This document shows, piece by piece, positions 1 through 45,644 of a stretch of 45,644 nucleotides of DNA (within the stretch, counting starts at the first letter, position 1; every line of letters begins with the position of its first letter). Source of the DNA: Natrinema thermotolerans DSM 11552 (lineage in GTDB: Archaea > Halobacteriota > Halobacteria > Halobacteriales > Natrialbaceae); NCBI GenBank assembly GCA_000337115.1, contig AOIR01000004.1, positions 1,303 through 46,946 on the forward strand. Direction: 5' to 3'. A model generated the notes under the pieces. That model searched no databases and was not told where the DNA came from. It saw only the letters and a list, made by a program, of their open reading frames with translations. Made by a program: the position numbers and the translations under genes.

Positions 1-895
1 GGCTCGAGCCGCTGCCGGGGGTGACGGGCTCGTCCCACCCGATCTCGCCGTCGCGGTAGCGCCCGCGACAGACGGCTCCGGAGCCGTCGATCAGCAGAAC
101 CGTCTCGTCGCCGCTCCGGCCGGCGACGGCGACCCCCAGCCAGTTGTTCGTGATCTCGAGTGGGGCCGTGTAATCGGTGTGCAGTCCCGTCTCGGGCTCG
201 AGCCGGCCCACCGCGCCGCTGTCGCCGGCGACCCAGACTGCCGCGCCGTCGGCCGTCGCCGCGACCCCCTGTAACTCCTCGCCCTGCGCGGCGGGCCCGT
301 CCGCGAGCGCGACCGACCACTCGGCGTCGCCGCCGCCGGCCGAGAGGACCACCCCGTCCTCGCCGACGGCGTGGGCCGCGCCGCCGTCGGTCACGCAGAC
401 GTCCCGCAGCGTCGCTTCGGTGGGAACGTCGACGGGCCGCCACTCGCGGGCGTGGGGCCGCTCGGTCTCGCTGGCGGCGTCGGTCCCGGATGCTCCGTCG
501 CCGGTATCGACGTCGGGACGGTCGTCGTCCGAGCCGAGAGCGACGCCGTCGTGTCCGTCGCCGTCCGCGGATTCGGCCGCCGTATCCGGGCGCTCGAGCG
601 CCGCGTCACCGGTCGCCGTTCGATCGGCGGTCGTCGCCGCGCGGTCTCGAGCGGCCGTCGCCTCGTCCGCCCGCTCGGGTGCGTCGTCCCGACCCACCGA
701 CGGTCGCCACAGGTACAGCACGATCGGCGGGACGACATAGGACGCCAGCGCGAGGGCGATGAACGCGCGGTGATAGACCGACAGCGTCCCGAACGCCGTC
801 AGTCCGGCTGCCGCGACCGCGTGGATCCAGGTCTTCGTGTACTCGCGAAAGAACGGGAGGAAGCCGTCGCTCGAGCGTGCGTCCTGGGTCACCAT
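1..895 (-). CDS. Membrane-anchored propeller-like protein, C-terminus cut by window start
   Basis: The reverse strand is open from an ATG at 893-895 to base 1 without a stop, giving at least 298 residues. Residues about 20-63 contain two hydrophobic segments, the second reading YVVPPIVLYLW. A long Asp/Ala/Thr-rich linker follows (about 65-150). After that come short repeated blocks such as AHAVGEDGVVLSAGG and VWVAGDSGAVGRLEPETG, which look like blades of a beta-propeller. I infer a membrane-anchored propeller displayed on one side of the membrane; the substrate or partner is unknown. The Hsp20-like gene lies 115 bp upstream on the same strand. The C-terminal part lies outside the window, so the blade count cannot be judged. 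Confidence 0.75.
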   Translation of the reverse strand, partial: MVTQDARSSDGFLPFFREYTKTWIHAVAAAGLTAFGTLSVYHRAFIALALASYVVPPIVLYLWRPSVGRDDAPERADEATAARDRAATTADRTATGDAALERPDTAAESADGDGHDGVALGSDDDRPDVDTGDGASGTDAASETERPHAREWRPVDVPTEATLRDVCVTDGGAAHAVGEDGVVLSAGGGDAEWSVALADGPAAQGEELQGVAATADGAAVWVAGDSGAVGRLEPETGLHTDYTAPLEITNNWLGVAVAGRSGDETVLLIDGSGAVCRGRYRDGEIGWDEPVTPGSGSS

Positions 896-1010
896 TGGTC
901 CCGTGACTGTCGTCTCTCCTACCGGGCAAGGGCGCAAAAACGTGCTGCAGGCAGTCCGCTCGGTTCCGATCGACCGGAAATGAGAGCCCGTCGGGGTGGT
1001 CGATCGAGAC

Positions 1011-1349
1011 TCACGATTCCGTCTCGAGCGAGACGGTGAGGACGCCGTTGTTGTAGAACGCGTGTCGGTCGTCCCCGAACTCGAGGCCGGGAGGAAGCGG
1101 CGTGACGGTGCGTTCGACGATGCGGTCATCACTCGCAGTCTGCTCGTCGCCGTGTTGGTCGCCGACCTCGACGCTGTCGCCGCGATCGACCGCGATCCGG
1201 AGGCGACGCGAGCCGACCTCGACGGTCACGTCGTCCATCGCTACGGGGGCGACGTCGACGGCGGCGCGAAGGCGATCAGACGTGCCGTCGTAGACGACCT
1301 GCGTCGGAAACGGGAACGGCGTCGTTTCGGCGGGGCCGCTGGTGGACAT
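1011..1349 (-). CDS. Hsp20/alpha-crystallin-like small protein
   Basis: This 112-residue protein starts MSTSGPAETTPFPF. Its C-terminal half is beta-strand rich and ends with FYNNGVLTVSLETES. The NGVLTV block is typical of the last strands of the alpha-crystallin domain in small heat-shock proteins. The family holds unfolding proteins in the cytoplasm, sometimes with a specialised client. The frame stays open upstream to about 1643, but that stretch runs through a non-coding dispersed repeat, so I chose the internal ATG at 1347-1349. It is shorter than a canonical Hsp20 and lacks an obvious IxI tail, so it could be a divergent Hsp20-fold protein, not an active chaperone. Confidence 0.7.
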   Translation of the reverse strand: MSTSGPAETTPFPFPTQVVYDGTSDRLRAAVDVAPVAMDDVTVEVGSRRLRIAVDRGDSVEVGDQHGDEQTASDDRIVERTVTPLPPGLEFGDDRHAFYNNGVLTVSLETES

Positions 1350-1438
1350 GGCCCCACGTTCCGACGGCGGCGGGAAACCGCCCCGCGTGTACAGTTGCGC
1401 GCTTGATACCGTGTGTACCACGGCCTGTGGAACAACGT

Positions 1439-1629
1439 GCGGTGGCGCGCGCTGTCGGTCGTCCGAACGGGAGTGAGGACGGCCGATAACGCTGCGCGAG
1501 GGATGAGCGAGCGCAGTGAGCGTTAGCGCGGGACCGGAGGTCCCGCGAACCATGCGAACGGGTGCTGCGCACCCGTGAGCAGAAATCGGCTGGGGAGGGC
1601 GTGGCTCCACCGTGTTGCCACGATAGCAG
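1439..1629 (+). repeat. Dispersed structured intergenic repeat, copy A (long form)
   Basis: The copy begins GCGGTGGCGCGCGC and ends TGTTGCCACGATAGCAG. A hairpin follows the left end: arms 1454-1464 and 1477-1487 pair over 11 bp with two G-U wobbles around the loop GAACGGGAGTGA. Compared with the short copies it carries about 50 extra bases holding two perfect hairpins (GCGGGACC/GGTCCCGC and ACGGGTGC/GCACCCGT). The blocks GCGAGGGATGAG and GCTGGGGAGGG are shared with the other copies at 18248, 18423, 33180 and 38313. Confidence 0.85.
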
Positions 1630-1730
1630 AGCGCTCGTCTCACAGCCGGTTACTCGGTCTACAGCAACCCGGAGCAAACGGACGACACCATCACTCCTAC
1701 AGTTATCAGATCCGAATAGAGAAATGAAAT

Positions 1731-1903
1731 ATGGGTCGTGGCATCCGTCGCCGCCTCGACGTCCTCATCGCAACGCGAGCCTTCTGGGAATCGTGCTGAC
1801 GATCGTGTTCTTCAGCGAACGGATCACTATCTTCGTTCTCGTCCTCTCGGTGTTCGTCGCCGTCGGGATCGGACTGGCGTCGCTGTGGTACGCGGAAGGG
1901 TGA
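1731..1903 (+). pseudogene. Small two-helix membrane protein, apparent 1-base frameshift
   Basis: From ATG 1731 the frame reads MGRGIRRRLDVLIATRAF and then hits a stop. One frame over, the sequence continues as LGIVLTIVFFSERITIF and FVAVGIGLASLWYAEG up to a stop at 1901-1903. Adding one T in the CTTC at 1781-1784 would join them into a 57-residue protein: a basic N-terminus plus two membrane helices. A TATA-like GTTATC lies about 27 nt before 1731, which supports that start. In the second frame alone, an ATG at 1724 would give a less likely 59-residue product. I cannot tell a sequencing error from a real mutation. Function unknown. Confidence 0.5.
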
Positions 1904-1944
1904 GCCAGTTCAGTTACCCGCTCGTCTCGCGATGACGCCACTCG

Positions 1945-3528
1945 TCACAGATAGCCCAGATCCGCGAGCCGGTCTTTGGTCCCCTCGCGCATCTCGACCT
2001 CGCCCGACTCTCCGGCCGCCTCGAGCGGGTCGAACCGCGCCTCGAGTCGCCGCCGAAGGTCCCGGGCCCGCTCGGGTTCCTCGCCGGTGATATCCGTCCC
2101 CTCGAGCGGATCCGACCGAACGTGATGGAGCCGTTCGAAGCCGTCGTCGCCGCGGACGTACTTGTAGTCGGCCGTCCGGACCGCCCGCAGCCGCCGGTCG
2201 AACGCGCGGACGCGGTCGGGGATCGCGCCGAAGCGGGACTCGAGGCGCTCGATCGAGGGCTGAGGGGCGACGTACTCGGCGAAGACGGCCTCGCGGGGAT
2301 CGTCGTCCGAGTCGGGATGCAGCGACCGGCTCGACCACCCCTCGCGGAGCGCGGGGTCGTCGACGCCGGCCGTCTCGAGCAGGGTAGCGGGGAGATCGAG
2401 CAGGCTCACGAGGTCGTGGCGGGCGTCGCCGCCGGTGAACGGGCCGCCGTGGGCGACGAGGGGGACGTTCAGCAGGGTGTCGTAGAGGTTGTACTGGTGG
2501 CCGAAGAAGCCGTGTTCGCCGACGTGTTCGCCGTGGTCGCCACAGACGACGAACAGGGTGTCCTCCCACTCGCCGGCGTCGGAGAGTGCAGCCCGGAGTC
2601 GGCCGACCTGGTGGTCGACGTAGGCGAGTTCCGCGCGGTAGAGGCCCCGCAACATGGCGAACTCCCGGTCGGAGATCTCGTAGTCCTCGCAGTCGTAGGC
2701 GCGGGGATCCTGCCTGATCGCCGTCGCATCCTCGTAGCTGGCTCCCTCGGGGAGGAACCGCTCGGCGTACTCGCGGGGCGGGTCGTACTCGACGTGGGGC
2801 TCGATGAAGTTACAGAACAGGAAGAAAGGACGGTCGTCGCGTCGGCTCTCGAGCCAGTCGGCGGTCCAGTCGACCGCGCGGGCGGAGCCGTCGTCGCCGG
2901 CCGGTTGGAGCAGTTCGCTGTAGAGGATGTTGGCGGCGTTGACGACGGGGTTGCCGTCGAAGAGTCGCTCACGGGTCGCGTCGAGTTTCTCCCGGAAGTC
3001 CTCGCCGCGGACGACTGCGCCCATGTCGGCGTCTGCCTGAATGTACTGCCACCCCTTGCGCAATCGGTCGAAGCCGCGGTCGAAGCCGAACTCCTCGGTG
3101 ATCCAGGTGTTGTTCGAGACGCCGACCGTCTCGTACCCCGCGTCGGCGAAGGCTTCCGGTAGCGTCCGCAGATCGCCCTCGAGATAGGTGTGGCCGCCGT
3201 GGGTCCCGTGTTCGGAGGGGTAGGTGCCGGTAAACAGCGACGCGTGGGAGGGCAGCGTCCACGGCGCGGTCGCGAAGGCGTTCTCGAAGGCGACTCCCTC
3301 GGCGGCGAGTCGCGCCACCGCGGGCGTCGGGCGTGCGCCCCCGCCGTCGTCGCCCGCCGCCCGGTCACCCGGAAGCGATTTCGAGCCGACGTGATCGGGG
3401 TCCGCTACGTGCCCTTCGGAAAACCCCTGCAGTCCGACGCTTTTCGATCGCGCCGTATCGAGAACCACGAGAACCACGTTCCGCACAGTACGATGTGACT
3501 CGTCGTCACGTCCGTTCGAGTCCGACAT
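1945..3528 (-). CDS. Sulfatase-like hydrolase (alkaline phosphatase superfamily)
   Basis: This protein of about 527 residues has the sulfatase fold. An N-terminal VVLVVLDTAR strand supplies a metal-binding Asp (about D24). The nucleophile region reads WTLPSHASLFTGTYPSEHG (about 90-108), and the second metal site is GDHGEHVGEHGFFGHQ (about 330-345). In canonical type I sulfatases the signature is C/S-x-P-x-R; here the aligned residues are T-x-P-x-H, so formylglycine cannot form at that position. It may therefore be a phosphohydrolase or phosphotransferase, or hydrolyse a sulfate ester by another route. No signal peptide is visible. I prefer the ATG at 3528 (MSDSNGRDD) over one six codons upstream. 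It is a single gene with about 200 bp of spacer before the next, divergent gene. Confidence 0.8.
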   Translation of the reverse strand: MSDSNGRDDESHRTVRNVVLVVLDTARSKSVGLQGFSEGHVADPDHVGSKSLPGDRAAGDDGGGARPTPAVARLAAEGVAFENAFATAPWTLPSHASLFTGTYPSEHGTHGGHTYLEGDLRTLPEAFADAGYETVGVSNNTWITEEFGFDRGFDRLRKGWQYIQADADMGAVVRGEDFREKLDATRERLFDGNPVVNAANILYSELLQPAGDDGSARAVDWTADWLESRRDDRPFFLFCNFIEPHVEYDPPREYAERFLPEGASYEDATAIRQDPRAYDCEDYEISDREFAMLRGLYRAELAYVDHQVGRLRAALSDAGEWEDTLFVVCGDHGEHVGEHGFFGHQYNLYDTLLNVPLVAHGGPFTGGDARHDLVSLLDLPATLLETAGVDDPALREGWSSRSLHPDSDDDPREAVFAEYVAPQPSIERLESRFGAIPDRVRAFDRRLRAVRTADYKYVRGDDGFERLHHVRSDPLEGTDITGEEPERARDLRRRLEARFDPLEAAGESGEVEMREGTKDRLADLGYL

Positions 3529-3742
3529 GGATGGGGGTATCTCCACGCGGTGGAGGGAAGGTCACCAGCCCGGAGTATGCAGGGCCGTAATCAGTTCTAT
3601 CGCCCGATTTGTCGTCGGAAGCGCTCCAGAACCGCAATATCCGATATCGCTCGAGGCGGTCGATGACCGGGACGGTCCCGGCCGGGTAGTCAGTTGCCGG
3701 TCGAATCTTCATCCGACCGGACGGCGTACCAGCGATGAACGG

Positions 3743-4537
3743 ATGACTGCACCCCACGACGACGCGACGACCGACGAATCGATCGATGACCGACCCGGAA
3801 TCGAGGATCTCACGGACCGCGAGGAACTGGTCGACCCGGAGAGCGGACTCACAGCGGCATCCGACGCGCTCGGGGGCGGGACGCTGTCGGTTCTCGGCGG
3901 CGGCCTCCTGCTCGCGGCCGCGATCCGCTCGCTGGCCGCGAACCGCCGGCGGGCGATCCCGCTTGCCGTCGCCGGGGGCGCGCTGGCCGGGTACGGGCTT
4001 CGCAGACGCCGCTCGAGCGCCGAGAGCGGTGGCGTGCCGGATATCGAGAGCGGCACCGACGGGAAAGACGTCTCGGACGCGGCCAGTGCGGCCGCCGAGC
4101 GGGTCGACTCCGGCCGTGAGTCCGAGATCGAGGGCGACGGCGAGATCACGGCCGACCGGGGGATCGACGACCCCGCGGACTCGGGCTCGCGGATCGAGTT
4201 CACCGACGAGCCGGACGAGGACCCCTCGCAGTCCCGGCCAGATCTCGGAGCCGACGAGGGAGAGCCCCGACGCGAGACCGGAACGGACGAGGTGGAAGTA
4301 GACGTCTCCGACACCGCGATGGCCGACGAGACAAGCGAGGCGACCGGGCCGGACCCGACTCAGGCCCAGCCGACCCAGACGGCGGAGACGGAACCGGAGG
4401 CCAGCCCCGCTGAGGACGCCTCCGAGATGAAAGTCGAGCCGCCCGATGACGACGAATCCGAGTCGGAGACGGACGACGAGGCGGCGACGGACAACGCGGA
4501 GGCGACGGACGACGAGGCGGACGAAGACGAGAAATAA
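3743..4537 (+). CDS. Acidic protein with two N-terminal hydrophobic segments
   Basis: The protein has 264 residues. Residues about 44-63 (rich in Gly, Leu, Ala) and 71-86 are hydrophobic and separated by the basic turn NRRR. RRRR follows the second, which suggests a helical hairpin in the membrane with both termini in the cytoplasm. The remaining 170 residues are low complexity and dominated by Glu, Asp, Thr and Ala, ending in repeats of EATDDEADEDEK type. I recognise no family. The ATG at 3743 was chosen because upstream codons in this frame have no coding character. It converges on the PAP2 gene with a 23-bp gap. It could be a membrane organiser or simply a haloadapted disordered tail. Confidence 0.7.
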   Translation: MTAPHDDATTDESIDDRPGIEDLTDREELVDPESGLTAASDALGGGTLSVLGGGLLLAAAIRSLAANRRRAIPLAVAGGALAGYGLRRRRSSAESGGVPDIESGTDGKDVSDAASAAAERVDSGRESEIEGDGEITADRGIDDPADSGSRIEFTDEPDEDPSQSRPDLGADEGEPRRETGTDEVEVDVSDTAMADETSEATGPDPTQAQPTQTAETEPEASPAEDASEMKVEPPDDDESESETDDEAATDNAEATDDEADEDEK

Positions 4538-4560
4538 ACGCGGTCCTCGCCCCGACGGAC

Positions 4561-5496
4561 TTACTGCGATCGCGAGGGCGACTGACGCCCAAGGCAGTTC
4601 TCGAGGTCCGAGTGGTAGAGAACGGGCGCCGCGACGAACGCAGCGGCGACGACGCCGAGAACCCCGCTTGCGGCGAGCAGCGGTTCGGGCCAGTAAATAC
4701 TGGTAAGCACTGCCAGCGACGCGGCCGCGAGGAGGACGGCGAGGGCTCGCGCCGCGAGCGGTCGGCTCGTTCGTATCGGACCGCGTCCGGCCTCGAGCCC
4801 TCGAGCGAGGGCTGGGAGCTGCCAGCCAGCGAACGCACCGATCGACGTGCCCAACAGGAGGACGGCGTCGGGGTCGGCGTCGCTCGTGGCGACGGCGACG
4901 GCGGCGAACCCGACCGCGAGCCCGAGTCCGAGCGTGCCGCGGCGGGTCGGATACCGATCCAGCAGCCGCCAGAGGAGGACCAGAAACGCCAGCCCGACGC
5001 CGACGCCCGCGACGACGTCAACGAGGTAGTGGACGCCGAGCCCGACCCGAGAGAGGCAGACGACCGTCACGAGCGCGGCGGCGGTGAGATACCGCTGCCG
5101 TCGCGTGCCGACCGAGAGGTACTCGGCAAGGCTGACGTAGACGACCGTCGTCATCAGGGCGTGACCGCTCGGAAAGCCGTAGCCAGTCGCGGTCGCCGTC
5201 GCACGGTGGAGCGGCTGAACCGCCGCCGGCAGCGCACCCGCCTCCACGAGTACCCGCTCGGGCCGGGGGAGGGCGAAGACGTGCTTCAGGCCCGTGATCA
5301 GCGACAGGCCAGCTAACATCGCGCCGAGTACGGCGGCGGCCTCGTCCCGGCGGGCCGTCGCCCCCCAGTAGGCGACTCCCACGATCAGCCCGAGGAACCA
5401 GACGTCTCCCAGTTGGGTCACGAGCCCGAGCAGGACGACGGCCCACTCGGGGGCGACCTCGCGGAACGCGTCGAACCACTCGAACCCTCGAGACAT
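4561..5496 (-). CDS. PAP2 superfamily membrane phosphatase
   Basis: This 311-residue integral membrane protein carries the three phosphatidic-acid-phosphatase motifs in order: KHVFALPRP (about 71-79), PSGH (109-112), and SR...H...D spread over SRVGLGVHYLVD (about 149-160). These residues bind the phosphate and form the phosphohistidine intermediate. Substrates in the family include phosphatidic acid and polyprenyl pyrophosphates; recycling of lipid carrier for glycosylation is possible in an archaeon. Five or six further hydrophobic helices follow to the C-terminus. A TATA-like GTTTATG sits about 27 nt before the ATG at 5494-5496, supporting this start over a longer open frame. The next gene upstream is divergent. 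Confidence 0.88.
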   Translation of the reverse strand: MSRGFEWFDAFREVAPEWAVVLLGLVTQLGDVWFLGLIVGVAYWGATARRDEAAAVLGAMLAGLSLITGLKHVFALPRPERVLVEAGALPAAVQPLHRATATATGYGFPSGHALMTTVVYVSLAEYLSVGTRRQRYLTAAALVTVVCLSRVGLGVHYLVDVVAGVGVGLAFLVLLWRLLDRYPTRRGTLGLGLAVGFAAVAVATSDADPDAVLLLGTSIGAFAGWQLPALARGLEAGRGPIRTSRPLAARALAVLLAAASLAVLTSIYWPEPLLAASGVLGVVAAAFVAAPVLYHSDLENCLGRQSPSRSQ

Positions 5497-5846
5497 ACCC
5501 CACGCTACGGGCGACGGGATACATAAACGATTCCGACGAGCGCGGCCGGCCCGATTCGCGATCCACAGCCCGTGTTTCAACGCCCACCCGGTGCCGCCCG
5601 AGATGCTCGAGGCCTCGAGACAGTGCGTGCAAGCAGCGGGACGATCGCTCGTCACAGGTGGTCGGCGTCGCTCATGCGGGAGCTGCGGTCGCCGTCCCCG
5701 AATGCGTCCCCGGCCTCGAGCGAGTCGTCGAAGCGAACCGACAGTCCGTCGATCGAATCGGCCTGTCGAGGATAGCGGAAACACACGCCGCAATCTACGA
5801 CGAAATCGACAACAGTTAACTACGGCCGTCTCTCGAACACCGATAC
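5497..5846. other. Divergent intergenic region, no gene seen
   Basis: About 350 bp separates the divergent PAP2 and microprotein/YeiH genes. TATA-like elements sit at both edges: 5520-5526 reading leftward for PAP2, and GTTAAC at 5815-5820 reading rightward. The middle shows no convincing reading frame or hairpin. Confidence 0.5.
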
Positions 5847-5987
5847 ATGTCGACCGATGGCTGGCTGCCGATCGGCGACGCCGTGACGGATCGCTGGACG
5901 GTCCTCGAGCGCGACTGGCAGAGCGTACTGATCGGCGCGGCGATCGTCGCACTCGTCGTCCTCTTCGAGTTGCAGATCCCGTGGTGA
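5847..5987 (+). CDS. 46-residue single-helix membrane microprotein upstream of yeiH-like gene
   Basis: The frame runs from ATG 5847 to TGA 5985-5987 and encodes 46 residues. They split into an amphipathic N-terminal half with several Trp residues (GDAVTDRWTVLERDW) and one C-terminal membrane helix, SVLIGAAIVALVVLFELQ, ending IPW. The next gene begins four bases after the stop, so the two are almost certainly co-transcribed and the microprotein may be a subunit or regulator of the transporter. A TATA-like GTTAAC is about 27-30 nt upstream, which argues that this ORF carries the operon's own start. GC3 is high like its neighbours. No family recognised. Confidence 0.65.
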   Translation: MSTDGWLPIGDAVTDRWTVLERDWQSVLIGAAIVALVVLFELQIPW

Positions 5988-5991
5988 GGCG

Positions 5992-6975
5992 ATGAACGGG
6001 CGTCGACTACTGCCGGGCCTGCTGGCTCTCTGTCTGGGTGCGCTCCTCGCACGAACGCTCGCCGGCGCGCTCGGCGTCAATCATCTCCTGCTCGCGATCG
6101 CGTTCGGATTCGTCGCGGCGAACGCCGTCGGGGTTCCCGATTGCCTCGAGCCCGGTATCGAGACGCACAAGCTCTGGCTGGGCACGGGGATCGTACTCAT
6201 GGGCGCGTCGATCTCGCTCGAGACCGTCCTCGAAGTCGGTGGAGTCGTCCTGCTACTCGTCGTCGGCGTGGCCGCGACGACGCTGCTGGTCGTGGAACTC
6301 CTCGCACGCAACGTGTTCGGGCTGGCCGACCGAATGGGGTCGCTGCTCGCGGCCGGTGCCAGCATCTGTGGCGTCTCGGCGGTCGTCGCGGTCGCCGGCT
6401 CGATTCGGGCCCGCGAGGAGCAGATCGCATACGCGGCCGCGACGGTCCTGCTGTTCGACGCGGTCACGATCGTCGTCTACCCGATCGTCGGCGATCTGTT
6501 GGGCCTCTCGGGGATGGTATTCGGGACGTGGGCCGGCGTCAGTATGTTCTCGACCGGACCCGTCGTGGCCGTCGGCTTCGCCCACTCCGAGGCCGCCGGA
6601 CAGTGGGCGACGATGACGAAGCTCTCGCGAAACGCCCTGATCGGCGTCGTCGTTCTCGCATACGCGAGCTACTACGCACGCGCGGCCGGCGACAGTCGGC
6701 CCTCCGTTCGGACGCTCTGGGACGAGTTCCCGAAGTTCGTGCTGGGATTTCTCGGGCTCGCCGTCGTCGCGAGCGCCGGCGTCCTCTCTTCGGCCCAGTT
6801 GGCATCGATCGAGAACGCCTACAACTGGCTGTTCGTGGTCGCGTTCGCCGGTCTCGGCACCGAGATCCGACTCGCCGATCTCCGTACCACTGGATGGACG
6901 CCCGCCGTCGTCGTTCTGATCGCACTGCTCGCCAGTAGCGCCCTCTCGCTCGCGGCGCTGGTCCTGCTGTTCTGA
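5992..6975 (+). CDS. YeiH/UPF0324-family membrane transporter (putative anion exporter)
   Basis: This 327-residue protein has about ten hydrophobic helices. The block GASICGVSAVVAVAGSI (about 121-137), followed by EEQIAYAAATVLLFD and YPIVGDLLG, matches the UPF0324/YeiH family, often annotated as putative sulfate exporters. The biochemistry of most members is unproven. Length fits the family (about 320-350). It starts four bases after the 46-residue microprotein, implying one transcript. No sulfur-metabolism genes are near, so the transported anion cannot be inferred from context. Confidence 0.82.
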   Translation: MNGRRLLPGLLALCLGALLARTLAGALGVNHLLLAIAFGFVAANAVGVPDCLEPGIETHKLWLGTGIVLMGASISLETVLEVGGVVLLLVVGVAATTLLVVELLARNVFGLADRMGSLLAAGASICGVSAVVAVAGSIRAREEQIAYAAATVLLFDAVTIVVYPIVGDLLGLSGMVFGTWAGVSMFSTGPVVAVGFAHSEAAGQWATMTKLSRNALIGVVVLAYASYYARAAGDSRPSVRTLWDEFPKFVLGFLGLAVVASAGVLSSAQLASIENAYNWLFVVAFAGLGTEIRLADLRTTGWTPAVVVLIALLASSALSLAALVLLF

Positions 6976-7376
6976 GCGGAGCGACCCGGACCCAATACCG
7001 CGGCCGTAGTCGTGTTCGAGAAGCCGGCAAAATACGCACCATCCGATCGACGCTGGGATAGCCGGAATCGCTCGCTTGGACAGCCATGTGGGGCTGACGG
7101 AGCAGGATCACGAAACGGCTGGCGATACCGTGTCATTCCAGATAGCTGTCAAGTGACCCTCGGCGACCAGCCGATCCACGGCACCGACGAGCCGGCTCCG
7201 GAGATCCGCCGCCGGATCGGCGACGTCCAAAGCGGTCTCGGCCGACTAGCTCCGTTCCGAAGCCGCGGCTACGTCCACAACGTCCGGCCGCACGAGACGC
7301 CAAGTACCGTCAATGGCGCCCGTCGCGGCCGGACAGCACAGAAGCTATTTGCCGCCGGCGTGTCAGTCACGGACGT
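6976..7376. other. Intergenic region between yeiH-like gene and trpB
   Basis: About 400 bp carry no confident gene. On the reverse strand 7108-7245 is open and reads like the helical C-terminus of a protein (DLRSRLVGAVDRLVAEGHL), but it has no good start and may be a decayed fragment. A weak TATA-like GCTATTTGCC at 7344-7353 lies about 28 nt before trpB. Confidence 0.4.
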
Positions 7377-8528
7377 ATGTCCAACGGAGCATTCGAAGGG
7401 TACGGTGGCAGACACGTCCCCGAACCCCTGCAGGAACCGCTCGAGCAGTTGGCCACCGCGTACGACGACATCGCGGCCACCAACGAGTTCCAGTCGGAGC
7501 TACGCGACCTGCTCGAGACGTTCGCGGGCCGGCCGACGCCGCTGTACTACGCGCGGAACTTGAGCGATCGCTACGGGGCCGACATCTATCTCAAGCGGGA
7601 GGACCTGCTCCACGGCGGCGCGCACAAGATCAACAACTGTCTCGGGCAGGCCCTGCTGGCGAAGCAGGCCGGTCGCGACCGGCTCATCGCCGAGACCGGC
7701 GCCGGCCAACACGGCACCGCGACCGCGATGGTCGGCGCACTGCTCGGCCTCGAGACGGAGATCTACATGGGGGCCAAAGACGTCGAACGCCAGGAGATGA
7801 ACGTCTTCCGGATGCGGCTGATGGGTGCCGAGGTCAACGAGGTCACCCGCGGCGACGAGGGGCTGGCCGACGCCGTCGACGCCGCGCTCGAGGACTTCGC
7901 CGAGAACGTCGACGACACCCACTATCTGGTGGGCAGCGTCGTCGGCCCGGACCCGTTCCCGCGGATGGTCCGGGACTTCCAGTCGGTGATCGGCGAGGAG
8001 GCCCGCGAACAGATCCGAGAACGGACCGGCGACCTGCCCGACGCCGCCGTCGCCTGCGTCGGCGGCGGCTCGAACGCCATCGGGCTCTTTCATACCTTCC
8101 GCGACGACGACGTCGACTTCTACGGTGCCGAGGGCGGCGGGGAGGGGGCCGGTTCGAGCCGGCACGCGGCCCCGCTGGCAGAAGGGAAAGACGACACGAT
8201 CCACGGGATGAAGACCCGGGTCATCGAGGACGACGTCGAGGTCCACTCCGTCTCGGCGGGGCTGGACTACCCCGGCGTTGGCCCCGAACACGCCATGTTC
8301 CGCGAAGTGGGACGCTGTGAGTACACCGGCGTCACCGACGACGAGGCACTGGCGGCCTTCCGCGAACTCAGCGAGACCGAGGGGATCATCCCGGCGCTCG
8401 AGTCGAGCCACGGGATCGCTCGCGCGATCGAACTCGCCGAGGCGGGCGATCACGACACGATCCTCGTGAACCTCTCGGGCCGCGGCGACAAGGACATGGA
8501 GACGGCGGCCGCGAAATTCGAGCTATAG
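7377..8528 (+). CDS. trpB: Tryptophan synthase beta chain
   Basis: This 383-residue PLP enzyme joins indole and serine to make tryptophan in the cytoplasm. The PLP lysine lies in GGAHKINNC (about K84). Further motifs are AETGAGQHGTATA (105-117), the phosphate-binding GGGSNAIG (229-236), and a C-terminal LSGRGDKDM. Length fits TrpB. The usual GIETGKHGAPL loop reads GEGAGSSRHAAPL, and the following segment has IHGMKTRVIEDD, so it is a somewhat divergent form; I am not sure if that is general in haloarchaea. No trpA, trpC or other trp gene is adjacent, so it may be a stand-alone or second copy. Its last six bases overlap the convergent HIT gene. Confidence 0.88.
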   Translation: MSNGAFEGYGGRHVPEPLQEPLEQLATAYDDIAATNEFQSELRDLLETFAGRPTPLYYARNLSDRYGADIYLKREDLLHGGAHKINNCLGQALLAKQAGRDRLIAETGAGQHGTATAMVGALLGLETEIYMGAKDVERQEMNVFRMRLMGAEVNEVTRGDEGLADAVDAALEDFAENVDDTHYLVGSVVGPDPFPRMVRDFQSVIGEEAREQIRERTGDLPDAAVACVGGGSNAIGLFHTFRDDDVDFYGAEGGGEGAGSSRHAAPLAEGKDDTIHGMKTRVIEDDVEVHSVSAGLDYPGVGPEHAMFREVGRCEYTGVTDDEALAAFRELSETEGIIPALESSHGIARAIELAEAGDHDTILVNLSGRGDKDMETAAAKFEL

Positions 8529-8933
8529 GACCGACCGGACGCGGCCCGTCAGGTCGGCTGCCGCGTCGGGCTCGAGCGGCGTCCGTGACAGCGACAGTCG
8601 CACGTCGTCGTCCGTTCGGCGGGGGACCAGATGGACGTGCGCGTGGTCGACGCTGCCGACCAGCGGGCCACTCGTGTGAAAGACGCTGAACCCGTCGGGC
8701 TCGAGGACGGACTCGAGCGCGGTCGCGACGGTTCGGACCGTCTCGAAGACGGCGGCCGCTGTCGGCTCGTCAGCGGTCACTACCTCCTCCGCGTGGGCGC
8801 GTGGAACGATGAGTGTGTGTCCCGGTGTAGCAGGGTTCTCGTCGAGGAAGGCAAGCGTCCGCTCGTCCTCGTAGAGAACGTGTGCCGCTTGCTCGCCGGC
8901 GACGATCCGGCAGAACTCACAGTCGTCGTGCAT
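8523..8933 (-). CDS. HIT-family nucleotide hydrolase/transferase
   Basis: The protein has 136 residues. The histidine triad is HAHVHLVP (H97, H99, H101; H99 is the expected nucleophile), and an N-terminal CEFC (C5, C8) forms half of the usual zinc site. An FLDENPATPGHTLIVPRAH block precedes the active site, typical of Hint/HinT-type proteins that cleave AMP-lysine or AMP-phosphoramidates. It lies 45 bp downstream of the glycosyltransferase on the same strand and probably shares its transcript, but a functional link is not obvious. It converges with trpB and the stop codons overlap. Confidence 0.9.
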   Translation of the reverse strand: MHDDCEFCRIVAGEQAAHVLYEDERTLAFLDENPATPGHTLIVPRAHAEEVVTADEPTAAAVFETVRTVATALESVLEPDGFSVFHTSGPLVGSVDHAHVHLVPRRTDDDVRLSLSRTPLEPDAAADLTGRVRSVL

Positions 8934-8978
8934 AGCCGAATGTTCTCACGAACTAACAAATAGCTGTCTCCGGCCGCA

Positions 8979-10040
8979 TCACAGCACGCCGTACTCGTCC
9001 CGAACCGTTCGGTACAGGTCGCGGTACCGTTCGGCCACCACCGATCGGTCGTAGTCGGCGAACCGGTCGTCGTACTCGCGATGCTCGAGGTCCCGGGCCG
9101 CGAGGATGGCCTCGACGAGTTCGGTCTCGCTGGTGGTCCGGAACCCCCGGTCCCAGCCCTCGACGAGTTCGTGTGCGCTCGAGTCGACGTGATACTCCAC
9201 GAGCCCGACACAGCCGGCCGCAAGCGCCCACAGCATCTCCGTCGGGAACACGCAGTGGTCGGCCGTCTGGGCGAAGACGTGTGCGCCACGGTAGGCCGCG
9301 ATCCGCTCCTCGAGGTCGAGGTCGCCGGCGAAGGTCACGCGGTCTTCGATCCGGAGGTCACTCGCGAGCCGTTCGTACGTATCGCGTTCCGGCCCGTCGC
9401 CGACGACCGTCGCCGACCACTCGCGATCCCGAAGCTCCGCGAGGGCCAACAGCAGGCTCTCGAGGTTGGCCCCCTCGTCGAGTCGACGGGCGTAGATCAC
9501 GTCGACCTGCTCGGCCGGCTCTACCGCCCGGATTCGGTCGCAGTCGATCGGGTTCGGGAGGGCTTCGACGAGGTCACCGTCCGCACCGAGTTCGCGGACC
9601 CACGTCGTGACGAGCGACGACGGGGTGACGATCCGATCCGGTCGCCGGGCGGCGGCCCGCGTCCAGCGCGTCTCCGTGACGCCGCCGTCGCCGTACCACT
9701 CGAGGACGAGCGGGGCCCGCGCGAGCCGCGCGCCCCACTTGGCGGCGACGACCTGACTCGCCGGCTCGGCGCTAGCATGGATCACGTCCGGGCGCGCGGC
9801 GGCGAGGACGAACGGAAGACGAAGCAAAAAGGAACTCCGGGCCTCGAGGCCGCTCGAGACCGCGTGATAGGTGATCCCGTTTCGCTCGAACGTCGCGTCT
9901 TCGCCGGCCCAAAAGCCCGCACAGTAGCAGTGGACGTCGTGGCCGTTCTCGGCGAGGATCTCACAGACGGTTCGGAACCGCTGGTTCGTCTCGGTATCGC
10001 GGTGGTGAGCCGTTTCGAACGAGACGAACGCGATTCGCAT
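8979..10040 (-). CDS. Glycosyltransferase family 4-like protein
   Basis: This protein of about 353 residues starts MRIAFVSFETAHHRDTETNQ. It has a GT-B fold: an N-terminal Rossmann-like half (DVHCYCAGF, ARPDVIHAS) and a C-terminal donor-binding half (VVGDGPERDTYERLASDL). The C-terminal half ends in the block FPTEMLWALAAGCVGLVEY, where family 4 enzymes have their E-x7-E nucleotide-sugar motif; here the first Glu is in PTEM. It probably transfers a sugar from a nucleotide donor onto a lipid or glycan intermediate. A TTTATAG box at about 10065-10071 lies 27 nt before this ATG, which favours it over one four codons upstream. The downstream HIT gene is 45 bp away. Confidence 0.82.
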   Translation of the reverse strand: MRIAFVSFETAHHRDTETNQRFRTVCEILAENGHDVHCYCAGFWAGEDATFERNGITYHAVSSGLEARSSFLLRLPFVLAAARPDVIHASAEPASQVVAAKWGARLARAPLVLEWYGDGGVTETRWTRAAARRPDRIVTPSSLVTTWVRELGADGDLVEALPNPIDCDRIRAVEPAEQVDVIYARRLDEGANLESLLLALAELRDREWSATVVGDGPERDTYERLASDLRIEDRVTFAGDLDLEERIAAYRGAHVFAQTADHCVFPTEMLWALAAGCVGLVEYHVDSSAHELVEGWDRGFRTTSETELVEAILAARDLEHREYDDRFADYDRSVVAERYRDLYRTVRDEYGVL

Positions 10041-10063
10041 ACTCGGCGGCAACGGCGCCCCGG

Positions 10064-10072
10064 GCTATAAAG
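10064..10072 (-). promoter_or_regulatory. TATA box of the glycosyltransferase gene
   Basis: On the reverse strand the sequence reads ACTTTATAG, centred about 27 nt before the ATG at 10040. That spacing suggests transcription starts at or next to the start codon (a leaderless mRNA). Confidence 0.55.
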
Positions 10073-10262
10073 TCACTTTTTTCACTCGATTCGTTGGCCC
10101 GCGGATTCGCGTGAGCGGGCGGCCGCCGGTCCCTGTCGGGGCCGGACTGGCCCGGCCCGAACCGTGGCAGTCGACCACGAAACTCCGGCGTGGCGATCCC
10201 CGTCCGTATCGGGCGCTTGGTCCGTGACCGACACGAACCCACGACGTCAGTCGTGGAAGAAG

Positions 10263-10865
10263 TCAGTCACCGCTGTCGTTGGCGGAGTCGTCGTCATCGC
10301 CGAAAAACGAGTCGATACCCTCGAAAAAGCCGTCGTCGTCGCTTTCGGTGTCGGTCTCCGTCTCACCGTCACTGCCGTCCTCGTCCCCGGTATCGCTTTC
10401 CTCCGAGTCTGATCCGTCGTCCCCACCGTCCGTCTCGTCGCTACCGTCGTCATCGTCGCCTCCGATCGTTTCGTCACTGTCGTCGTCATCGTCGCCTTCG
10501 ATCGTTTCGTCACTGTCGTCGTCATCGTCGTCAACGGAATCGTCCGCGTCATCCAACTCGTCGCTTTCGTCGCCGTCCGAGTCGTTCTCGTCATCCGGAT
10601 CTCCATCCCCGAACACCTCATCGCCGTTCTCGTCCCCGCCGTCGTCACTCGAAGCGCCGTCGTCACCGTCGTCGCTGTCGGAATCGTTGCTTTCCACGTC
10701 GAACTCCGGCTGCTCGACTCCGCCGTCGGTCGTCGAGTCCTCGACCGGATCCCCCACGAACAGTTCCGACCCGACGGCCGCGACGGTGAGCCCGAAGGCC
10801 GCGAGGATGAGAACGGTCGTCACGAGGACGACGCCGACCGACGAGGCGTCGGTTTCGGTTGCCAT
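10263..10865 (-). CDS. Hyperacidic protein with one N-terminal membrane helix
   Basis: The protein has 200 residues. Residues about 9-37 form one strong membrane helix or signal anchor (VGVVLVTTVLILAAFGL). Everything after about residue 40 is almost purely Asp, Glu, Ser and Gly. The tail contains two full copies and one partial copy of a 12-residue unit of DDDDDSDETIEG type, encoded by an exact-length 36-bp tandem repeat. A short hydrophobic patch FFEGIDSFFGD occurs near the C-terminus. I infer a surface- or membrane-tethered disordered polyanion; no family or enzyme is visible. The start is supported by a GTTAAC element about 28 nt upstream (about 10893). The repeat could vary in copy number between strains. 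Confidence 0.72.
   Translation of the reverse strand: MATETDASSVGVVLVTTVLILAAFGLTVAAVGSELFVGDPVEDSTTDGGVEQPEFDVESNDSDSDDGDDGASSDDGGDENGDEVFGDGDPDDENDSDGDESDELDDADDSVDDDDDDSDETIEGDDDDDSDETIGGDDDDGSDETDGGDDGSDSEESDTGDEDGSDGETETDTESDDDGFFEGIDSFFGDDDDSANDSGD
10445..10540. repeat. 36-bp tandem repeat inside the hyperacidic gene
   Basis: Units at 10445-10480 and 10481-10516 differ by one base, and a third diverging unit follows. The period is a multiple of three and codes for the DDDDDSDETI units. Confidence 0.8.
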
Positions 10866-11058
10866 CGAGTGACGCCACTCCCTCGGACGGCTTTGTTAAC
10901 CGATGCAATTCCGCGAGAGGGACGAACGGATCCGGCCACGGCGCTCGAGCGAGCGTCCACGGGCCGACTGCGAGAAATCGGTCCCTACTGGGTACCGCGG
11001 GCTCGTGAGGGGGCCGGTGACCGAAACGATTACTCCCCCGCGTCCGTACGGCCCTGGC

Positions 11059-12876
11059 ATGGGTTACGACATCGAGCGCTACCTCAACATTCGCAGTGCC
11101 TACGGTGCTTCGTTCGGTCCCGAGGGGGACCGACTCTCCTTTCTGATGGATACGACCGGCACGTCGCAGGTCTGGACCCTCGAGGGACCGCAGGAGTGGC
11201 CCGAGCAGCGGACGTTCTACGACGAGCGGGTGACCTTCGCCTCGTGGTCGCCCGAGCGACCGGAACTGATCTTCGGGATGGACGAGGGCGGCAACGAACG
11301 CGCCCAACTGTTCAGACTCGACGCCGAGACCGGCGAGATCGAGACCCTGACCGCGATGCCGGATGCCAAACACCGCTGGGGCGGCTGGAGCCACGACGGC
11401 GACCGGTTCGCCTTCACCTCGAACCGCCGCGACGAGTCGGTCTTCGACGTCTACGTACAGGACCGGGACGCGACCGGCGACGAAGCGGAACTGGTCTACG
11501 AGGGCGACGGCTGGCTCTCGCTGTCCGGCTGGAGCCCCGACGACTCCCGGCTGCTGGTCTCGCAGGCCTACTCCAACTTCGATCAGGACCTCTACGTCCT
11601 CGACCTCGAGGCCGACGAGCCCGACCTCGATCATCTCACGCCCCACGACGGCGACGTCCGCTACCAGAGCGCGAGCTGGGCTCCGGACGGCGAGGGGATC
11701 TACCTCGTGACCGACGAGGGCGACGCCGACACGCTCTATCTGGCGTATCTGGACCTGGCGACGAACGAACTCGAGACGGTCATCGACGGCGAGGGGTGGA
11801 ACGTCGACGGCATCGCGCTGGACGACGAGACCGGCCGGTTCGTCTGCTCGCGCAACGTCGAGGGCTACACCGAGTTGACCGTCGGCGCGTTCGACCCCGA
11901 CGACCCGACCGCGTTCGAGACCTTCCCCGACCCCGACCTGCCGGGCGGGGTGGCCGGCGGCGTGAGCTTCGACCCCGACGCCGAACGGTTCGCTCTCTCG
12001 ACGAGCGGCGACGCGGTCAACACGAACGTCTTCGTGGTCGATATCGAGACTGGCGAGGCCGAGCGCTGGACCGACGCACCGACCGCCGGCATCCCCCGGG
12101 AGTCGTTCGACGGCGCCGACCTCGTCGACATCGAGAGTTTCGACGGACTCGAGGTCCCTGGATTTCTCACCCTTCCGGACGAGTACACCAAGGGCGAGAC
12201 ACCCGTCATCGTCGACATCCACGGCGGCCCCGAGAGCCAGCGCCGCCCCTCGTTCTCGAGTGTCAAGCAGTACTTCCTCGATCGGGGCTACGCCTACTTC
12301 GAACCCAACGTCCGGGGCTCGTCGGGCTATGGCGCGGACTACGCGGCGCTGGACGACGTCGAAAATCGGATGGATTCGGTCGCCGACATCCGGGCCTGCG
12401 TGGAGTGGTTGCAAGACCACCACGCAATCGATCCCGACCGAATCGCCGCGAAAGGCGGCTCCTACGGCGGCTTCATGGTGCTGGCCGCGCTAACCGAGTA
12501 CCCCGACCTCTGGGCCGCCGGCATCGACGTGGTCGGGATCGCCAACTTCGTCACCTTCCTCGAGAACACGGGCGACTGGCGGCGCGAGTTGCGGGAAGCC
12601 GAGTACGGGAGCCTCGAGAATGACCGCGAGTTCTTGGAAGAGATTTCGCCGATCAACAACGTCGAGAACATCGCGGCCCCGTTGTTCGTCCTCCACGGGG
12701 AAAACGATCCCCGCGTGCCCGTCGGCGAGGCCGAACAGATCGCCGACCGGGCGGCCGAGCAGGGCGTCCCCGTTCGGAAACTGCTCTTCGAAGACGAGGG
12801 CCACGGCTTCTCGAAACTCGAGAACCGTATCGAGGCCTACAGCGAGATCGCGGACTTCCTCGACGAACACGTCTGA
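11059..12876 (+). CDS. S9-family (prolyl oligopeptidase type) serine peptidase
   Basis: The protein has 605 residues. Residues 1 to about 350 are a beta-propeller with repeated WSPD/WAPDG blades (FASWSPE, GGWSHDGD, SGWSPDD, ASWAPDG). Residues 365-605 are an alpha/beta hydrolase. The catalytic triad is visible: S468 in GGSYGG, D550 in HGENDPRVP and H582 in EDEGHGF; IVDIHGGP (about 384-391) is the oxyanion-hole strand. Such enzymes cleave short peptides, often dipeptides or acylated N-termini, in the cytoplasm; no signal peptide is present. The start follows a TATA-like GATTACT about 28 nt upstream (11028-11034). The open frame continues 52 codons upstream but without coding character. Confidence 0.92.
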   Translation: MGYDIERYLNIRSAYGASFGPEGDRLSFLMDTTGTSQVWTLEGPQEWPEQRTFYDERVTFASWSPERPELIFGMDEGGNERAQLFRLDAETGEIETLTAMPDAKHRWGGWSHDGDRFAFTSNRRDESVFDVYVQDRDATGDEAELVYEGDGWLSLSGWSPDDSRLLVSQAYSNFDQDLYVLDLEADEPDLDHLTPHDGDVRYQSASWAPDGEGIYLVTDEGDADTLYLAYLDLATNELETVIDGEGWNVDGIALDDETGRFVCSRNVEGYTELTVGAFDPDDPTAFETFPDPDLPGGVAGGVSFDPDAERFALSTSGDAVNTNVFVVDIETGEAERWTDAPTAGIPRESFDGADLVDIESFDGLEVPGFLTLPDEYTKGETPVIVDIHGGPESQRRPSFSSVKQYFLDRGYAYFEPNVRGSSGYGADYAALDDVENRMDSVADIRACVEWLQDHHAIDPDRIAAKGGSYGGFMVLAALTEYPDLWAAGIDVVGIANFVTFLENTGDWRRELREAEYGSLENDREFLEEISPINNVENIAAPLFVLHGENDPRVPVGEAEQIADRAAEQGVPVRKLLFEDEGHGFSKLENRIEAYSEIADFLDEHV

Positions 12877-12920
12877 TCGGGCCCTCGCCGTCGAACTCGT
12901 TCGCGAGCTTATTACAAAAC

Positions 12921-12929
12921 ATATACATG
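12921..12929 (+). promoter_or_regulatory. TATA-like element of the ABC transporter operon
   Basis: ATATACATG lies about 28 nt before the ATG at 12952, in an AT-rich pocket of otherwise GC-rich DNA, consistent with a leaderless bicistronic mRNA. Confidence 0.5.
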
Positions 12930-12951
12930 ACAGTATCGCGGACTGTCGGGT

Positions 12952-13920
12952 ATGGCCGCCATCGAAACCACCTCGCTGACCAAGCGGTACGGCGACTCGG
13001 TCCTCGCCGTCGACGACCTCGACCTGACCGTCGAGGAGGGAGAGATCTTCGGCTTCCTCGGTCCGAACGGGGCCGGGAAGTCGACGACGATCAACATGTT
13101 ACTGGACTTCGTCCGGCCCACCGACGGGAGCGCAACGGTGCTGGGGTACGACGCACAGGACGAAACGGGAGAAATCCGCGAGCGGATCGGCGTCCTCCCG
13201 GAAGGCGCGACCCTCTACGAGCGCCTGACCGCCCGCGAACACGTCGAGTGGGTCGCCGACACCAAAGGCGTCGATACCGACGTCGACGCGCTGTTAGAGC
13301 GCGTCGGGATCCTCGAGGACGCCGACCGGACGGCCGGCGGCTTCTCGAAGGGGATGCGCCAGCGCCTCGGCCTCGGGATGGCGCTGGTCGGCGATCCCGA
13401 ACTACTGCTCCTCGACGAGCCCTCCTCCGGGCTCGACCCGACGGGGATTCAGGACATGCGGGAACTGCTTCGAGCGGAGGCCGACTCGGGAACGACCGTC
13501 TTCTTCTCGAGTCACATCCTCTCGGAGGTCGAGGCGGTCTGTGACCGCGTCGGCATCATGAACGAGGGCCAGCTCGTCGCCCTCGACAGCATCGAAAACC
13601 TCCGAGACGAGTCGACCGGCGCGGCGACGATCGACGTCGAACTCGCCGAGGCGGTGGATCCCGACGCGCTCGACGTCGGCTCGATCGAGGGGGTGCAGCG
13701 GGTCTCCGCGGACGGCGATACCGTCACTGCGGTCTGTGACGAGCCCGCAGTCAAGGTCGACATCGTCCGCCACATCGACGAGCGGGCGATCGTGACCGAT
13801 ATCCTTTCGACAGATACCTCGCTCGAGGAGCTGTTCAACCAGTACACCGGGGCCGAGAGCGCGGACGAGGGATCGGTCGCGCCGGAAGCGGAGCAGCGAG
13901 AACAGGAGGTGTCCGCATGA
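12952..13920 (+). CDS. ABC transporter ATP-binding protein
   Basis: The protein has 322 residues. Walker A is GPNGAGKST (37-45), the ABC signature FSKGMRQR (131-138) and Walker B LLLLDEP (151-157), followed by SSGLDPTG and an H-loop SSHILSEVE. The C-terminal extension (about 215-322) is acidic and typical of ABC-2 exporter ATPases such as the NatA/CcmA type. It energises the permease encoded immediately downstream; the genes overlap by four bases (ATGA), which implies translational coupling. The cargo cannot be read from the sequence. Confidence 0.93.
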   Translation: MAAIETTSLTKRYGDSVLAVDDLDLTVEEGEIFGFLGPNGAGKSTTINMLLDFVRPTDGSATVLGYDAQDETGEIRERIGVLPEGATLYERLTAREHVEWVADTKGVDTDVDALLERVGILEDADRTAGGFSKGMRQRLGLGMALVGDPELLLLDEPSSGLDPTGIQDMRELLRAEADSGTTVFFSSHILSEVEAVCDRVGIMNEGQLVALDSIENLRDESTGAATIDVELAEAVDPDALDVGSIEGVQRVSADGDTVTAVCDEPAVKVDIVRHIDERAIVTDILSTDTSLEELFNQYTGAESADEGSVAPEAEQREQEVSA

Positions 13921-14756
13921 GCGCGCTCTCCGTTGCCAAGCGGGACTTCCTGAACGTTCGGCGGGCCAAGCTCGTCTGGATCCCTGCCCTGCTGTACGCC
14001 CTGTTCATGCTCATCTTCTACTGGGGCCAGAGCAGTCGTCCGGAGCCGGACTTCTACATGGTCCTGTGGAGTCTCGCCGGGATCGGCGGAGCGTTGGTCA
14101 TCCCGTTGGTCGCGATCGTCGCGGCGTACCTCTCGATCGCCGGCGAGCGCGAGTCCGGCAGTATTCGCTACCAGCTGAGTCTCCCGGTCTCGCGGTCGGA
14201 CGTGGTCGTCGGCAAACTGCTCGCCCGCACCGGCGTCGTCGTGGCGTCGCTGCTGATCGCGTTCGCCATCGGGATCGTCGCCGCACAGGTACTCGTCCCC
14301 GACATGACCCTCGAGTACGACGGCTACGCCGCCTTCGTCGCGCTGACCCTGCTGTACGCGCTGGCGTACGTCGCCGTCGCCGTCGCGATCTCCGCGGCCA
14401 CCGCGAGTCGCTCGCGAGCGATGAGCGGTGCGATCGGCTTCTTCTTCGTGTTCAACCTCGGATGGAACTTCCTGCCGGTCAGCCCCGTCCAGATGGCCAG
14501 GTTCGTCTTCGAGGAACTCGGCGTCGACTACAGCGACTCGCTGCTGGACCTCATCTTCAGCCTCAGTCCGACCGGGGCCTACCTCAACGGGATGAAACTC
14601 GTCTTTCCGGACGATTTCACCGCCCTGCAGGCCACGACGGCCGGGAGCAATCCGTTCTACATCCAGGGCTGGTTTATGCTCGTGATCCTCGCCGGCTGGA
14701 TCGTCGTCCCGCTGTTGCTGGGCGCGTGGCAGTTCCGGCGAACGGACCTCGGCTAA
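13917..14756 (+). CDS. ABC-2 type transporter permease
   Basis: This 279-residue protein has six hydrophobic helices. An N-terminal SALSVAKRDFLNVRRAKLVW precedes the first helix. The block GERESGSIRYQLSLPVSRSDVVVGKLLAR (middle of the first half) is the cytoplasmic coupling region characteristic of ABC-2 (NosY-like) permeases. Its start codon overlaps the stop of the ATPase gene. Together the two proteins form an exporter dimer; ions, antibiotics or small lipids are typical family cargos. Confidence 0.9.
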   Translation: MSALSVAKRDFLNVRRAKLVWIPALLYALFMLIFYWGQSSRPEPDFYMVLWSLAGIGGALVIPLVAIVAAYLSIAGERESGSIRYQLSLPVSRSDVVVGKLLARTGVVVASLLIAFAIGIVAAQVLVPDMTLEYDGYAAFVALTLLYALAYVAVAVAISAATASRSRAMSGAIGFFFVFNLGWNFLPVSPVQMARFVFEELGVDYSDSLLDLIFSLSPTGAYLNGMKLVFPDDFTALQATTAGSNPFYIQGWFMLVILAGWIVVPLLLGAWQFRRTDLG

Positions 14757-14796
14757 TCGAACGGTTCGCACCGCCGACCGCGAATTCGATCGCCAG

Positions 14797-15858
14797 TCAA
14801 TCGATGACGCCAGTTTTCGTCGCCACGTCTCGAGCCGCCCGCTCGTTCATTCCGCTGCCGAGGATCGTGTAGCGGTCGCGGATCTCGTGGCAGGTCGTCA
14901 ACGCCTCGATGACGGTCTCGTCGTCGATGCCCAGTTCCGCCGCGGTCGTCGGCGCGTCGATGCTCGCCAGGGCGTCACGGATGGCCCGCCAGATCCCGTC
15001 CGCTCCCTGGTGGAGGTAGGCGGTCATGATCGAGCCGACGCCGACCTGATGGCCGTGTAAGGCCGCACCGGGTGCCAGTCGGTCGAGCTGGTGCGAAAAG
15101 AGGTGTTCGGCCCCGCTGGCCGGCCGCGAGGAGCCGGCGATGCTCATCGCGACGCCGGAGGACATCAGCGCCTTGGTGACGACCCAGGCCGACTCCTCCA
15201 GGCCCGGCCGGATGAGGTCGGCGTTGTCGACTAAGATCTCGGCGGTCATCTCCGAGAGCGCGGCGGCGTACTCGGAGTACTCGACGTCCTGCAGCCGCTG
15301 GGCGAGCCGCCAGTCCATCACGGCGGTGTAGTTGGAGATGATGTCGGCACAGCCGGCGGTCGTCAGTTCCCACGGGGCCTCGGCAAGGATTCCCGTATCG
15401 GCGACGACCGCCAGCGGCGGTTCGGCGGCGACGCTGTGTCTGGAGTCGCCGTCCGGCACCGAGCCGCGATTACTGACGATCCCGTCGTGGCTCGCCGCCG
15501 TTGGAACGGAGCAAAAGCCCATCTCGAGGTGGTGACTGGCCAGTTTCGCGATGTCGATGGCCTTCCCGCCGCCGATGCCGACCAGATAGGATACTCCTTC
15601 GGCCTCGGCGACCTCGATCACCCGCTCGACGGCGTCGAAGGTCGCTTTCTCGATCGTGACGATCGCGGGCTCGATCCCGGCGGCCTCGAAGTCGGCCGCG
15701 ATGGGGTCGGCGGCGACCTCGCGGGGCGTCGGACTCGTGACGAACAGCGGCCGCCCTTGCAGGTGGAGATCGTCGACCACGTCGACGACTTGGCTGCGAA
15801 CGCCGTGGCCGACCACGACGTTTCGCGGGAGGCGGATCCACGTCGACTTCTCGAACAT
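14797..15858 (-). CDS. egsA: sn-Glycerol-1-phosphate dehydrogenase
   Basis: This 353-residue enzyme reduces dihydroxyacetone phosphate to sn-glycerol-1-phosphate with NAD(P)H, the step that sets the archaeal lipid backbone stereochemistry. It is an iron-alcohol-dehydrogenase fold protein. The nucleotide-binding motif is GIGGGKAIDIAK (94-105), followed by PTAASHDGIVSNRGSV (119-134). Metal ligands are expected at D172 (GCADIISNYTA), H252 in SGAEHLFSH and H268 or H270 in ALHGHQVG. Length and motifs fit archaeal EgsA. The chosen ATG at 15856-15858 gives the usual N-terminus (STWIRLPRNVVVG); the longer open frame upstream is non-coding. The essential gene marks the window as chromosomal. Confidence 0.93.
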   Translation of the reverse strand: MFEKSTWIRLPRNVVVGHGVRSQVVDVVDDLHLQGRPLFVTSPTPREVAADPIAADFEAAGIEPAIVTIEKATFDAVERVIEVAEAEGVSYLVGIGGGKAIDIAKLASHHLEMGFCSVPTAASHDGIVSNRGSVPDGDSRHSVAAEPPLAVVADTGILAEAPWELTTAGCADIISNYTAVMDWRLAQRLQDVEYSEYAAALSEMTAEILVDNADLIRPGLEESAWVVTKALMSSGVAMSIAGSSRPASGAEHLFSHQLDRLAPGAALHGHQVGVGSIMTAYLHQGADGIWRAIRDALASIDAPTTAAELGIDDETVIEALTTCHEIRDRYTILGSGMNERAARDVATKTGVID

Positions 15859-16023
15859 ACCGGATCCCACACACCCCCGGGACATGTGCTTTTCCTCAGC
15901 GCCCCGACCGGAACGATCCCCGACGCGGTCCGGGACGGCGGTGATGACGTCGCGATCGGCTCCGACGGCCCGCTCGAGCGAGCGATCACCGGCGGCGAAA
16001 CGATCCGTCGACACGATCGGCGA

Positions 16024-16031
16024 TATTATAA
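16024..16031 (+). promoter_or_regulatory. TATA box of the M48-like gene
   Basis: TATTATAAG lies about 28 nt before the ATG at 16056 and is the clearest TATA element in this part of the window. Confidence 0.6.
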
Positions 16032-16055
16032 GATTTCCAACTCCAATGGCCGCGT

Positions 16056-17132
16056 ATGCTCGGCCTACTCGCGCTCTGGCTCGGATTGCTCGCCGGCGGC
16101 TACGTCGGGGGCCGGTACTACGGCAAGTATTCGCTCCGACGCACCGATGCGGAGGACCGCTCCCGCGGGACGTATCGGCTCCTCGCCGTCGTCGGCCTCG
16201 TGGCCCTGCTCGTCCTCGCGTTCGGCGGCCTCGTCGACGCGACCGAACGCGCGCTCGCGGCCGTCCATCCGGCGCTGGCGGGCGGGGTCGCCGCGCCGCT
16301 TTCCTGGCTCCCGACGGCGGGCGGAACGATCGCCGCCGTCCTGGTCGCGTACCTCGGCGTCTTTCCGTTCGCCCGCGAACGGCGCGACCTCGAGATCAGT
16401 GCCGGAACGGCAGTCGGCCGCCTCGCAAAGTACCTCGGGGCGATTACGCTCTTCGTGGTGGTCGCGCTCGCGCCGTTCACGACACTGGTCGCCGCCTCCG
16501 ACCCCAGCCCGCTGTGGATCCCGCTCCTGTTCGTCGTCCTCGCCGTCGGCTGCTACGGCTGGCTCCAGTACAGCGTTCGGCTCTCGCAGACGATCACCGC
16601 GCCGACGCCCGACCAACGCCGACGGCTCGAGGCCGCGGCCGACCGGGCCGAACTGGCCGCGACGATCGCCGGCGTGATCCCGGGCCGCGAAACCGAGGTC
16701 GCCGGCATCTACGTCGACGGTCCGTTCTGGAACCGACGCGCGTACGCCACGGACTACGCGTTCGAGGTCCTCGACGACGAGGGACTGACGGCGCTGTGTG
16801 CGCGGGCCAGCGCCGCGGACGAACGATGGCTCCTCGAGCGACGAGCGCTGGTCGTCGCGGTTCTCTTCGGACTGTTCCTGACGCTGACCGTCTGGGTGTC
16901 ACTGGCCGTCGCGCTCGTCGCGCTCGCGGTCGCTGGGCCGTTGCTCGCCCGAGCGCTCCAGCGCGCCGAGTTCGCCGCCGATCGGCGCACCGCGCGGGCG
17001 GTCGGTACGGACGCCCTCGCGAGCGCACTCGAGGCCGGCACCGACCTGGCCGACGACCGGAGTCGAGTCCACGAACGGCTCGCACCACGGCCGTCGACGA
17101 GCCGACGCCTCGAGCGGCTCCGCGACGCCTAA
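16056..17132 (+). CDS. M48-like membrane protein lacking the HExxH motif
   Basis: The protein has 358 residues with about six hydrophobic segments. The arrangement resembles HtpX/Ste24 (M48) peptidases. A soluble segment ending YATDYAFEVLDDEGLTAL (about 230-247) sits where M48 enzymes have their VTDGLLxxLDDEELxAV strand. It is followed by CARASA (about 248-253) where HExxH should be, then WLLERRALVVAVLFGLFL. The third-ligand motif is retained as AEFAADRRTARAVG (about 304-317). I infer an inactive peptidase homologue that may bind membrane substrates or regulate an active paralogue. The assignment rests on motif spacing only. Its 3' end overlaps the convergent epimerase gene by four bases. Confidence 0.6.
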   Translation: MLGLLALWLGLLAGGYVGGRYYGKYSLRRTDAEDRSRGTYRLLAVVGLVALLVLAFGGLVDATERALAAVHPALAGGVAAPLSWLPTAGGTIAAVLVAYLGVFPFARERRDLEISAGTAVGRLAKYLGAITLFVVVALAPFTTLVAASDPSPLWIPLLFVVLAVGCYGWLQYSVRLSQTITAPTPDQRRRLEAAADRAELAATIAGVIPGRETEVAGIYVDGPFWNRRAYATDYAFEVLDDEGLTALCARASAADERWLLERRALVVAVLFGLFLTLTVWVSLAVALVALAVAGPLLARALQRAEFAADRRTARAVGTDALASALEAGTDLADDRSRVHERLAPRPSTSRRLERLRDA

Positions 17133-18118
17133 AGCGTCTCGAGGATCGCCAGCACGCGCTCCTCGGCCTCGCGGTCCGGGCCGTTGTCGTCGCCGTCCCG
17201 ATCGCTCTCGAGGTGATCGTCGACCGTCCGGGCCAGCGAGTCCTCGAGCGGCGTCGATTCCCAGCCCAGCCCGGCGAGTTTCGCCGTCGAGAGGACGTGG
17301 GGGTACGACCGGTAGAGCGGGTAGTCTTCGAGGGAGATCTCGCCAGCTGCGAGTTCGCGCGGGCCGGCGTGGACGATCTCGACATCGGTCTCGAGCGCGT
17401 CCGCGAGCAGGTCGACCAGTTCCTCGAGCGGGACGAGCCGCCGGTCGCCGACGTTGTAGGCCTCGCCGGGGTCGCCGCGCTCGGCGACGATCCGCAGCGC
17501 GGCGGCCACGTCCTCGACGTAGACGAGATGGCGAAGGTTCGTCCCGTCGCCGGGGACGACGACGCGGTCGAAGCGGTTCACGCGGTCGATCCACCAGTTC
17601 AGTCGTTCGGTGTAGTCGTGGGGGCCGTAGACGATCGGCGGCCGGACGACCATCGCAGGCACGCCGTCGTCGGCCGCCGCGAACGCCGCCCGGTCGCCCT
17701 CAGCCTTCCGGTTGCCGTAGGTCTCGAAGCTATCGTCAGTCGCTTGGTCGGGCGTACACTCGTGTAGCGGCGTCTCGCCCTCCCGCTTGGGGATCTCCTC
17801 GCGACCGTAGGCCGCGCCGCTCGAGACGTAAACATAGGCCTCGCAGTCCGTGAAGATCCGGGTGGCGGCCCGGACGTCCTTCGGGTGGTAGGCCACGCAG
17901 TCGAAGACAGCGTCGGGGTCGACTGTAGTGGCCGCGGCCTCGAGGGCCGTGTCGTTCGTCCGGTCGCCCTCGACGTGGGTGACGCGGTCGTCGTCCGCGA
18001 AGGGGTTCTCGCGGGTGCCCCGCGTGAACAGGGTCACGTCGTAGTCGTGGTCGAGTAGTTCCGCGACGAGGTGGCGGCCGATAAAGCGCGTGCCGCCGAT
18101 GACTAAGGCGTCGTCCAT
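17129..18118 (-). CDS. NAD-dependent epimerase/dehydratase (SDR family)
   Basis: The protein has 329 residues. The N-terminal Rossmann motif is VIGGTRFIGRHL (6-17), followed by the acidic/basic strand DVTLFTRGTREN. The active site has SSGAAYG and the YGNRKAEGDRA helix, giving the Tyr-x3-Lys pair. It is an extended SDR, close to UDP-sugar epimerase-like or atypical reductase-like members with GGTRFIG. The substrate is unknown; nucleotide sugars are plausible but no sugar cluster is adjacent. A CGTTTTCC box lies about 27 nt before the ATG. It converges with the M48-like gene. Confidence 0.88.
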   Translation of the reverse strand: MDDALVIGGTRFIGRHLVAELLDHDYDVTLFTRGTRENPFADDDRVTHVEGDRTNDTALEAAATTVDPDAVFDCVAYHPKDVRAATRIFTDCEAYVYVSSGAAYGREEIPKREGETPLHECTPDQATDDSFETYGNRKAEGDRAAFAAADDGVPAMVVRPPIVYGPHDYTERLNWWIDRVNRFDRVVVPGDGTNLRHLVYVEDVAAALRIVAERGDPGEAYNVGDRRLVPLEELVDLLADALETDVEIVHAGPRELAAGEISLEDYPLYRSYPHVLSTAKLAGLGWESTPLEDSLARTVDDHLESDRDGDDNGPDREAEERVLAILETL

Positions 18119-18247
18119 ACCGGCCCGTCATCGCTGTCGGGGAAAACGATGGCGGACGAGCGGTCGGTGGGTATCGGGTCGAGAGCAGTGGGGCCGCTCG
18201 AGCGCCGTATTGAAAGCAGACTTGCGTATGCCACCCGACTCGAACGT

Positions 18248-18385
18248 GCGGTGGCGCGCGCTCTCAACTGCTCGAGCGACGGCGAGAGCAGTTGATGACA
18301 CTGTGCGAGGGATGAGTGAGTGACCAACGGGAACGAATGAATCGGCTGGGGAGGACGTGGTAATCCCTAGTAGCCACGATAGCAG
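18248..18385 (+). repeat. Dispersed structured intergenic repeat, copy B
   Basis: The short form, running GCGGTGGCGCGCGC to CACGATAGCAG. The hairpin arms TCAACTGCTC (18264-18273) and GAGCAGTTGA (18286-18295) pair perfectly over 10 bp around a 12-nt loop GAGCGACGGCGA. The arm sequence is unrelated to those of the other copies. Confidence 0.85.
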
Positions 18386-18422
18386 AACGGCCTCGATCGA
18401 AAGGGACGGTACAACGAGTGTT

Positions 18423-18552
18423 CTGCTATCGTGGCAACACGGAAGGGCCTCACCCTCCCCAGCCGATTCGCTCACTTCGTTCGCTCATCCCTCGCACAGT
18501 GTCGTCGATCGACCTCACTATCGTTTGGCCGATCGACAGCGCGCGCCACCGC
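18423..18552 (-). repeat. Dispersed structured intergenic repeat, copy C
   Basis: The same family in inverted orientation, 37 bp from copy B and facing it. Arms at 18504-18514 and 18527-18537 pair over 11 bp with one G-U wobble; the loop reads AAACGATAGTGA on the element strand. Confidence 0.85.
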
Positions 18553-18630
18553 AGATCGACTGAGCGGGCCGAAGTGAGAGGCACTGATGGCATCGGCTGG
18601 AATCCCCCGCGAACCCCCGTCGACGTTCGC

Positions 18631-18714
18631 TATAGTAGCCACTGAAAGTCATTGCACACCTGATCGAACGACGGCGTTGCGATCAGTGTGTAAATCGTTT
18701 CAGCGGCTACTATA
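18631..18714. repeat. 84-bp palindromic element, copy 1 (MITE-like)
   Basis: The terminal arms TATAGTAGCC... and ...GGCTACTATA pair over 17 bp with one mismatch, and an inner pair (CACACCTGATCG/CGATCAGTGTG) extends the hairpin with a bulge. A second copy of exactly 84 bp lies at 29827 with six substitutions. Both ends could be read as a TA duplication around TAGTAGCC termini. Confidence 0.85.
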
Positions 18715-18832
18715 GTCGGACTAAAGCGTCACTGAAAAGCGGACGAAACCGACGCGAGCGAGGCCCAGCCGGTCAGTACGGTCGCCTGCAGGGACGGGTT
18801 CTTTGCCGCCGTCGGTGGTAGGGCGGGTCGAT

Positions 18833-19837
18833 ATGTCCGACCAGCTCTGGACGGATCGCGCCCGGGAGTACCCCCTCGAGTGCGATCACTGCCATTATCC
18901 GATCCCCGGCGAGCCCGAAGCGAACGAGGACGGGCGCTACTGTTCGGCCGCCTGCCGCGAGGCTGCCGGCGACGGCGCGACGATGCCCGATCCCGACGCC
19001 TACAAGCGGGTGATGACGGGAGTCGAACCGCTGGACTCGCTGGTTCCGAACGGGATCCCGGCCGACTCGATGCTCCTCCTATCGGGCGACGAAGGCACCC
19101 GCCGGGCCGAACTCGGGACCGAACTCGTCTGGCGCGCCTTAGAGCGCGGCGAACCCGCGGTCGTCTGTTCGGTCGCGAACCCGCCGACGGCGACGCTCGA
19201 GCGCTTCTACGAGAACGGCTGGAACGTCCTGCCGGCGCTGGAGAGCGACCGCCTGCGGATCGTCGACTGTTTCACCCATCGGCTCGACGACCGCGACGAG
19301 TTTCGCGCCGGGCGAAACGAGTGGGCGACCTTTCTCGGCGAGGCCGCCGCCGACGCGGTCGTCGAGGTCGAGGATCCGGGCGACCGCCGCGAGGTGGCAA
19401 ACGGGCTTCACCGGGCGCTCGACGACCTCGAGATGACCGAGACGGGGCTGGTGACGATCGACTCGCTGGACGAACTCGAGTCGCTTTCGGGTTCCGGGCT
19501 CGTCCACGACTTCGTGAAAGACGTTCGGGCGACGGTCTGTACGGCACGGTTCGTCCCGATCGTCGCCGCAGCCACGACGGCGGGGCAGGCGGCGTATCCC
19601 GAAACCGAGCGGGTCTTCGACGGGATCGTCGACCTGCGGCTGCGCGATGGGAGCGCGGCGGAGACCCGGCACAAACAGCTCGCGGTCCGGAAACTGACCG
19701 GGGCGGCGTTTCTCCCCCAGTGGGTAACGTACGACTACGAGCCCGCCCGCGGGCTGTTCGCGTTCGGCCCGAACACGGACACCCGACAGGCCCGCGACCT
19801 CGGGAACGGGTCCACCCAGTCGGCCCAGCGCCGGTAG
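18833..19837 (+). CDS. KaiC/RecA-like protein with N-terminal zinc finger
   Basis: This 334-residue protein begins with a zinc-finger-like C-x2-C...C-x3-C module (C17, C20, C37, C41; CDHCHYP and YCSAACRE). Residues about 55-330 look like a KaiC/RadA core: GVEPLDSLVPNGIPADSMLLLSG (a KaiC entry strand), SVANPPTATLERFYENGW, a Walker-B-like LVTIDSLDELESLSG, and a C-terminal RKLTGAAFLPQWVTYDYEPARGLFAFGP. The P-loop position reads SGDEGTRRAEL, lacking the GKT/S of a Walker A, so it probably does not hydrolyse ATP normally. Possible roles are a sensory or gas-vesicle GvpD-like regulator, but this is inference. A TTCTTTGCC box about 30 nt upstream supports the ATG at 18833. Confidence 0.72.
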   Translation: MSDQLWTDRAREYPLECDHCHYPIPGEPEANEDGRYCSAACREAAGDGATMPDPDAYKRVMTGVEPLDSLVPNGIPADSMLLLSGDEGTRRAELGTELVWRALERGEPAVVCSVANPPTATLERFYENGWNVLPALESDRLRIVDCFTHRLDDRDEFRAGRNEWATFLGEAAADAVVEVEDPGDRREVANGLHRALDDLEMTETGLVTIDSLDELESLSGSGLVHDFVKDVRATVCTARFVPIVAAATTAGQAAYPETERVFDGIVDLRLRDGSAAETRHKQLAVRKLTGAAFLPQWVTYDYEPARGLFAFGPNTDTRQARDLGNGSTQSAQRR

Positions 19838-19994
19838 CGGCCGGGGAGTGGAGGGTCAGTTCCGATGCCGACTGCACGCGAACGCACGCTCAGGCTTTAT
19901 CCCGACGTTCGGTATAGGACCGACCGCAGTCACACACCGACCAGCGGCGGGCGCGTCGTTCGAGCGTCAGTGAGAGACGATCTACAGCCACACC

Positions 19995-21161
19995 ATGACC
20001 GATCGAAACCGGGACCGAGACCGGCGGCGTACCGAGCGATCGACCGACCGCGGACGCGGCACGCGGGACCAAGGCGGCGACCGGAACCGCGAGGACAGCG
20101 ACCGCGGCTGGCTCCACGGCCTCTTCAGCCGCGGCGAGAGCGAGGATCGAAGGACACAGGGCCCTGAGCGCGGACAGGAACAGCGCCGGGCCGGAGGTCG
20201 CCAGCCCGACCGCCAGCAGCAGGGGTCGGGCCAGCGTCGCGAGCGGAGTCAGGGGGCCGACCGCCAGCGCGGTCAGCAGTCCGGCCGACGACGAGGCGGG
20301 GCCGGACAGCAGGGCGGCCGCAGGGGGGACAGCGGCTTCGAAACGAACGCGATGCAGGAGGCCAACCTCGAGTACGGCGGCGAGGCCCGCCATGAGAAAC
20401 ACCGTGGTGGGCAGCGCGGCATGCAGGGCCGACGCGGACAGGGACAGCAGCAAGGAGGGATGCGCGACTACGGCGAACGAAGCCAGCGGCAAGGTGGCAC
20501 GCAGGGTCAACGCGAACGGAGCCAGCAGCGAGGCGGGATGGAGAGACAGCACGAACAAGGCCAGCAGCAGCGACAACCCGGCGAGCAGGACCAACACGGC
20601 CAGCGCGGCCCCACGGAACAGGGACACCGAACGGGGGGCCAGTCCCAACAGCACCGAGAGGAGACGGCGACGGTCGACGACCGGCAGGGAGCCCAGCAGC
20701 GCTGGCACGAGAACCGCGATGCCCAGCCGGGCGCGACGACGAGCGAACGGGGCCGACAGCACCGCGGGCAGCAACACGGGAGCCAGTACCAACGGGGCCA
20801 GCCCGAGTCCCGTCGCCACCAGCGGAGCGCGGGCCACGAACCCGGACGGCAGCGGGACCGCAGTGTGCAGGGAGCGGGCCGTTCGCAACGGGACTACGGC
20901 GACACCCAGCAGTTCGACCGCGGCGAGGACCGCGATACCACCGGCGGGCGCATGAACCGCGAGCAGCAATCCGGCGGCGGCCTCGAGTACCGCCAGCAGG
21001 GACGCCGCTCCGAACAGGGGGACTGGACCGAGTCCCGCGAGTCGCAGGGCTCGAGCGGCGAGGAGAACCGCCAGTTCCAGGACGACGACATGGGCAACCG
21101 ACGGCACGTTCACGAGCGCGATCCGACCCCCGAAGACCGGGACGAGGAGCGGTCACGCTGA
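19995..21161 (+). CDS. Arg/Gln/Gly-rich intrinsically disordered protein
   Basis: The protein has 388 residues, almost all low complexity. By eye Arg is about a fifth to a quarter, with Gln and Gly nearly as common. Lys occurs about once, and Leu, Val and Ile are nearly absent. Motifs recur as RGGQRG, QQQGG, RSQ and RDYG, so it resembles RGG/RG-type nucleic-acid-binding disordered proteins. Only three short ordered-looking patches occur: GWLHGLFSRGE (about 38-48), FETNAMQEANLEYGG (about 115-129) and an acidic C-terminus FQDDDMGNRRHVHERD. Codon third positions are GC-rich in this frame. A TATA-like GCTTTATCC at 19893-19901 would give a leader of about 70 nt. Such a basic protein is anomalous in a salt-in haloarchaeon. 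Function unknown; RNA binding or condensate formation is inference. Confidence 0.6.
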   Translation: MTDRNRDRDRRRTERSTDRGRGTRDQGGDRNREDSDRGWLHGLFSRGESEDRRTQGPERGQEQRRAGGRQPDRQQQGSGQRRERSQGADRQRGQQSGRRRGGAGQQGGRRGDSGFETNAMQEANLEYGGEARHEKHRGGQRGMQGRRGQGQQQGGMRDYGERSQRQGGTQGQRERSQQRGGMERQHEQGQQQRQPGEQDQHGQRGPTEQGHRTGGQSQQHREETATVDDRQGAQQRWHENRDAQPGATTSERGRQHRGQQHGSQYQRGQPESRRHQRSAGHEPGRQRDRSVQGAGRSQRDYGDTQQFDRGEDRDTTGGRMNREQQSGGGLEYRQQGRRSEQGDWTESRESQGSSGEENRQFQDDDMGNRRHVHERDPTPEDRDEERSR

Positions 21162-21237
21162 GACGCGGCCCGCAGACGCCAACTCCCGCCGAGCGACATC
21201 ACCCTCGTTTTTGTCGGCCTCGTTCCGAGGGTGCGAC

Positions 21238-21648
21238 ATGGGCGGCACGTACGTTCTCGTGATCGAGGCGACGCGAGCGGCGACCATCGAGGTCGGGGCG
21301 CTGGGCGAGCGGGAATTTTCCGCGGGCGCGTATGCGTACGTCGGGTCGGCGTTCGGCCCCGGCGGCTTCAGCCGGGTCGATCGCCACTGCGAACTGGCCG
21401 CCGGCGACCGCGAGACGCGCCACTGGCACGTCGATTACCTGCTCGGCCATCCCGCGACACGACTCGAGACCGTGATCACGTTCCCCGATGCCGATCGGGA
21501 GTGCGAACTGGCGGCCGGGTTGCCGGGGGAGCCGGTCGACGGGTTCGGCGCGTCGGACTGTGACTGCAAGGCACACCTCCTCGCGGTTCCCGACGCACCG
21601 ACAGTTCGAACCGCCGCAGTCGACGCGGGCGGCGTCGTCGACCAGTAA
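21238..21648 (+). CDS. DUF123 GIY-YIG-like domain protein
   Basis: The protein has 136 residues. The segment FSAGAYAYVGSAFGPGGFSRVDRH (about 31-54) contains a GAY-x-YVG core that corresponds to GIY-YIG, and it continues with RHWHVDYLLGH (about 66-76). These are the conserved blocks of DUF123, a small archaeal/bacterial family related to GIY-YIG nucleases and sometimes fused to endonuclease III. A nuclease or DNA-binding role is plausible but unproven. Two acidic Cys pairs occur late (DCDCKAH). A TTTTTG box lies about 28 nt before the ATG at 21238, which I prefer to the ATG nine codons upstream. Confidence 0.82.
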   Translation: MGGTYVLVIEATRAATIEVGALGEREFSAGAYAYVGSAFGPGGFSRVDRHCELAAGDRETRHWHVDYLLGHPATRLETVITFPDADRECELAAGLPGEPVDGFGASDCDCKAHLLAVPDAPTVRTAAVDAGGVVDQ

Positions 21649-21697
21649 CGCCCACGTTCGCCGGTGCGTTCTTACGCCTCCTTGTAAAACGGTAGCT

Positions 21698-22312
21698 ATG
21701 GCCAATTCCGACACTGACTCGACGGCCGAACCGACAGCGGAACTCGATGATGACGCGATGGCTCGGTTCCCGGTTCCCGCGTTCGACGACCTCCCTGCGG
21801 ACCTGCGGGAGCGAATCGCCGAGGAGACCGAGGAGGCCGGGTTCACGCCCAACGTGTTCTCGGCGTTCGCGTACAAGCCCTCGCACTTCCGGGCCTTCTT
21901 CCAGTTCCACGACGCGCTCGTCGAGGACACCGCCTTAGAGCGCGAGGAGATCGAAATGATCGTCGTCGCCGTCTCCGGCGTCAATCACTGCTACTACTGT
22001 AACGTCGCCCACGGCGCGCTCGTACGGATCTACGCCGAGGACCCGCACCTCGCGGACCAGCTGGTCGCGAACTACCGGACCGCGGACATCAACGACGCCC
22101 ACCGAACGATGCTCGACGTCGCCGTGAAGCTGACCGAGCGGCCGACCGAAGTCGAGCCCGTCGACCTCGAGGCGTTACGGGAGGCCGGCTTCAGCGAGGA
22201 GGCGATCTGGGACATCGGAGCCGTCACCGCGTACTACAACATGAGCAATCGCATGGCGACGTTCGCCGAGATGCGGCCCAACGACGAGTTCCACACGCTC
22301 GGGCGGGAGTGA
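21698..22312 (+). CDS. AhpD-like peroxidase-related protein (carboxymuconolactone decarboxylase family)
   Basis: This 204-residue all-helical protein has the CxxC peroxidase motif HCYYCNVAHG (C98, C101, H105), preceded by ALEREEIEMIVVAVSG, the usual Glu-rich helix. It ends with IGAVTAYYNMSNRMA, typical of the peroxidase-related enzyme branch of the AhpD/CMD superfamily. These act as thiol-dependent peroxidases or reductants. The start at 21698 is supported by a TTCTTACGC element about 27 nt upstream (21669-21677). It lies 50 bp after the DUF123 gene. Confidence 0.85.
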   Translation: MANSDTDSTAEPTAELDDDAMARFPVPAFDDLPADLRERIAEETEEAGFTPNVFSAFAYKPSHFRAFFQFHDALVEDTALEREEIEMIVVAVSGVNHCYYCNVAHGALVRIYAEDPHLADQLVANYRTADINDAHRTMLDVAVKLTERPTEVEPVDLEALREAGFSEEAIWDIGAVTAYYNMSNRMATFAEMRPNDEFHTLGRE

Positions 22313-22360
22313 ACCGCACGGCGACCAAAGGCACTTGTCGCTCACGGGAGACGGGCAGCC

Positions 22361-23011
22361 ATGGTCGACAGGGAAGACGTCCGCTGTGCGTACGACGAAA
22401 TCACGGCGACGTACACGAGCGAGCGAGTCGCGACGCACGACGAGTCCGAGTCGGCAGCGCTCGCGGCGCTGTTCGATGCGGTGCCGGACGGGTGTCGCCT
22501 CCTCGATGCCGGCTGCGGACACGGAACCCCGGCGCTCGAGTACGCCCTCGACCCCTCCAACGAGTGCGATCCGGAGCTAGCCGTCGGGCTCGACCTCTCG
22601 CGGGGGCAACTCGAGACGGCAACGCGACTCGTTCCCGACGCAGCGTTGTGTCAGGGAGAGATGAGTCAACTGCCGTTCGCTGCGGACACGTTTGACACCG
22701 TCACGGCACTGTATTCGCTGATTCACGTCCCGATCGACGACCATCAGACGGCGATCGAGGCGTTCGAACGCGTTCTCAAGCCCGGCGGACGGCTCCTCCT
22801 CACGGAAGGGTGGACCGAGTGGACCGGTTCGAACCCGAACTGGCTCGAGACCGGGACCGAGATGCAGTGGCATATGGCCGGGGCGGAAGCGACACGTGAG
22901 CAGCTCGAATCGGCCGGGTTCGAACTGGTCACGGCGGGGGAGTTCACTGACGCGCTCGCCGACGAGGAGGACGCTCGGTTCCCGTATTTCCATGCGCGGC
23001 TGTCGGAGTAG
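22361..23011 (+). CDS. Class I SAM-dependent methyltransferase
   Basis: The protein has 216 residues. Motif I is LLDAGCGHGTPALE (47-60). Motif II is AVGLDLSRGQLETA (acidic Asp for the ribose), then MSQLPFAADTFDTVTALYSLIHV and the post-motif RVLKPGGRLLLTEGW. This is the Methyltransf_11 architecture of small-molecule methylases. The C-terminus ends EDARFPYFHARLSE. The substrate is unknown. It lies 48 bp after the AhpD-like gene on the same strand and converges with gltB. Confidence 0.9.
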   Translation: MVDREDVRCAYDEITATYTSERVATHDESESAALAALFDAVPDGCRLLDAGCGHGTPALEYALDPSNECDPELAVGLDLSRGQLETATRLVPDAALCQGEMSQLPFAADTFDTVTALYSLIHVPIDDHQTAIEAFERVLKPGGRLLLTEGWTEWTGSNPNWLETGTEMQWHMAGAEATREQLESAGFELVTAGEFTDALADEEDARFPYFHARLSE

Positions 23012-23071
23012 TCGAGCGCCGGGGACGGGCGTGTCGGCCGGCGCGAACCGAAGAAAAACGCGCCGACGGAA

Positions 23072-26000
23072 TCAGTCGTCGCTCGCCGCGAAGCTGGCCG
23101 ATTCGGCCGCGGCCGCGGCCTCGGGTTCGCCGGGCAGTTCGTTGCGCACGTCGTCGCTGCCCTGTTCGGTGATCGCCTCGTAGTAGGCCTCGGGCATGAC
23201 CTTCACGAAGGCCTCGAGCGCGCGCTCCCAGTTTGCGAGCAGGAGTTCACCCCGCTCGGAGCCGGTGTAGGCGACGTGGTTCTCGACGAGTCGACGGAGC
23301 ATCCGCTCGTCTTTCTCCTCGAGTTCGTCGTGGAGCGAGACCATGCCGGTGTTTGCCTTGGCTTCGAACTCGTCGTCGGGGTCGTAGACGTAGGCGACGC
23401 CCCCACTCATCCCCGCGGCGAAGTTCTTGCCCGTCTCGCCCAGCACGGCGACGACGCCGCCGGTCATGTACTCACAGCCGTGGTCGCCAACGCCCTCGAC
23501 GACGGCCTTGGCGCCGGAGTTGCGCACTGCAAAGCGCTCGCCGGCGACGCCGTTGACGTACAGCTGGCCGTCGGTCGCGCCGTAGAGCGCGACGTTGCCG
23601 ATCGAGACGTTCTCGGTTGGGTCGTAGGCGGCGGTCTCGGGCGTTCGAATCGTGAGCTTGCCGCCGGACAGGCCCTTGCCGACGTAGTCGTTGGCGCTGC
23701 CGTCTAAGTGCATCGAGACGCCGCTCGCCAGGAACGCGCCGAAACTCTGGCCGGCGGTCCCTTCCGCGTCGACGGTGATGGTGTCCTCGGGGAGGCCGGG
23801 CTCGCCGTAGCGGTCGGTGATCCGGTTCGAGAGCATCGCGCCGACGGTGCGGTCGACGTTGGTAACCTCGGTCTCGAGACTGACCGGCTCCTGGTCCTCG
23901 ATGGCGTCGGCCGCGGCGGCGATGAGATCGCGGTCGAGCTGGTCCTCGAGTTCGTGGTCCTGCTCGCGGATCTTGCGTCGGACCTCGCTGCCGGGGTCGG
24001 CAAGCACCTCCGAGAGGTCGACGTTGCGGGCCTTCGGGTGGTCGACGTCGTCGCGCTGCTCGAGGGCGTCGACCTGGCCGATCATCTCGTCGATCGTCTC
24101 GTAGCCGAGTTCGGCCATGATCTCGCGCAGTTCCTGCGCGATGAAGGTCATGTAGTTGATGACGTGTTCGGGCTCGCCGGGGAACCGCTTGCGCAGGTCC
24201 TCGCGCTGGGTGGCGACGCCGACCGGGCAGGTGTTCTTGTGACACTGCCGAGCCATGACGCAGCCGCCGGTGACCAGCGAGGCGGTGCCGAAAATGTACT
24301 CCTCGGCACCCAGCAGGGCGGCGACGGCGACGTCGCGCCCGGTCTTCATCCCGCCGTCGGCGGAGACGCGGATGCGGTCCCGGAGGCCGGTCCGACAGAG
24401 CATCTGGTTGGCTTCCGCGAGGCCGAGTTCCCACGGGAGGCCGGCGCTCTTGATCGAGGTCTTGGGCGAGGCACCGGTCCCGCCGTCGTGGCCGGAGATG
24501 TGGACCACGTCGGCGTTTGCCTTCGCGACGCCCGCCGCGACCGTCCCGATGCCGGCCTCGGAGACGAGTTTGACGTTGATGTCGGCCGTCTCGTTGGCGG
24601 CCTTGAGATCGAAGATCAGCTGTTTGAGGTCCTCGATCGAGTAGATGTCGTGCAGCGGCGGCGGCGAGATCAGCCCCACGCCGGGCGTGGACTTGCGGAC
24701 GTGGGCGATCATCTCGTTGACCTTCGAGCCGGGGAGGTGGCCGCCCTCGCCGGGCTTGGAGCCCTGGGCCATCTTGATCTGCAGTTCGTCGGCGTTCGAG
24801 AGGTACGTCGAGGTGACGCCGAACCGGCCGGAAGCGACCTGTTTGACGTTACACTCGCGTTCGGTGTTGAACCGCTCCGGCGGTTCGCCGCCCTCGCCCG
24901 AGTTGCTCTTGGCGCCGAGCCGGTTCATCGCGATCGAGTTGTTCTCGTGGGCCTCCGGCGAGAGCGAGCCAAGCGACATCGCGGCCGTCGAGAATCGCTG
25001 GACGATGTCCTTGATCGGCTCGACGTCCTCGACCGGGATCGGATCACGGTCGGAGTCGAACTCGAGGAGGCCACGCAGGGTCTGGAGGTTCTCCTGTTGG
25101 TCGTTGATCTTTGCGGCGAACTCCTGGTAGCGCTCGTAGTCGTTCGAGCGGACGGCCTGCTGGAGCGCGCCGACGGTGTCGGGGTTCCACTGGTGGTGGA
25201 TGCCGCCCGAGCGGTGTTCGAACTCGCCGTGGCGGTCGAGGTCGGACTCCTCGCCGTCGTCGCCGAAGGCGGTCGCGTGGCGCTCGCGGAGGTCCTCCTC
25301 GATCTCGGCGAGGCCGATCCCCTCGGTACGGTTCTCGGTGCCCTCGAAGTACTCGGCCACGAGGTCCGAATCGAGGCCGACGGCCTCGAAGATCTGGGCG
25401 CCCTGGTAGCTCTCGACGGTCGAGATTCCCATCTTGGCCATGATCTTCAGGAGACCGTCCTCGACGGCGTTGACGTAGGCGTCGATGGCGACCTCGGTGT
25501 CGGCACCGTCGGGGCCGGCGGTGATGTCCTCGATGGTCTGGTAGGCGAGGTACGGGTTGACCGCGCCGGCACCGTAGCCGACCAGCGTCGCGAAGTGATG
25601 GACGGTCCGCGGGTCGGCCGACTCGACGACGAGGCCGACGTGATTGCGCAGGCCGTTGCGCACGAGGTGGTGGTGGACGCCGCCGGTCGCCAGCAGGCTC
25701 GGGATCGCGACCCGGTCCTCATCGACGTTCCGATCCGAGAGGACGATGACGTCGTGGCCGCCGTTCTCGATCGCGTCGACGACGTCCTCGCGGACGCGCT
25801 CGACCGCGGCCTCGAGGTCCGCGCCGAGTTCGTCGCCCTCGGGCTCGTAGGTGATGTCGATCGTCGCGGACGTGATCCCGTTGGCCGAACAGTCACGGAT
25901 CGACTCGAGTTCGGCGTCGGTCAGGATCGGCGAGTCCAGCACGAGTTGGCGGGCGTGTTCGGGCGATTCGTCTAACAGGTTGCGCTGGAAGCCCAGCCGC

Positions 26001-27631
26001 GACTCCATCGAGGTGACGAGTTCCTCGCGGATGTAATCAAGCGGCGGGTTCGTAACCTGTGCGAACAGCTGTTTGAAGTAGGAAAACAGCGGTCGGTTGA
26101 ACTCGGTCAGCACCGACAGCGGCGTGTCGTCGCCCATCGAGCCGACGGGGTCTTTCCCCTTCTGGGTCATCGGCTCGATCAGGTTCTCGAGTTCGTCGTG
26201 CGTGTAACCGAACGCGGCCTGTTGGTCGCGCAGTGCCGAGATTTCCGTCTGTGGCGAACGATCGTTCGTGGTCCGAATGTCGTCCAGATGGACCTGTTCC
26301 TGGTCGACCCACTCGCCGTATCGGTCGTCGGTGAGGTCGTCGAAGACTTCCTCGTCGGGGATGACCCGCCCCTCCTCGGGATCGGCGAGGAAGAGCTGGC
26401 CGGGCTTGAGACGGCCACGTTCTTCGATCTCCGCTGGCTCGGTCTCGAGCGCGCCGGCCTCGCTGGCCATGATGAGCTGGTTGTCGGTCGTGACGTCGTA
26501 CCGGCACGGGCGCAGTCCGTTACGGTCCAGCACCGCGCCGACACGTTCGCCGTCGGTCGCCGCCACGAGCGCGGGACCGTCCCACGGTTCGACCAGCGAC
26601 GCGTGGAAGTCGTACCAGTCCTTCCGATCGGGATCCATCGCGTCGTCGCCCCGCCAGGCCTCGGGAACGAGCATTCGCAGGGCGTGTGCGAGGTCGCGGC
26701 CGTTCTGCATCAGCAGTTCGAGGGCGTTGTCGACGCTTGCGGTGTCGGACTGGTCGGGATCGTCGATGATCGGCTTGACGGCCTCGAGATCGGAGAGGAC
26801 GTCGCTCTCGATATCGGTCTCGCGGGCCCGCATCCAGTTGATGTTACCCTGAATGGTGTTGAACTCGCCGTTGTGGATGATGTTGCGGTACGGATGTGCG
26901 AGGTGCCACGCGCCGAGCGTGTTCGTCGAGAACCGCTCGTGGACCATCACGAACGTCGATTCCATCCGCTCGTCGGTGAGATCGGGGTAGTAGGCGGGGA
27001 CCTGGACGCCCTTGAGCAGCCCCTTGTAGACGACAGTATCGGCATCCAGCGAAACGACGTAGAACCGCTCTTTGTTCTCGATGTCGGCGTCCTCGACGGC
27101 GTTTTCCAGCGCGCGTCGAGCGACGTAGAGCCGGCGGTCGAAGTCGTCCTCGGAGAGATCGTCCTCGGGTGCGACGACGACCTGGAAAACGTCGGGTTCC
27201 GAGTCGACGGCCGTCCGGCCGAGATCGTCGTTGTTCGTCGGGACGTCGCGCCACTCGAGAACCTCGAGATCGTAGGTGTCGAAGGTGTCGGCAGCGAGAT
27301 CGCGGAGTTGCTCACGTGCCCGGTCGTCCTGCGGCAGAAAGAGCGAGCCGACGGCGTAGGTCTCGGGGAGATCGGTCTCGAGGACACTCTCGAAGAACGA
27401 ATCGGGCGTCTGGAGCATGATACCGGCTCCGTCGCCGGTGTCTTTCTCCGCGCCGGTCGTCCCGCGGTGTTCGAGGTTTTCGAGCAGTTCGAGTCCGTCG
27501 GCGACGATGTCGTGGCCCCCGTCCCCATCGAGATCCATGACGACACCGACGCCGCAGTTCGACCGTGCGTCCGCGGGGTCGGCGAGCCCCTGTGAACGCT
27601 CGGTGGATGACTCCATATGTGGCTGTGACAT
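23072..27631 (-). CDS. gltB: Glutamate synthase, large subunit
   Basis: This 1519-residue protein makes two glutamates from glutamine and 2-oxoglutarate. The N-terminal class II glutaminase domain has its catalytic Cys at 26 (ARSNCGVGV), so a propeptide of 25 residues should be removed. A central domain is followed by the FMN-binding synthase barrel (GGEPPERF, GSKPGEGGHLPG, SGHDGGTGASP). The 3Fe-4S cysteines lie in ARQCHKNTCPVGVATQ. The C-terminal GXGXG domain contains YGATDGQLYVNG and GEVGDHGCEYMTGG-like repeats. Full family length. No small subunit (gltD) is adjacent, so the electron donor, probably ferredoxin, is not shown here. An AT-rich promoter with operator-like repeats lies upstream, suggesting nitrogen control. 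Confidence 0.95.
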   Translation of the reverse strand: MSQPHMESSTERSQGLADPADARSNCGVGVVMDLDGDGGHDIVADGLELLENLEHRGTTGAEKDTGDGAGIMLQTPDSFFESVLETDLPETYAVGSLFLPQDDRAREQLRDLAADTFDTYDLEVLEWRDVPTNNDDLGRTAVDSEPDVFQVVVAPEDDLSEDDFDRRLYVARRALENAVEDADIENKERFYVVSLDADTVVYKGLLKGVQVPAYYPDLTDERMESTFVMVHERFSTNTLGAWHLAHPYRNIIHNGEFNTIQGNINWMRARETDIESDVLSDLEAVKPIIDDPDQSDTASVDNALELLMQNGRDLAHALRMLVPEAWRGDDAMDPDRKDWYDFHASLVEPWDGPALVAATDGERVGAVLDRNGLRPCRYDVTTDNQLIMASEAGALETEPAEIEERGRLKPGQLFLADPEEGRVIPDEEVFDDLTDDRYGEWVDQEQVHLDDIRTTNDRSPQTEISALRDQQAAFGYTHDELENLIEPMTQKGKDPVGSMGDDTPLSVLTEFNRPLFSYFKQLFAQVTNPPLDYIREELVTSMESRLGFQRNLLDESPEHARQLVLDSPILTDAELESIRDCSANGITSATIDITYEPEGDELGADLEAAVERVREDVVDAIENGGHDVIVLSDRNVDEDRVAIPSLLATGGVHHHLVRNGLRNHVGLVVESADPRTVHHFATLVGYGAGAVNPYLAYQTIEDITAGPDGADTEVAIDAYVNAVEDGLLKIMAKMGISTVESYQGAQIFEAVGLDSDLVAEYFEGTENRTEGIGLAEIEEDLRERHATAFGDDGEESDLDRHGEFEHRSGGIHHQWNPDTVGALQQAVRSNDYERYQEFAAKINDQQENLQTLRGLLEFDSDRDPIPVEDVEPIKDIVQRFSTAAMSLGSLSPEAHENNSIAMNRLGAKSNSGEGGEPPERFNTERECNVKQVASGRFGVTSTYLSNADELQIKMAQGSKPGEGGHLPGSKVNEMIAHVRKSTPGVGLISPPPLHDIYSIEDLKQLIFDLKAANETADINVKLVSEAGIGTVAAGVAKANADVVHISGHDGGTGASPKTSIKSAGLPWELGLAEANQMLCRTGLRDRIRVSADGGMKTGRDVAVAALLGAEEYIFGTASLVTGGCVMARQCHKNTCPVGVATQREDLRKRFPGEPEHVINYMTFIAQELREIMAELGYETIDEMIGQVDALEQRDDVDHPKARNVDLSEVLADPGSEVRRKIREQDHELEDQLDRDLIAAAADAIEDQEPVSLETEVTNVDRTVGAMLSNRITDRYGEPGLPEDTITVDAEGTAGQSFGAFLASGVSMHLDGSANDYVGKGLSGGKLTIRTPETAAYDPTENVSIGNVALYGATDGQLYVNGVAGERFAVRNSGAKAVVEGVGDHGCEYMTGGVVAVLGETGKNFAAGMSGGVAYVYDPDDEFEAKANTGMVSLHDELEEKDERMLRRLVENHVAYTGSERGELLLANWERALEAFVKVMPEAYYEAITEQGSDDVRNELPGEPEAAAAAESASFAASDD

Positions 27632-27650
27632 ACACCCCCGTAGCGGGAAC

Positions 27651-27729
27651 AGATATAAGAGGCTAATCCATTATGGCTAAGTGTATTATAAACACATATA
27701 GACCAATATAAGGTATATGTAAACACCTT
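27651..27729 (-). promoter_or_regulatory. AT-rich promoter/operator region of gltB
   Basis: Complement of AGATATAAGA at 27651-27660 gives a TATA box about 25-28 nt before the gltB ATG. Upstream, the most AT-rich stretch of the window holds a GTGT...ACAC inverted repeat (27681-27695) and an AAGGT...ACCTT inverted repeat with a 10-nt gap (27710-27729). They are candidate operators; the binding protein is unknown. Confidence 0.5.
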
Positions 27730-27849
27730 AGTTTCGACTACCGGTGCCGATTATCGGACGGGAAAACACGCAGTCGTCGGAGCGACGATCGAAATCCCGA
27801 CCCGGAAACGCGAGTTCCCGGTGACGGGACGAAATGTCAGAGGCACGTA

Positions 27850-27873
27850 GTGTTCACCCACCAGAGTGAACAC
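27850..27873. other. Perfect 8-bp hairpin in the proS-gltB spacer
   Basis: GTGTTCAC (27850-27857) and GTGAACAC (27866-27873) pair perfectly around an 8-nt loop. The 500-bp spacer around it (27632-28129) otherwise shows only an implausible 64-codon frame on the reverse strand. The hairpin could be a terminator for proS, an insertion-element end or an RNA structure; I cannot decide. Confidence 0.45.
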
Positions 27874-28129
27874 CACATCCATTGGAACGGTATCCTCCCC
27901 TAAGCAATCTTGGGCTAAAGAATTAGGTGTGCGTGAAACAGTCACCCGTGAAAACGGTCCGTCACAACGGATACTGGCGTCCCGGGGGGTGAGATGGATG
28001 CCGTCGCTGGAGTATGCCAGCTAGCTTACGAACCGCACCGTCATACGTGGGTCCCCACGAAACTGCGCCCGATCTCGAGCAGACGTCGAGTCCGTACAGC
28101 GGTGAAAAACGGAGATCGGCCGGGAGCGG

Positions 28130-29611
28130 TCAGTACGACTTCGCGAAGTAAGCGATCTCGGCGGCGGGATCGCCACAGACACCACACTCGTCGTGGTCGG
28201 GTTCGGGTACCTCACCGCCCGACGACCCGCCCTCGTCCTCGAGGGGTTGCATGACGATCTCGGCGGCGATCTTCTCCTTGATAACCTCCTCGCAGGCCTC
28301 GTCGCCACACCACGGCGTCTTCACGTAGCCGCCGTGTTTCCCGATCGTCCCGAGGATCTCCTCGGGGCTGTGGGCCTCACGGACGTTGTCCTCGAGAGTC
28401 TCCGCGGCGGCCTCGTAGAGTTTGTCGTAGATCTCCTCGAGATGCTCGTCGACGGCGTCGACGATCCCGTCGCGGTCCTCGACGGTCTCCTCGTTGTCCG
28501 GCCGGTGGACCAGCGTGGCCTCCTCGTCCTCGACCTCGTAGGGCCCGATCTCCAGTCGGAGTGGCACGCCGTTGAGTTCGTGTTCGTTGAACTTGAAGCC
28601 GGGATTGCGCTCGTCCCGGTCGTCGAGTTCGACGCGGAAGCCGGCCGTCTCGAGGTCGTCGGCGATCCCCTCCGAGTACTCGAGGACCTCCTCCTTGGTG
28701 TCTTCCTGCCAGATCGGGACGATGACGACCTGCGTGGGCGCGACCGTCGGCGGCAGCACCAGCCCCTGATCGTCGGAGTGGGTCATGATGAGCGCCCCGA
28801 GCGCGCGCCAGGAGAGCCCCCACGAGGTGGTGTAGGCCGTCTGTTCCTCCTCGTCCTCGTCGACGAAGGAGATGTCGAAGGCCTCGGCGAAGCTCTGGCC
28901 GAGGTTGTGGCTGGTCGCGCCCTGGACGGACTTCCCGTCGGGCATCAGCGCCTCGACGGTCGTCGTGGTGTCCGCGCCGGGGAACTTGTCGTGTTCGGGC
29001 TTCTTGCCCCGCAGGACCGGGATCGCCAGCACGTCCTCGTAGACCCGCTCGTACTGGCCGAGACGGGTCCAGACCTCCTCCCATGCGCCTTCGTTGCTCG
29101 CGTGGGCGGTGTGGCCCTCCTGCCACATGAACTCCTTCGTGCGGAAGAACGGCTTCGTCTCCGTCGCCTCCCACCGGACGACCGAACACCACTGGTTGAG
29201 CCGCATCGGGAGGTCGCGGTGGCTGCGCGTCCAGTCAGCCATAAACGGCGCGATGATCGACTCGCTCGTCGGTCGTACGGCGAGTCGTTCCTCGAGTTCG
29301 TCGTGACCGCCCTGGGTCACCCACGCGACCTCGGGGTCGAACCCTTCGACGATGTCTTTCTCCCGCTCGAGGAAGCTCTCGGGGATGAACATCGGGAAGT
29401 AGACGTTGTCGACGCCGGTGTCCTTGAACCAGCCGTCGAGCGAGTCCTGAATCGCCTCCCAGAGGGCGTAGCCGCGGGGCTTGGTGACGATAAAGCCGCC
29501 CATCGGTGCGTAGTCCGCGAGGTCGGCCTTCTGGACGACCTCGGCGTACCACTCGCCGGGCTTGTGCGATTTCGACTCGGTGATGCCGAGTTCCTGACTC
29601 TCGTCGCTCAT
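28130..29611 (-). CDS. proS: Prolyl-tRNA synthetase, archaeal/eukaryotic type
   Basis: This 493-residue class II synthetase charges tRNA-Pro. Motif 2 is RLNQWCSVVRWE with the loop TETKPFFRTKEFMWQEGHTAHA. Motif 3 is GLVLPPTVAPTQVVIVPIW with the arginine replaced in the usual archaeal pattern. The anticodon-binding domain and the archaeal/eukaryotic C-terminal zinc domain follow (PWCGDEACEEVI and ECGVCGD), ending in a terminal Tyr (FAKSY) as is typical of this group. A GGTTTAAG box at about 29637-29644 lies 28-29 nt before the ATG. Essential gene; the spacer to gltB is about 500 bp, so they are separate transcripts. Confidence 0.95.
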   Translation of the reverse strand: MSDESQELGITESKSHKPGEWYAEVVQKADLADYAPMGGFIVTKPRGYALWEAIQDSLDGWFKDTGVDNVYFPMFIPESFLEREKDIVEGFDPEVAWVTQGGHDELEERLAVRPTSESIIAPFMADWTRSHRDLPMRLNQWCSVVRWEATETKPFFRTKEFMWQEGHTAHASNEGAWEEVWTRLGQYERVYEDVLAIPVLRGKKPEHDKFPGADTTTTVEALMPDGKSVQGATSHNLGQSFAEAFDISFVDEDEEEQTAYTTSWGLSWRALGALIMTHSDDQGLVLPPTVAPTQVVIVPIWQEDTKEEVLEYSEGIADDLETAGFRVELDDRDERNPGFKFNEHELNGVPLRLEIGPYEVEDEEATLVHRPDNEETVEDRDGIVDAVDEHLEEIYDKLYEAAAETLEDNVREAHSPEEILGTIGKHGGYVKTPWCGDEACEEVIKEKIAAEIVMQPLEDEGGSSGGEVPEPDHDECGVCGDPAAEIAYFAKSY

Positions 29612-30071
29612 TAGTACGACATGCAGTCAGCGCGGGCTTAAACCATGCGAAGAGCAACGCCCGCTCGCAGCCGCTGTTCGGGTCCGCGTACCGGAGGTGT
29701 TTTGTACCGATAGCCACTCGGTGGGAGTAGGCGGCACGGTCGGCCGGCCCCTTTCAGCCGTCGCGGTTTCCGTGGCGGTTCCGCTGTCCGACCTACACCG
29801 TCTCTCTAACACTCTCGAGCGTCAGCTATAGTAGCCGCTGAAAGTCATTGCACACCTGATCGTCCGACAGCGTTGCGATCAGTGTGTGAATCGTTTCAGC
29901 GACTACTATATCGTACCTGCACCCACCACCGAACCGGTACCGGCGGGACCGCGGGCGACTCGAGCAGTCACGTCCGCCGACAGCAATCGGAGCGAAACAC
30001 TCGGAAACCCTTGCTTCGTTTCATCCGGTTCTCACAGGTTTATGGACGCGACCGTCTTATAGGGGATCGAC
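29612..30071. other. Divergent spacer between proS and quinone oxidoreductase
   Basis: Apart from the 84-bp palindrome, this 460-bp region holds the proS TATA box at its left edge and a GGTTTATGG element at 30038-30046, about 28 nt before the oxidoreductase start. No reading frame is convincing. Confidence 0.5.
29827..29910. repeat. 84-bp palindromic element, copy 2 (MITE-like)
   Basis: Same length and ends as the copy at 18631, with six substitutions. Outer arms of 17 bp pair with one mismatch at a different position than in copy 1. The element again sits between genes. Confidence 0.85.
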
Positions 30072-31046
30072 ATGAAAGCAATCGAGGTCGACTCTTATGG
30101 CGACAGTGACGAACTATCGGTCGTCGACGTCCCGACACCCGAGCCCGGCGCGGGCGAGGTACGAATCGAAATCAAGGCCGCGGGCATCAACTTCGCGGAC
30201 ATCATGCAGCGACGGGGCCACTACCCGGACGGACCCGAAGCCCCCTACGTTCCCGGCATGGAGGCCGCGGGAACGGTCGACGCGGTCGGCGAGGGCGTCG
30301 ACGATCTCTCGGTCGGCGACCGCGTCGTCGGTATGCTCGACACCGGTGGCTACGCCGAGTACGTCACCGCCCCAGCGGCCATGCTCTTTCCGGTCCCCGA
30401 GGCGATGAGCTTCGACGAGGCCGCCGGCTTCCCCGTCCAGTTCCTCACCGCTCACGCGAGTCTGTTCGAGTGGGGCGGTCTCGAGACGGACGAATCCGTC
30501 CTGATTCAGGCCGCCGCGGGCGGGGTCGGCACGGCCGCCGTCCAGCTGGCGTCGAACCACGGCGCGGAGGTCTTCGGCACCGCGAGTACACAGGAGAAAC
30601 TCGACCTCGCGGCCGAGCTGGGCTGTGATCACCCGATCAACTACACCGAGACGGACTTCCGCGAGGTCGTCGAGGCCGAGACCGACGGCGAGGGCGTCGA
30701 CCTCGTCTTAGAGAGCGTCGGCGACGACGTCTTCGATCGTAGCCTCGACGCGATGAGCCACTTCGGACGCATGGTCACCTACGGCGTGGCCAGCGGCGTT
30801 CCCGCAGAAGTGAGCAACCAGCGGCTGCTCTTCGAGAACAAGACGGTCAAGGGATTCCACCTCGGGCAGGCCACCATGCACGACCCGGACCGGGTGATGA
30901 AAGCGGTCCCCGAACTCACCGAAGGGTTCGCGAGCGGCGATCTCGAGGTTATTCTGGGCGAATCGTTCGCGCTCGAGGACGCCGCCGAGGCCCATCAGTA
31001 CATCGAGGACCGGAAGAGTTCCGGGAAAATCGTGCTGAACCCCTGA
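30072..31046 (+). CDS. Quinone oxidoreductase-like protein (zinc-independent MDR family)
   Basis: The protein has 324 residues. The N-terminal GroES-like domain has AAGINFADIMQRRGHYP and VPGMEAAGTVDAVG. The NADPH-binding motif is AAAGGVGTAAVQLA (about 141-154), and the end reads HQYIEDRKSSGKIVLNP. Structural and catalytic zinc cysteines are absent, as in NADPH:quinone reductases (QOR type), which reduce quinones or enones. The ATG is preceded by a TATA-like box about 28 nt upstream. It stands alone; the next genes are on the opposite strand. Confidence 0.9.
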   Translation: MKAIEVDSYGDSDELSVVDVPTPEPGAGEVRIEIKAAGINFADIMQRRGHYPDGPEAPYVPGMEAAGTVDAVGEGVDDLSVGDRVVGMLDTGGYAEYVTAPAAMLFPVPEAMSFDEAAGFPVQFLTAHASLFEWGGLETDESVLIQAAAGGVGTAAVQLASNHGAEVFGTASTQEKLDLAAELGCDHPINYTETDFREVVEAETDGEGVDLVLESVGDDVFDRSLDAMSHFGRMVTYGVASGVPAEVSNQRLLFENKTVKGFHLGQATMHDPDRVMKAVPELTEGFASGDLEVILGESFALEDAAEAHQYIEDRKSSGKIVLNP

Positions 31047-31235
31047 AAACGGGCTTCGACGCGGCCGAAGCCTTAGAGTCGGGTCTTCAGAGAACGAGAA
31101 GCGAACCGATGTTGGATCACCGTCATCTCGTCCGACGACGGACCGCAACCGAAACCGGTACTGTTCCATTTTTCGGATATCGGCGACAGCGAAGTCTTCT
31201 TCGCGAGTGATTCGGCCGCGGCTGACGGGAAACAG

Positions 31236-31748
31236 TCATTCGATTTCGTGAACCTGGAATCCGTATTCTTGGAGAGTCGTGGTCGCTCCGTCTACAGCGT
31301 TCTCGATCTCTTGGAACCAATCCGTCGTTTCCACGTTGGGATTGATAGAATACGCTTCCTCGTACCAGTCTCGGATGCAACTATAGGTCGCCTCGACGAG
31401 AGCAGCGCGATCAACGAGCTGGGGCGAGTCATCTCGGATCTCTCGCGGTACCCCATCGATGTGGAAATACACGCCGACCGCGTCGTTCTCTGGGACAGGT
31501 GTGAACTCGAGTTCTCCCATATCGAATTCTGCAGTGCATTCTTTGTTTTCAAGAACTGCAGCCACACATCGGAGACAATCAGAGAACACTTCGTTCGGAA
31601 GGCTCGCGTCGTGCCAGACCCGGTCTTCTCCACCCTCGATTCCACCCGGGTGTATTCGTAGGGAGGTCGACGGCATCCGTGCCTTCTCGAGACATTCCGC
31701 TGCCGGAGGTTTGAACTCCAGCTCTATGTCACTATATTTGCCTTCCAT
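31236..31748 (-). CDS. Unrecognised 170-residue protein, lower GC
   Basis: The protein starts MEGKYSDIELEFKPPAAEC and has a central beta-rich part (FDMGELEFTPVPENDAVGVYFH). The C-terminal helical part is YSCIRDWYEEAYSINPNVET. Three Cys lie close together in FSDCLRCVAAVLENKEC. I recognise no family. Base composition is visibly lower in GC than the surrounding housekeeping genes, and codon use is more relaxed, which suggests recent transfer. The next gene upstream on the same strand (31895-32548) shares this composition, so the two may have arrived together. An orphan immunity protein is one guess, unsupported by any motif I can name. Confidence 0.6.
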   Translation of the reverse strand: MEGKYSDIELEFKPPAAECLEKARMPSTSLRIHPGGIEGGEDRVWHDASLPNEVFSDCLRCVAAVLENKECTAEFDMGELEFTPVPENDAVGVYFHIDGVPREIRDDSPQLVDRAALVEATYSCIRDWYEEAYSINPNVETTDWFQEIENAVDGATTTLQEYGFQVHEIE

Positions 31749-31894
31749 GGTTTCACCCTGCTGTCTCCAGCCACCGTCATTTTCACCGATGTACTTCCAG
31801 ACTGCTGGACCCTTTTTCGGATAGGCAGCTAGACGTTACCGTTTCTGATTATGACTTCACTCCTTTGGTGAGCTGTGATTTAGTCGTCTATCGG

Positions 31895-32548
31895 TTACGA
31901 GCGTTGTTCGTAGATGGCTTCGATGCGTTCGATGTCCGCACGAAGTCCCTGGTATGCGCTTTGTTCGGCGAGAGCTGGGTTCACGGAGAGAGCGAACGCT
32001 TCGAATTCAGTCACAGCCTCGAGCAGCCCCATGAGGAATGGACGAGTACGAACTGTCGCGGTTGGCTCGTACGATTCTCGTGCGTCCGGTGAGCGAGCAG
32101 TCGCTTGAGAATAACAGACTGAAATCGTGATAGCCGACTCCTCTCGTGGTTCGAGAACGATATACACCGGCCCGTTACCCGTCCGAACGATTACACGATC
32201 GCCCTCGAGGATGTCCGGGACCGACTGGAGCAGTCCGCCGAAGAAGCTGACGAGATATTCCTTCATCCCCTCAGTATCTGTGCCACCGATCAACGCTCGG
32301 TCACCTGCGTAGGTAGCGTCAACCCATCCGAGCGGGTCCTCGGAACCGGCTTCTAACTGCTCTCTGAGTTCGCTGTCGTACCGGACGACGAGTTCGAAGG
32401 TATCCATGATGTGAGTCATCTCAGTAGTCGACAGAGTATCCCGCCATTCTTGCTGATCACGAATCCAGACATGAACATCCGGACCGTCTTCGGGGAACGC
32501 TGTTTCGATCGTTCCGTTAGCGTTCACCCGGACGGTTATTTCGCTCAC
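31895..32548 (-). CDS. Unrecognised 217-residue protein, lower GC
   Basis: I read this gene from a GTG at 32546-32548, giving VSEITVRVNANGTIETAFPEDGPDVHVWIRD. The frame remains open further upstream but overlaps the Nudix gene there and loses coding character. The middle has EGDRVIVRTGNGPVYIVLEPREESAITIS (two beta strands) and the C-terminus is helical (FLMGLLEAVTEFEAFALSV). No family recognised. GC is lower than in flanking genes, as in the downstream 31236-31748 gene; the two are 146 bp apart on the same strand and may be one transferred module. The Nudix gene lies 31 bp upstream. Confidence 0.6.
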   Translation of the reverse strand: MSEITVRVNANGTIETAFPEDGPDVHVWIRDQQEWRDTLSTTEMTHIMDTFELVVRYDSELREQLEAGSEDPLGWVDATYAGDRALIGGTDTEGMKEYLVSFFGGLLQSVPDILEGDRVIVRTGNGPVYIVLEPREESAITISVCYSQATARSPDARESYEPTATVRTRPFLMGLLEAVTEFEAFALSVNPALAEQSAYQGLRADIERIEAIYEQRS

Positions 32549-32579
32549 GCTACCTCGTCCACGGACAACCGATGCTCCG

Positions 32580-33077
32580 TTATTCGCGACCCTCGAGCGA
32601 CACACCCCACTCGAGGTCGTGATCGACGAACTCGGCCTCGTCAAGGGGCTCGCCGCCCTCGAACCGGAACTCGCCAGCCACGGTTTTCCCCGCGAGGACG
32701 CCGGGTAGCCAGAGGAAGTCGTCGTCCCACATCCGGTCGTAGGGCACGTCATCGACGGGGACCCACTCCGGATATGCTTCCTCGGACGACGTGGGTTCGC
32801 CCTCGAACGATCGGGAGCGGTAGACGTGACAGAAGGTGTGGGCCCCACCGTCGAGCAGAAAGGTGAGTTCACCGGCCTTCTCGAGGTCGCGGACCTCGAG
32901 GCCGACCTCTTCCTCGGTTTCGCGGACCGCGCACTCGCGGGGGGTCTCGCCGGGTTCGCACTTGCCGCCGGGGCCGTTGTACCAGCCCTCGCCCAGGCCA
33001 CGGCGTTTCTCGATGAGGAGGACCTCGTCGGCGTCGCCACCCTCGCGCAGCGGAAAACACAGCGTCGCCTCGATCAT
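32580..33077 (-). CDS. Nudix hydrolase (MutT/8-oxo-dGTP diphosphatase-like)
   Basis: The protein has 165 residues. The complete Nudix box G-x5-E-x7-REUxEExGU runs from G38 to L60 (GKCEPGETPREC, then VRETEEEVGL). The preceding GLGEGWYNGPGGK and the later HTFCHVYRSRSFEGEP with YPEWVPVDDVPYDRMWDDD resemble MTH1/NUDT1-type enzymes that hydrolyse oxidised purine nucleotides. Role: cleaning the nucleotide pool in the cytoplasm. A copy of the dispersed repeat lies about 100 bp upstream. Confidence 0.9.
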   Translation of the reverse strand: MIEATLCFPLREGGDADEVLLIEKRRGLGEGWYNGPGGKCEPGETPRECAVRETEEEVGLEVRDLEKAGELTFLLDGGAHTFCHVYRSRSFEGEPTSSEEAYPEWVPVDDVPYDRMWDDDFLWLPGVLAGKTVAGEFRFEGGEPLDEAEFVDHDLEWGVSLEGRE

Positions 33078-33179
33078 ACACGGGGATTCGCTCGGAGCGT
33101 GAAAAGGGTGTACGCTCGTTTCGAGAGGACTCCCCCGGGGCCTGGATAGATGTCAGCCCGAGGAATAGAGAGTGCTGCT

Positions 33180-33312
33180 CTGCTATCGTGGCAACAGGGA
33201 GTGGCCACACCCTCCCCAGCCGATTCGCTCGGACTCCGTCCTCGCTCATCCCTCGCGCGGCTTCGAACGACGGTTCGCCGTCGGCTCACCGTCGCTCAGC
33301 ACGCGCCACCGC
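33180..33312 (-). repeat. Dispersed structured intergenic repeat, copy D
   Basis: The short form in the spacer between the Nudix and agmatinase genes. Arms 33265-33274 and 33288-33297 pair over 10 bp with one G-U wobble; the loop on the element strand is GAGCCGACGGCGA. Left end reads GCGGTGGCGCGTGC, right end CACGATAGCAG. Confidence 0.85.
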
Positions 33313-33340
33313 AGGACACCGACGGGAACGAGTCGACGAT

Positions 33341-34189
33341 TCACCCGTCGGCGTGGGCGAAGACGAACTCCCGGACCAGTTTCGCCGCGAGTGCGGCCGC
33401 CTGCCCGTCGTCGCGGTCGTTGACCTCGACCACGTCGAAGCCGCCGGCGTGGGGGGCGACTGCCCGAACGACATCCCGGAGTTCGCGGGGCTCGAGCCCG
33501 AACGGTTCTTTCGTGCCCGTTCCCGGCGCGTAGCCGGGGTCGGCGGCGTCGATGTCGACGCTCAGGTAGACCTCGCGGTCCTCGAGTCGGCCGTCGGGCG
33601 TCCAGTCGCCCACGTCCTCGGGCGGGACGACGGTCACGTCGTCGTCGGCCGCTCGGTCCCACTCGCCCTCGCTGCCCGTACGGACGCCGAGCAGGATGAC
33701 CGCCTCGACCGAGTCGACGTCCTCGAGGATCCGCCGGGTGACGGCGGCATGTGAGAACCGCTCGCCGTCGTAGGCGTCGTACAGATCGAGGTGGGCGTCA
33801 CAACAGACGACCACCTCGGGTTCGACGGCGCGGACGCCCGCGAGCGAGACGGTGTGTTCGCCGCCCAGCGCCAGCGGGACGGCGTCGTCCCAGACGGCCT
33901 CGCGGAGCGTACTCGTGAGGTACTCGAGATAGGCTTCAACGTCGTTCCACGCGCGAACGTCGCCGCGATCGACGACGCCCAGGTCGGAGAAGTGTTGGTC
34001 CGTCCGGTGATCGTAATCGTCGAACGGTTCGGCAAACGAACGGATCCGGTCGGGACCGAATCTGGTCCCCGGCTGAAAGGTCGTCGTGGCGTCCAGGGGC
34101 GCACCGACGACCACGAAGTTCGTGACTCCACGGTCGGCAGCGTCCGCCGCGTCGGTCACCTCGCCGTCGTCGGCCGCCCCGGGAAACAT
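33341..34189 (-). CDS. speB: Agmatinase-family ureohydrolase
   Basis: This 282-residue arginase-family enzyme probably converts agmatine to putrescine and urea. Manganese-binding motifs are LGGEHTVS (108-115), CCDAHLDLYD (129-138, with SHA at 146-148) and SVDIDAADPGYAPGTG (210-225). The usual EVSPPYD block near the end reads EVNDRDD. Its ATG at 34187-34189 overlaps the stop of aIF5A (TGATG), so it is translationally coupled to that gene. Established work in halophilic archaea links agmatinase to deoxyhypusine formation on aIF5A, so the pair fits one pathway: polyamine made here donates the modification. Confidence 0.88.
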   Translation of the reverse strand: MFPGAADDGEVTDAADAADRGVTNFVVVGAPLDATTTFQPGTRFGPDRIRSFAEPFDDYDHRTDQHFSDLGVVDRGDVRAWNDVEAYLEYLTSTLREAVWDDAVPLALGGEHTVSLAGVRAVEPEVVVCCDAHLDLYDAYDGERFSHAAVTRRILEDVDSVEAVILLGVRTGSEGEWDRAADDDVTVVPPEDVGDWTPDGRLEDREVYLSVDIDAADPGYAPGTGTKEPFGLEPRELRDVVRAVAPHAGGFDVVEVNDRDDGQAAALAAKLVREFVFAHADG

Positions 34190-34563
34190 CAGACGATCTT
34201 TCGCTGGTCTTCCATCTCGAGGTACTCGATGTTCTCGTCAGGGGAGACATCGATGTCCTCGGGGACCCGCATCGTGATCGTCTCGTACGTTTCGAGGTCC
34301 ATGACCTGCATGTCCGAGCCGTCGACGGAGACGACCTGCCCGTTCTTGCGCTCGATGATCGGGACCCAGATCTTCGCGTCGACGGGCTGGGAGAGCGAGC
34401 GTTTCTTACCGTCGAAGACGCCCTCGGCCTCGACGCGGGCCTTGGCGCTGCCGTGTTTGCCCGGCTTGGCCGTCGAGTAGGCGTTGATCTTACACGGTGT
34501 GTCCTCGATCATGACGTAGCTGCCTTCCTGGAGATCGCGAACTTCGGTCTGCTGTTTCGCCAT
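34189..34563 (-). CDS. Translation factor aIF5A
   Basis: The protein has 124 residues. The N-terminal SH3-like domain carries the hypusine/deoxyhypusine loop [11 protein letters not shown], with the modified lysine expected at K36. The C-terminal OB domain is [18 protein letters not shown]...[13 protein letters not shown]. aIF5A helps ribosomes through difficult peptide bonds. The agmatinase gene follows with a TGATG overlap. A GTTTATG TATA box at 34587-34593 lies about 28 nt before the ATG, so the mRNA is probably leaderless and bicistronic. Confidence 0.95.
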
Positions 34564-34586
34564 GTCCCGGCGTAATCAATCGACGT

Positions 34587-34594
34587 GCATAAAC
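34587..34594 (-). promoter_or_regulatory. TATA box of the aIF5A-agmatinase operon
   Basis: The reverse strand reads GTTTATGC centred about 28 nt before the aIF5A ATG, at the spacing of a leaderless promoter. Confidence 0.6.
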
Positions 34595-34942
34595 CGTTTG
34601 GAATGGCCGCTGGCGTGCGTTCGATGTGCTAACAGGGCCGGTCGGGTTCGTCGCGAACGGCCGTTCCGCCCGACAGTCGGTCGGGAGCCGACGGCCAGTA
34701 TCGGCATGGAACCGCCGGCCGTATCGCGGCCCGGGCGGTGTCTCGCTGGCTGCCGGAACCGCATCTATTTTTGAGGAGGATCAGAAACCGAACGAGTGTC
34801 CGGGTAAAAAACTCACATCCAGGCTGGACCGCACGCTCACATCCATCCAGTCCAACCCGGACATCTTCGATTGCGGTCACACGAGTAAAGTGTTGCTGGC
34901 CGACCAGTTGGGGACTCGAGCGTCGATCGATCCAGCGCCCGC
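34594..34942. other. Spacer between aIF5A and the enolase-like gene
   Basis: About 350 bp with no supported gene. A few short frames exist on both strands but none with family resemblance. AT-rich runs occur near 34768-34810. Confidence 0.4.
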
Positions 34943-36031
34943 TCAGCCGTCGAACGCTTGGCCGAACCCGACGGCATCGGTCGCGGGCTCGAGCGGGCTT
35001 GCCGGCAGTCCGTCCGCGACCCCGGGATCGTTGTACGCTCGTGGCGCGATGTCGTTCGGGCCGTCGGGATAGCCGACCGCGGCCAGCGTCTGGAGCTGAG
35101 CGCGACCAACCCCGAGTTCGAACTGCCCGCCGCCGTAACACCTGATGTCGTGGTCGTCGCAGTAGCGCAGCGTCTCGCACAGCGACTCGAGCGAGCCGAA
35201 TCGCGAGGGTTTGATGTTGAGCCAGTCGGGCTCCCAGGGCAACCCCTCGACGTCCGCGACGCCGTGGATCGGCGCGTCCCACGAGACCCGCGCTCGGACC
35301 TCGGGGTCGTCGAACAGCGGTCTCGTCTCGTCGGTCAGGTCGGGATCCTCGATGACGGCCTCGGGGAACGACTCGAGGACGCGTTCGTACAGCTCGGGAT
35401 CGGCCGGCACGTCGACGTCGGTCCCCTCGTAGTGGCCCTTCAGGTCGAGGATGCGGACGGCGTCGGTCCCGACCGTCTCGTCGATCGCATCGACGAGGCC
35501 CGCGTCCCACTCGGGGGTCGGGTCGAGCTTGAACTCGAGGTCCGGGATCCGATCGCGCAGTCCCGCGAGCCGGTCGGCCGTCGGCGGATCGCCCAGCCGG
35601 GTACTGGCGACGAACCGGACGGGATCGAGGCTGCGATCGAGAACGCTCCCGAGGTCGGTCTCTGCCTGCCGGAGTGCGAGGTCCAGTGCCGCGCTCTCGA
35701 CCCCCCAGCGCCGGTAGTTGCGGAAGACCTCGCGGTCCGGCGCGCCGCCGGGGAACAGGTCGAGGTCGTCGAGCCGGTCGGCAAAGGAGTCGAACGTGTA
35801 CTCGCCGGTGAGGTCCGGCAGCCCGGTCTCGGCCAGCCGGTCGTGATCGGCGGTCTCGTAGGTGACGTCCTCGCCACGTCCCGTGACCGTCCCATCCCCG
35901 TCCGGCGTGGGCCCCGACAGCGAGATTACCGTCGTTACCCGGGTGAAATCGCTCGTGGTCTCGCGCTCGAGGCGGGCAGTCGAAACGTCGTCGATCGACA
36001 ATGAGAGGTCGGCGATCCGATCGTACTCCAT
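34943..36031 (-). CDS. Enolase-superfamily-like protein
   Basis: The protein has 362 residues. The C-terminal two thirds look like an enolase-superfamily barrel: LDLKGHYEGTD (strand 3 Asp), EAVIEDPDLTDETRP (strand 4 Glu), SWDAPIHG (strand 5 Asp) and WLNIKPSRFGSLESL (catalytic-lysine strand), then CYGGGQFELGVGRAQLQ. The metal-ligand trio Asp-Glu-Asp is thus present. The N-terminal 130 residues form the capping domain. The substrate is not identifiable; o-succinylbenzoate synthase or dipeptide epimerase are relatives, but no menaquinone gene is adjacent. It begins 43 bp after the UbiB gene on the same strand, suggesting an operon. The ATG was chosen at 36031 because the open frame further upstream overlaps UbiB. 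Confidence 0.7.
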   Translation of the reverse strand: MEYDRIADLSLSIDDVSTARLERETTSDFTRVTTVISLSGPTPDGDGTVTGRGEDVTYETADHDRLAETGLPDLTGEYTFDSFADRLDDLDLFPGGAPDREVFRNYRRWGVESAALDLALRQAETDLGSVLDRSLDPVRFVASTRLGDPPTADRLAGLRDRIPDLEFKLDPTPEWDAGLVDAIDETVGTDAVRILDLKGHYEGTDVDVPADPELYERVLESFPEAVIEDPDLTDETRPLFDDPEVRARVSWDAPIHGVADVEGLPWEPDWLNIKPSRFGSLESLCETLRYCDDHDIRCYGGGQFELGVGRAQLQTLAAVGYPDGPNDIAPRAYNDPGVADGLPASPLEPATDAVGFGQAFDG

Positions 36032-36074
36032 ACCGACCCGACGACAGCAAGCCCCAAGAGCGTTTGCGGTCCCG

Positions 36075-37721
36075 CTACTCGTTGCCGCGGCGTTGGCGGA
36101 GGTTCTGGCGGGTAAACTGCGGTCGGGCACCGATCCCCTTGGCCGAGCGGAACGACCGGTAGAGCTGGATCAGCACGATGATCGAGAAGACCGCCGCGAC
36201 GACCGAGGCCCGCGGGGCCTCGAGGGCGTATAAGACGCCCATCGAGAACAGCGACATCGTCAGGAGCATGCCGTAGACGAGCCGCTTGGCGAGGTTCTCG
36301 AAGACGTTCGACTCGTCCTCGACGCCGATCCGGACGTAGAGGTCGTCGCGATCGAGCCGGTCGAGGGCCCGCTCGGCTTTGGGGGTGATCCGGGTCAGGG
36401 ATTGGCCGGTCCGCCGGAGTTGGTCGCCCGTCTCGTCGATGTACTGTCGGATGGACTCCTCGCGGTAGCCCTGTTCGGTCAGGTAGTCGGTCGCGACGGA
36501 GATGAAATCGAAGTCCTCGTCTAAGGTCACGCAGACGCCCTCGACGACGGTCGCGACCCGAAGAACGAGCGCGAGGTTCTTCGGGAGCCGTAGCGGGAAC
36601 TCGTAGATCGAGTCCTCGACCTGCCCGACGATCTGGTTGACCCGGTACTGTTCGACGTCCTCGCCGCGGGCGTCCTGGATGGCGATCTCCATGACCTCGG
36701 CCATCACGCCCCGATCGGCCTCGGGCGAGAGCGTCCCGATCTCGACCAGGGCGTCGAGGATGCCGTCGATATCCTGGTTGGCGACGGCGATATAGAAGTC
36801 GACGATCTTCTCCTGAACGAACGGATCGACCCGACCCGACATCCCGAAGTCGTAGAAGACGATCCGCCCGTCGTCGGTCACCGAAAGGTTTCCGGGGTGG
36901 GGATCGGCGTGAAAGACCCCGTCGTCCATGATCATCTGCAGGTAGGATCGCTCCAGATTCTCCGCGATCCGCGTCCGGTCGATCCCCCTGCGCTCGAGTT
37001 CGTCGACGTCGTTGATCTTCGTCCCCTCGACGTACTCCATGGTCAGCACGCGGGGGCCGGAGTGGCTCCCGATCACGTCGGGGATGAGAAAGCGGTCGTC
37101 GTCCGCGAAGTTGCCGCGGATCTCGGTGAGCATCTCGGCCTCGCGCTCGTAGTCCATCTCCTCGCGGATCGTCTTCGAGAACTCCTCGGCTAAGTTCTCC
37201 AGCGAGAACGACCGGGCGTCGTCGACGAAATACAGCAGGATCGGTAAGGACCACTTGATCACCCGCAGGTCCGCCCGAACGAGCGACTCGATGTTCGGTC
37301 GCCGGATCTTCACTGCCACGTCGTGGCCGTCGCCACTGCCACTGTGCCCCCGTGCGCGCTCGCTCTCGGGGTCGAGCCGCGCGCGGTAGACCTGTCCCAG
37401 ACTCGCGCCGCTGATCGGTTCGGTGTCGAACTCGGCGAAGCGCTCGTCGACCGGCCCGAGTTCGTCCTCGAGGACGGTTTTCGCTTCGTCCCAGCCGGCC
37501 GGTGGCACGTCGTCTTGCAGCGACGCGAGGACGTCGACGTACGACGGCGGGAGGATGTCGGGCCGGGTCGAGAGCAACTGCCCCAGTTTGATGAACGTCG
37601 GCCCGAGCGTCAACAGCGACTCGAGCAACACCTCGGCCCGGTGGCGATGGGTCTCGGGATCGACTTGCCGCCGGCGACCGAACAGCAGGAAGCGCCGCCG
37701 GTCACGGGCGTAGGCCAGCAA
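36075..37721 (-). CDS. UbiB/ABC1 (AarF)-family protein kinase-like
   Basis: The protein has at least 548 residues. Family motifs in order: TFIKLGQLLSTRPDILPP (the KxGQ motif), GASLGQVYRA (Ala/Gly-rich nucleotide loop), VAVKIRRPNI (Lys), FHADPHPGNLS and VFYDFGMSGR (metal-binding). Two membrane helices lie near the C-terminus (about 500-530). UbiB proteins support isoprenoid-quinone metabolism and lipid handling at the membrane. The start is uncertain: the called TTG at 37721 would remove a conserved-looking N-terminal helix (KRFVIVAWQFLPLLLAYARD) that is open back to a CTG at 37781, eight bases after the Hsp20 stop. No ATG or GTG is available in frame, so coupling to Hsp20 translation is possible. 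The enolase-like gene follows 43 bp later. Confidence 0.88.
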   Translation of the reverse strand: MLAYARDRRRFLLFGRRRQVDPETHRHRAEVLLESLLTLGPTFIKLGQLLSTRPDILPPSYVDVLASLQDDVPPAGWDEAKTVLEDELGPVDERFAEFDTEPISGASLGQVYRARLDPESERARGHSGSGDGHDVAVKIRRPNIESLVRADLRVIKWSLPILLYFVDDARSFSLENLAEEFSKTIREEMDYEREAEMLTEIRGNFADDDRFLIPDVIGSHSGPRVLTMEYVEGTKINDVDELERRGIDRTRIAENLERSYLQMIMDDGVFHADPHPGNLSVTDDGRIVFYDFGMSGRVDPFVQEKIVDFYIAVANQDIDGILDALVEIGTLSPEADRGVMAEVMEIAIQDARGEDVEQYRVNQIVGQVEDSIYEFPLRLPKNLALVLRVATVVEGVCVTLDEDFDFISVATDYLTEQGYREESIRQYIDETGDQLRRTGQSLTRITPKAERALDRLDRDDLYVRIGVEDESNVFENLAKRLVYGMLLTMSLFSMGVLYALEAPRASVVAAVFSIIVLIQLYRSFRSAKGIGARPQFTRQNLRQRRGNE

Positions 37722-37787
37722 CAGCGGAAGGAACTGCCAAGCGACGATGACGAACCGCTTGTATGCACGGAGGGAAGCCAGCCTCTG

Positions 37788-38159
37788 TCACCCCGTTTGG
37801 GCGTCTTCGTCGACGACATCGATCGTCGTCTCCTCGCCGGCCCCGCGTTTCGGGAGCGTCAACTCGAGGACGCCCCGGTCGACCGTCGCCTCGCCGCCGG
37901 CGTCGGAGGCGTCGTCGGGCAGCGGGAGGTCCACCTCGAGAAACAGCGACCGGTTCTCCTCGAGATAGCGGTAGTCGCCGGCGGGGTCTTTCTCCCGTTG
38001 GGCGTCGATGGAGACCCGACCGTCCTCGATCGCGACCTCGAGCGACTCGGCGGAGACTCCCGGGACGTCGAGGACGAGGAGGTAGGCCTCCTCGCTCTCG
38101 AGCAGATCGAAGAAGACGTCGTCGGAGAGATCCCGCAACGCGTCGCGGAGCGCTGACAT
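37788..38159 (-). CDS. Hsp20/alpha-crystallin family chaperone
   Basis: This 123-residue small heat-shock protein has an alpha-crystallin domain: FDLLESEEAYLLVLDVPGVS, ESLEVAIEDGRVSIDA, then the arm RSLFLEVDLPLPDDA and the last strand GVLELTLPKRG, ending with an acidic tail. It acts as an ATP-independent holdase. The ATG at 38159 has a CCTTTTTCG box about 28 nt upstream, and the longer open frame above it runs into the dispersed repeat. The stop (TGA 37788-37790) abuts the UbiB frame, so the two are likely co-transcribed. Confidence 0.9.
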   Translation of the reverse strand: MSALRDALRDLSDDVFFDLLESEEAYLLVLDVPGVSAESLEVAIEDGRVSIDAQREKDPAGDYRYLEENRSLFLEVDLPLPDDASDAGGEATVDRGVLELTLPKRGAGEETTIDVVDEDAQTG

Positions 38160-38312
38160 AGATACCGGTTTGAACGCCGATACGAAAAAGGCCGCGGTCG
38201 CGGCGATCCGTCGCCTCCGCGAATGTGCGCCGATACGCTCCGGGGACGAGTTGCACCGATGCCTCTCACGGCGGGAGACAGTCACGATTCGGACGATGAC
38301 GGAGAATCGCCG

Positions 38313-38447
38313 GCGGTGGCGCGCGCTGCCGGCCGACCGAGCGCTAGCGAGGACGGCCGAGAACATTGCGCGAGGGATGAGTGAGCGACTGAAAGGAGCG
38401 AACGAATCGGCTGGGGAGGGCGAGGAAATCCCTGTTGCCACGATAGA
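38313..38447 (+). repeat. Dispersed structured intergenic repeat, copy E
   Basis: The short form running GCGGTGGCGCGCGC to CACGATAG; the last bases diverge. Arms at 38329-38338 and 38351-38361 form a stem with one mismatch; the loop is GAGCGCTAGCGA. Confidence 0.8.
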
Positions 38448-38484
38448 GGATGCTTCTCTCTCCAGTCGACTATCTATTCTTCAA

Positions 38485-39016
38485 ACAGCGAGAGAATCCC
38501 GCCGTTCACGGCGGGCGTGAATCGCGTCACTCGACTACTCAGTCCACCGTCGTCGACCGGTCCGAAACCCCCAACGCTTAGTACGCACCGAATCGTACGT
38601 ATTCCCAAGGGTTACGTCGGCTTTCGGCACTTGCGCGGAAGTACGAGACGCGCTGAAACCAACGTCCTGGGTTTTCCGGGGCGAAGGTTCCCACGGTCGG
38701 ATGGACCACGGTTCATCGGATGCGGGGTTCGCGTCGTTCGCGAGCACGGTAAACCGACCCACTGGGCGGCTAAGTGTGACCGAACCGTCGATGCCGCGAG
38801 GCATGACCGCTTGGGTGAGAGACGCTCTGAGAAACCGAGCGTCGATGACACGCTTGCGGATGGGAGCACACGTGGCGGTGCCACAGGACGCTCCCGATCG
38901 AGGAACGAAACCCGTTCCACCGACCTCGGGAGAGACAGTCCTGAAACCTGCTCGGCAACAGGCCGGGTTTCCTCGTGCTGGGGAAGCCCCGTCGTTTACG
39001 ACGGGGAGGACGTCAC
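38485..39016 (+). mobile_element. IS200/IS605 (TnpB-type) relic, coding part lost
   Basis: A left hairpin CCCGCCG-TTCA-CGGCGGG lies at 38498-38515. A right hairpin CCCCGTCG-TTTA-CGACGGGG, followed by AGGACGTCAC, lies at about 38986-39016. Both resemble the ends of haloarchaeal TnpB-only IS200/IS605 elements, whose 3' end also encodes the guide (omega/reRNA) scaffold. One frame upstream of the right hairpin reads RSRNETRSTDLGRD...WGSPVV, resembling the low-complexity C-terminal tail of haloarchaeal TnpB. No RuvC residues or zinc-finger cysteines remain, so the nuclease is gone. The identification rests on remembered end patterns, not a database match. Confidence 0.5.
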
Positions 39017-39130
39017 TGAACAGTCGTCGAGACGAGAGCGGGGGACTCTGACGCCAAATTCGACCTCGAGTCGGACGGAGAGACGACGGCTTCCCCCACG
39101 CTTTTGGCCTCCGACAACCCGATTCAGGGT

Positions 39131-40438
39131 ATGGAAGGAGCCGACCGCGAGCGCACGGAGGCCGGGTTCAAGGTTCGAACGCCGGTCGACGAGGCGCGCC
39201 GGATTTTGCAGGAGGCGGTCGTGGGGGACGGCGAGGAGGGAGACGTACCCTGCGGAACCGAGACCGTCGACGTCGATCGCGCGGACGGCCGCGTCCTCGC
39301 CGCACCCGTCGAATCGGCCCGCAACGTCCCCCACTACGAACGGGCGGCGATGGACGGCTACGCCGTCCGGGCTGCCGACACCTTCGGGGCCAGCGAGCGC
39401 TCGCCGGAAGTGCTGCGGATCGCAGCCCCGGACGGCGAGGGCGACCACGCCACCGCCGACCGCATTGAGCCGGACACGGCCGCACGGGTCCACACCGGCA
39501 GTGCGCTCCCCGAGGGGGCCGACGCCGTCGTCATGATCGAACGGGTCACGGAACGCGAGTCGGTCGGCGAACTCGAGGTCGAAGACGCCCTCGCGGAGGG
39601 GGAAAACGTCGCGCCGGTCGGCGAGGACGTCGAGGAGGGCCAGCACCTCTACGACGCGGGCCACCGGCTCCGGCCGTCGGACCTCGGCCTCCTTCGTTCG
39701 GCGGGCTACGGCAGCGTCGCGGTGGCCCAACAGCCCACGGTAGGCGTGGTGCCGACGGGCGAGGAACTCGTCGCAGGCGATCCCGGTCCCGGCGAAGTGA
39801 TCGAGACCAACGGGCTGACCGTCTCGCGGCTGGCCCAGCGCTGGGGCGCGCGGGCGACCTACCGCGACGTAGTCACCGACGACCCCGAGTCGCTGCGCGT
39901 GGCGATCCAGCGGGATCTGACGAAGGACATCGTCGTCACGACCGGCGGCTCGAGCGTCGGCGAGCGCGACCTCCTGCCGGAAGTGATCGACGATCTCGGC
40001 GAGGTGCTGGTCCACGGCGTCGGGCTCAAGCCCGGCCACCCCGTCTGTCTGGGGATCGTCCAGGACACCCCCGTCCTCGCGCTGCCGGGGTATCCCGTCG
40101 CCTGCATCGTCAACGCCGTCCAGTTCCTGCGGCCGGTGCTTCGCTGGCTCGAGGGGACCGAGCCCGACCCCCACCCGACGACGCGGGCCCGCCTCGAGCG
40201 CAAGATTCCGAGCGAACCCGGGACGCGGACGTTCGCGCGGGTACGACTCGAGGAACGCGGGGGAGACGACTCCGGCCCCGACGAGCCCCACTACGAGGCG
40301 ATCCCGACGCGGGCGAGCGGGTCGGGCGTCCTCTCGAGCGTCGCCTTGGCCGACGGCTGGGTGGTCGTCGACGACGACCGCGAGGGGATTCCGGCCGGCG
40401 AGACGGTCGCGGTCGAAGACTGGGAAGCGCACCCGTAG
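39131..40438 (+). CDS. moeA: Molybdopterin molybdenumtransferase MoeA
   Basis: The protein has 435 residues. Family blocks in order: MDGYAVRAADTF (about 70-81), TGSALPEGADAVVMIE (about 120-135), VVPTGEELVAG, TTGGSSVGERDLLPE (MPT-binding MoCF domain), HGVGLKPGHPVC and LPGYPVACIVNAVQF. It inserts molybdate or tungstate into adenylated molybdopterin. The ATG at 39131 has a GCTTTTGGCC element about 28 nt upstream. A second moeA with an extra domain lies 1.2 kb downstream beyond a convergent hydrolase gene, so the paralogues may divide labour between Mo and W or different enzymes. Confidence 0.93.
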   Translation: MEGADRERTEAGFKVRTPVDEARRILQEAVVGDGEEGDVPCGTETVDVDRADGRVLAAPVESARNVPHYERAAMDGYAVRAADTFGASERSPEVLRIAAPDGEGDHATADRIEPDTAARVHTGSALPEGADAVVMIERVTERESVGELEVEDALAEGENVAPVGEDVEEGQHLYDAGHRLRPSDLGLLRSAGYGSVAVAQQPTVGVVPTGEELVAGDPGPGEVIETNGLTVSRLAQRWGARATYRDVVTDDPESLRVAIQRDLTKDIVVTTGGSSVGERDLLPEVIDDLGEVLVHGVGLKPGHPVCLGIVQDTPVLALPGYPVACIVNAVQFLRPVLRWLEGTEPDPHPTTRARLERKIPSEPGTRTFARVRLEERGGDDSGPDEPHYEAIPTRASGSGVLSSVALADGWVVVDDDREGIPAGETVAVEDWEAHP

Positions 40439-40453
40439 CGGTGTGGCGATCGG

Positions 40454-41581
40454 TCACTGCAGCGCGTGTCGAACCGCGTCCCCCAGCGCGTTGACGCGGG
40501 CGACGTGTTCGTACGAGCCGTCCCGGACCCCGTTGGTCACGTAGGCGAAGCCGACGTTCGCCTCGGGGTCGGCCCAGCCGACGCTGCTGCCCAGCCCCGC
40601 ATGGCCGAAGACGTGTTTCGGCGAGAGCGTGCCGTAGGGCGCGACCGTCGTCCCGCCCTTCCAGAAGCCCAGCGCGAACCGGCCCTCGCGGCCGATCGTC
40701 CCGTCGGCCTCGGTCTCGGCCTGTACCTGCGTCATCCGCTTGACCGTCTCGGACTCGAGCAACTGCGTCCCCTCGAGTTCGCCGCCGTTGGCCAGGCAGG
40801 CGTAAAAGCGAGCCATGTCGCCGGCGGTGCCGATCCCGTTGGCGGCAGGGATCACCGCGCGGTGGACCTCCTCGGAGTTGAACGGTGCTGCGACCTCGGC
40901 GTTCTTTCCGAGCCCCTCATCGGGGTCGCGACAGCGATCGAACGGCTCGAAGCCGACCAGCGTCGCGACGTCGTCGTCCTCGTCGTCGCGCAGGCCGATC
41001 CCGGTGTCGGCCAGTCCGAGCGGGTCGAAGACGCGCGCTTCGGCGGCTTCCTCGATCGGCGTTCCCGACACCCGACGGACGAGTTCGCCGACCAGCCAGC
41101 CGAACGTCAGCGCGTGATAGGCCGGCGTTTCGCCGGGTGTGAAGTTCGGCTCCATCGCCTCGAGTTTCTCGACGACGGCGCCCCAGTCGCCCCAGAGGTC
41201 GGGCCGGTCGTCGATCTCGCCGCGGTTGAGTCCCGACGTGTGACTGAGTACCTGCCGGACGGTGATTTCGGCCTTTTCGGTCCCCTCGTCGGCGAACTCG
41301 GGCCAGTGGTCGACGACCCGGTCGTCGTAGGCGAGTTCCCCTTCCTCGACCAGCGAGTGCAGCGTCACCGCCGCGTAGGGCTTCGTACTCGAGAAGAGGA
41401 TATGCCGCGTCTCGCGTGTTTCCGGGGGGCCATCCGGCGCTTCGACCCCGCCGGCGAGATCGATCACCGGTTCGCCGTCGACGTAGACGGCGAGTTGGGC
41501 CCCGTGGTGGAGGCCGGCCTCGAGATGGCGGTCGAAGAGATCGGCGATGCGCTCGCGGTCCTGCTCGGAGAGCCGTGACAT
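40454..41581 (-). CDS. Beta-lactamase-fold serine hydrolase (class C/esterase type)
   Basis: The protein has 375 residues. The S-x-x-K motif is SSTK (S64-K67); the second motif is a Tyr at about 155 in PAYHALTF where YxN is usual; and HAG in FGHAGLGSS takes the place of KTG. This pattern fits the esterase/D-aminopeptidase-like branch of the serine beta-lactamase superfamily, not antibiotic resistance. No signal peptide. It lies between the two moeA genes on the opposite strand. An ATTAAACG box lies about 27 nt upstream of the ATG at 41581. Confidence 0.9.
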   Translation of the reverse strand: MSRLSEQDRERIADLFDRHLEAGLHHGAQLAVYVDGEPVIDLAGGVEAPDGPPETRETRHILFSSTKPYAAVTLHSLVEEGELAYDDRVVDHWPEFADEGTEKAEITVRQVLSHTSGLNRGEIDDRPDLWGDWGAVVEKLEAMEPNFTPGETPAYHALTFGWLVGELVRRVSGTPIEEAAEARVFDPLGLADTGIGLRDDEDDDVATLVGFEPFDRCRDPDEGLGKNAEVAAPFNSEEVHRAVIPAANGIGTAGDMARFYACLANGGELEGTQLLESETVKRMTQVQAETEADGTIGREGRFALGFWKGGTTVAPYGTLSPKHVFGHAGLGSSVGWADPEANVGFAYVTNGVRDGSYEHVARVNALGDAVRHALQ

Positions 41582-41660
41582 GGCACGGTACTCTCCGGGC
41601 GGACGTTTAATCGTTGTCGTATGAGAACATATCGCGGGCATTCGTCCGCGGGTCGACCGA

Positions 41661-41670
41661 CGTTTTTAGC
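41661..41670 (+). promoter_or_regulatory. TATA-like element of the moeA fusion gene
   Basis: CGTTTTTAGC lies 27 nt before ATG 41692 and decides that start against ATGs at 41614 and 41683. Confidence 0.55.
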
Positions 41671-41691
41671 CGCGGCGCGCGAATGGCCGGT

Positions 41692-43557
41692 ATGAACCGC
41701 AAGGAGTTCCGCGATCTCGCCACCCCCGACGAAGCGCGGGCGGCGATCGACTCGCTGTCTCTCGAGGGCGGCGTCGAACGCGTCGCGCTCGAAGACGCCC
41801 GCGGCCGGGTTCTCGTGGCGCGACTCGATGCCGAACTCGACGTCCCCGGCTTCGACCGGGCGAGTCTGGATGGTTACGCGCTCCGAGCCCGCGATACGTT
41901 CGGCGTGGACGAGGCCGATCCCGCCCGCCTCGAGATCGTCGGCGAGGTCCACGCCGGCGCGAAGCCGGACGTGGCGCTCGAGGAGGGTCAAGCGGCCGAA
42001 ATCTCGACCGGTGCGGTGATGCCCGACGGGGCCGACGCGATGGTCCCAGTGGAACGGACCGACACGGAGGCAGACGGGAACGAAGTCCTAATCCGCACCT
42101 CGGTCGCGCCCGGCGACAACGTCATGTTCGCCGGCGCGGACGTGGCCGCCGGCGAGCGCGCGCTCGGGCCCGGGACGACGATCACGCCGCGAGACATCGG
42201 CCTGCTGTCAGCGCTGGGCATCGACGAGGTCCCGGTTCGGGCGAAACCAACGGTCGGCATCGTCTCGACCGGCGACGAACTCGTGCGGCCGGGCGAGGCC
42301 CTCGAGAGCGACCGGGGCGAGATCTACGACGTCAACAGCTACACGATCGCCGCGGGGGTCGAGGATTCGGGCGGCGAGGCCGTACTCTACCCCCACGCCG
42401 GCGACGAGCAAGCGGAGATGGAGGAAATCCTGCGGACCGCGGCCGACGAGTGCGATCTCGTCCTCTCGTCGGGATCGACCAGCGCGAGCGCGGTCGACGT
42501 CATCTACCGGGTCATCGAGGAGCAGGGCGAGTTGCTACTCCACGGCGTGAGCATCAAGCCTGGAAAGCCGATGCTGATCGGGCGGTTGGACGACTCCGCC
42601 TACGTCGGCCTTCCGGGCTATCCCGTCTCCGCGATGATGGTTTTCCGGACCTTCGTCGCGCCGGCGATCCGCGAGGCCGCCGGCGTGCCGGAACCCGCCG
42701 CCGCGACCGTTTCGGGGCGGCTGGCGCGGCAGGAACGCTACGAAGAGGGTCGTCATCGACTCATGCCGGTCGGTCTGGTCGAGAGCGGCGACGGCGAGAC
42801 CCTCGTCTACCCCGTCGACAAGGGCAGCGGCGCGACCACCAGCCTCGCCGACGCCGACGGCCTCGTCGAGGTCGGCCCCGAGACCGACTACCTCGAGAAA
42901 GGCGAACCCGTCACAGTCACGCTGTTCTCGCCGGACGTCCGGCCGCCGACGCTGTTCGCCGTCGGCGAGGACGATCCGACGTTCTCGCGGCTTCTCGACA
43001 GCCTCGAGAACCCCCGCTATCTCTCGGTGGGCAGCCGCCCTGGCCTGCGGCGGCTCCGGGACGGCGTCCCCGACGCGGCCGTCGTCGCGGGCCCCGTCGA
43101 ACCGGACTTCGAAGCGGTCGAACTCGGTCGCTGGAAGCGCGAGTGGGGCCTAGTTGTTCCCGCGGGCAACCCCGCCGAACTCGAGGGGCTGGCCGATCTG
43201 GTCGATCGCGACCTGCGCTTTATCAATCGGACGACCGACTCCGGGCTGCGCTCGAGCCTCGGCGCTTCCGTAGCCGATCTCGCCGACGAACGGGGCGTCG
43301 ACCGCCACGACATCGTCGACGCCATCGACGGCTTCGATCTGGGACTGCGCGCCCACGAGAGCCCCGCCCGGAAGGTCATCGCGGGCGATGCCGACGCCGG
43401 GCTGGGCCTGCGCGAGACCGCCGACCGGCTCGATCTCGGGTTCGTCCCCCTCGGCGAGCAGCCGGTGTGCGTGCTGGCGAACCCCGATCGGACCGAGAAG
43501 GAAGGGGTTCGGGAACTCGAGGCGGCGCTCGCGGACGTATCATCGGCGCAGCGGTAG
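41692..43557 (+). CDS. moeA: MoeA fused to a C-terminal substrate-binding-protein-like domain
   Basis: The protein has 621 residues. Residues 1 to about 400 are a complete MoeA (LDGYALRARDTF, TGAVMPDGADAMVPVE, VSTGDELVRPG, SSGSTSASAVDV, LPGYPVSAMM). Residues about 415-615 form a second domain: LFAVGEDDPTFSRLLD, FINRTTDSGLRSSLG and GLRETADRLDLGFVPLGEQPVCVLANP. This resembles the periplasmic-binding-protein-like (PBP_like) domain found fused to MoeA or to MopR-like regulators, which probably senses molybdate/tungstate or a ligand. In the catalytic TTGGSS loop this copy has SSGSTS. The second domain lacks the signal peptide of true binding proteins, consistent with a cytoplasmic sensor role. Confidence 0.9.
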   Translation: MNRKEFRDLATPDEARAAIDSLSLEGGVERVALEDARGRVLVARLDAELDVPGFDRASLDGYALRARDTFGVDEADPARLEIVGEVHAGAKPDVALEEGQAAEISTGAVMPDGADAMVPVERTDTEADGNEVLIRTSVAPGDNVMFAGADVAAGERALGPGTTITPRDIGLLSALGIDEVPVRAKPTVGIVSTGDELVRPGEALESDRGEIYDVNSYTIAAGVEDSGGEAVLYPHAGDEQAEMEEILRTAADECDLVLSSGSTSASAVDVIYRVIEEQGELLLHGVSIKPGKPMLIGRLDDSAYVGLPGYPVSAMMVFRTFVAPAIREAAGVPEPAAATVSGRLARQERYEEGRHRLMPVGLVESGDGETLVYPVDKGSGATTSLADADGLVEVGPETDYLEKGEPVTVTLFSPDVRPPTLFAVGEDDPTFSRLLDSLENPRYLSVGSRPGLRRLRDGVPDAAVVAGPVEPDFEAVELGRWKREWGLVVPAGNPAELEGLADLVDRDLRFINRTTDSGLRSSLGASVADLADERGVDRHDIVDAIDGFDLGLRAHESPARKVIAGDADAGLGLRETADRLDLGFVPLGEQPVCVLANPDRTEKEGVRELEAALADVSSAQR

Positions 43558-43577
43558 CGGCGAAGTGACGTTCATCT

Positions 43578-43757
43578 GCAGTGGCGCGCGCTTCGATCGA
43601 CCGAGTGGTAACGAAGGCGGCCGACGACACTGCGCGAGGTCGTTGCGAGTAGTGCGTGACTAACGGTTCCGCACACCATGAGAACTGGTGCCACGTATAC
43701 ACGTGACTAGAAATCAGCTGGGGAGGGTGTAGCCACGCCGTGTTGCCACGATAGCAG
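43578..43757 (+). repeat. Dispersed structured intergenic repeat, copy F (long form, degenerate)
   Basis: Left end GCAGTGGCGCGCGC and right end TGTTGCCACGATAGCAG match the family. The insert resembles that of copy A (ACCATGAGAACTGGTG and the segment ending AAATCAGCTGGGG), but the GCGAGGGATGAG block and the stem are degraded. Confidence 0.75.
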
Positions 43758-43847
43758 GATACGATTCATTCTCACTGTCGTCGAATACGCTGCACCAGTC
43801 GTTCCTCGAGCCCGCCGTTTTTGACCGCTCGCTCCCTACGGACGACC

Positions 43848-44840
43848 ATGCGAACCGTTACGACGCTGCCCTCGGCCACCGAAATCGTCGCCGCGCTCGG
43901 CCGCGAGCCGGTCGGCGTCTCCCACGAGTGCGATTACCCGCCGGGGGCCGCGGACGCCCCCGCAATCACTCGCTCGAGAATCGACGTCGACGAGTCGGCC
44001 TCGAGCGGCGATATCGACCGGCAAGTCAGAGAGACCGCTGACACCGAGGCCGGCGTCTACGACGTCGACGTCGAGACCCTCGACGACCTCGAGCCCGACG
44101 TCATCGTCACGCAGGGGATGTGTGACGTCTGCGCGGTCGACGAAGCGGTGATCGAAGACGCCGTCGCCCGCATCGATGCGAGTCCCGAGATCGTCCCGAC
44201 CGACCCCCACAGCGTCGGCGACGTCCTCGACGATATCGAACGGATCGGCACGGCTATCGACCGCCGGCAGCAGGCCAGCGAGTTGCGAACCGATCTCGAG
44301 GCCCGGCTCGAGGCGGTCCGGGAGCGGACGGCGGATATTCCGCCCGAAGACCGCCCGCGGGTGGCGATCCTCGACTGGACCGACCCCGCCATGGTCGCGG
44401 GCCACTGGACCGCGGAACTCGTCGACTGGGCCGGTGGCGAGTATGGACTCGCCGATACCGGCGAGCGCTCGCGTCCCCGGGAGTGGGACGAGATTCGGGC
44501 GTACGACCCCGAGGTGCTGATCGTTGCGCCCTGTGGGTTCGGCCTCGAGCAAATCGCACGGAACGCGACGGACCTCACCGAGCGCGAGGGCTGGGCGGAG
44601 CTGACGGCGGTCCGGGAGCGACGAGTCTGGGCGATGGACGGCGATCACTACCTCAACCGACCCGGCCCGCGGCTGGTCGACACCCTCGAGGCGCTGGCAC
44701 CGATCGTCCACCCCGGGCGATTCGACGGCCCCGACCCGGAGGTCACGGTGCCGTTCGACGACCTCGAGGGGGTCACACCGGCGGGCGAGCGCGAGTCCGC
44801 CGAAACCGAGTCCCGTGCCGAGGTCGACTCGGGACCGTGA
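43848..44840 (+). CDS. BtuF-like cobalamin-binding-fold protein without signal peptide
   Basis: The protein has 330 residues. The TroA/BtuF-type fold is visible: TLPSATEIVAALG (N-terminal strand), VGVSHECDYPP, LEPDVIVTQGMCDVCAVDE, then the long linker helix and PEVLIVAPCGFGLEQ. Such proteins bind corrinoids or metals. There is no signal peptide or lipobox, so it may be cytoplasmic, and no permease or ATPase is adjacent. Its stop overlaps the GTG of the JAMM gene by four bases (GTGA), so both are co-translated. A TTTTTGACC box about 27 nt upstream supports the ATG at 43848. The C-terminal tail is acidic and low complexity. Confidence 0.85.
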   Translation: MRTVTTLPSATEIVAALGREPVGVSHECDYPPGAADAPAITRSRIDVDESASSGDIDRQVRETADTEAGVYDVDVETLDDLEPDVIVTQGMCDVCAVDEAVIEDAVARIDASPEIVPTDPHSVGDVLDDIERIGTAIDRRQQASELRTDLEARLEAVRERTADIPPEDRPRVAILDWTDPAMVAGHWTAELVDWAGGEYGLADTGERSRPREWDEIRAYDPEVLIVAPCGFGLEQIARNATDLTEREGWAELTAVRERRVWAMDGDHYLNRPGPRLVDTLEALAPIVHPGRFDGPDPEVTVPFDDLEGVTPAGERESAETESRAEVDSGP

Positions 44841-45271
44841 TCGTCCTACCGACTGGGATCCGGGAGACGATCCTCGAGCGCGCCCGCGACGGAACGCCTG
44901 AGGAGATCTGTGGCGTCCTCGGCGGCGAGTACGACCCCGACGGGCGGAGCCGCGTGGCGTCGCAGTACCCGGCCGGGAACGTCGCCGACGATCCGCGGAC
45001 CAGATACGAGATCGATCCGGAGCAACAGCTGCGGCTTTTCGACCGGCTCGAGGACCGCGGCGAGGCGATCGTCGGCTTCTATCACTCTCATCCCCGCGGG
45101 CCGGCGCGGCCGAGTGCGACCGACGCCGCGAACGCGACCTGGCCCGATCGGTCGTACGTGATCGTCTCGCTCGAGCCCCTCGAGATCGGGTCGTGGCGCT
45201 GGCGGACGGGGGGCGACGGAGCCGACGCTCCCGGCGATCGGTTCGAGCGAGAGCAAGTCGTCGGCGAGTGA
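44837..45271 (+). CDS. JAMM/MPN metalloprotease (desampylase-like)
   Basis: This 144-residue protein starts at a GTG that overlaps the previous stop. The JAMM signature is complete: a Glu in TPEEICGVLGG (about 22-23), then HSHPRGPARPSATD with H83, H85, S93 and D96, which bind zinc and a water. The small single-domain size matches archaeal JAMM enzymes such as Haloferax HvJAMM1, which remove ubiquitin-like SAMP modifiers; that function is inferred here. Co-translation with the BtuF-like gene is unexplained. Confidence 0.88.
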   Translation: MIVLPTGIRETILERARDGTPEEICGVLGGEYDPDGRSRVASQYPAGNVADDPRTRYEIDPEQQLRLFDRLEDRGEAIVGFYHSHPRGPARPSATDAANATWPDRSYVIVSLEPLEIGSWRWRTGGDGADAPGDRFEREQVVGE

Positions 45272-45289
45272 CCCGGTCCGTCTGCGGGG

Positions 45290-45608
45290 TCAGTCGTCCT
45301 CGAGTTCGTCGGCCCGTTCGCGGGCCTCGGCCGCCCGCTCGCGGAACTCCTCGATCCGCTGGGTCAGCTTCTTGCCCGCGGTGTAGGCGAACTCGTCGGG
45401 CATCATCCCGTAGTCGATCTCGAGGGTGATCATCGTGTCACAGCCCTCGACGATCTCGGGGGCCCAACTGCCCTGTGCCAGTTTCGACTCGTCGGTGACG
45501 ATCGCCTCGCCGTCCTCGACGTCGATAAAGGCCGAGACGATGTTCCAGATGTTCGGATTGCTCGAGCTGACCTCGTCGAACAGGCCCTCGAGACGCGACC
45601 CTTTGATG
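45290..45608 (-). CDS. Unrecognised protein, N-terminus lost at contig end
   Basis: The reverse strand codes for at least 106 residues ending in REFRERAAEARERADELEDD, an amphipathic acidic helix. The visible part includes GLFDEVSSSNPNIWNIVSAF and EIVEGCDTMITLEIDYG. The frame continues into the adapter as MCIRDS, a known artefact peptide of the Tn5 mosaic end, so the true N-terminus is unknown. The function cannot be named. Confidence 0.6.
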
Positions 45609-45644
45609 CTGTCTCTTATACACATCTCTGAGCGGGCTCAAGGC
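45609..45644. other. Tn5/Nextera library adapter (not genomic)
   Basis: The 19-bp Tn5 mosaic end CTGTCTCTTATACACATCT is exact at 45609-45627. The following CTGAGCGGGCT...CAAGGC resembles the reverse complement of the 454-style Nextera adapter, with two bases apparently missing (expected GGCAAGGC). Genomic sequence therefore ends at 45608. Confidence 0.95.

Follow-up and report, generated by a model that had tools for sequence, protein, structure and literature searches.

Introduction

Haloarchaeal proteomes are acidic (PMC6821194, PMC12029414), and the low-complexity regions of halobacteria are strongly so, with an average of 34% Asp+Glu (PMC6821194). Basic proteins form a minority in Natrinema and Haloarcula, in which they were interpreted as proteins that bind DNA, act in transport or associate with membranes (PMC12029414). 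Elsewhere, disordered Arg/Gly-rich regions bind RNA (PMC6821194), and hydrophilins are defined by high glycine content and high hydrophilicity (PMC4190154).

Here we describe an open reading frame (ORF) in a window of 45,644 nucleotides, the whole stretch of Natrinema thermotolerans DSM 11552 DNA that was analyzed, whose 388-residue product we name RQG:

19995 to 21161, + strand: RQG gene, encoding an Arg/Gln/Gly-rich, predicted disordered protein of 388 aa, with an ATG start and a TGA stop

Like the halobacterial acidic regions, RQG is a low-complexity sequence in a salt-in archaeon, but it contains 17% Asp+Glu and 20% Arg. It shares with RGG/RG regions an Arg/Gly/Gln-rich disordered character in which Lys and aliphatic residues are nearly absent. 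Unlike RGG/RG proteins, it has neither an excess of RGG nor a folded RNA-binding domain, its Tyr and Phe residues are scarce, its net charge is small, and it carries several conserved non-RGG motifs. It shares high Gly, extreme hydrophilicity, disorder and short repeated segments with hydrophilins and with LEA proteins such as dehydrins and KGG (GsiB-like) proteins, from which it differs in being basic, Arg-rich and unmatched by their Pfam models. Our literature search found no report of such a protein in haloarchaea, and Pfam, NCBIfam and PDB-sequence searches found no relative of RQG; a single weak collagen-repeat match in one member reflects low complexity. We conclude that RQG represents a real haloarchaeal family that annotation has missed: disordered proteins, rich in Arg, Gln and Gly, that share short conserved motifs.

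Composition and predicted disorder

RQG contains 19.8% R, 17.5% G and 16.8% Q, with 0.3% K, 1.0% L, 0.8% V and no I, which agrees with the earlier note's description of an Arg-rich frame with Gln and Gly, nearly devoid of Lys, Leu, Val and Ile. The departure from haloarchaeal acidity that it pointed out is borne out by a pI of 10.9, compared with 4.2 to 4.6 for six proteins encoded nearby. The net charge is a modest +12 (78 R+K, 66 D+E) because Asp+Glu make up 17% of the residues, and the protein is therefore a polyampholyte. Its C-terminal 43 residues are acidic (net -6). The GRAVY value is -2.29, and aromatic residues are scarce (3%), most of them located in motifs 2, 3 and 6 described below.

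The chain is predicted to be fully disordered. AlphaFold2 run with a 13-sequence alignment gave a mean pLDDT of 42, no residue at or above 70 and no secondary structure, and the Uversky hydropathy of 0.245 falls below the charge-hydropathy boundary of 0.424, on the disordered side.

Selection on the reading frame

Judged by its pattern of substitutions, the RQG ORF is a real gene under purifying selection in its own frame. Comparison among the four closest sequences yielded dN/dS ratios of 0.23 to 0.45 in this frame and of 1.06 to 2.29 in the antisense ORF in codon phase with it (19890 to 21113, 407 aa), which is interrupted by stops in most relatives. An antisense gene was rejected on the basis of these ratios above 1 and of the stops. 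A second antisense frame (-b) has a low ratio too (0.25 to 0.58), yet it contains 4 to 10 stops and is therefore not coding.

The earlier note had rightly described the opposite strand as open, but its argument that third-position GC favors the sense strand does not hold, as GC at the three codon positions is 0.81/0.54/0.81 both in the sense frame and in the in-phase antisense frame. It had proposed looking for orthologues with conserved ends, and these exist: both the FETNAMQEANLEYGG motif and the C-terminus are kept. Lack of conservation, which it named as grounds for discarding the frame, is not what relatives display, since the frame, the FETNA motif and both termini are preserved at the low dN/dS given above.

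Conserved motifs in a variable chain

Alignment revealed six or seven conserved short motifs, with GWLHGLFSR, FETNA..LEYGGEARHE, GRHQRS.G, SGGGLEYRQ..RSE.G.WT and NRRHVHE.DP as their cores, and a tandem repeat lies in one of the linkers:

19995 to 20027, + strand: motif 1, the N-terminus M[TN]DR[NY]..DRR, residues 1-11
20100 to 20141, + strand: motif 2, DRGWLHGLFSRG.S, residues 36-49, missing from the members in Natrialba and Halobiforma
20331 to 20393, + strand: motif 3, SGFETNAMQEANLEYGGEARH, residues 113-133, in 1-3 copies in relatives
20445 to 20569, + strand: 39-bp tandem repeat in a linker, 3.2 copies
20691 to 20720, + strand: motif 4, AQQRWHENRD, residues 233-242
20772 to 20834, + strand: motif 5, QHGSQY..GQPE.RRHQRS.G, residues 260-280
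20943 to 21035, + strand: motif 6, GGRMNREQQSGGGLEYRQ.GRRSE.GDWTE, residues 317-347
21087 to 21131, + strand: motif 7, DM.NRRHVHERDPT, residues 365-379, within the acidic tail

In the Natrinema group, conservation was 0.84 within the seven motifs and 0.54 outside, a contrast that arises partly by construction because the alignment scored was also the one used to set the motif limits. Forty columns are invariant in 13 Natrinema-group proteins, and 14 remain so across 22 proteins from several genera. The motifs that persist across genera are 3 (FET[ND]A...LEYGGEAR), 5 (GRHQRS.G), 6 (SGGGLEY...RSE.G.WT) and 7 (RRHVHE), by which, together with location at the epimerase-gltB locus, we defined the family; the window protein has all four in an Arg/Gln/Gly-rich chain at that locus. 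Motif 3 has one copy in Natrinema, two in Natrialba and in Natronorubrum, and three in Natronolimnohabitans and in genus g26.

The Arg/Gln/Gly linkers between the motifs evolve fast and vary in sequence and length. Family members range from about 300 to 760 aa, except for one short acidic member, and this spread comes largely from tandem repeats in the linkers. A syntenic orthologue in genome G104 (L151:6244-6732) is an acidic protein of 163 aa with a pI of 4.1. It retains motif 6 together with a version of motif 5; the motifs therefore outlast the composition. The Arg/Gln/Gly composition is not the invariant of the family.

The motif 3 core recurs at different loci in two further families of the order, f17 (G215, G228, G279, G211) and f4 (G287, G350, G383), whose R/Q/G-rich proteins carry an L[EQRS][YF]GG[ED][AS]RH-like motif. 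It appeared in none of 20000 composition shuffles for each of three such proteins, with a pattern chosen after these proteins had been seen. They may be distant RQG homologues or may make convergent use of one motif. The f17 proteins (L231, L235, L274) share an N-terminal motif, roughly VExxVKxxxQGxExxIPA, that was not found in Natrinema-type proteins. Within 50 bp downstream of the YGGEAR-bearing protein of G279 (L231:5450-7208) lies a small gene, whose product presumably resembles amphi-Trp proteins.

Distribution, locus and loss

By our own tally, based on searches and on reading of the loci, 16 of the 29 Natrinema-group genomes have an RQG gene, including G013, in which it is broken by an unresolved assembly base. 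The gene is decayed in two others (G017, G023), reduced to remnants in one (G015) and absent in 10. Named records that carry it include Natrinema mahii, pallidum, zhouii, versiforme, altunense and gari. Beyond Natrinema, members occur at the same locus in at least thirteen further genera of Natrialbaceae (g20, g21, g22, g24, g26, g28, g29, g30, g32, g35, g37, g39 and g44), among which records name Natrialba, Halobiforma, Natronorubrum and Natronolimnohabitans. The full-length profile underestimates the size of the family: syntenic members in several genera escaped it and were recovered by synteny and motif profiles. Weak full-length matches in G363, G374 and G376 and weak motif matches in G126, G129, G157, G224 and G351 are chance-like or unsettled. 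A virus or plasmid origin is unsupported, in that tblastn searches of viral contigs and plasmids found no relative, a weak negative with the low-complexity filter on.

The order of the locus in Natrinema is epimerase (-), KaiC-like (+), RQG (+), DUF123 (+), CMD (+), [methyltransferase] and gltB (-), and it recurs in other genera with some genes missing. The immediate neighbors in the window are as follows:

18833 to 19837, + strand: upstream neighbor, linked without being obligate, a protein with a zinc ribbon and a KaiC-like ATPase domain
21238 to 21648, + strand: downstream neighbor, likewise linked without being obligate, a DUF123 (PF01986) protein

The upstream gene was correctly called zinc-finger KaiC-like before: its product matches the KaiC domain PF06745 (E 1.7e-15) and has an N-terminal CxxC...CxxxC. 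RQG is present in Natrialba without the KaiC-like and DUF123 genes and in Halobiforma without the KaiC-like gene, and in six Natrinema genomes without RQG the two neighbors are only about 95 to 205 bp apart. This pattern indicates that RQG is inherited at one place, untied to either neighbor and dispensable, and an obligate operon with either was rejected from it. As neither neighbor is obligate, genomic context yields no pathway for RQG. From its distribution, the gene seems to be useful rather than essential and to have been lost repeatedly.

Decay was seen at L034 and L035, through a truncation in G017 and a frameshift in G023. At L162 (G015), only the promoter region, the MNDR start and a C-terminal remnant, RAHDEDWSG, survive. 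The KaiC-like gene is split over two frames in G015 (C3:2849179-2850167) and G094 (C22:130562-131511), and thus seems to be decaying there.

Putative promoter and leader

Two conserved elements precede the gene:

19873 to 19894, + strand: conserved block TGCACGCGAACGCACGCTCAGG, directly upstream of a TATA-like box, found by sequence conservation
19896 to 19900, + strand: TTTAT, putatively a TATA-like box, with TTTA invariant in 15 Natrinema-group sequences

A TGCACGCGAACGCACGCTCAGG-like block followed by TTTAT is kept about 95 to 122 nt before the ATG in these 15 sequences, which suggests that RQG is transcribed from a promoter of its own, with a leader of roughly 70 nt. In a search that tolerated up to 3 mismatches, the block occurred once in each of the three genomes tested, and a regulon sharing it was rejected for that reason. 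The presumed leader (window positions 19922-19994) contains stretches conserved in 15 relatives, CCACCAGCG...GCGCGTCGATC. Many haloarchaeal transcripts are leaderless, which makes its conservation worthy of attention. The RQG region, presumed leader included, had no Rfam match, and no structured RNA was found in it; a scan for bacterial promoters and terminators returned nothing, as expected for an archaeon.

Candidate roles

Rapid divergence of a disordered chain around a few conserved short motifs, of which one is present in several copies, typically marks a multivalent scaffold or adaptor. Because RQG has these features, we tentatively favor a role as a cytoplasmic, fully disordered multivalent scaffold or adaptor, which we consider plausible rather than probable. 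Each motif would be a docking site for a folded partner. In molar KCl, the polyampholyte linkers would keep the chain extended and in solution without a large acidic excess, and they may touch polyanions such as RNA or the acidic surfaces of proteins. Binding to partners would be multivalent and tuned through motif copy number and linker length. Alternatively, the motifs could be conserved as modification sites or for self-association. We think it doubtful that such motif-studded scaffolds assemble into condensates or ribonucleoprotein complexes at molar KCl, with YGGEAR as a docking code in three families; charge attraction would then be screened, and Arg/Gln stacking and hydrogen bonding would do the work.

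A possible though unlikely alternative is a stress protectant akin to hydrophilins: RQG would then be an abundant and hydrated disordered chain that, through its composition rather than by specific docking, shields other molecules in desiccation, dilution or salt shock. Its glycine content and GRAVY value are those of a hydrophilin, and we take the likeness of its short segments to those of dehydrins and KGG/LEA_5 proteins as a lead only. However, the LEA, dehydrin and KGG Pfam models matched neither the 22 members (E<=1) nor the motif peptides (E<=10), and KGG/LEA kinship was rejected for lack of a profile match. Protection by composition alone would not call for motifs with invariant residues, and the acidic orthologue differs in composition. 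A hydrophilin role thus fits the composition of RQG but leaves its motif conservation unexplained.

The reading to which the earlier note points, an RGG-type RNA-binding, phase-separating protein, appears rather unlikely. The richness in R, G and Q favors it, as does an excess of RG dipeptides in other-genus members L055, L079 and L076 (0/1000 shuffles reach the observed counts). In the window protein, however, there are 3 RGG against 2.4 in composition shuffles (p 0.42) and 17 RG against 13.5 (p 0.14), so the RGG-type motifs reported there amount to composition. With its small net charge, few aromatics and no folded RNA-binding domain (by Pfam or PDB-sequence search, and no structured segment is predicted), a direct tie to RNA binding or phase separation is not sustained. 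The case for an RGG-specific function of this protein is weakened by the absence of RGG enrichment and the shortage of aromatics, and Arg-phosphate contacts would be weaker in molar KCl. It is too early to apply the RGG label. The earlier observation is therefore confirmed in part: a genuine, disordered, Arg/Gln/Gly-rich protein stands, whereas RGG enrichment and the GC3 argument fall, and its picture captured the composition without separating from it the discrete short motifs under selection.

It is improbable that RQG is an accessory of the KaiC-like ATPase or DUF123 protein: the KaiC-RQG-DUF123 order is fixed on one strand in most RQG-bearing Natrinema genomes, but Natrialba and Halobiforma dispense with one or both neighbors, several Natrinema hold both without RQG, and RQG has a putative promoter block of its own. 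That the frame is spurious, with the true gene or none on the opposite strand, can be set aside almost entirely, as the open antisense ORF and its equal GC3 are outweighed by the dN/dS contrast (below 0.5 sense, above 1 antisense), the antisense stops and the retention of motifs and both ends across genera.

Significance

RQG adds an unannotated family to genome annotation. Its composition is surprising for a salt-in cell: a selected protein of about 300 to 760 residues with a pI near 11 and about 20% Arg, present in some fourteen genera, is an exception in acidic proteomes. It poses the question of how an Arg-rich disordered chain stays soluble and binds partners at molar KCl, and it offers a natural system for the behavior of disordered proteins under screened electrostatics.

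Follow-up and report, generated by a model that had tools for sequence, protein, structure and literature searches.

Nextera-type adapter sequence at a contig end of Natrinema thermotolerans DSM 11552 and the false protein start it creates

Where does the chromosome stop and the sequencing library begin at the end of this contig, and what does the boundary do to the gene that crosses it and to the reliability of the sequence around it? The window, by which we mean the whole 45,644-nt stretch analyzed, corresponds to C4:1303–46946 in a genome of 68 contigs (3.9 Mb); since C4 is 46946 bases long, the window end is a true contig end. The last 36 bases (45609–45644) are not archaeal DNA. The genomic sequence ...ccctttgatg is joined directly, at 45608/45609, to CTGTCTCTTATACACATCT (45609–45627, plus strand), which is the exact 19-base Tn5 mosaic end (19/19 match; reverse complement of AGATGTGTATAAGAGACAG) and is followed by CTGAGCGGGCTCAAGGC (45628–45644, plus strand), an early-Nextera tail of 454 derivation. 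The first-pass annotation had read an exact mosaic end and a 454-style Nextera tail here, and both the mosaic end and the junction were borne out. The tail is indeed the 454-derived early-Nextera B tail, but not a perfect copy of it: relative to CTGAGCGGGCTGGCAAGGC, the GG after CTGAGCGGGCT is absent, so that the first 11 bases agree, the two Gs are missing, and the tail then ends with the last six bases, CAAGGC (reverse complement of GCCTTGCCAGCCCGCTCAG minus two Gs; oligonucleotide sequence in PMC3699833). Oligonucleotide synthesis error, read error or an assembly tip are candidate causes of the two-base loss.

Mosaic ends elsewhere in the genome lie where the assembly breaks. At ≤1 mismatch 33 sites were found, 30 of them exact. 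Eighteen exact sites are at contig ends, 12 are followed by a single N, with between 0 and 18 tail bases in front of it, and none lies within continuous sequence (this count took in the 30 exact sites; the three one-mismatch sites, two with an N inside the match, were left out). The draft state of the assembly, also claimed previously, is supported. Tails at the exact sites were assigned as A in 10 cases and B in nine, with 11 too short to assign; both tails thus occur in this genome, as in the Epicentre Nextera kit, and the mosaic end is identical to that of the kit. The window tail is the only one of the 30 that deviates from an A or B prefix, an unexplained point that counts against the adapter reading.

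Two other origins of the 19-mer can be weighed on these data. Coincidental similarity in native sequence has practically no probability, the 19-mer occurring once in the window at ≤2 mismatches where 100 shuffles gave an expectation of 0.00, and its 30 exact copies falling at assembly breaks. The mosaic end resembles the natural ends of Tn5, which is the sole point for reading it as a Tn5/IS50 end resident in the chromosome. That reading is nevertheless extremely improbable: all 30 exact copies sit at assembly breaks, most are then followed by kit tails, and the corresponding position in a relative, G015, does not have the sequence. A search of the genome for the Tn5 transposase family gave no match, although the search was weak, matching none of its 14 controls either. 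We conclude that the last 36 bases are almost certainly leftover library-preparation adapter from an Epicentre-style Nextera tagmentation, a data-quality point without biological content and no new biology. Reading inward from the 30 exact mosaic ends, the first base is G or C in 27 (uncorrected p = 0.001) and the ninth is C in 15 (uncorrected p = 0.03). Both skews agree in direction with the target preference of Tn5, a modest effect; G at position 6 (18/30, p = 0.002) is unexplained, and we do not relate it to that preference.

The adapter interrupts a gene on the minus strand. Positions 45290–45608 encode the genuine C-terminal part of a conserved haloarchaeal protein of unassigned family, 105 residues after the mixed codon, with its 5' end missing. 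These 105 residues are 99% identical to those of G015 and are present in 29/29 genus genomes searched (own genome included); a Pfam search of the segment matched no family. Read through the adapter, the same frame gives a 111-aa ORF, MCIRDSIKGSRLEG... (45290–45625, minus strand), which gene calling would take for a complete gene. Its first residues are MCIRDS, and the codon for the S is itself mixed, AG coming from the adapter and C from the genome. The homology to G015 runs up to the junction, beyond which the G015 reading frame runs on upstream as an ordinary gene, with no adapter sequence at the corresponding place. Because the gene continues through the junction there and the true N-terminus here is lost in the gap between contigs, MCIRDS is a false start, as had been proposed; relatives have about 38 other residues in its place. 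That MCIRDS is in frame with the gene is a one-in-three accident. The further claim that any protein called through the adapter begins MCIRDS holds for one frame; a second gives MSPLRDVYKRQ from a TTG.

The length of the intact protein can be estimated from relatives. A script searched 30 relatives' loci for a motif that follows the junction (KGS) and detected it in 15, the loci used here; in all 15 the nearest upstream Met lies 39–41 residues before KGS. In G015 the N-terminus before the motif reads MTRDDTDDSPADLRERAARDEEIADALEDLLEELRDED-I, and relatives start MTRDDTDDS.... By this comparison the true protein has about 143–147 residues, of which some 38 at the N-terminus are replaced by MCIRDS in the 111-residue ORF. 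A 55-residue query for the missing N-terminus, run against the own genome, hit nothing but the end of C4 and two weak, unrelated sequences, so that the N-terminus was found on no contig. The gene at 45290–45608 should be annotated as 5'-partial.

We located the continuation of the chromosome by synteny. The G015 DNA upstream of the junction matches the start of another contig of the N. thermotolerans assembly, C5 (C5:172–1306 at 94%, and also C5:38–119, within a repeat), and in the same comparison the match to C4 starts exactly at the junction. The start of C5 and the end of C4 therefore lie next to each other in G015, which shows that the two contigs are neighbours; given the same spacing as in G015, about 250 bases would be missing between them. 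One copy of a repeated intergenic element overlaps or adjoins the start of C5, which is the likely reason that the assembler stopped there.

The element is about 140 bases long, is repeated through the genome and has conserved blocks such as GCGAGGGATGAGCGA and AATCGGCTGGGGAGGG..GTGTTGCCACGATAGCAGA. Copies were found in the window at 1439–1636, 18242–18385, 18423–18552, 33177–33256, 38313–38446 and 43578–43758, and at L030:1075–1216; two of the window copies have an extra inner stretch. When the G015 upstream DNA was aligned to the N. thermotolerans genome, 54/64 alignment pieces fell in this element, some copies giving two pieces. An Rfam search of the window, this element included, found nothing.

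The contig end is best explained as follows. When an Epicentre-style Nextera library was prepared, transposase carrying mosaic-end oligonucleotides (Tn5) cut the genomic DNA beside base 45608, and the mosaic end with its B tail was attached at the cut. Untrimmed reads presumably ran through a short fragment into the adapter, and assembly of the adapter-containing reads would then have left C4 ending in it. The true chromosome continues via the roughly 250 missing bases into C5, the gap holding the first 38 or so codons of the gene. The source project was probably an Illumina one, a point taken up below.

Next, we considered how far the adapter extends among relatives. The mosaic end was found in 17/125 genomes of the family and was absent altogether from the other 108; a reversed control pattern was found in none. 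The early-Nextera tail was present in 17/17 mosaic-end-positive genomes vs 0/4 mosaic-end-free controls. Among 19 named relatives, the adapter occurred in 6/6 with a WGS prefix beginning AOI (AOIA, AOID, AOIL, AOIO, AOIP, AOIT) vs 0/13 others (Fisher 3.7e-5); the 19 overlap the 125, some showing the same counts, and the two tallies are not independent. The AOI records probably belong to a 59-genome haloarchaeal project, and we infer that the window's genome comes from it too. That project used Epicentre Nextera libraries, Illumina GAII/HiSeq only, and A5 assembly (PMC4230888). The paper discusses Natrialba aegyptia and Natrialba taiwanensis, two of the six adapter-bearing AOI species, and describes removal of E. 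coli contigs; the words '454' and 'adapter' are absent from its main text.

These records bear on the sequencing platform, since the tail had been taken to show that the assembly came from a platform with homopolymer errors. The tail sequence does match the 454 adapter and the tails derive from 454 primers (PMC4928872), the 19-base tails being the 3' parts of the Roche 454 A/B adapters. However, a Tn5 mosaic end, as in the window adapter, is not part of the 454 primers by themselves, and Epicentre's Illumina-compatible Nextera oligonucleotides contain exactly these 454-derived tails (PMC3699833). The tail has also served as an Ion Torrent tag (PMC7204839), and Nextera XT has been run on a MiSeq for another genus (PMC3990103). 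The tail does not identify the platform. With the likely source project sequenced on Illumina GAII/HiSeq, an origin of the adapter in a Roche 454 run, with the homopolymer errors to be expected of it, is very unlikely.

The reading frames of the window point the same way. Selection by codon composition gave 35 gene-like ORFs for the window and 47 for a 60-kb stretch of G015, and 31/35 window ORFs have a counterpart in G015, most over their full length. Over the 45-kb window, no G015 gene matched in two frames at >75% identity; the excess of homopolymer frameshifts expected of a 454 library was not seen within this window, to which the comparison was confined. The frame comparison gives no support to the homopolymer-error warning and does not prove the genome free of such errors. 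Apparent frameshifts in the window should not be blamed on 454 homopolymer error from the tail alone. A raw blastn alignment of the window to G015 contained 102 gaps, 96 of them not multiples of three; this count was rejected as a measure of frameshifts because many gaps cancel in clusters or lie between genes. One-base differences from G015 were seen at 4553, in a G run between two ORFs without a counterpart, and at 968, where the gap in the window is outside any run of ≥4, near the 5' end of the gene cut by the window start.

The practical value of the finding lies in the systematic recurrence of the artefact through a group of reference genomes. Very probably, a set of publicly available haloarchaeal reference genomes produced by a single project still has dozens of adapter junctions per genome, and has put false MCIRD(S/R) N-termini and gene ends into protein databases and comparative studies. 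In the present genome, an MCIRD reading frame ≥60 residues long starts at 15/30 adapter junctions; not all of these frames need be real genes. Among the papers found by a literature search, none mentions MCIRDS or MCIRDR; DVYKRQ occurs in all of them. Among the papers listed on Nextera adapter contamination of assemblies, none is obviously about this case. In these assemblies, failure to find a gene at a contig end is weak support for its loss. The tbpE gene missing from Natrinema pallidum has been suggested to lie at a contig boundary (PMC4230888), and contigs that end in adapter inside genes offer a concrete way for an absence of this type to arise.

Several adapter-bearing genomes also contain two mosaic ends facing each other within about 50 bases (G054:C27; G070:C15, C18 and C28; G072:C65 and C80; G106:C32), as if adapter-ended contigs had been scaffolded across a tiny gap. 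The IMG/VR viral contig IMGVR_UViG_2547132121_000013 (L106) has the B tail and the mosaic end at its start (1–30).
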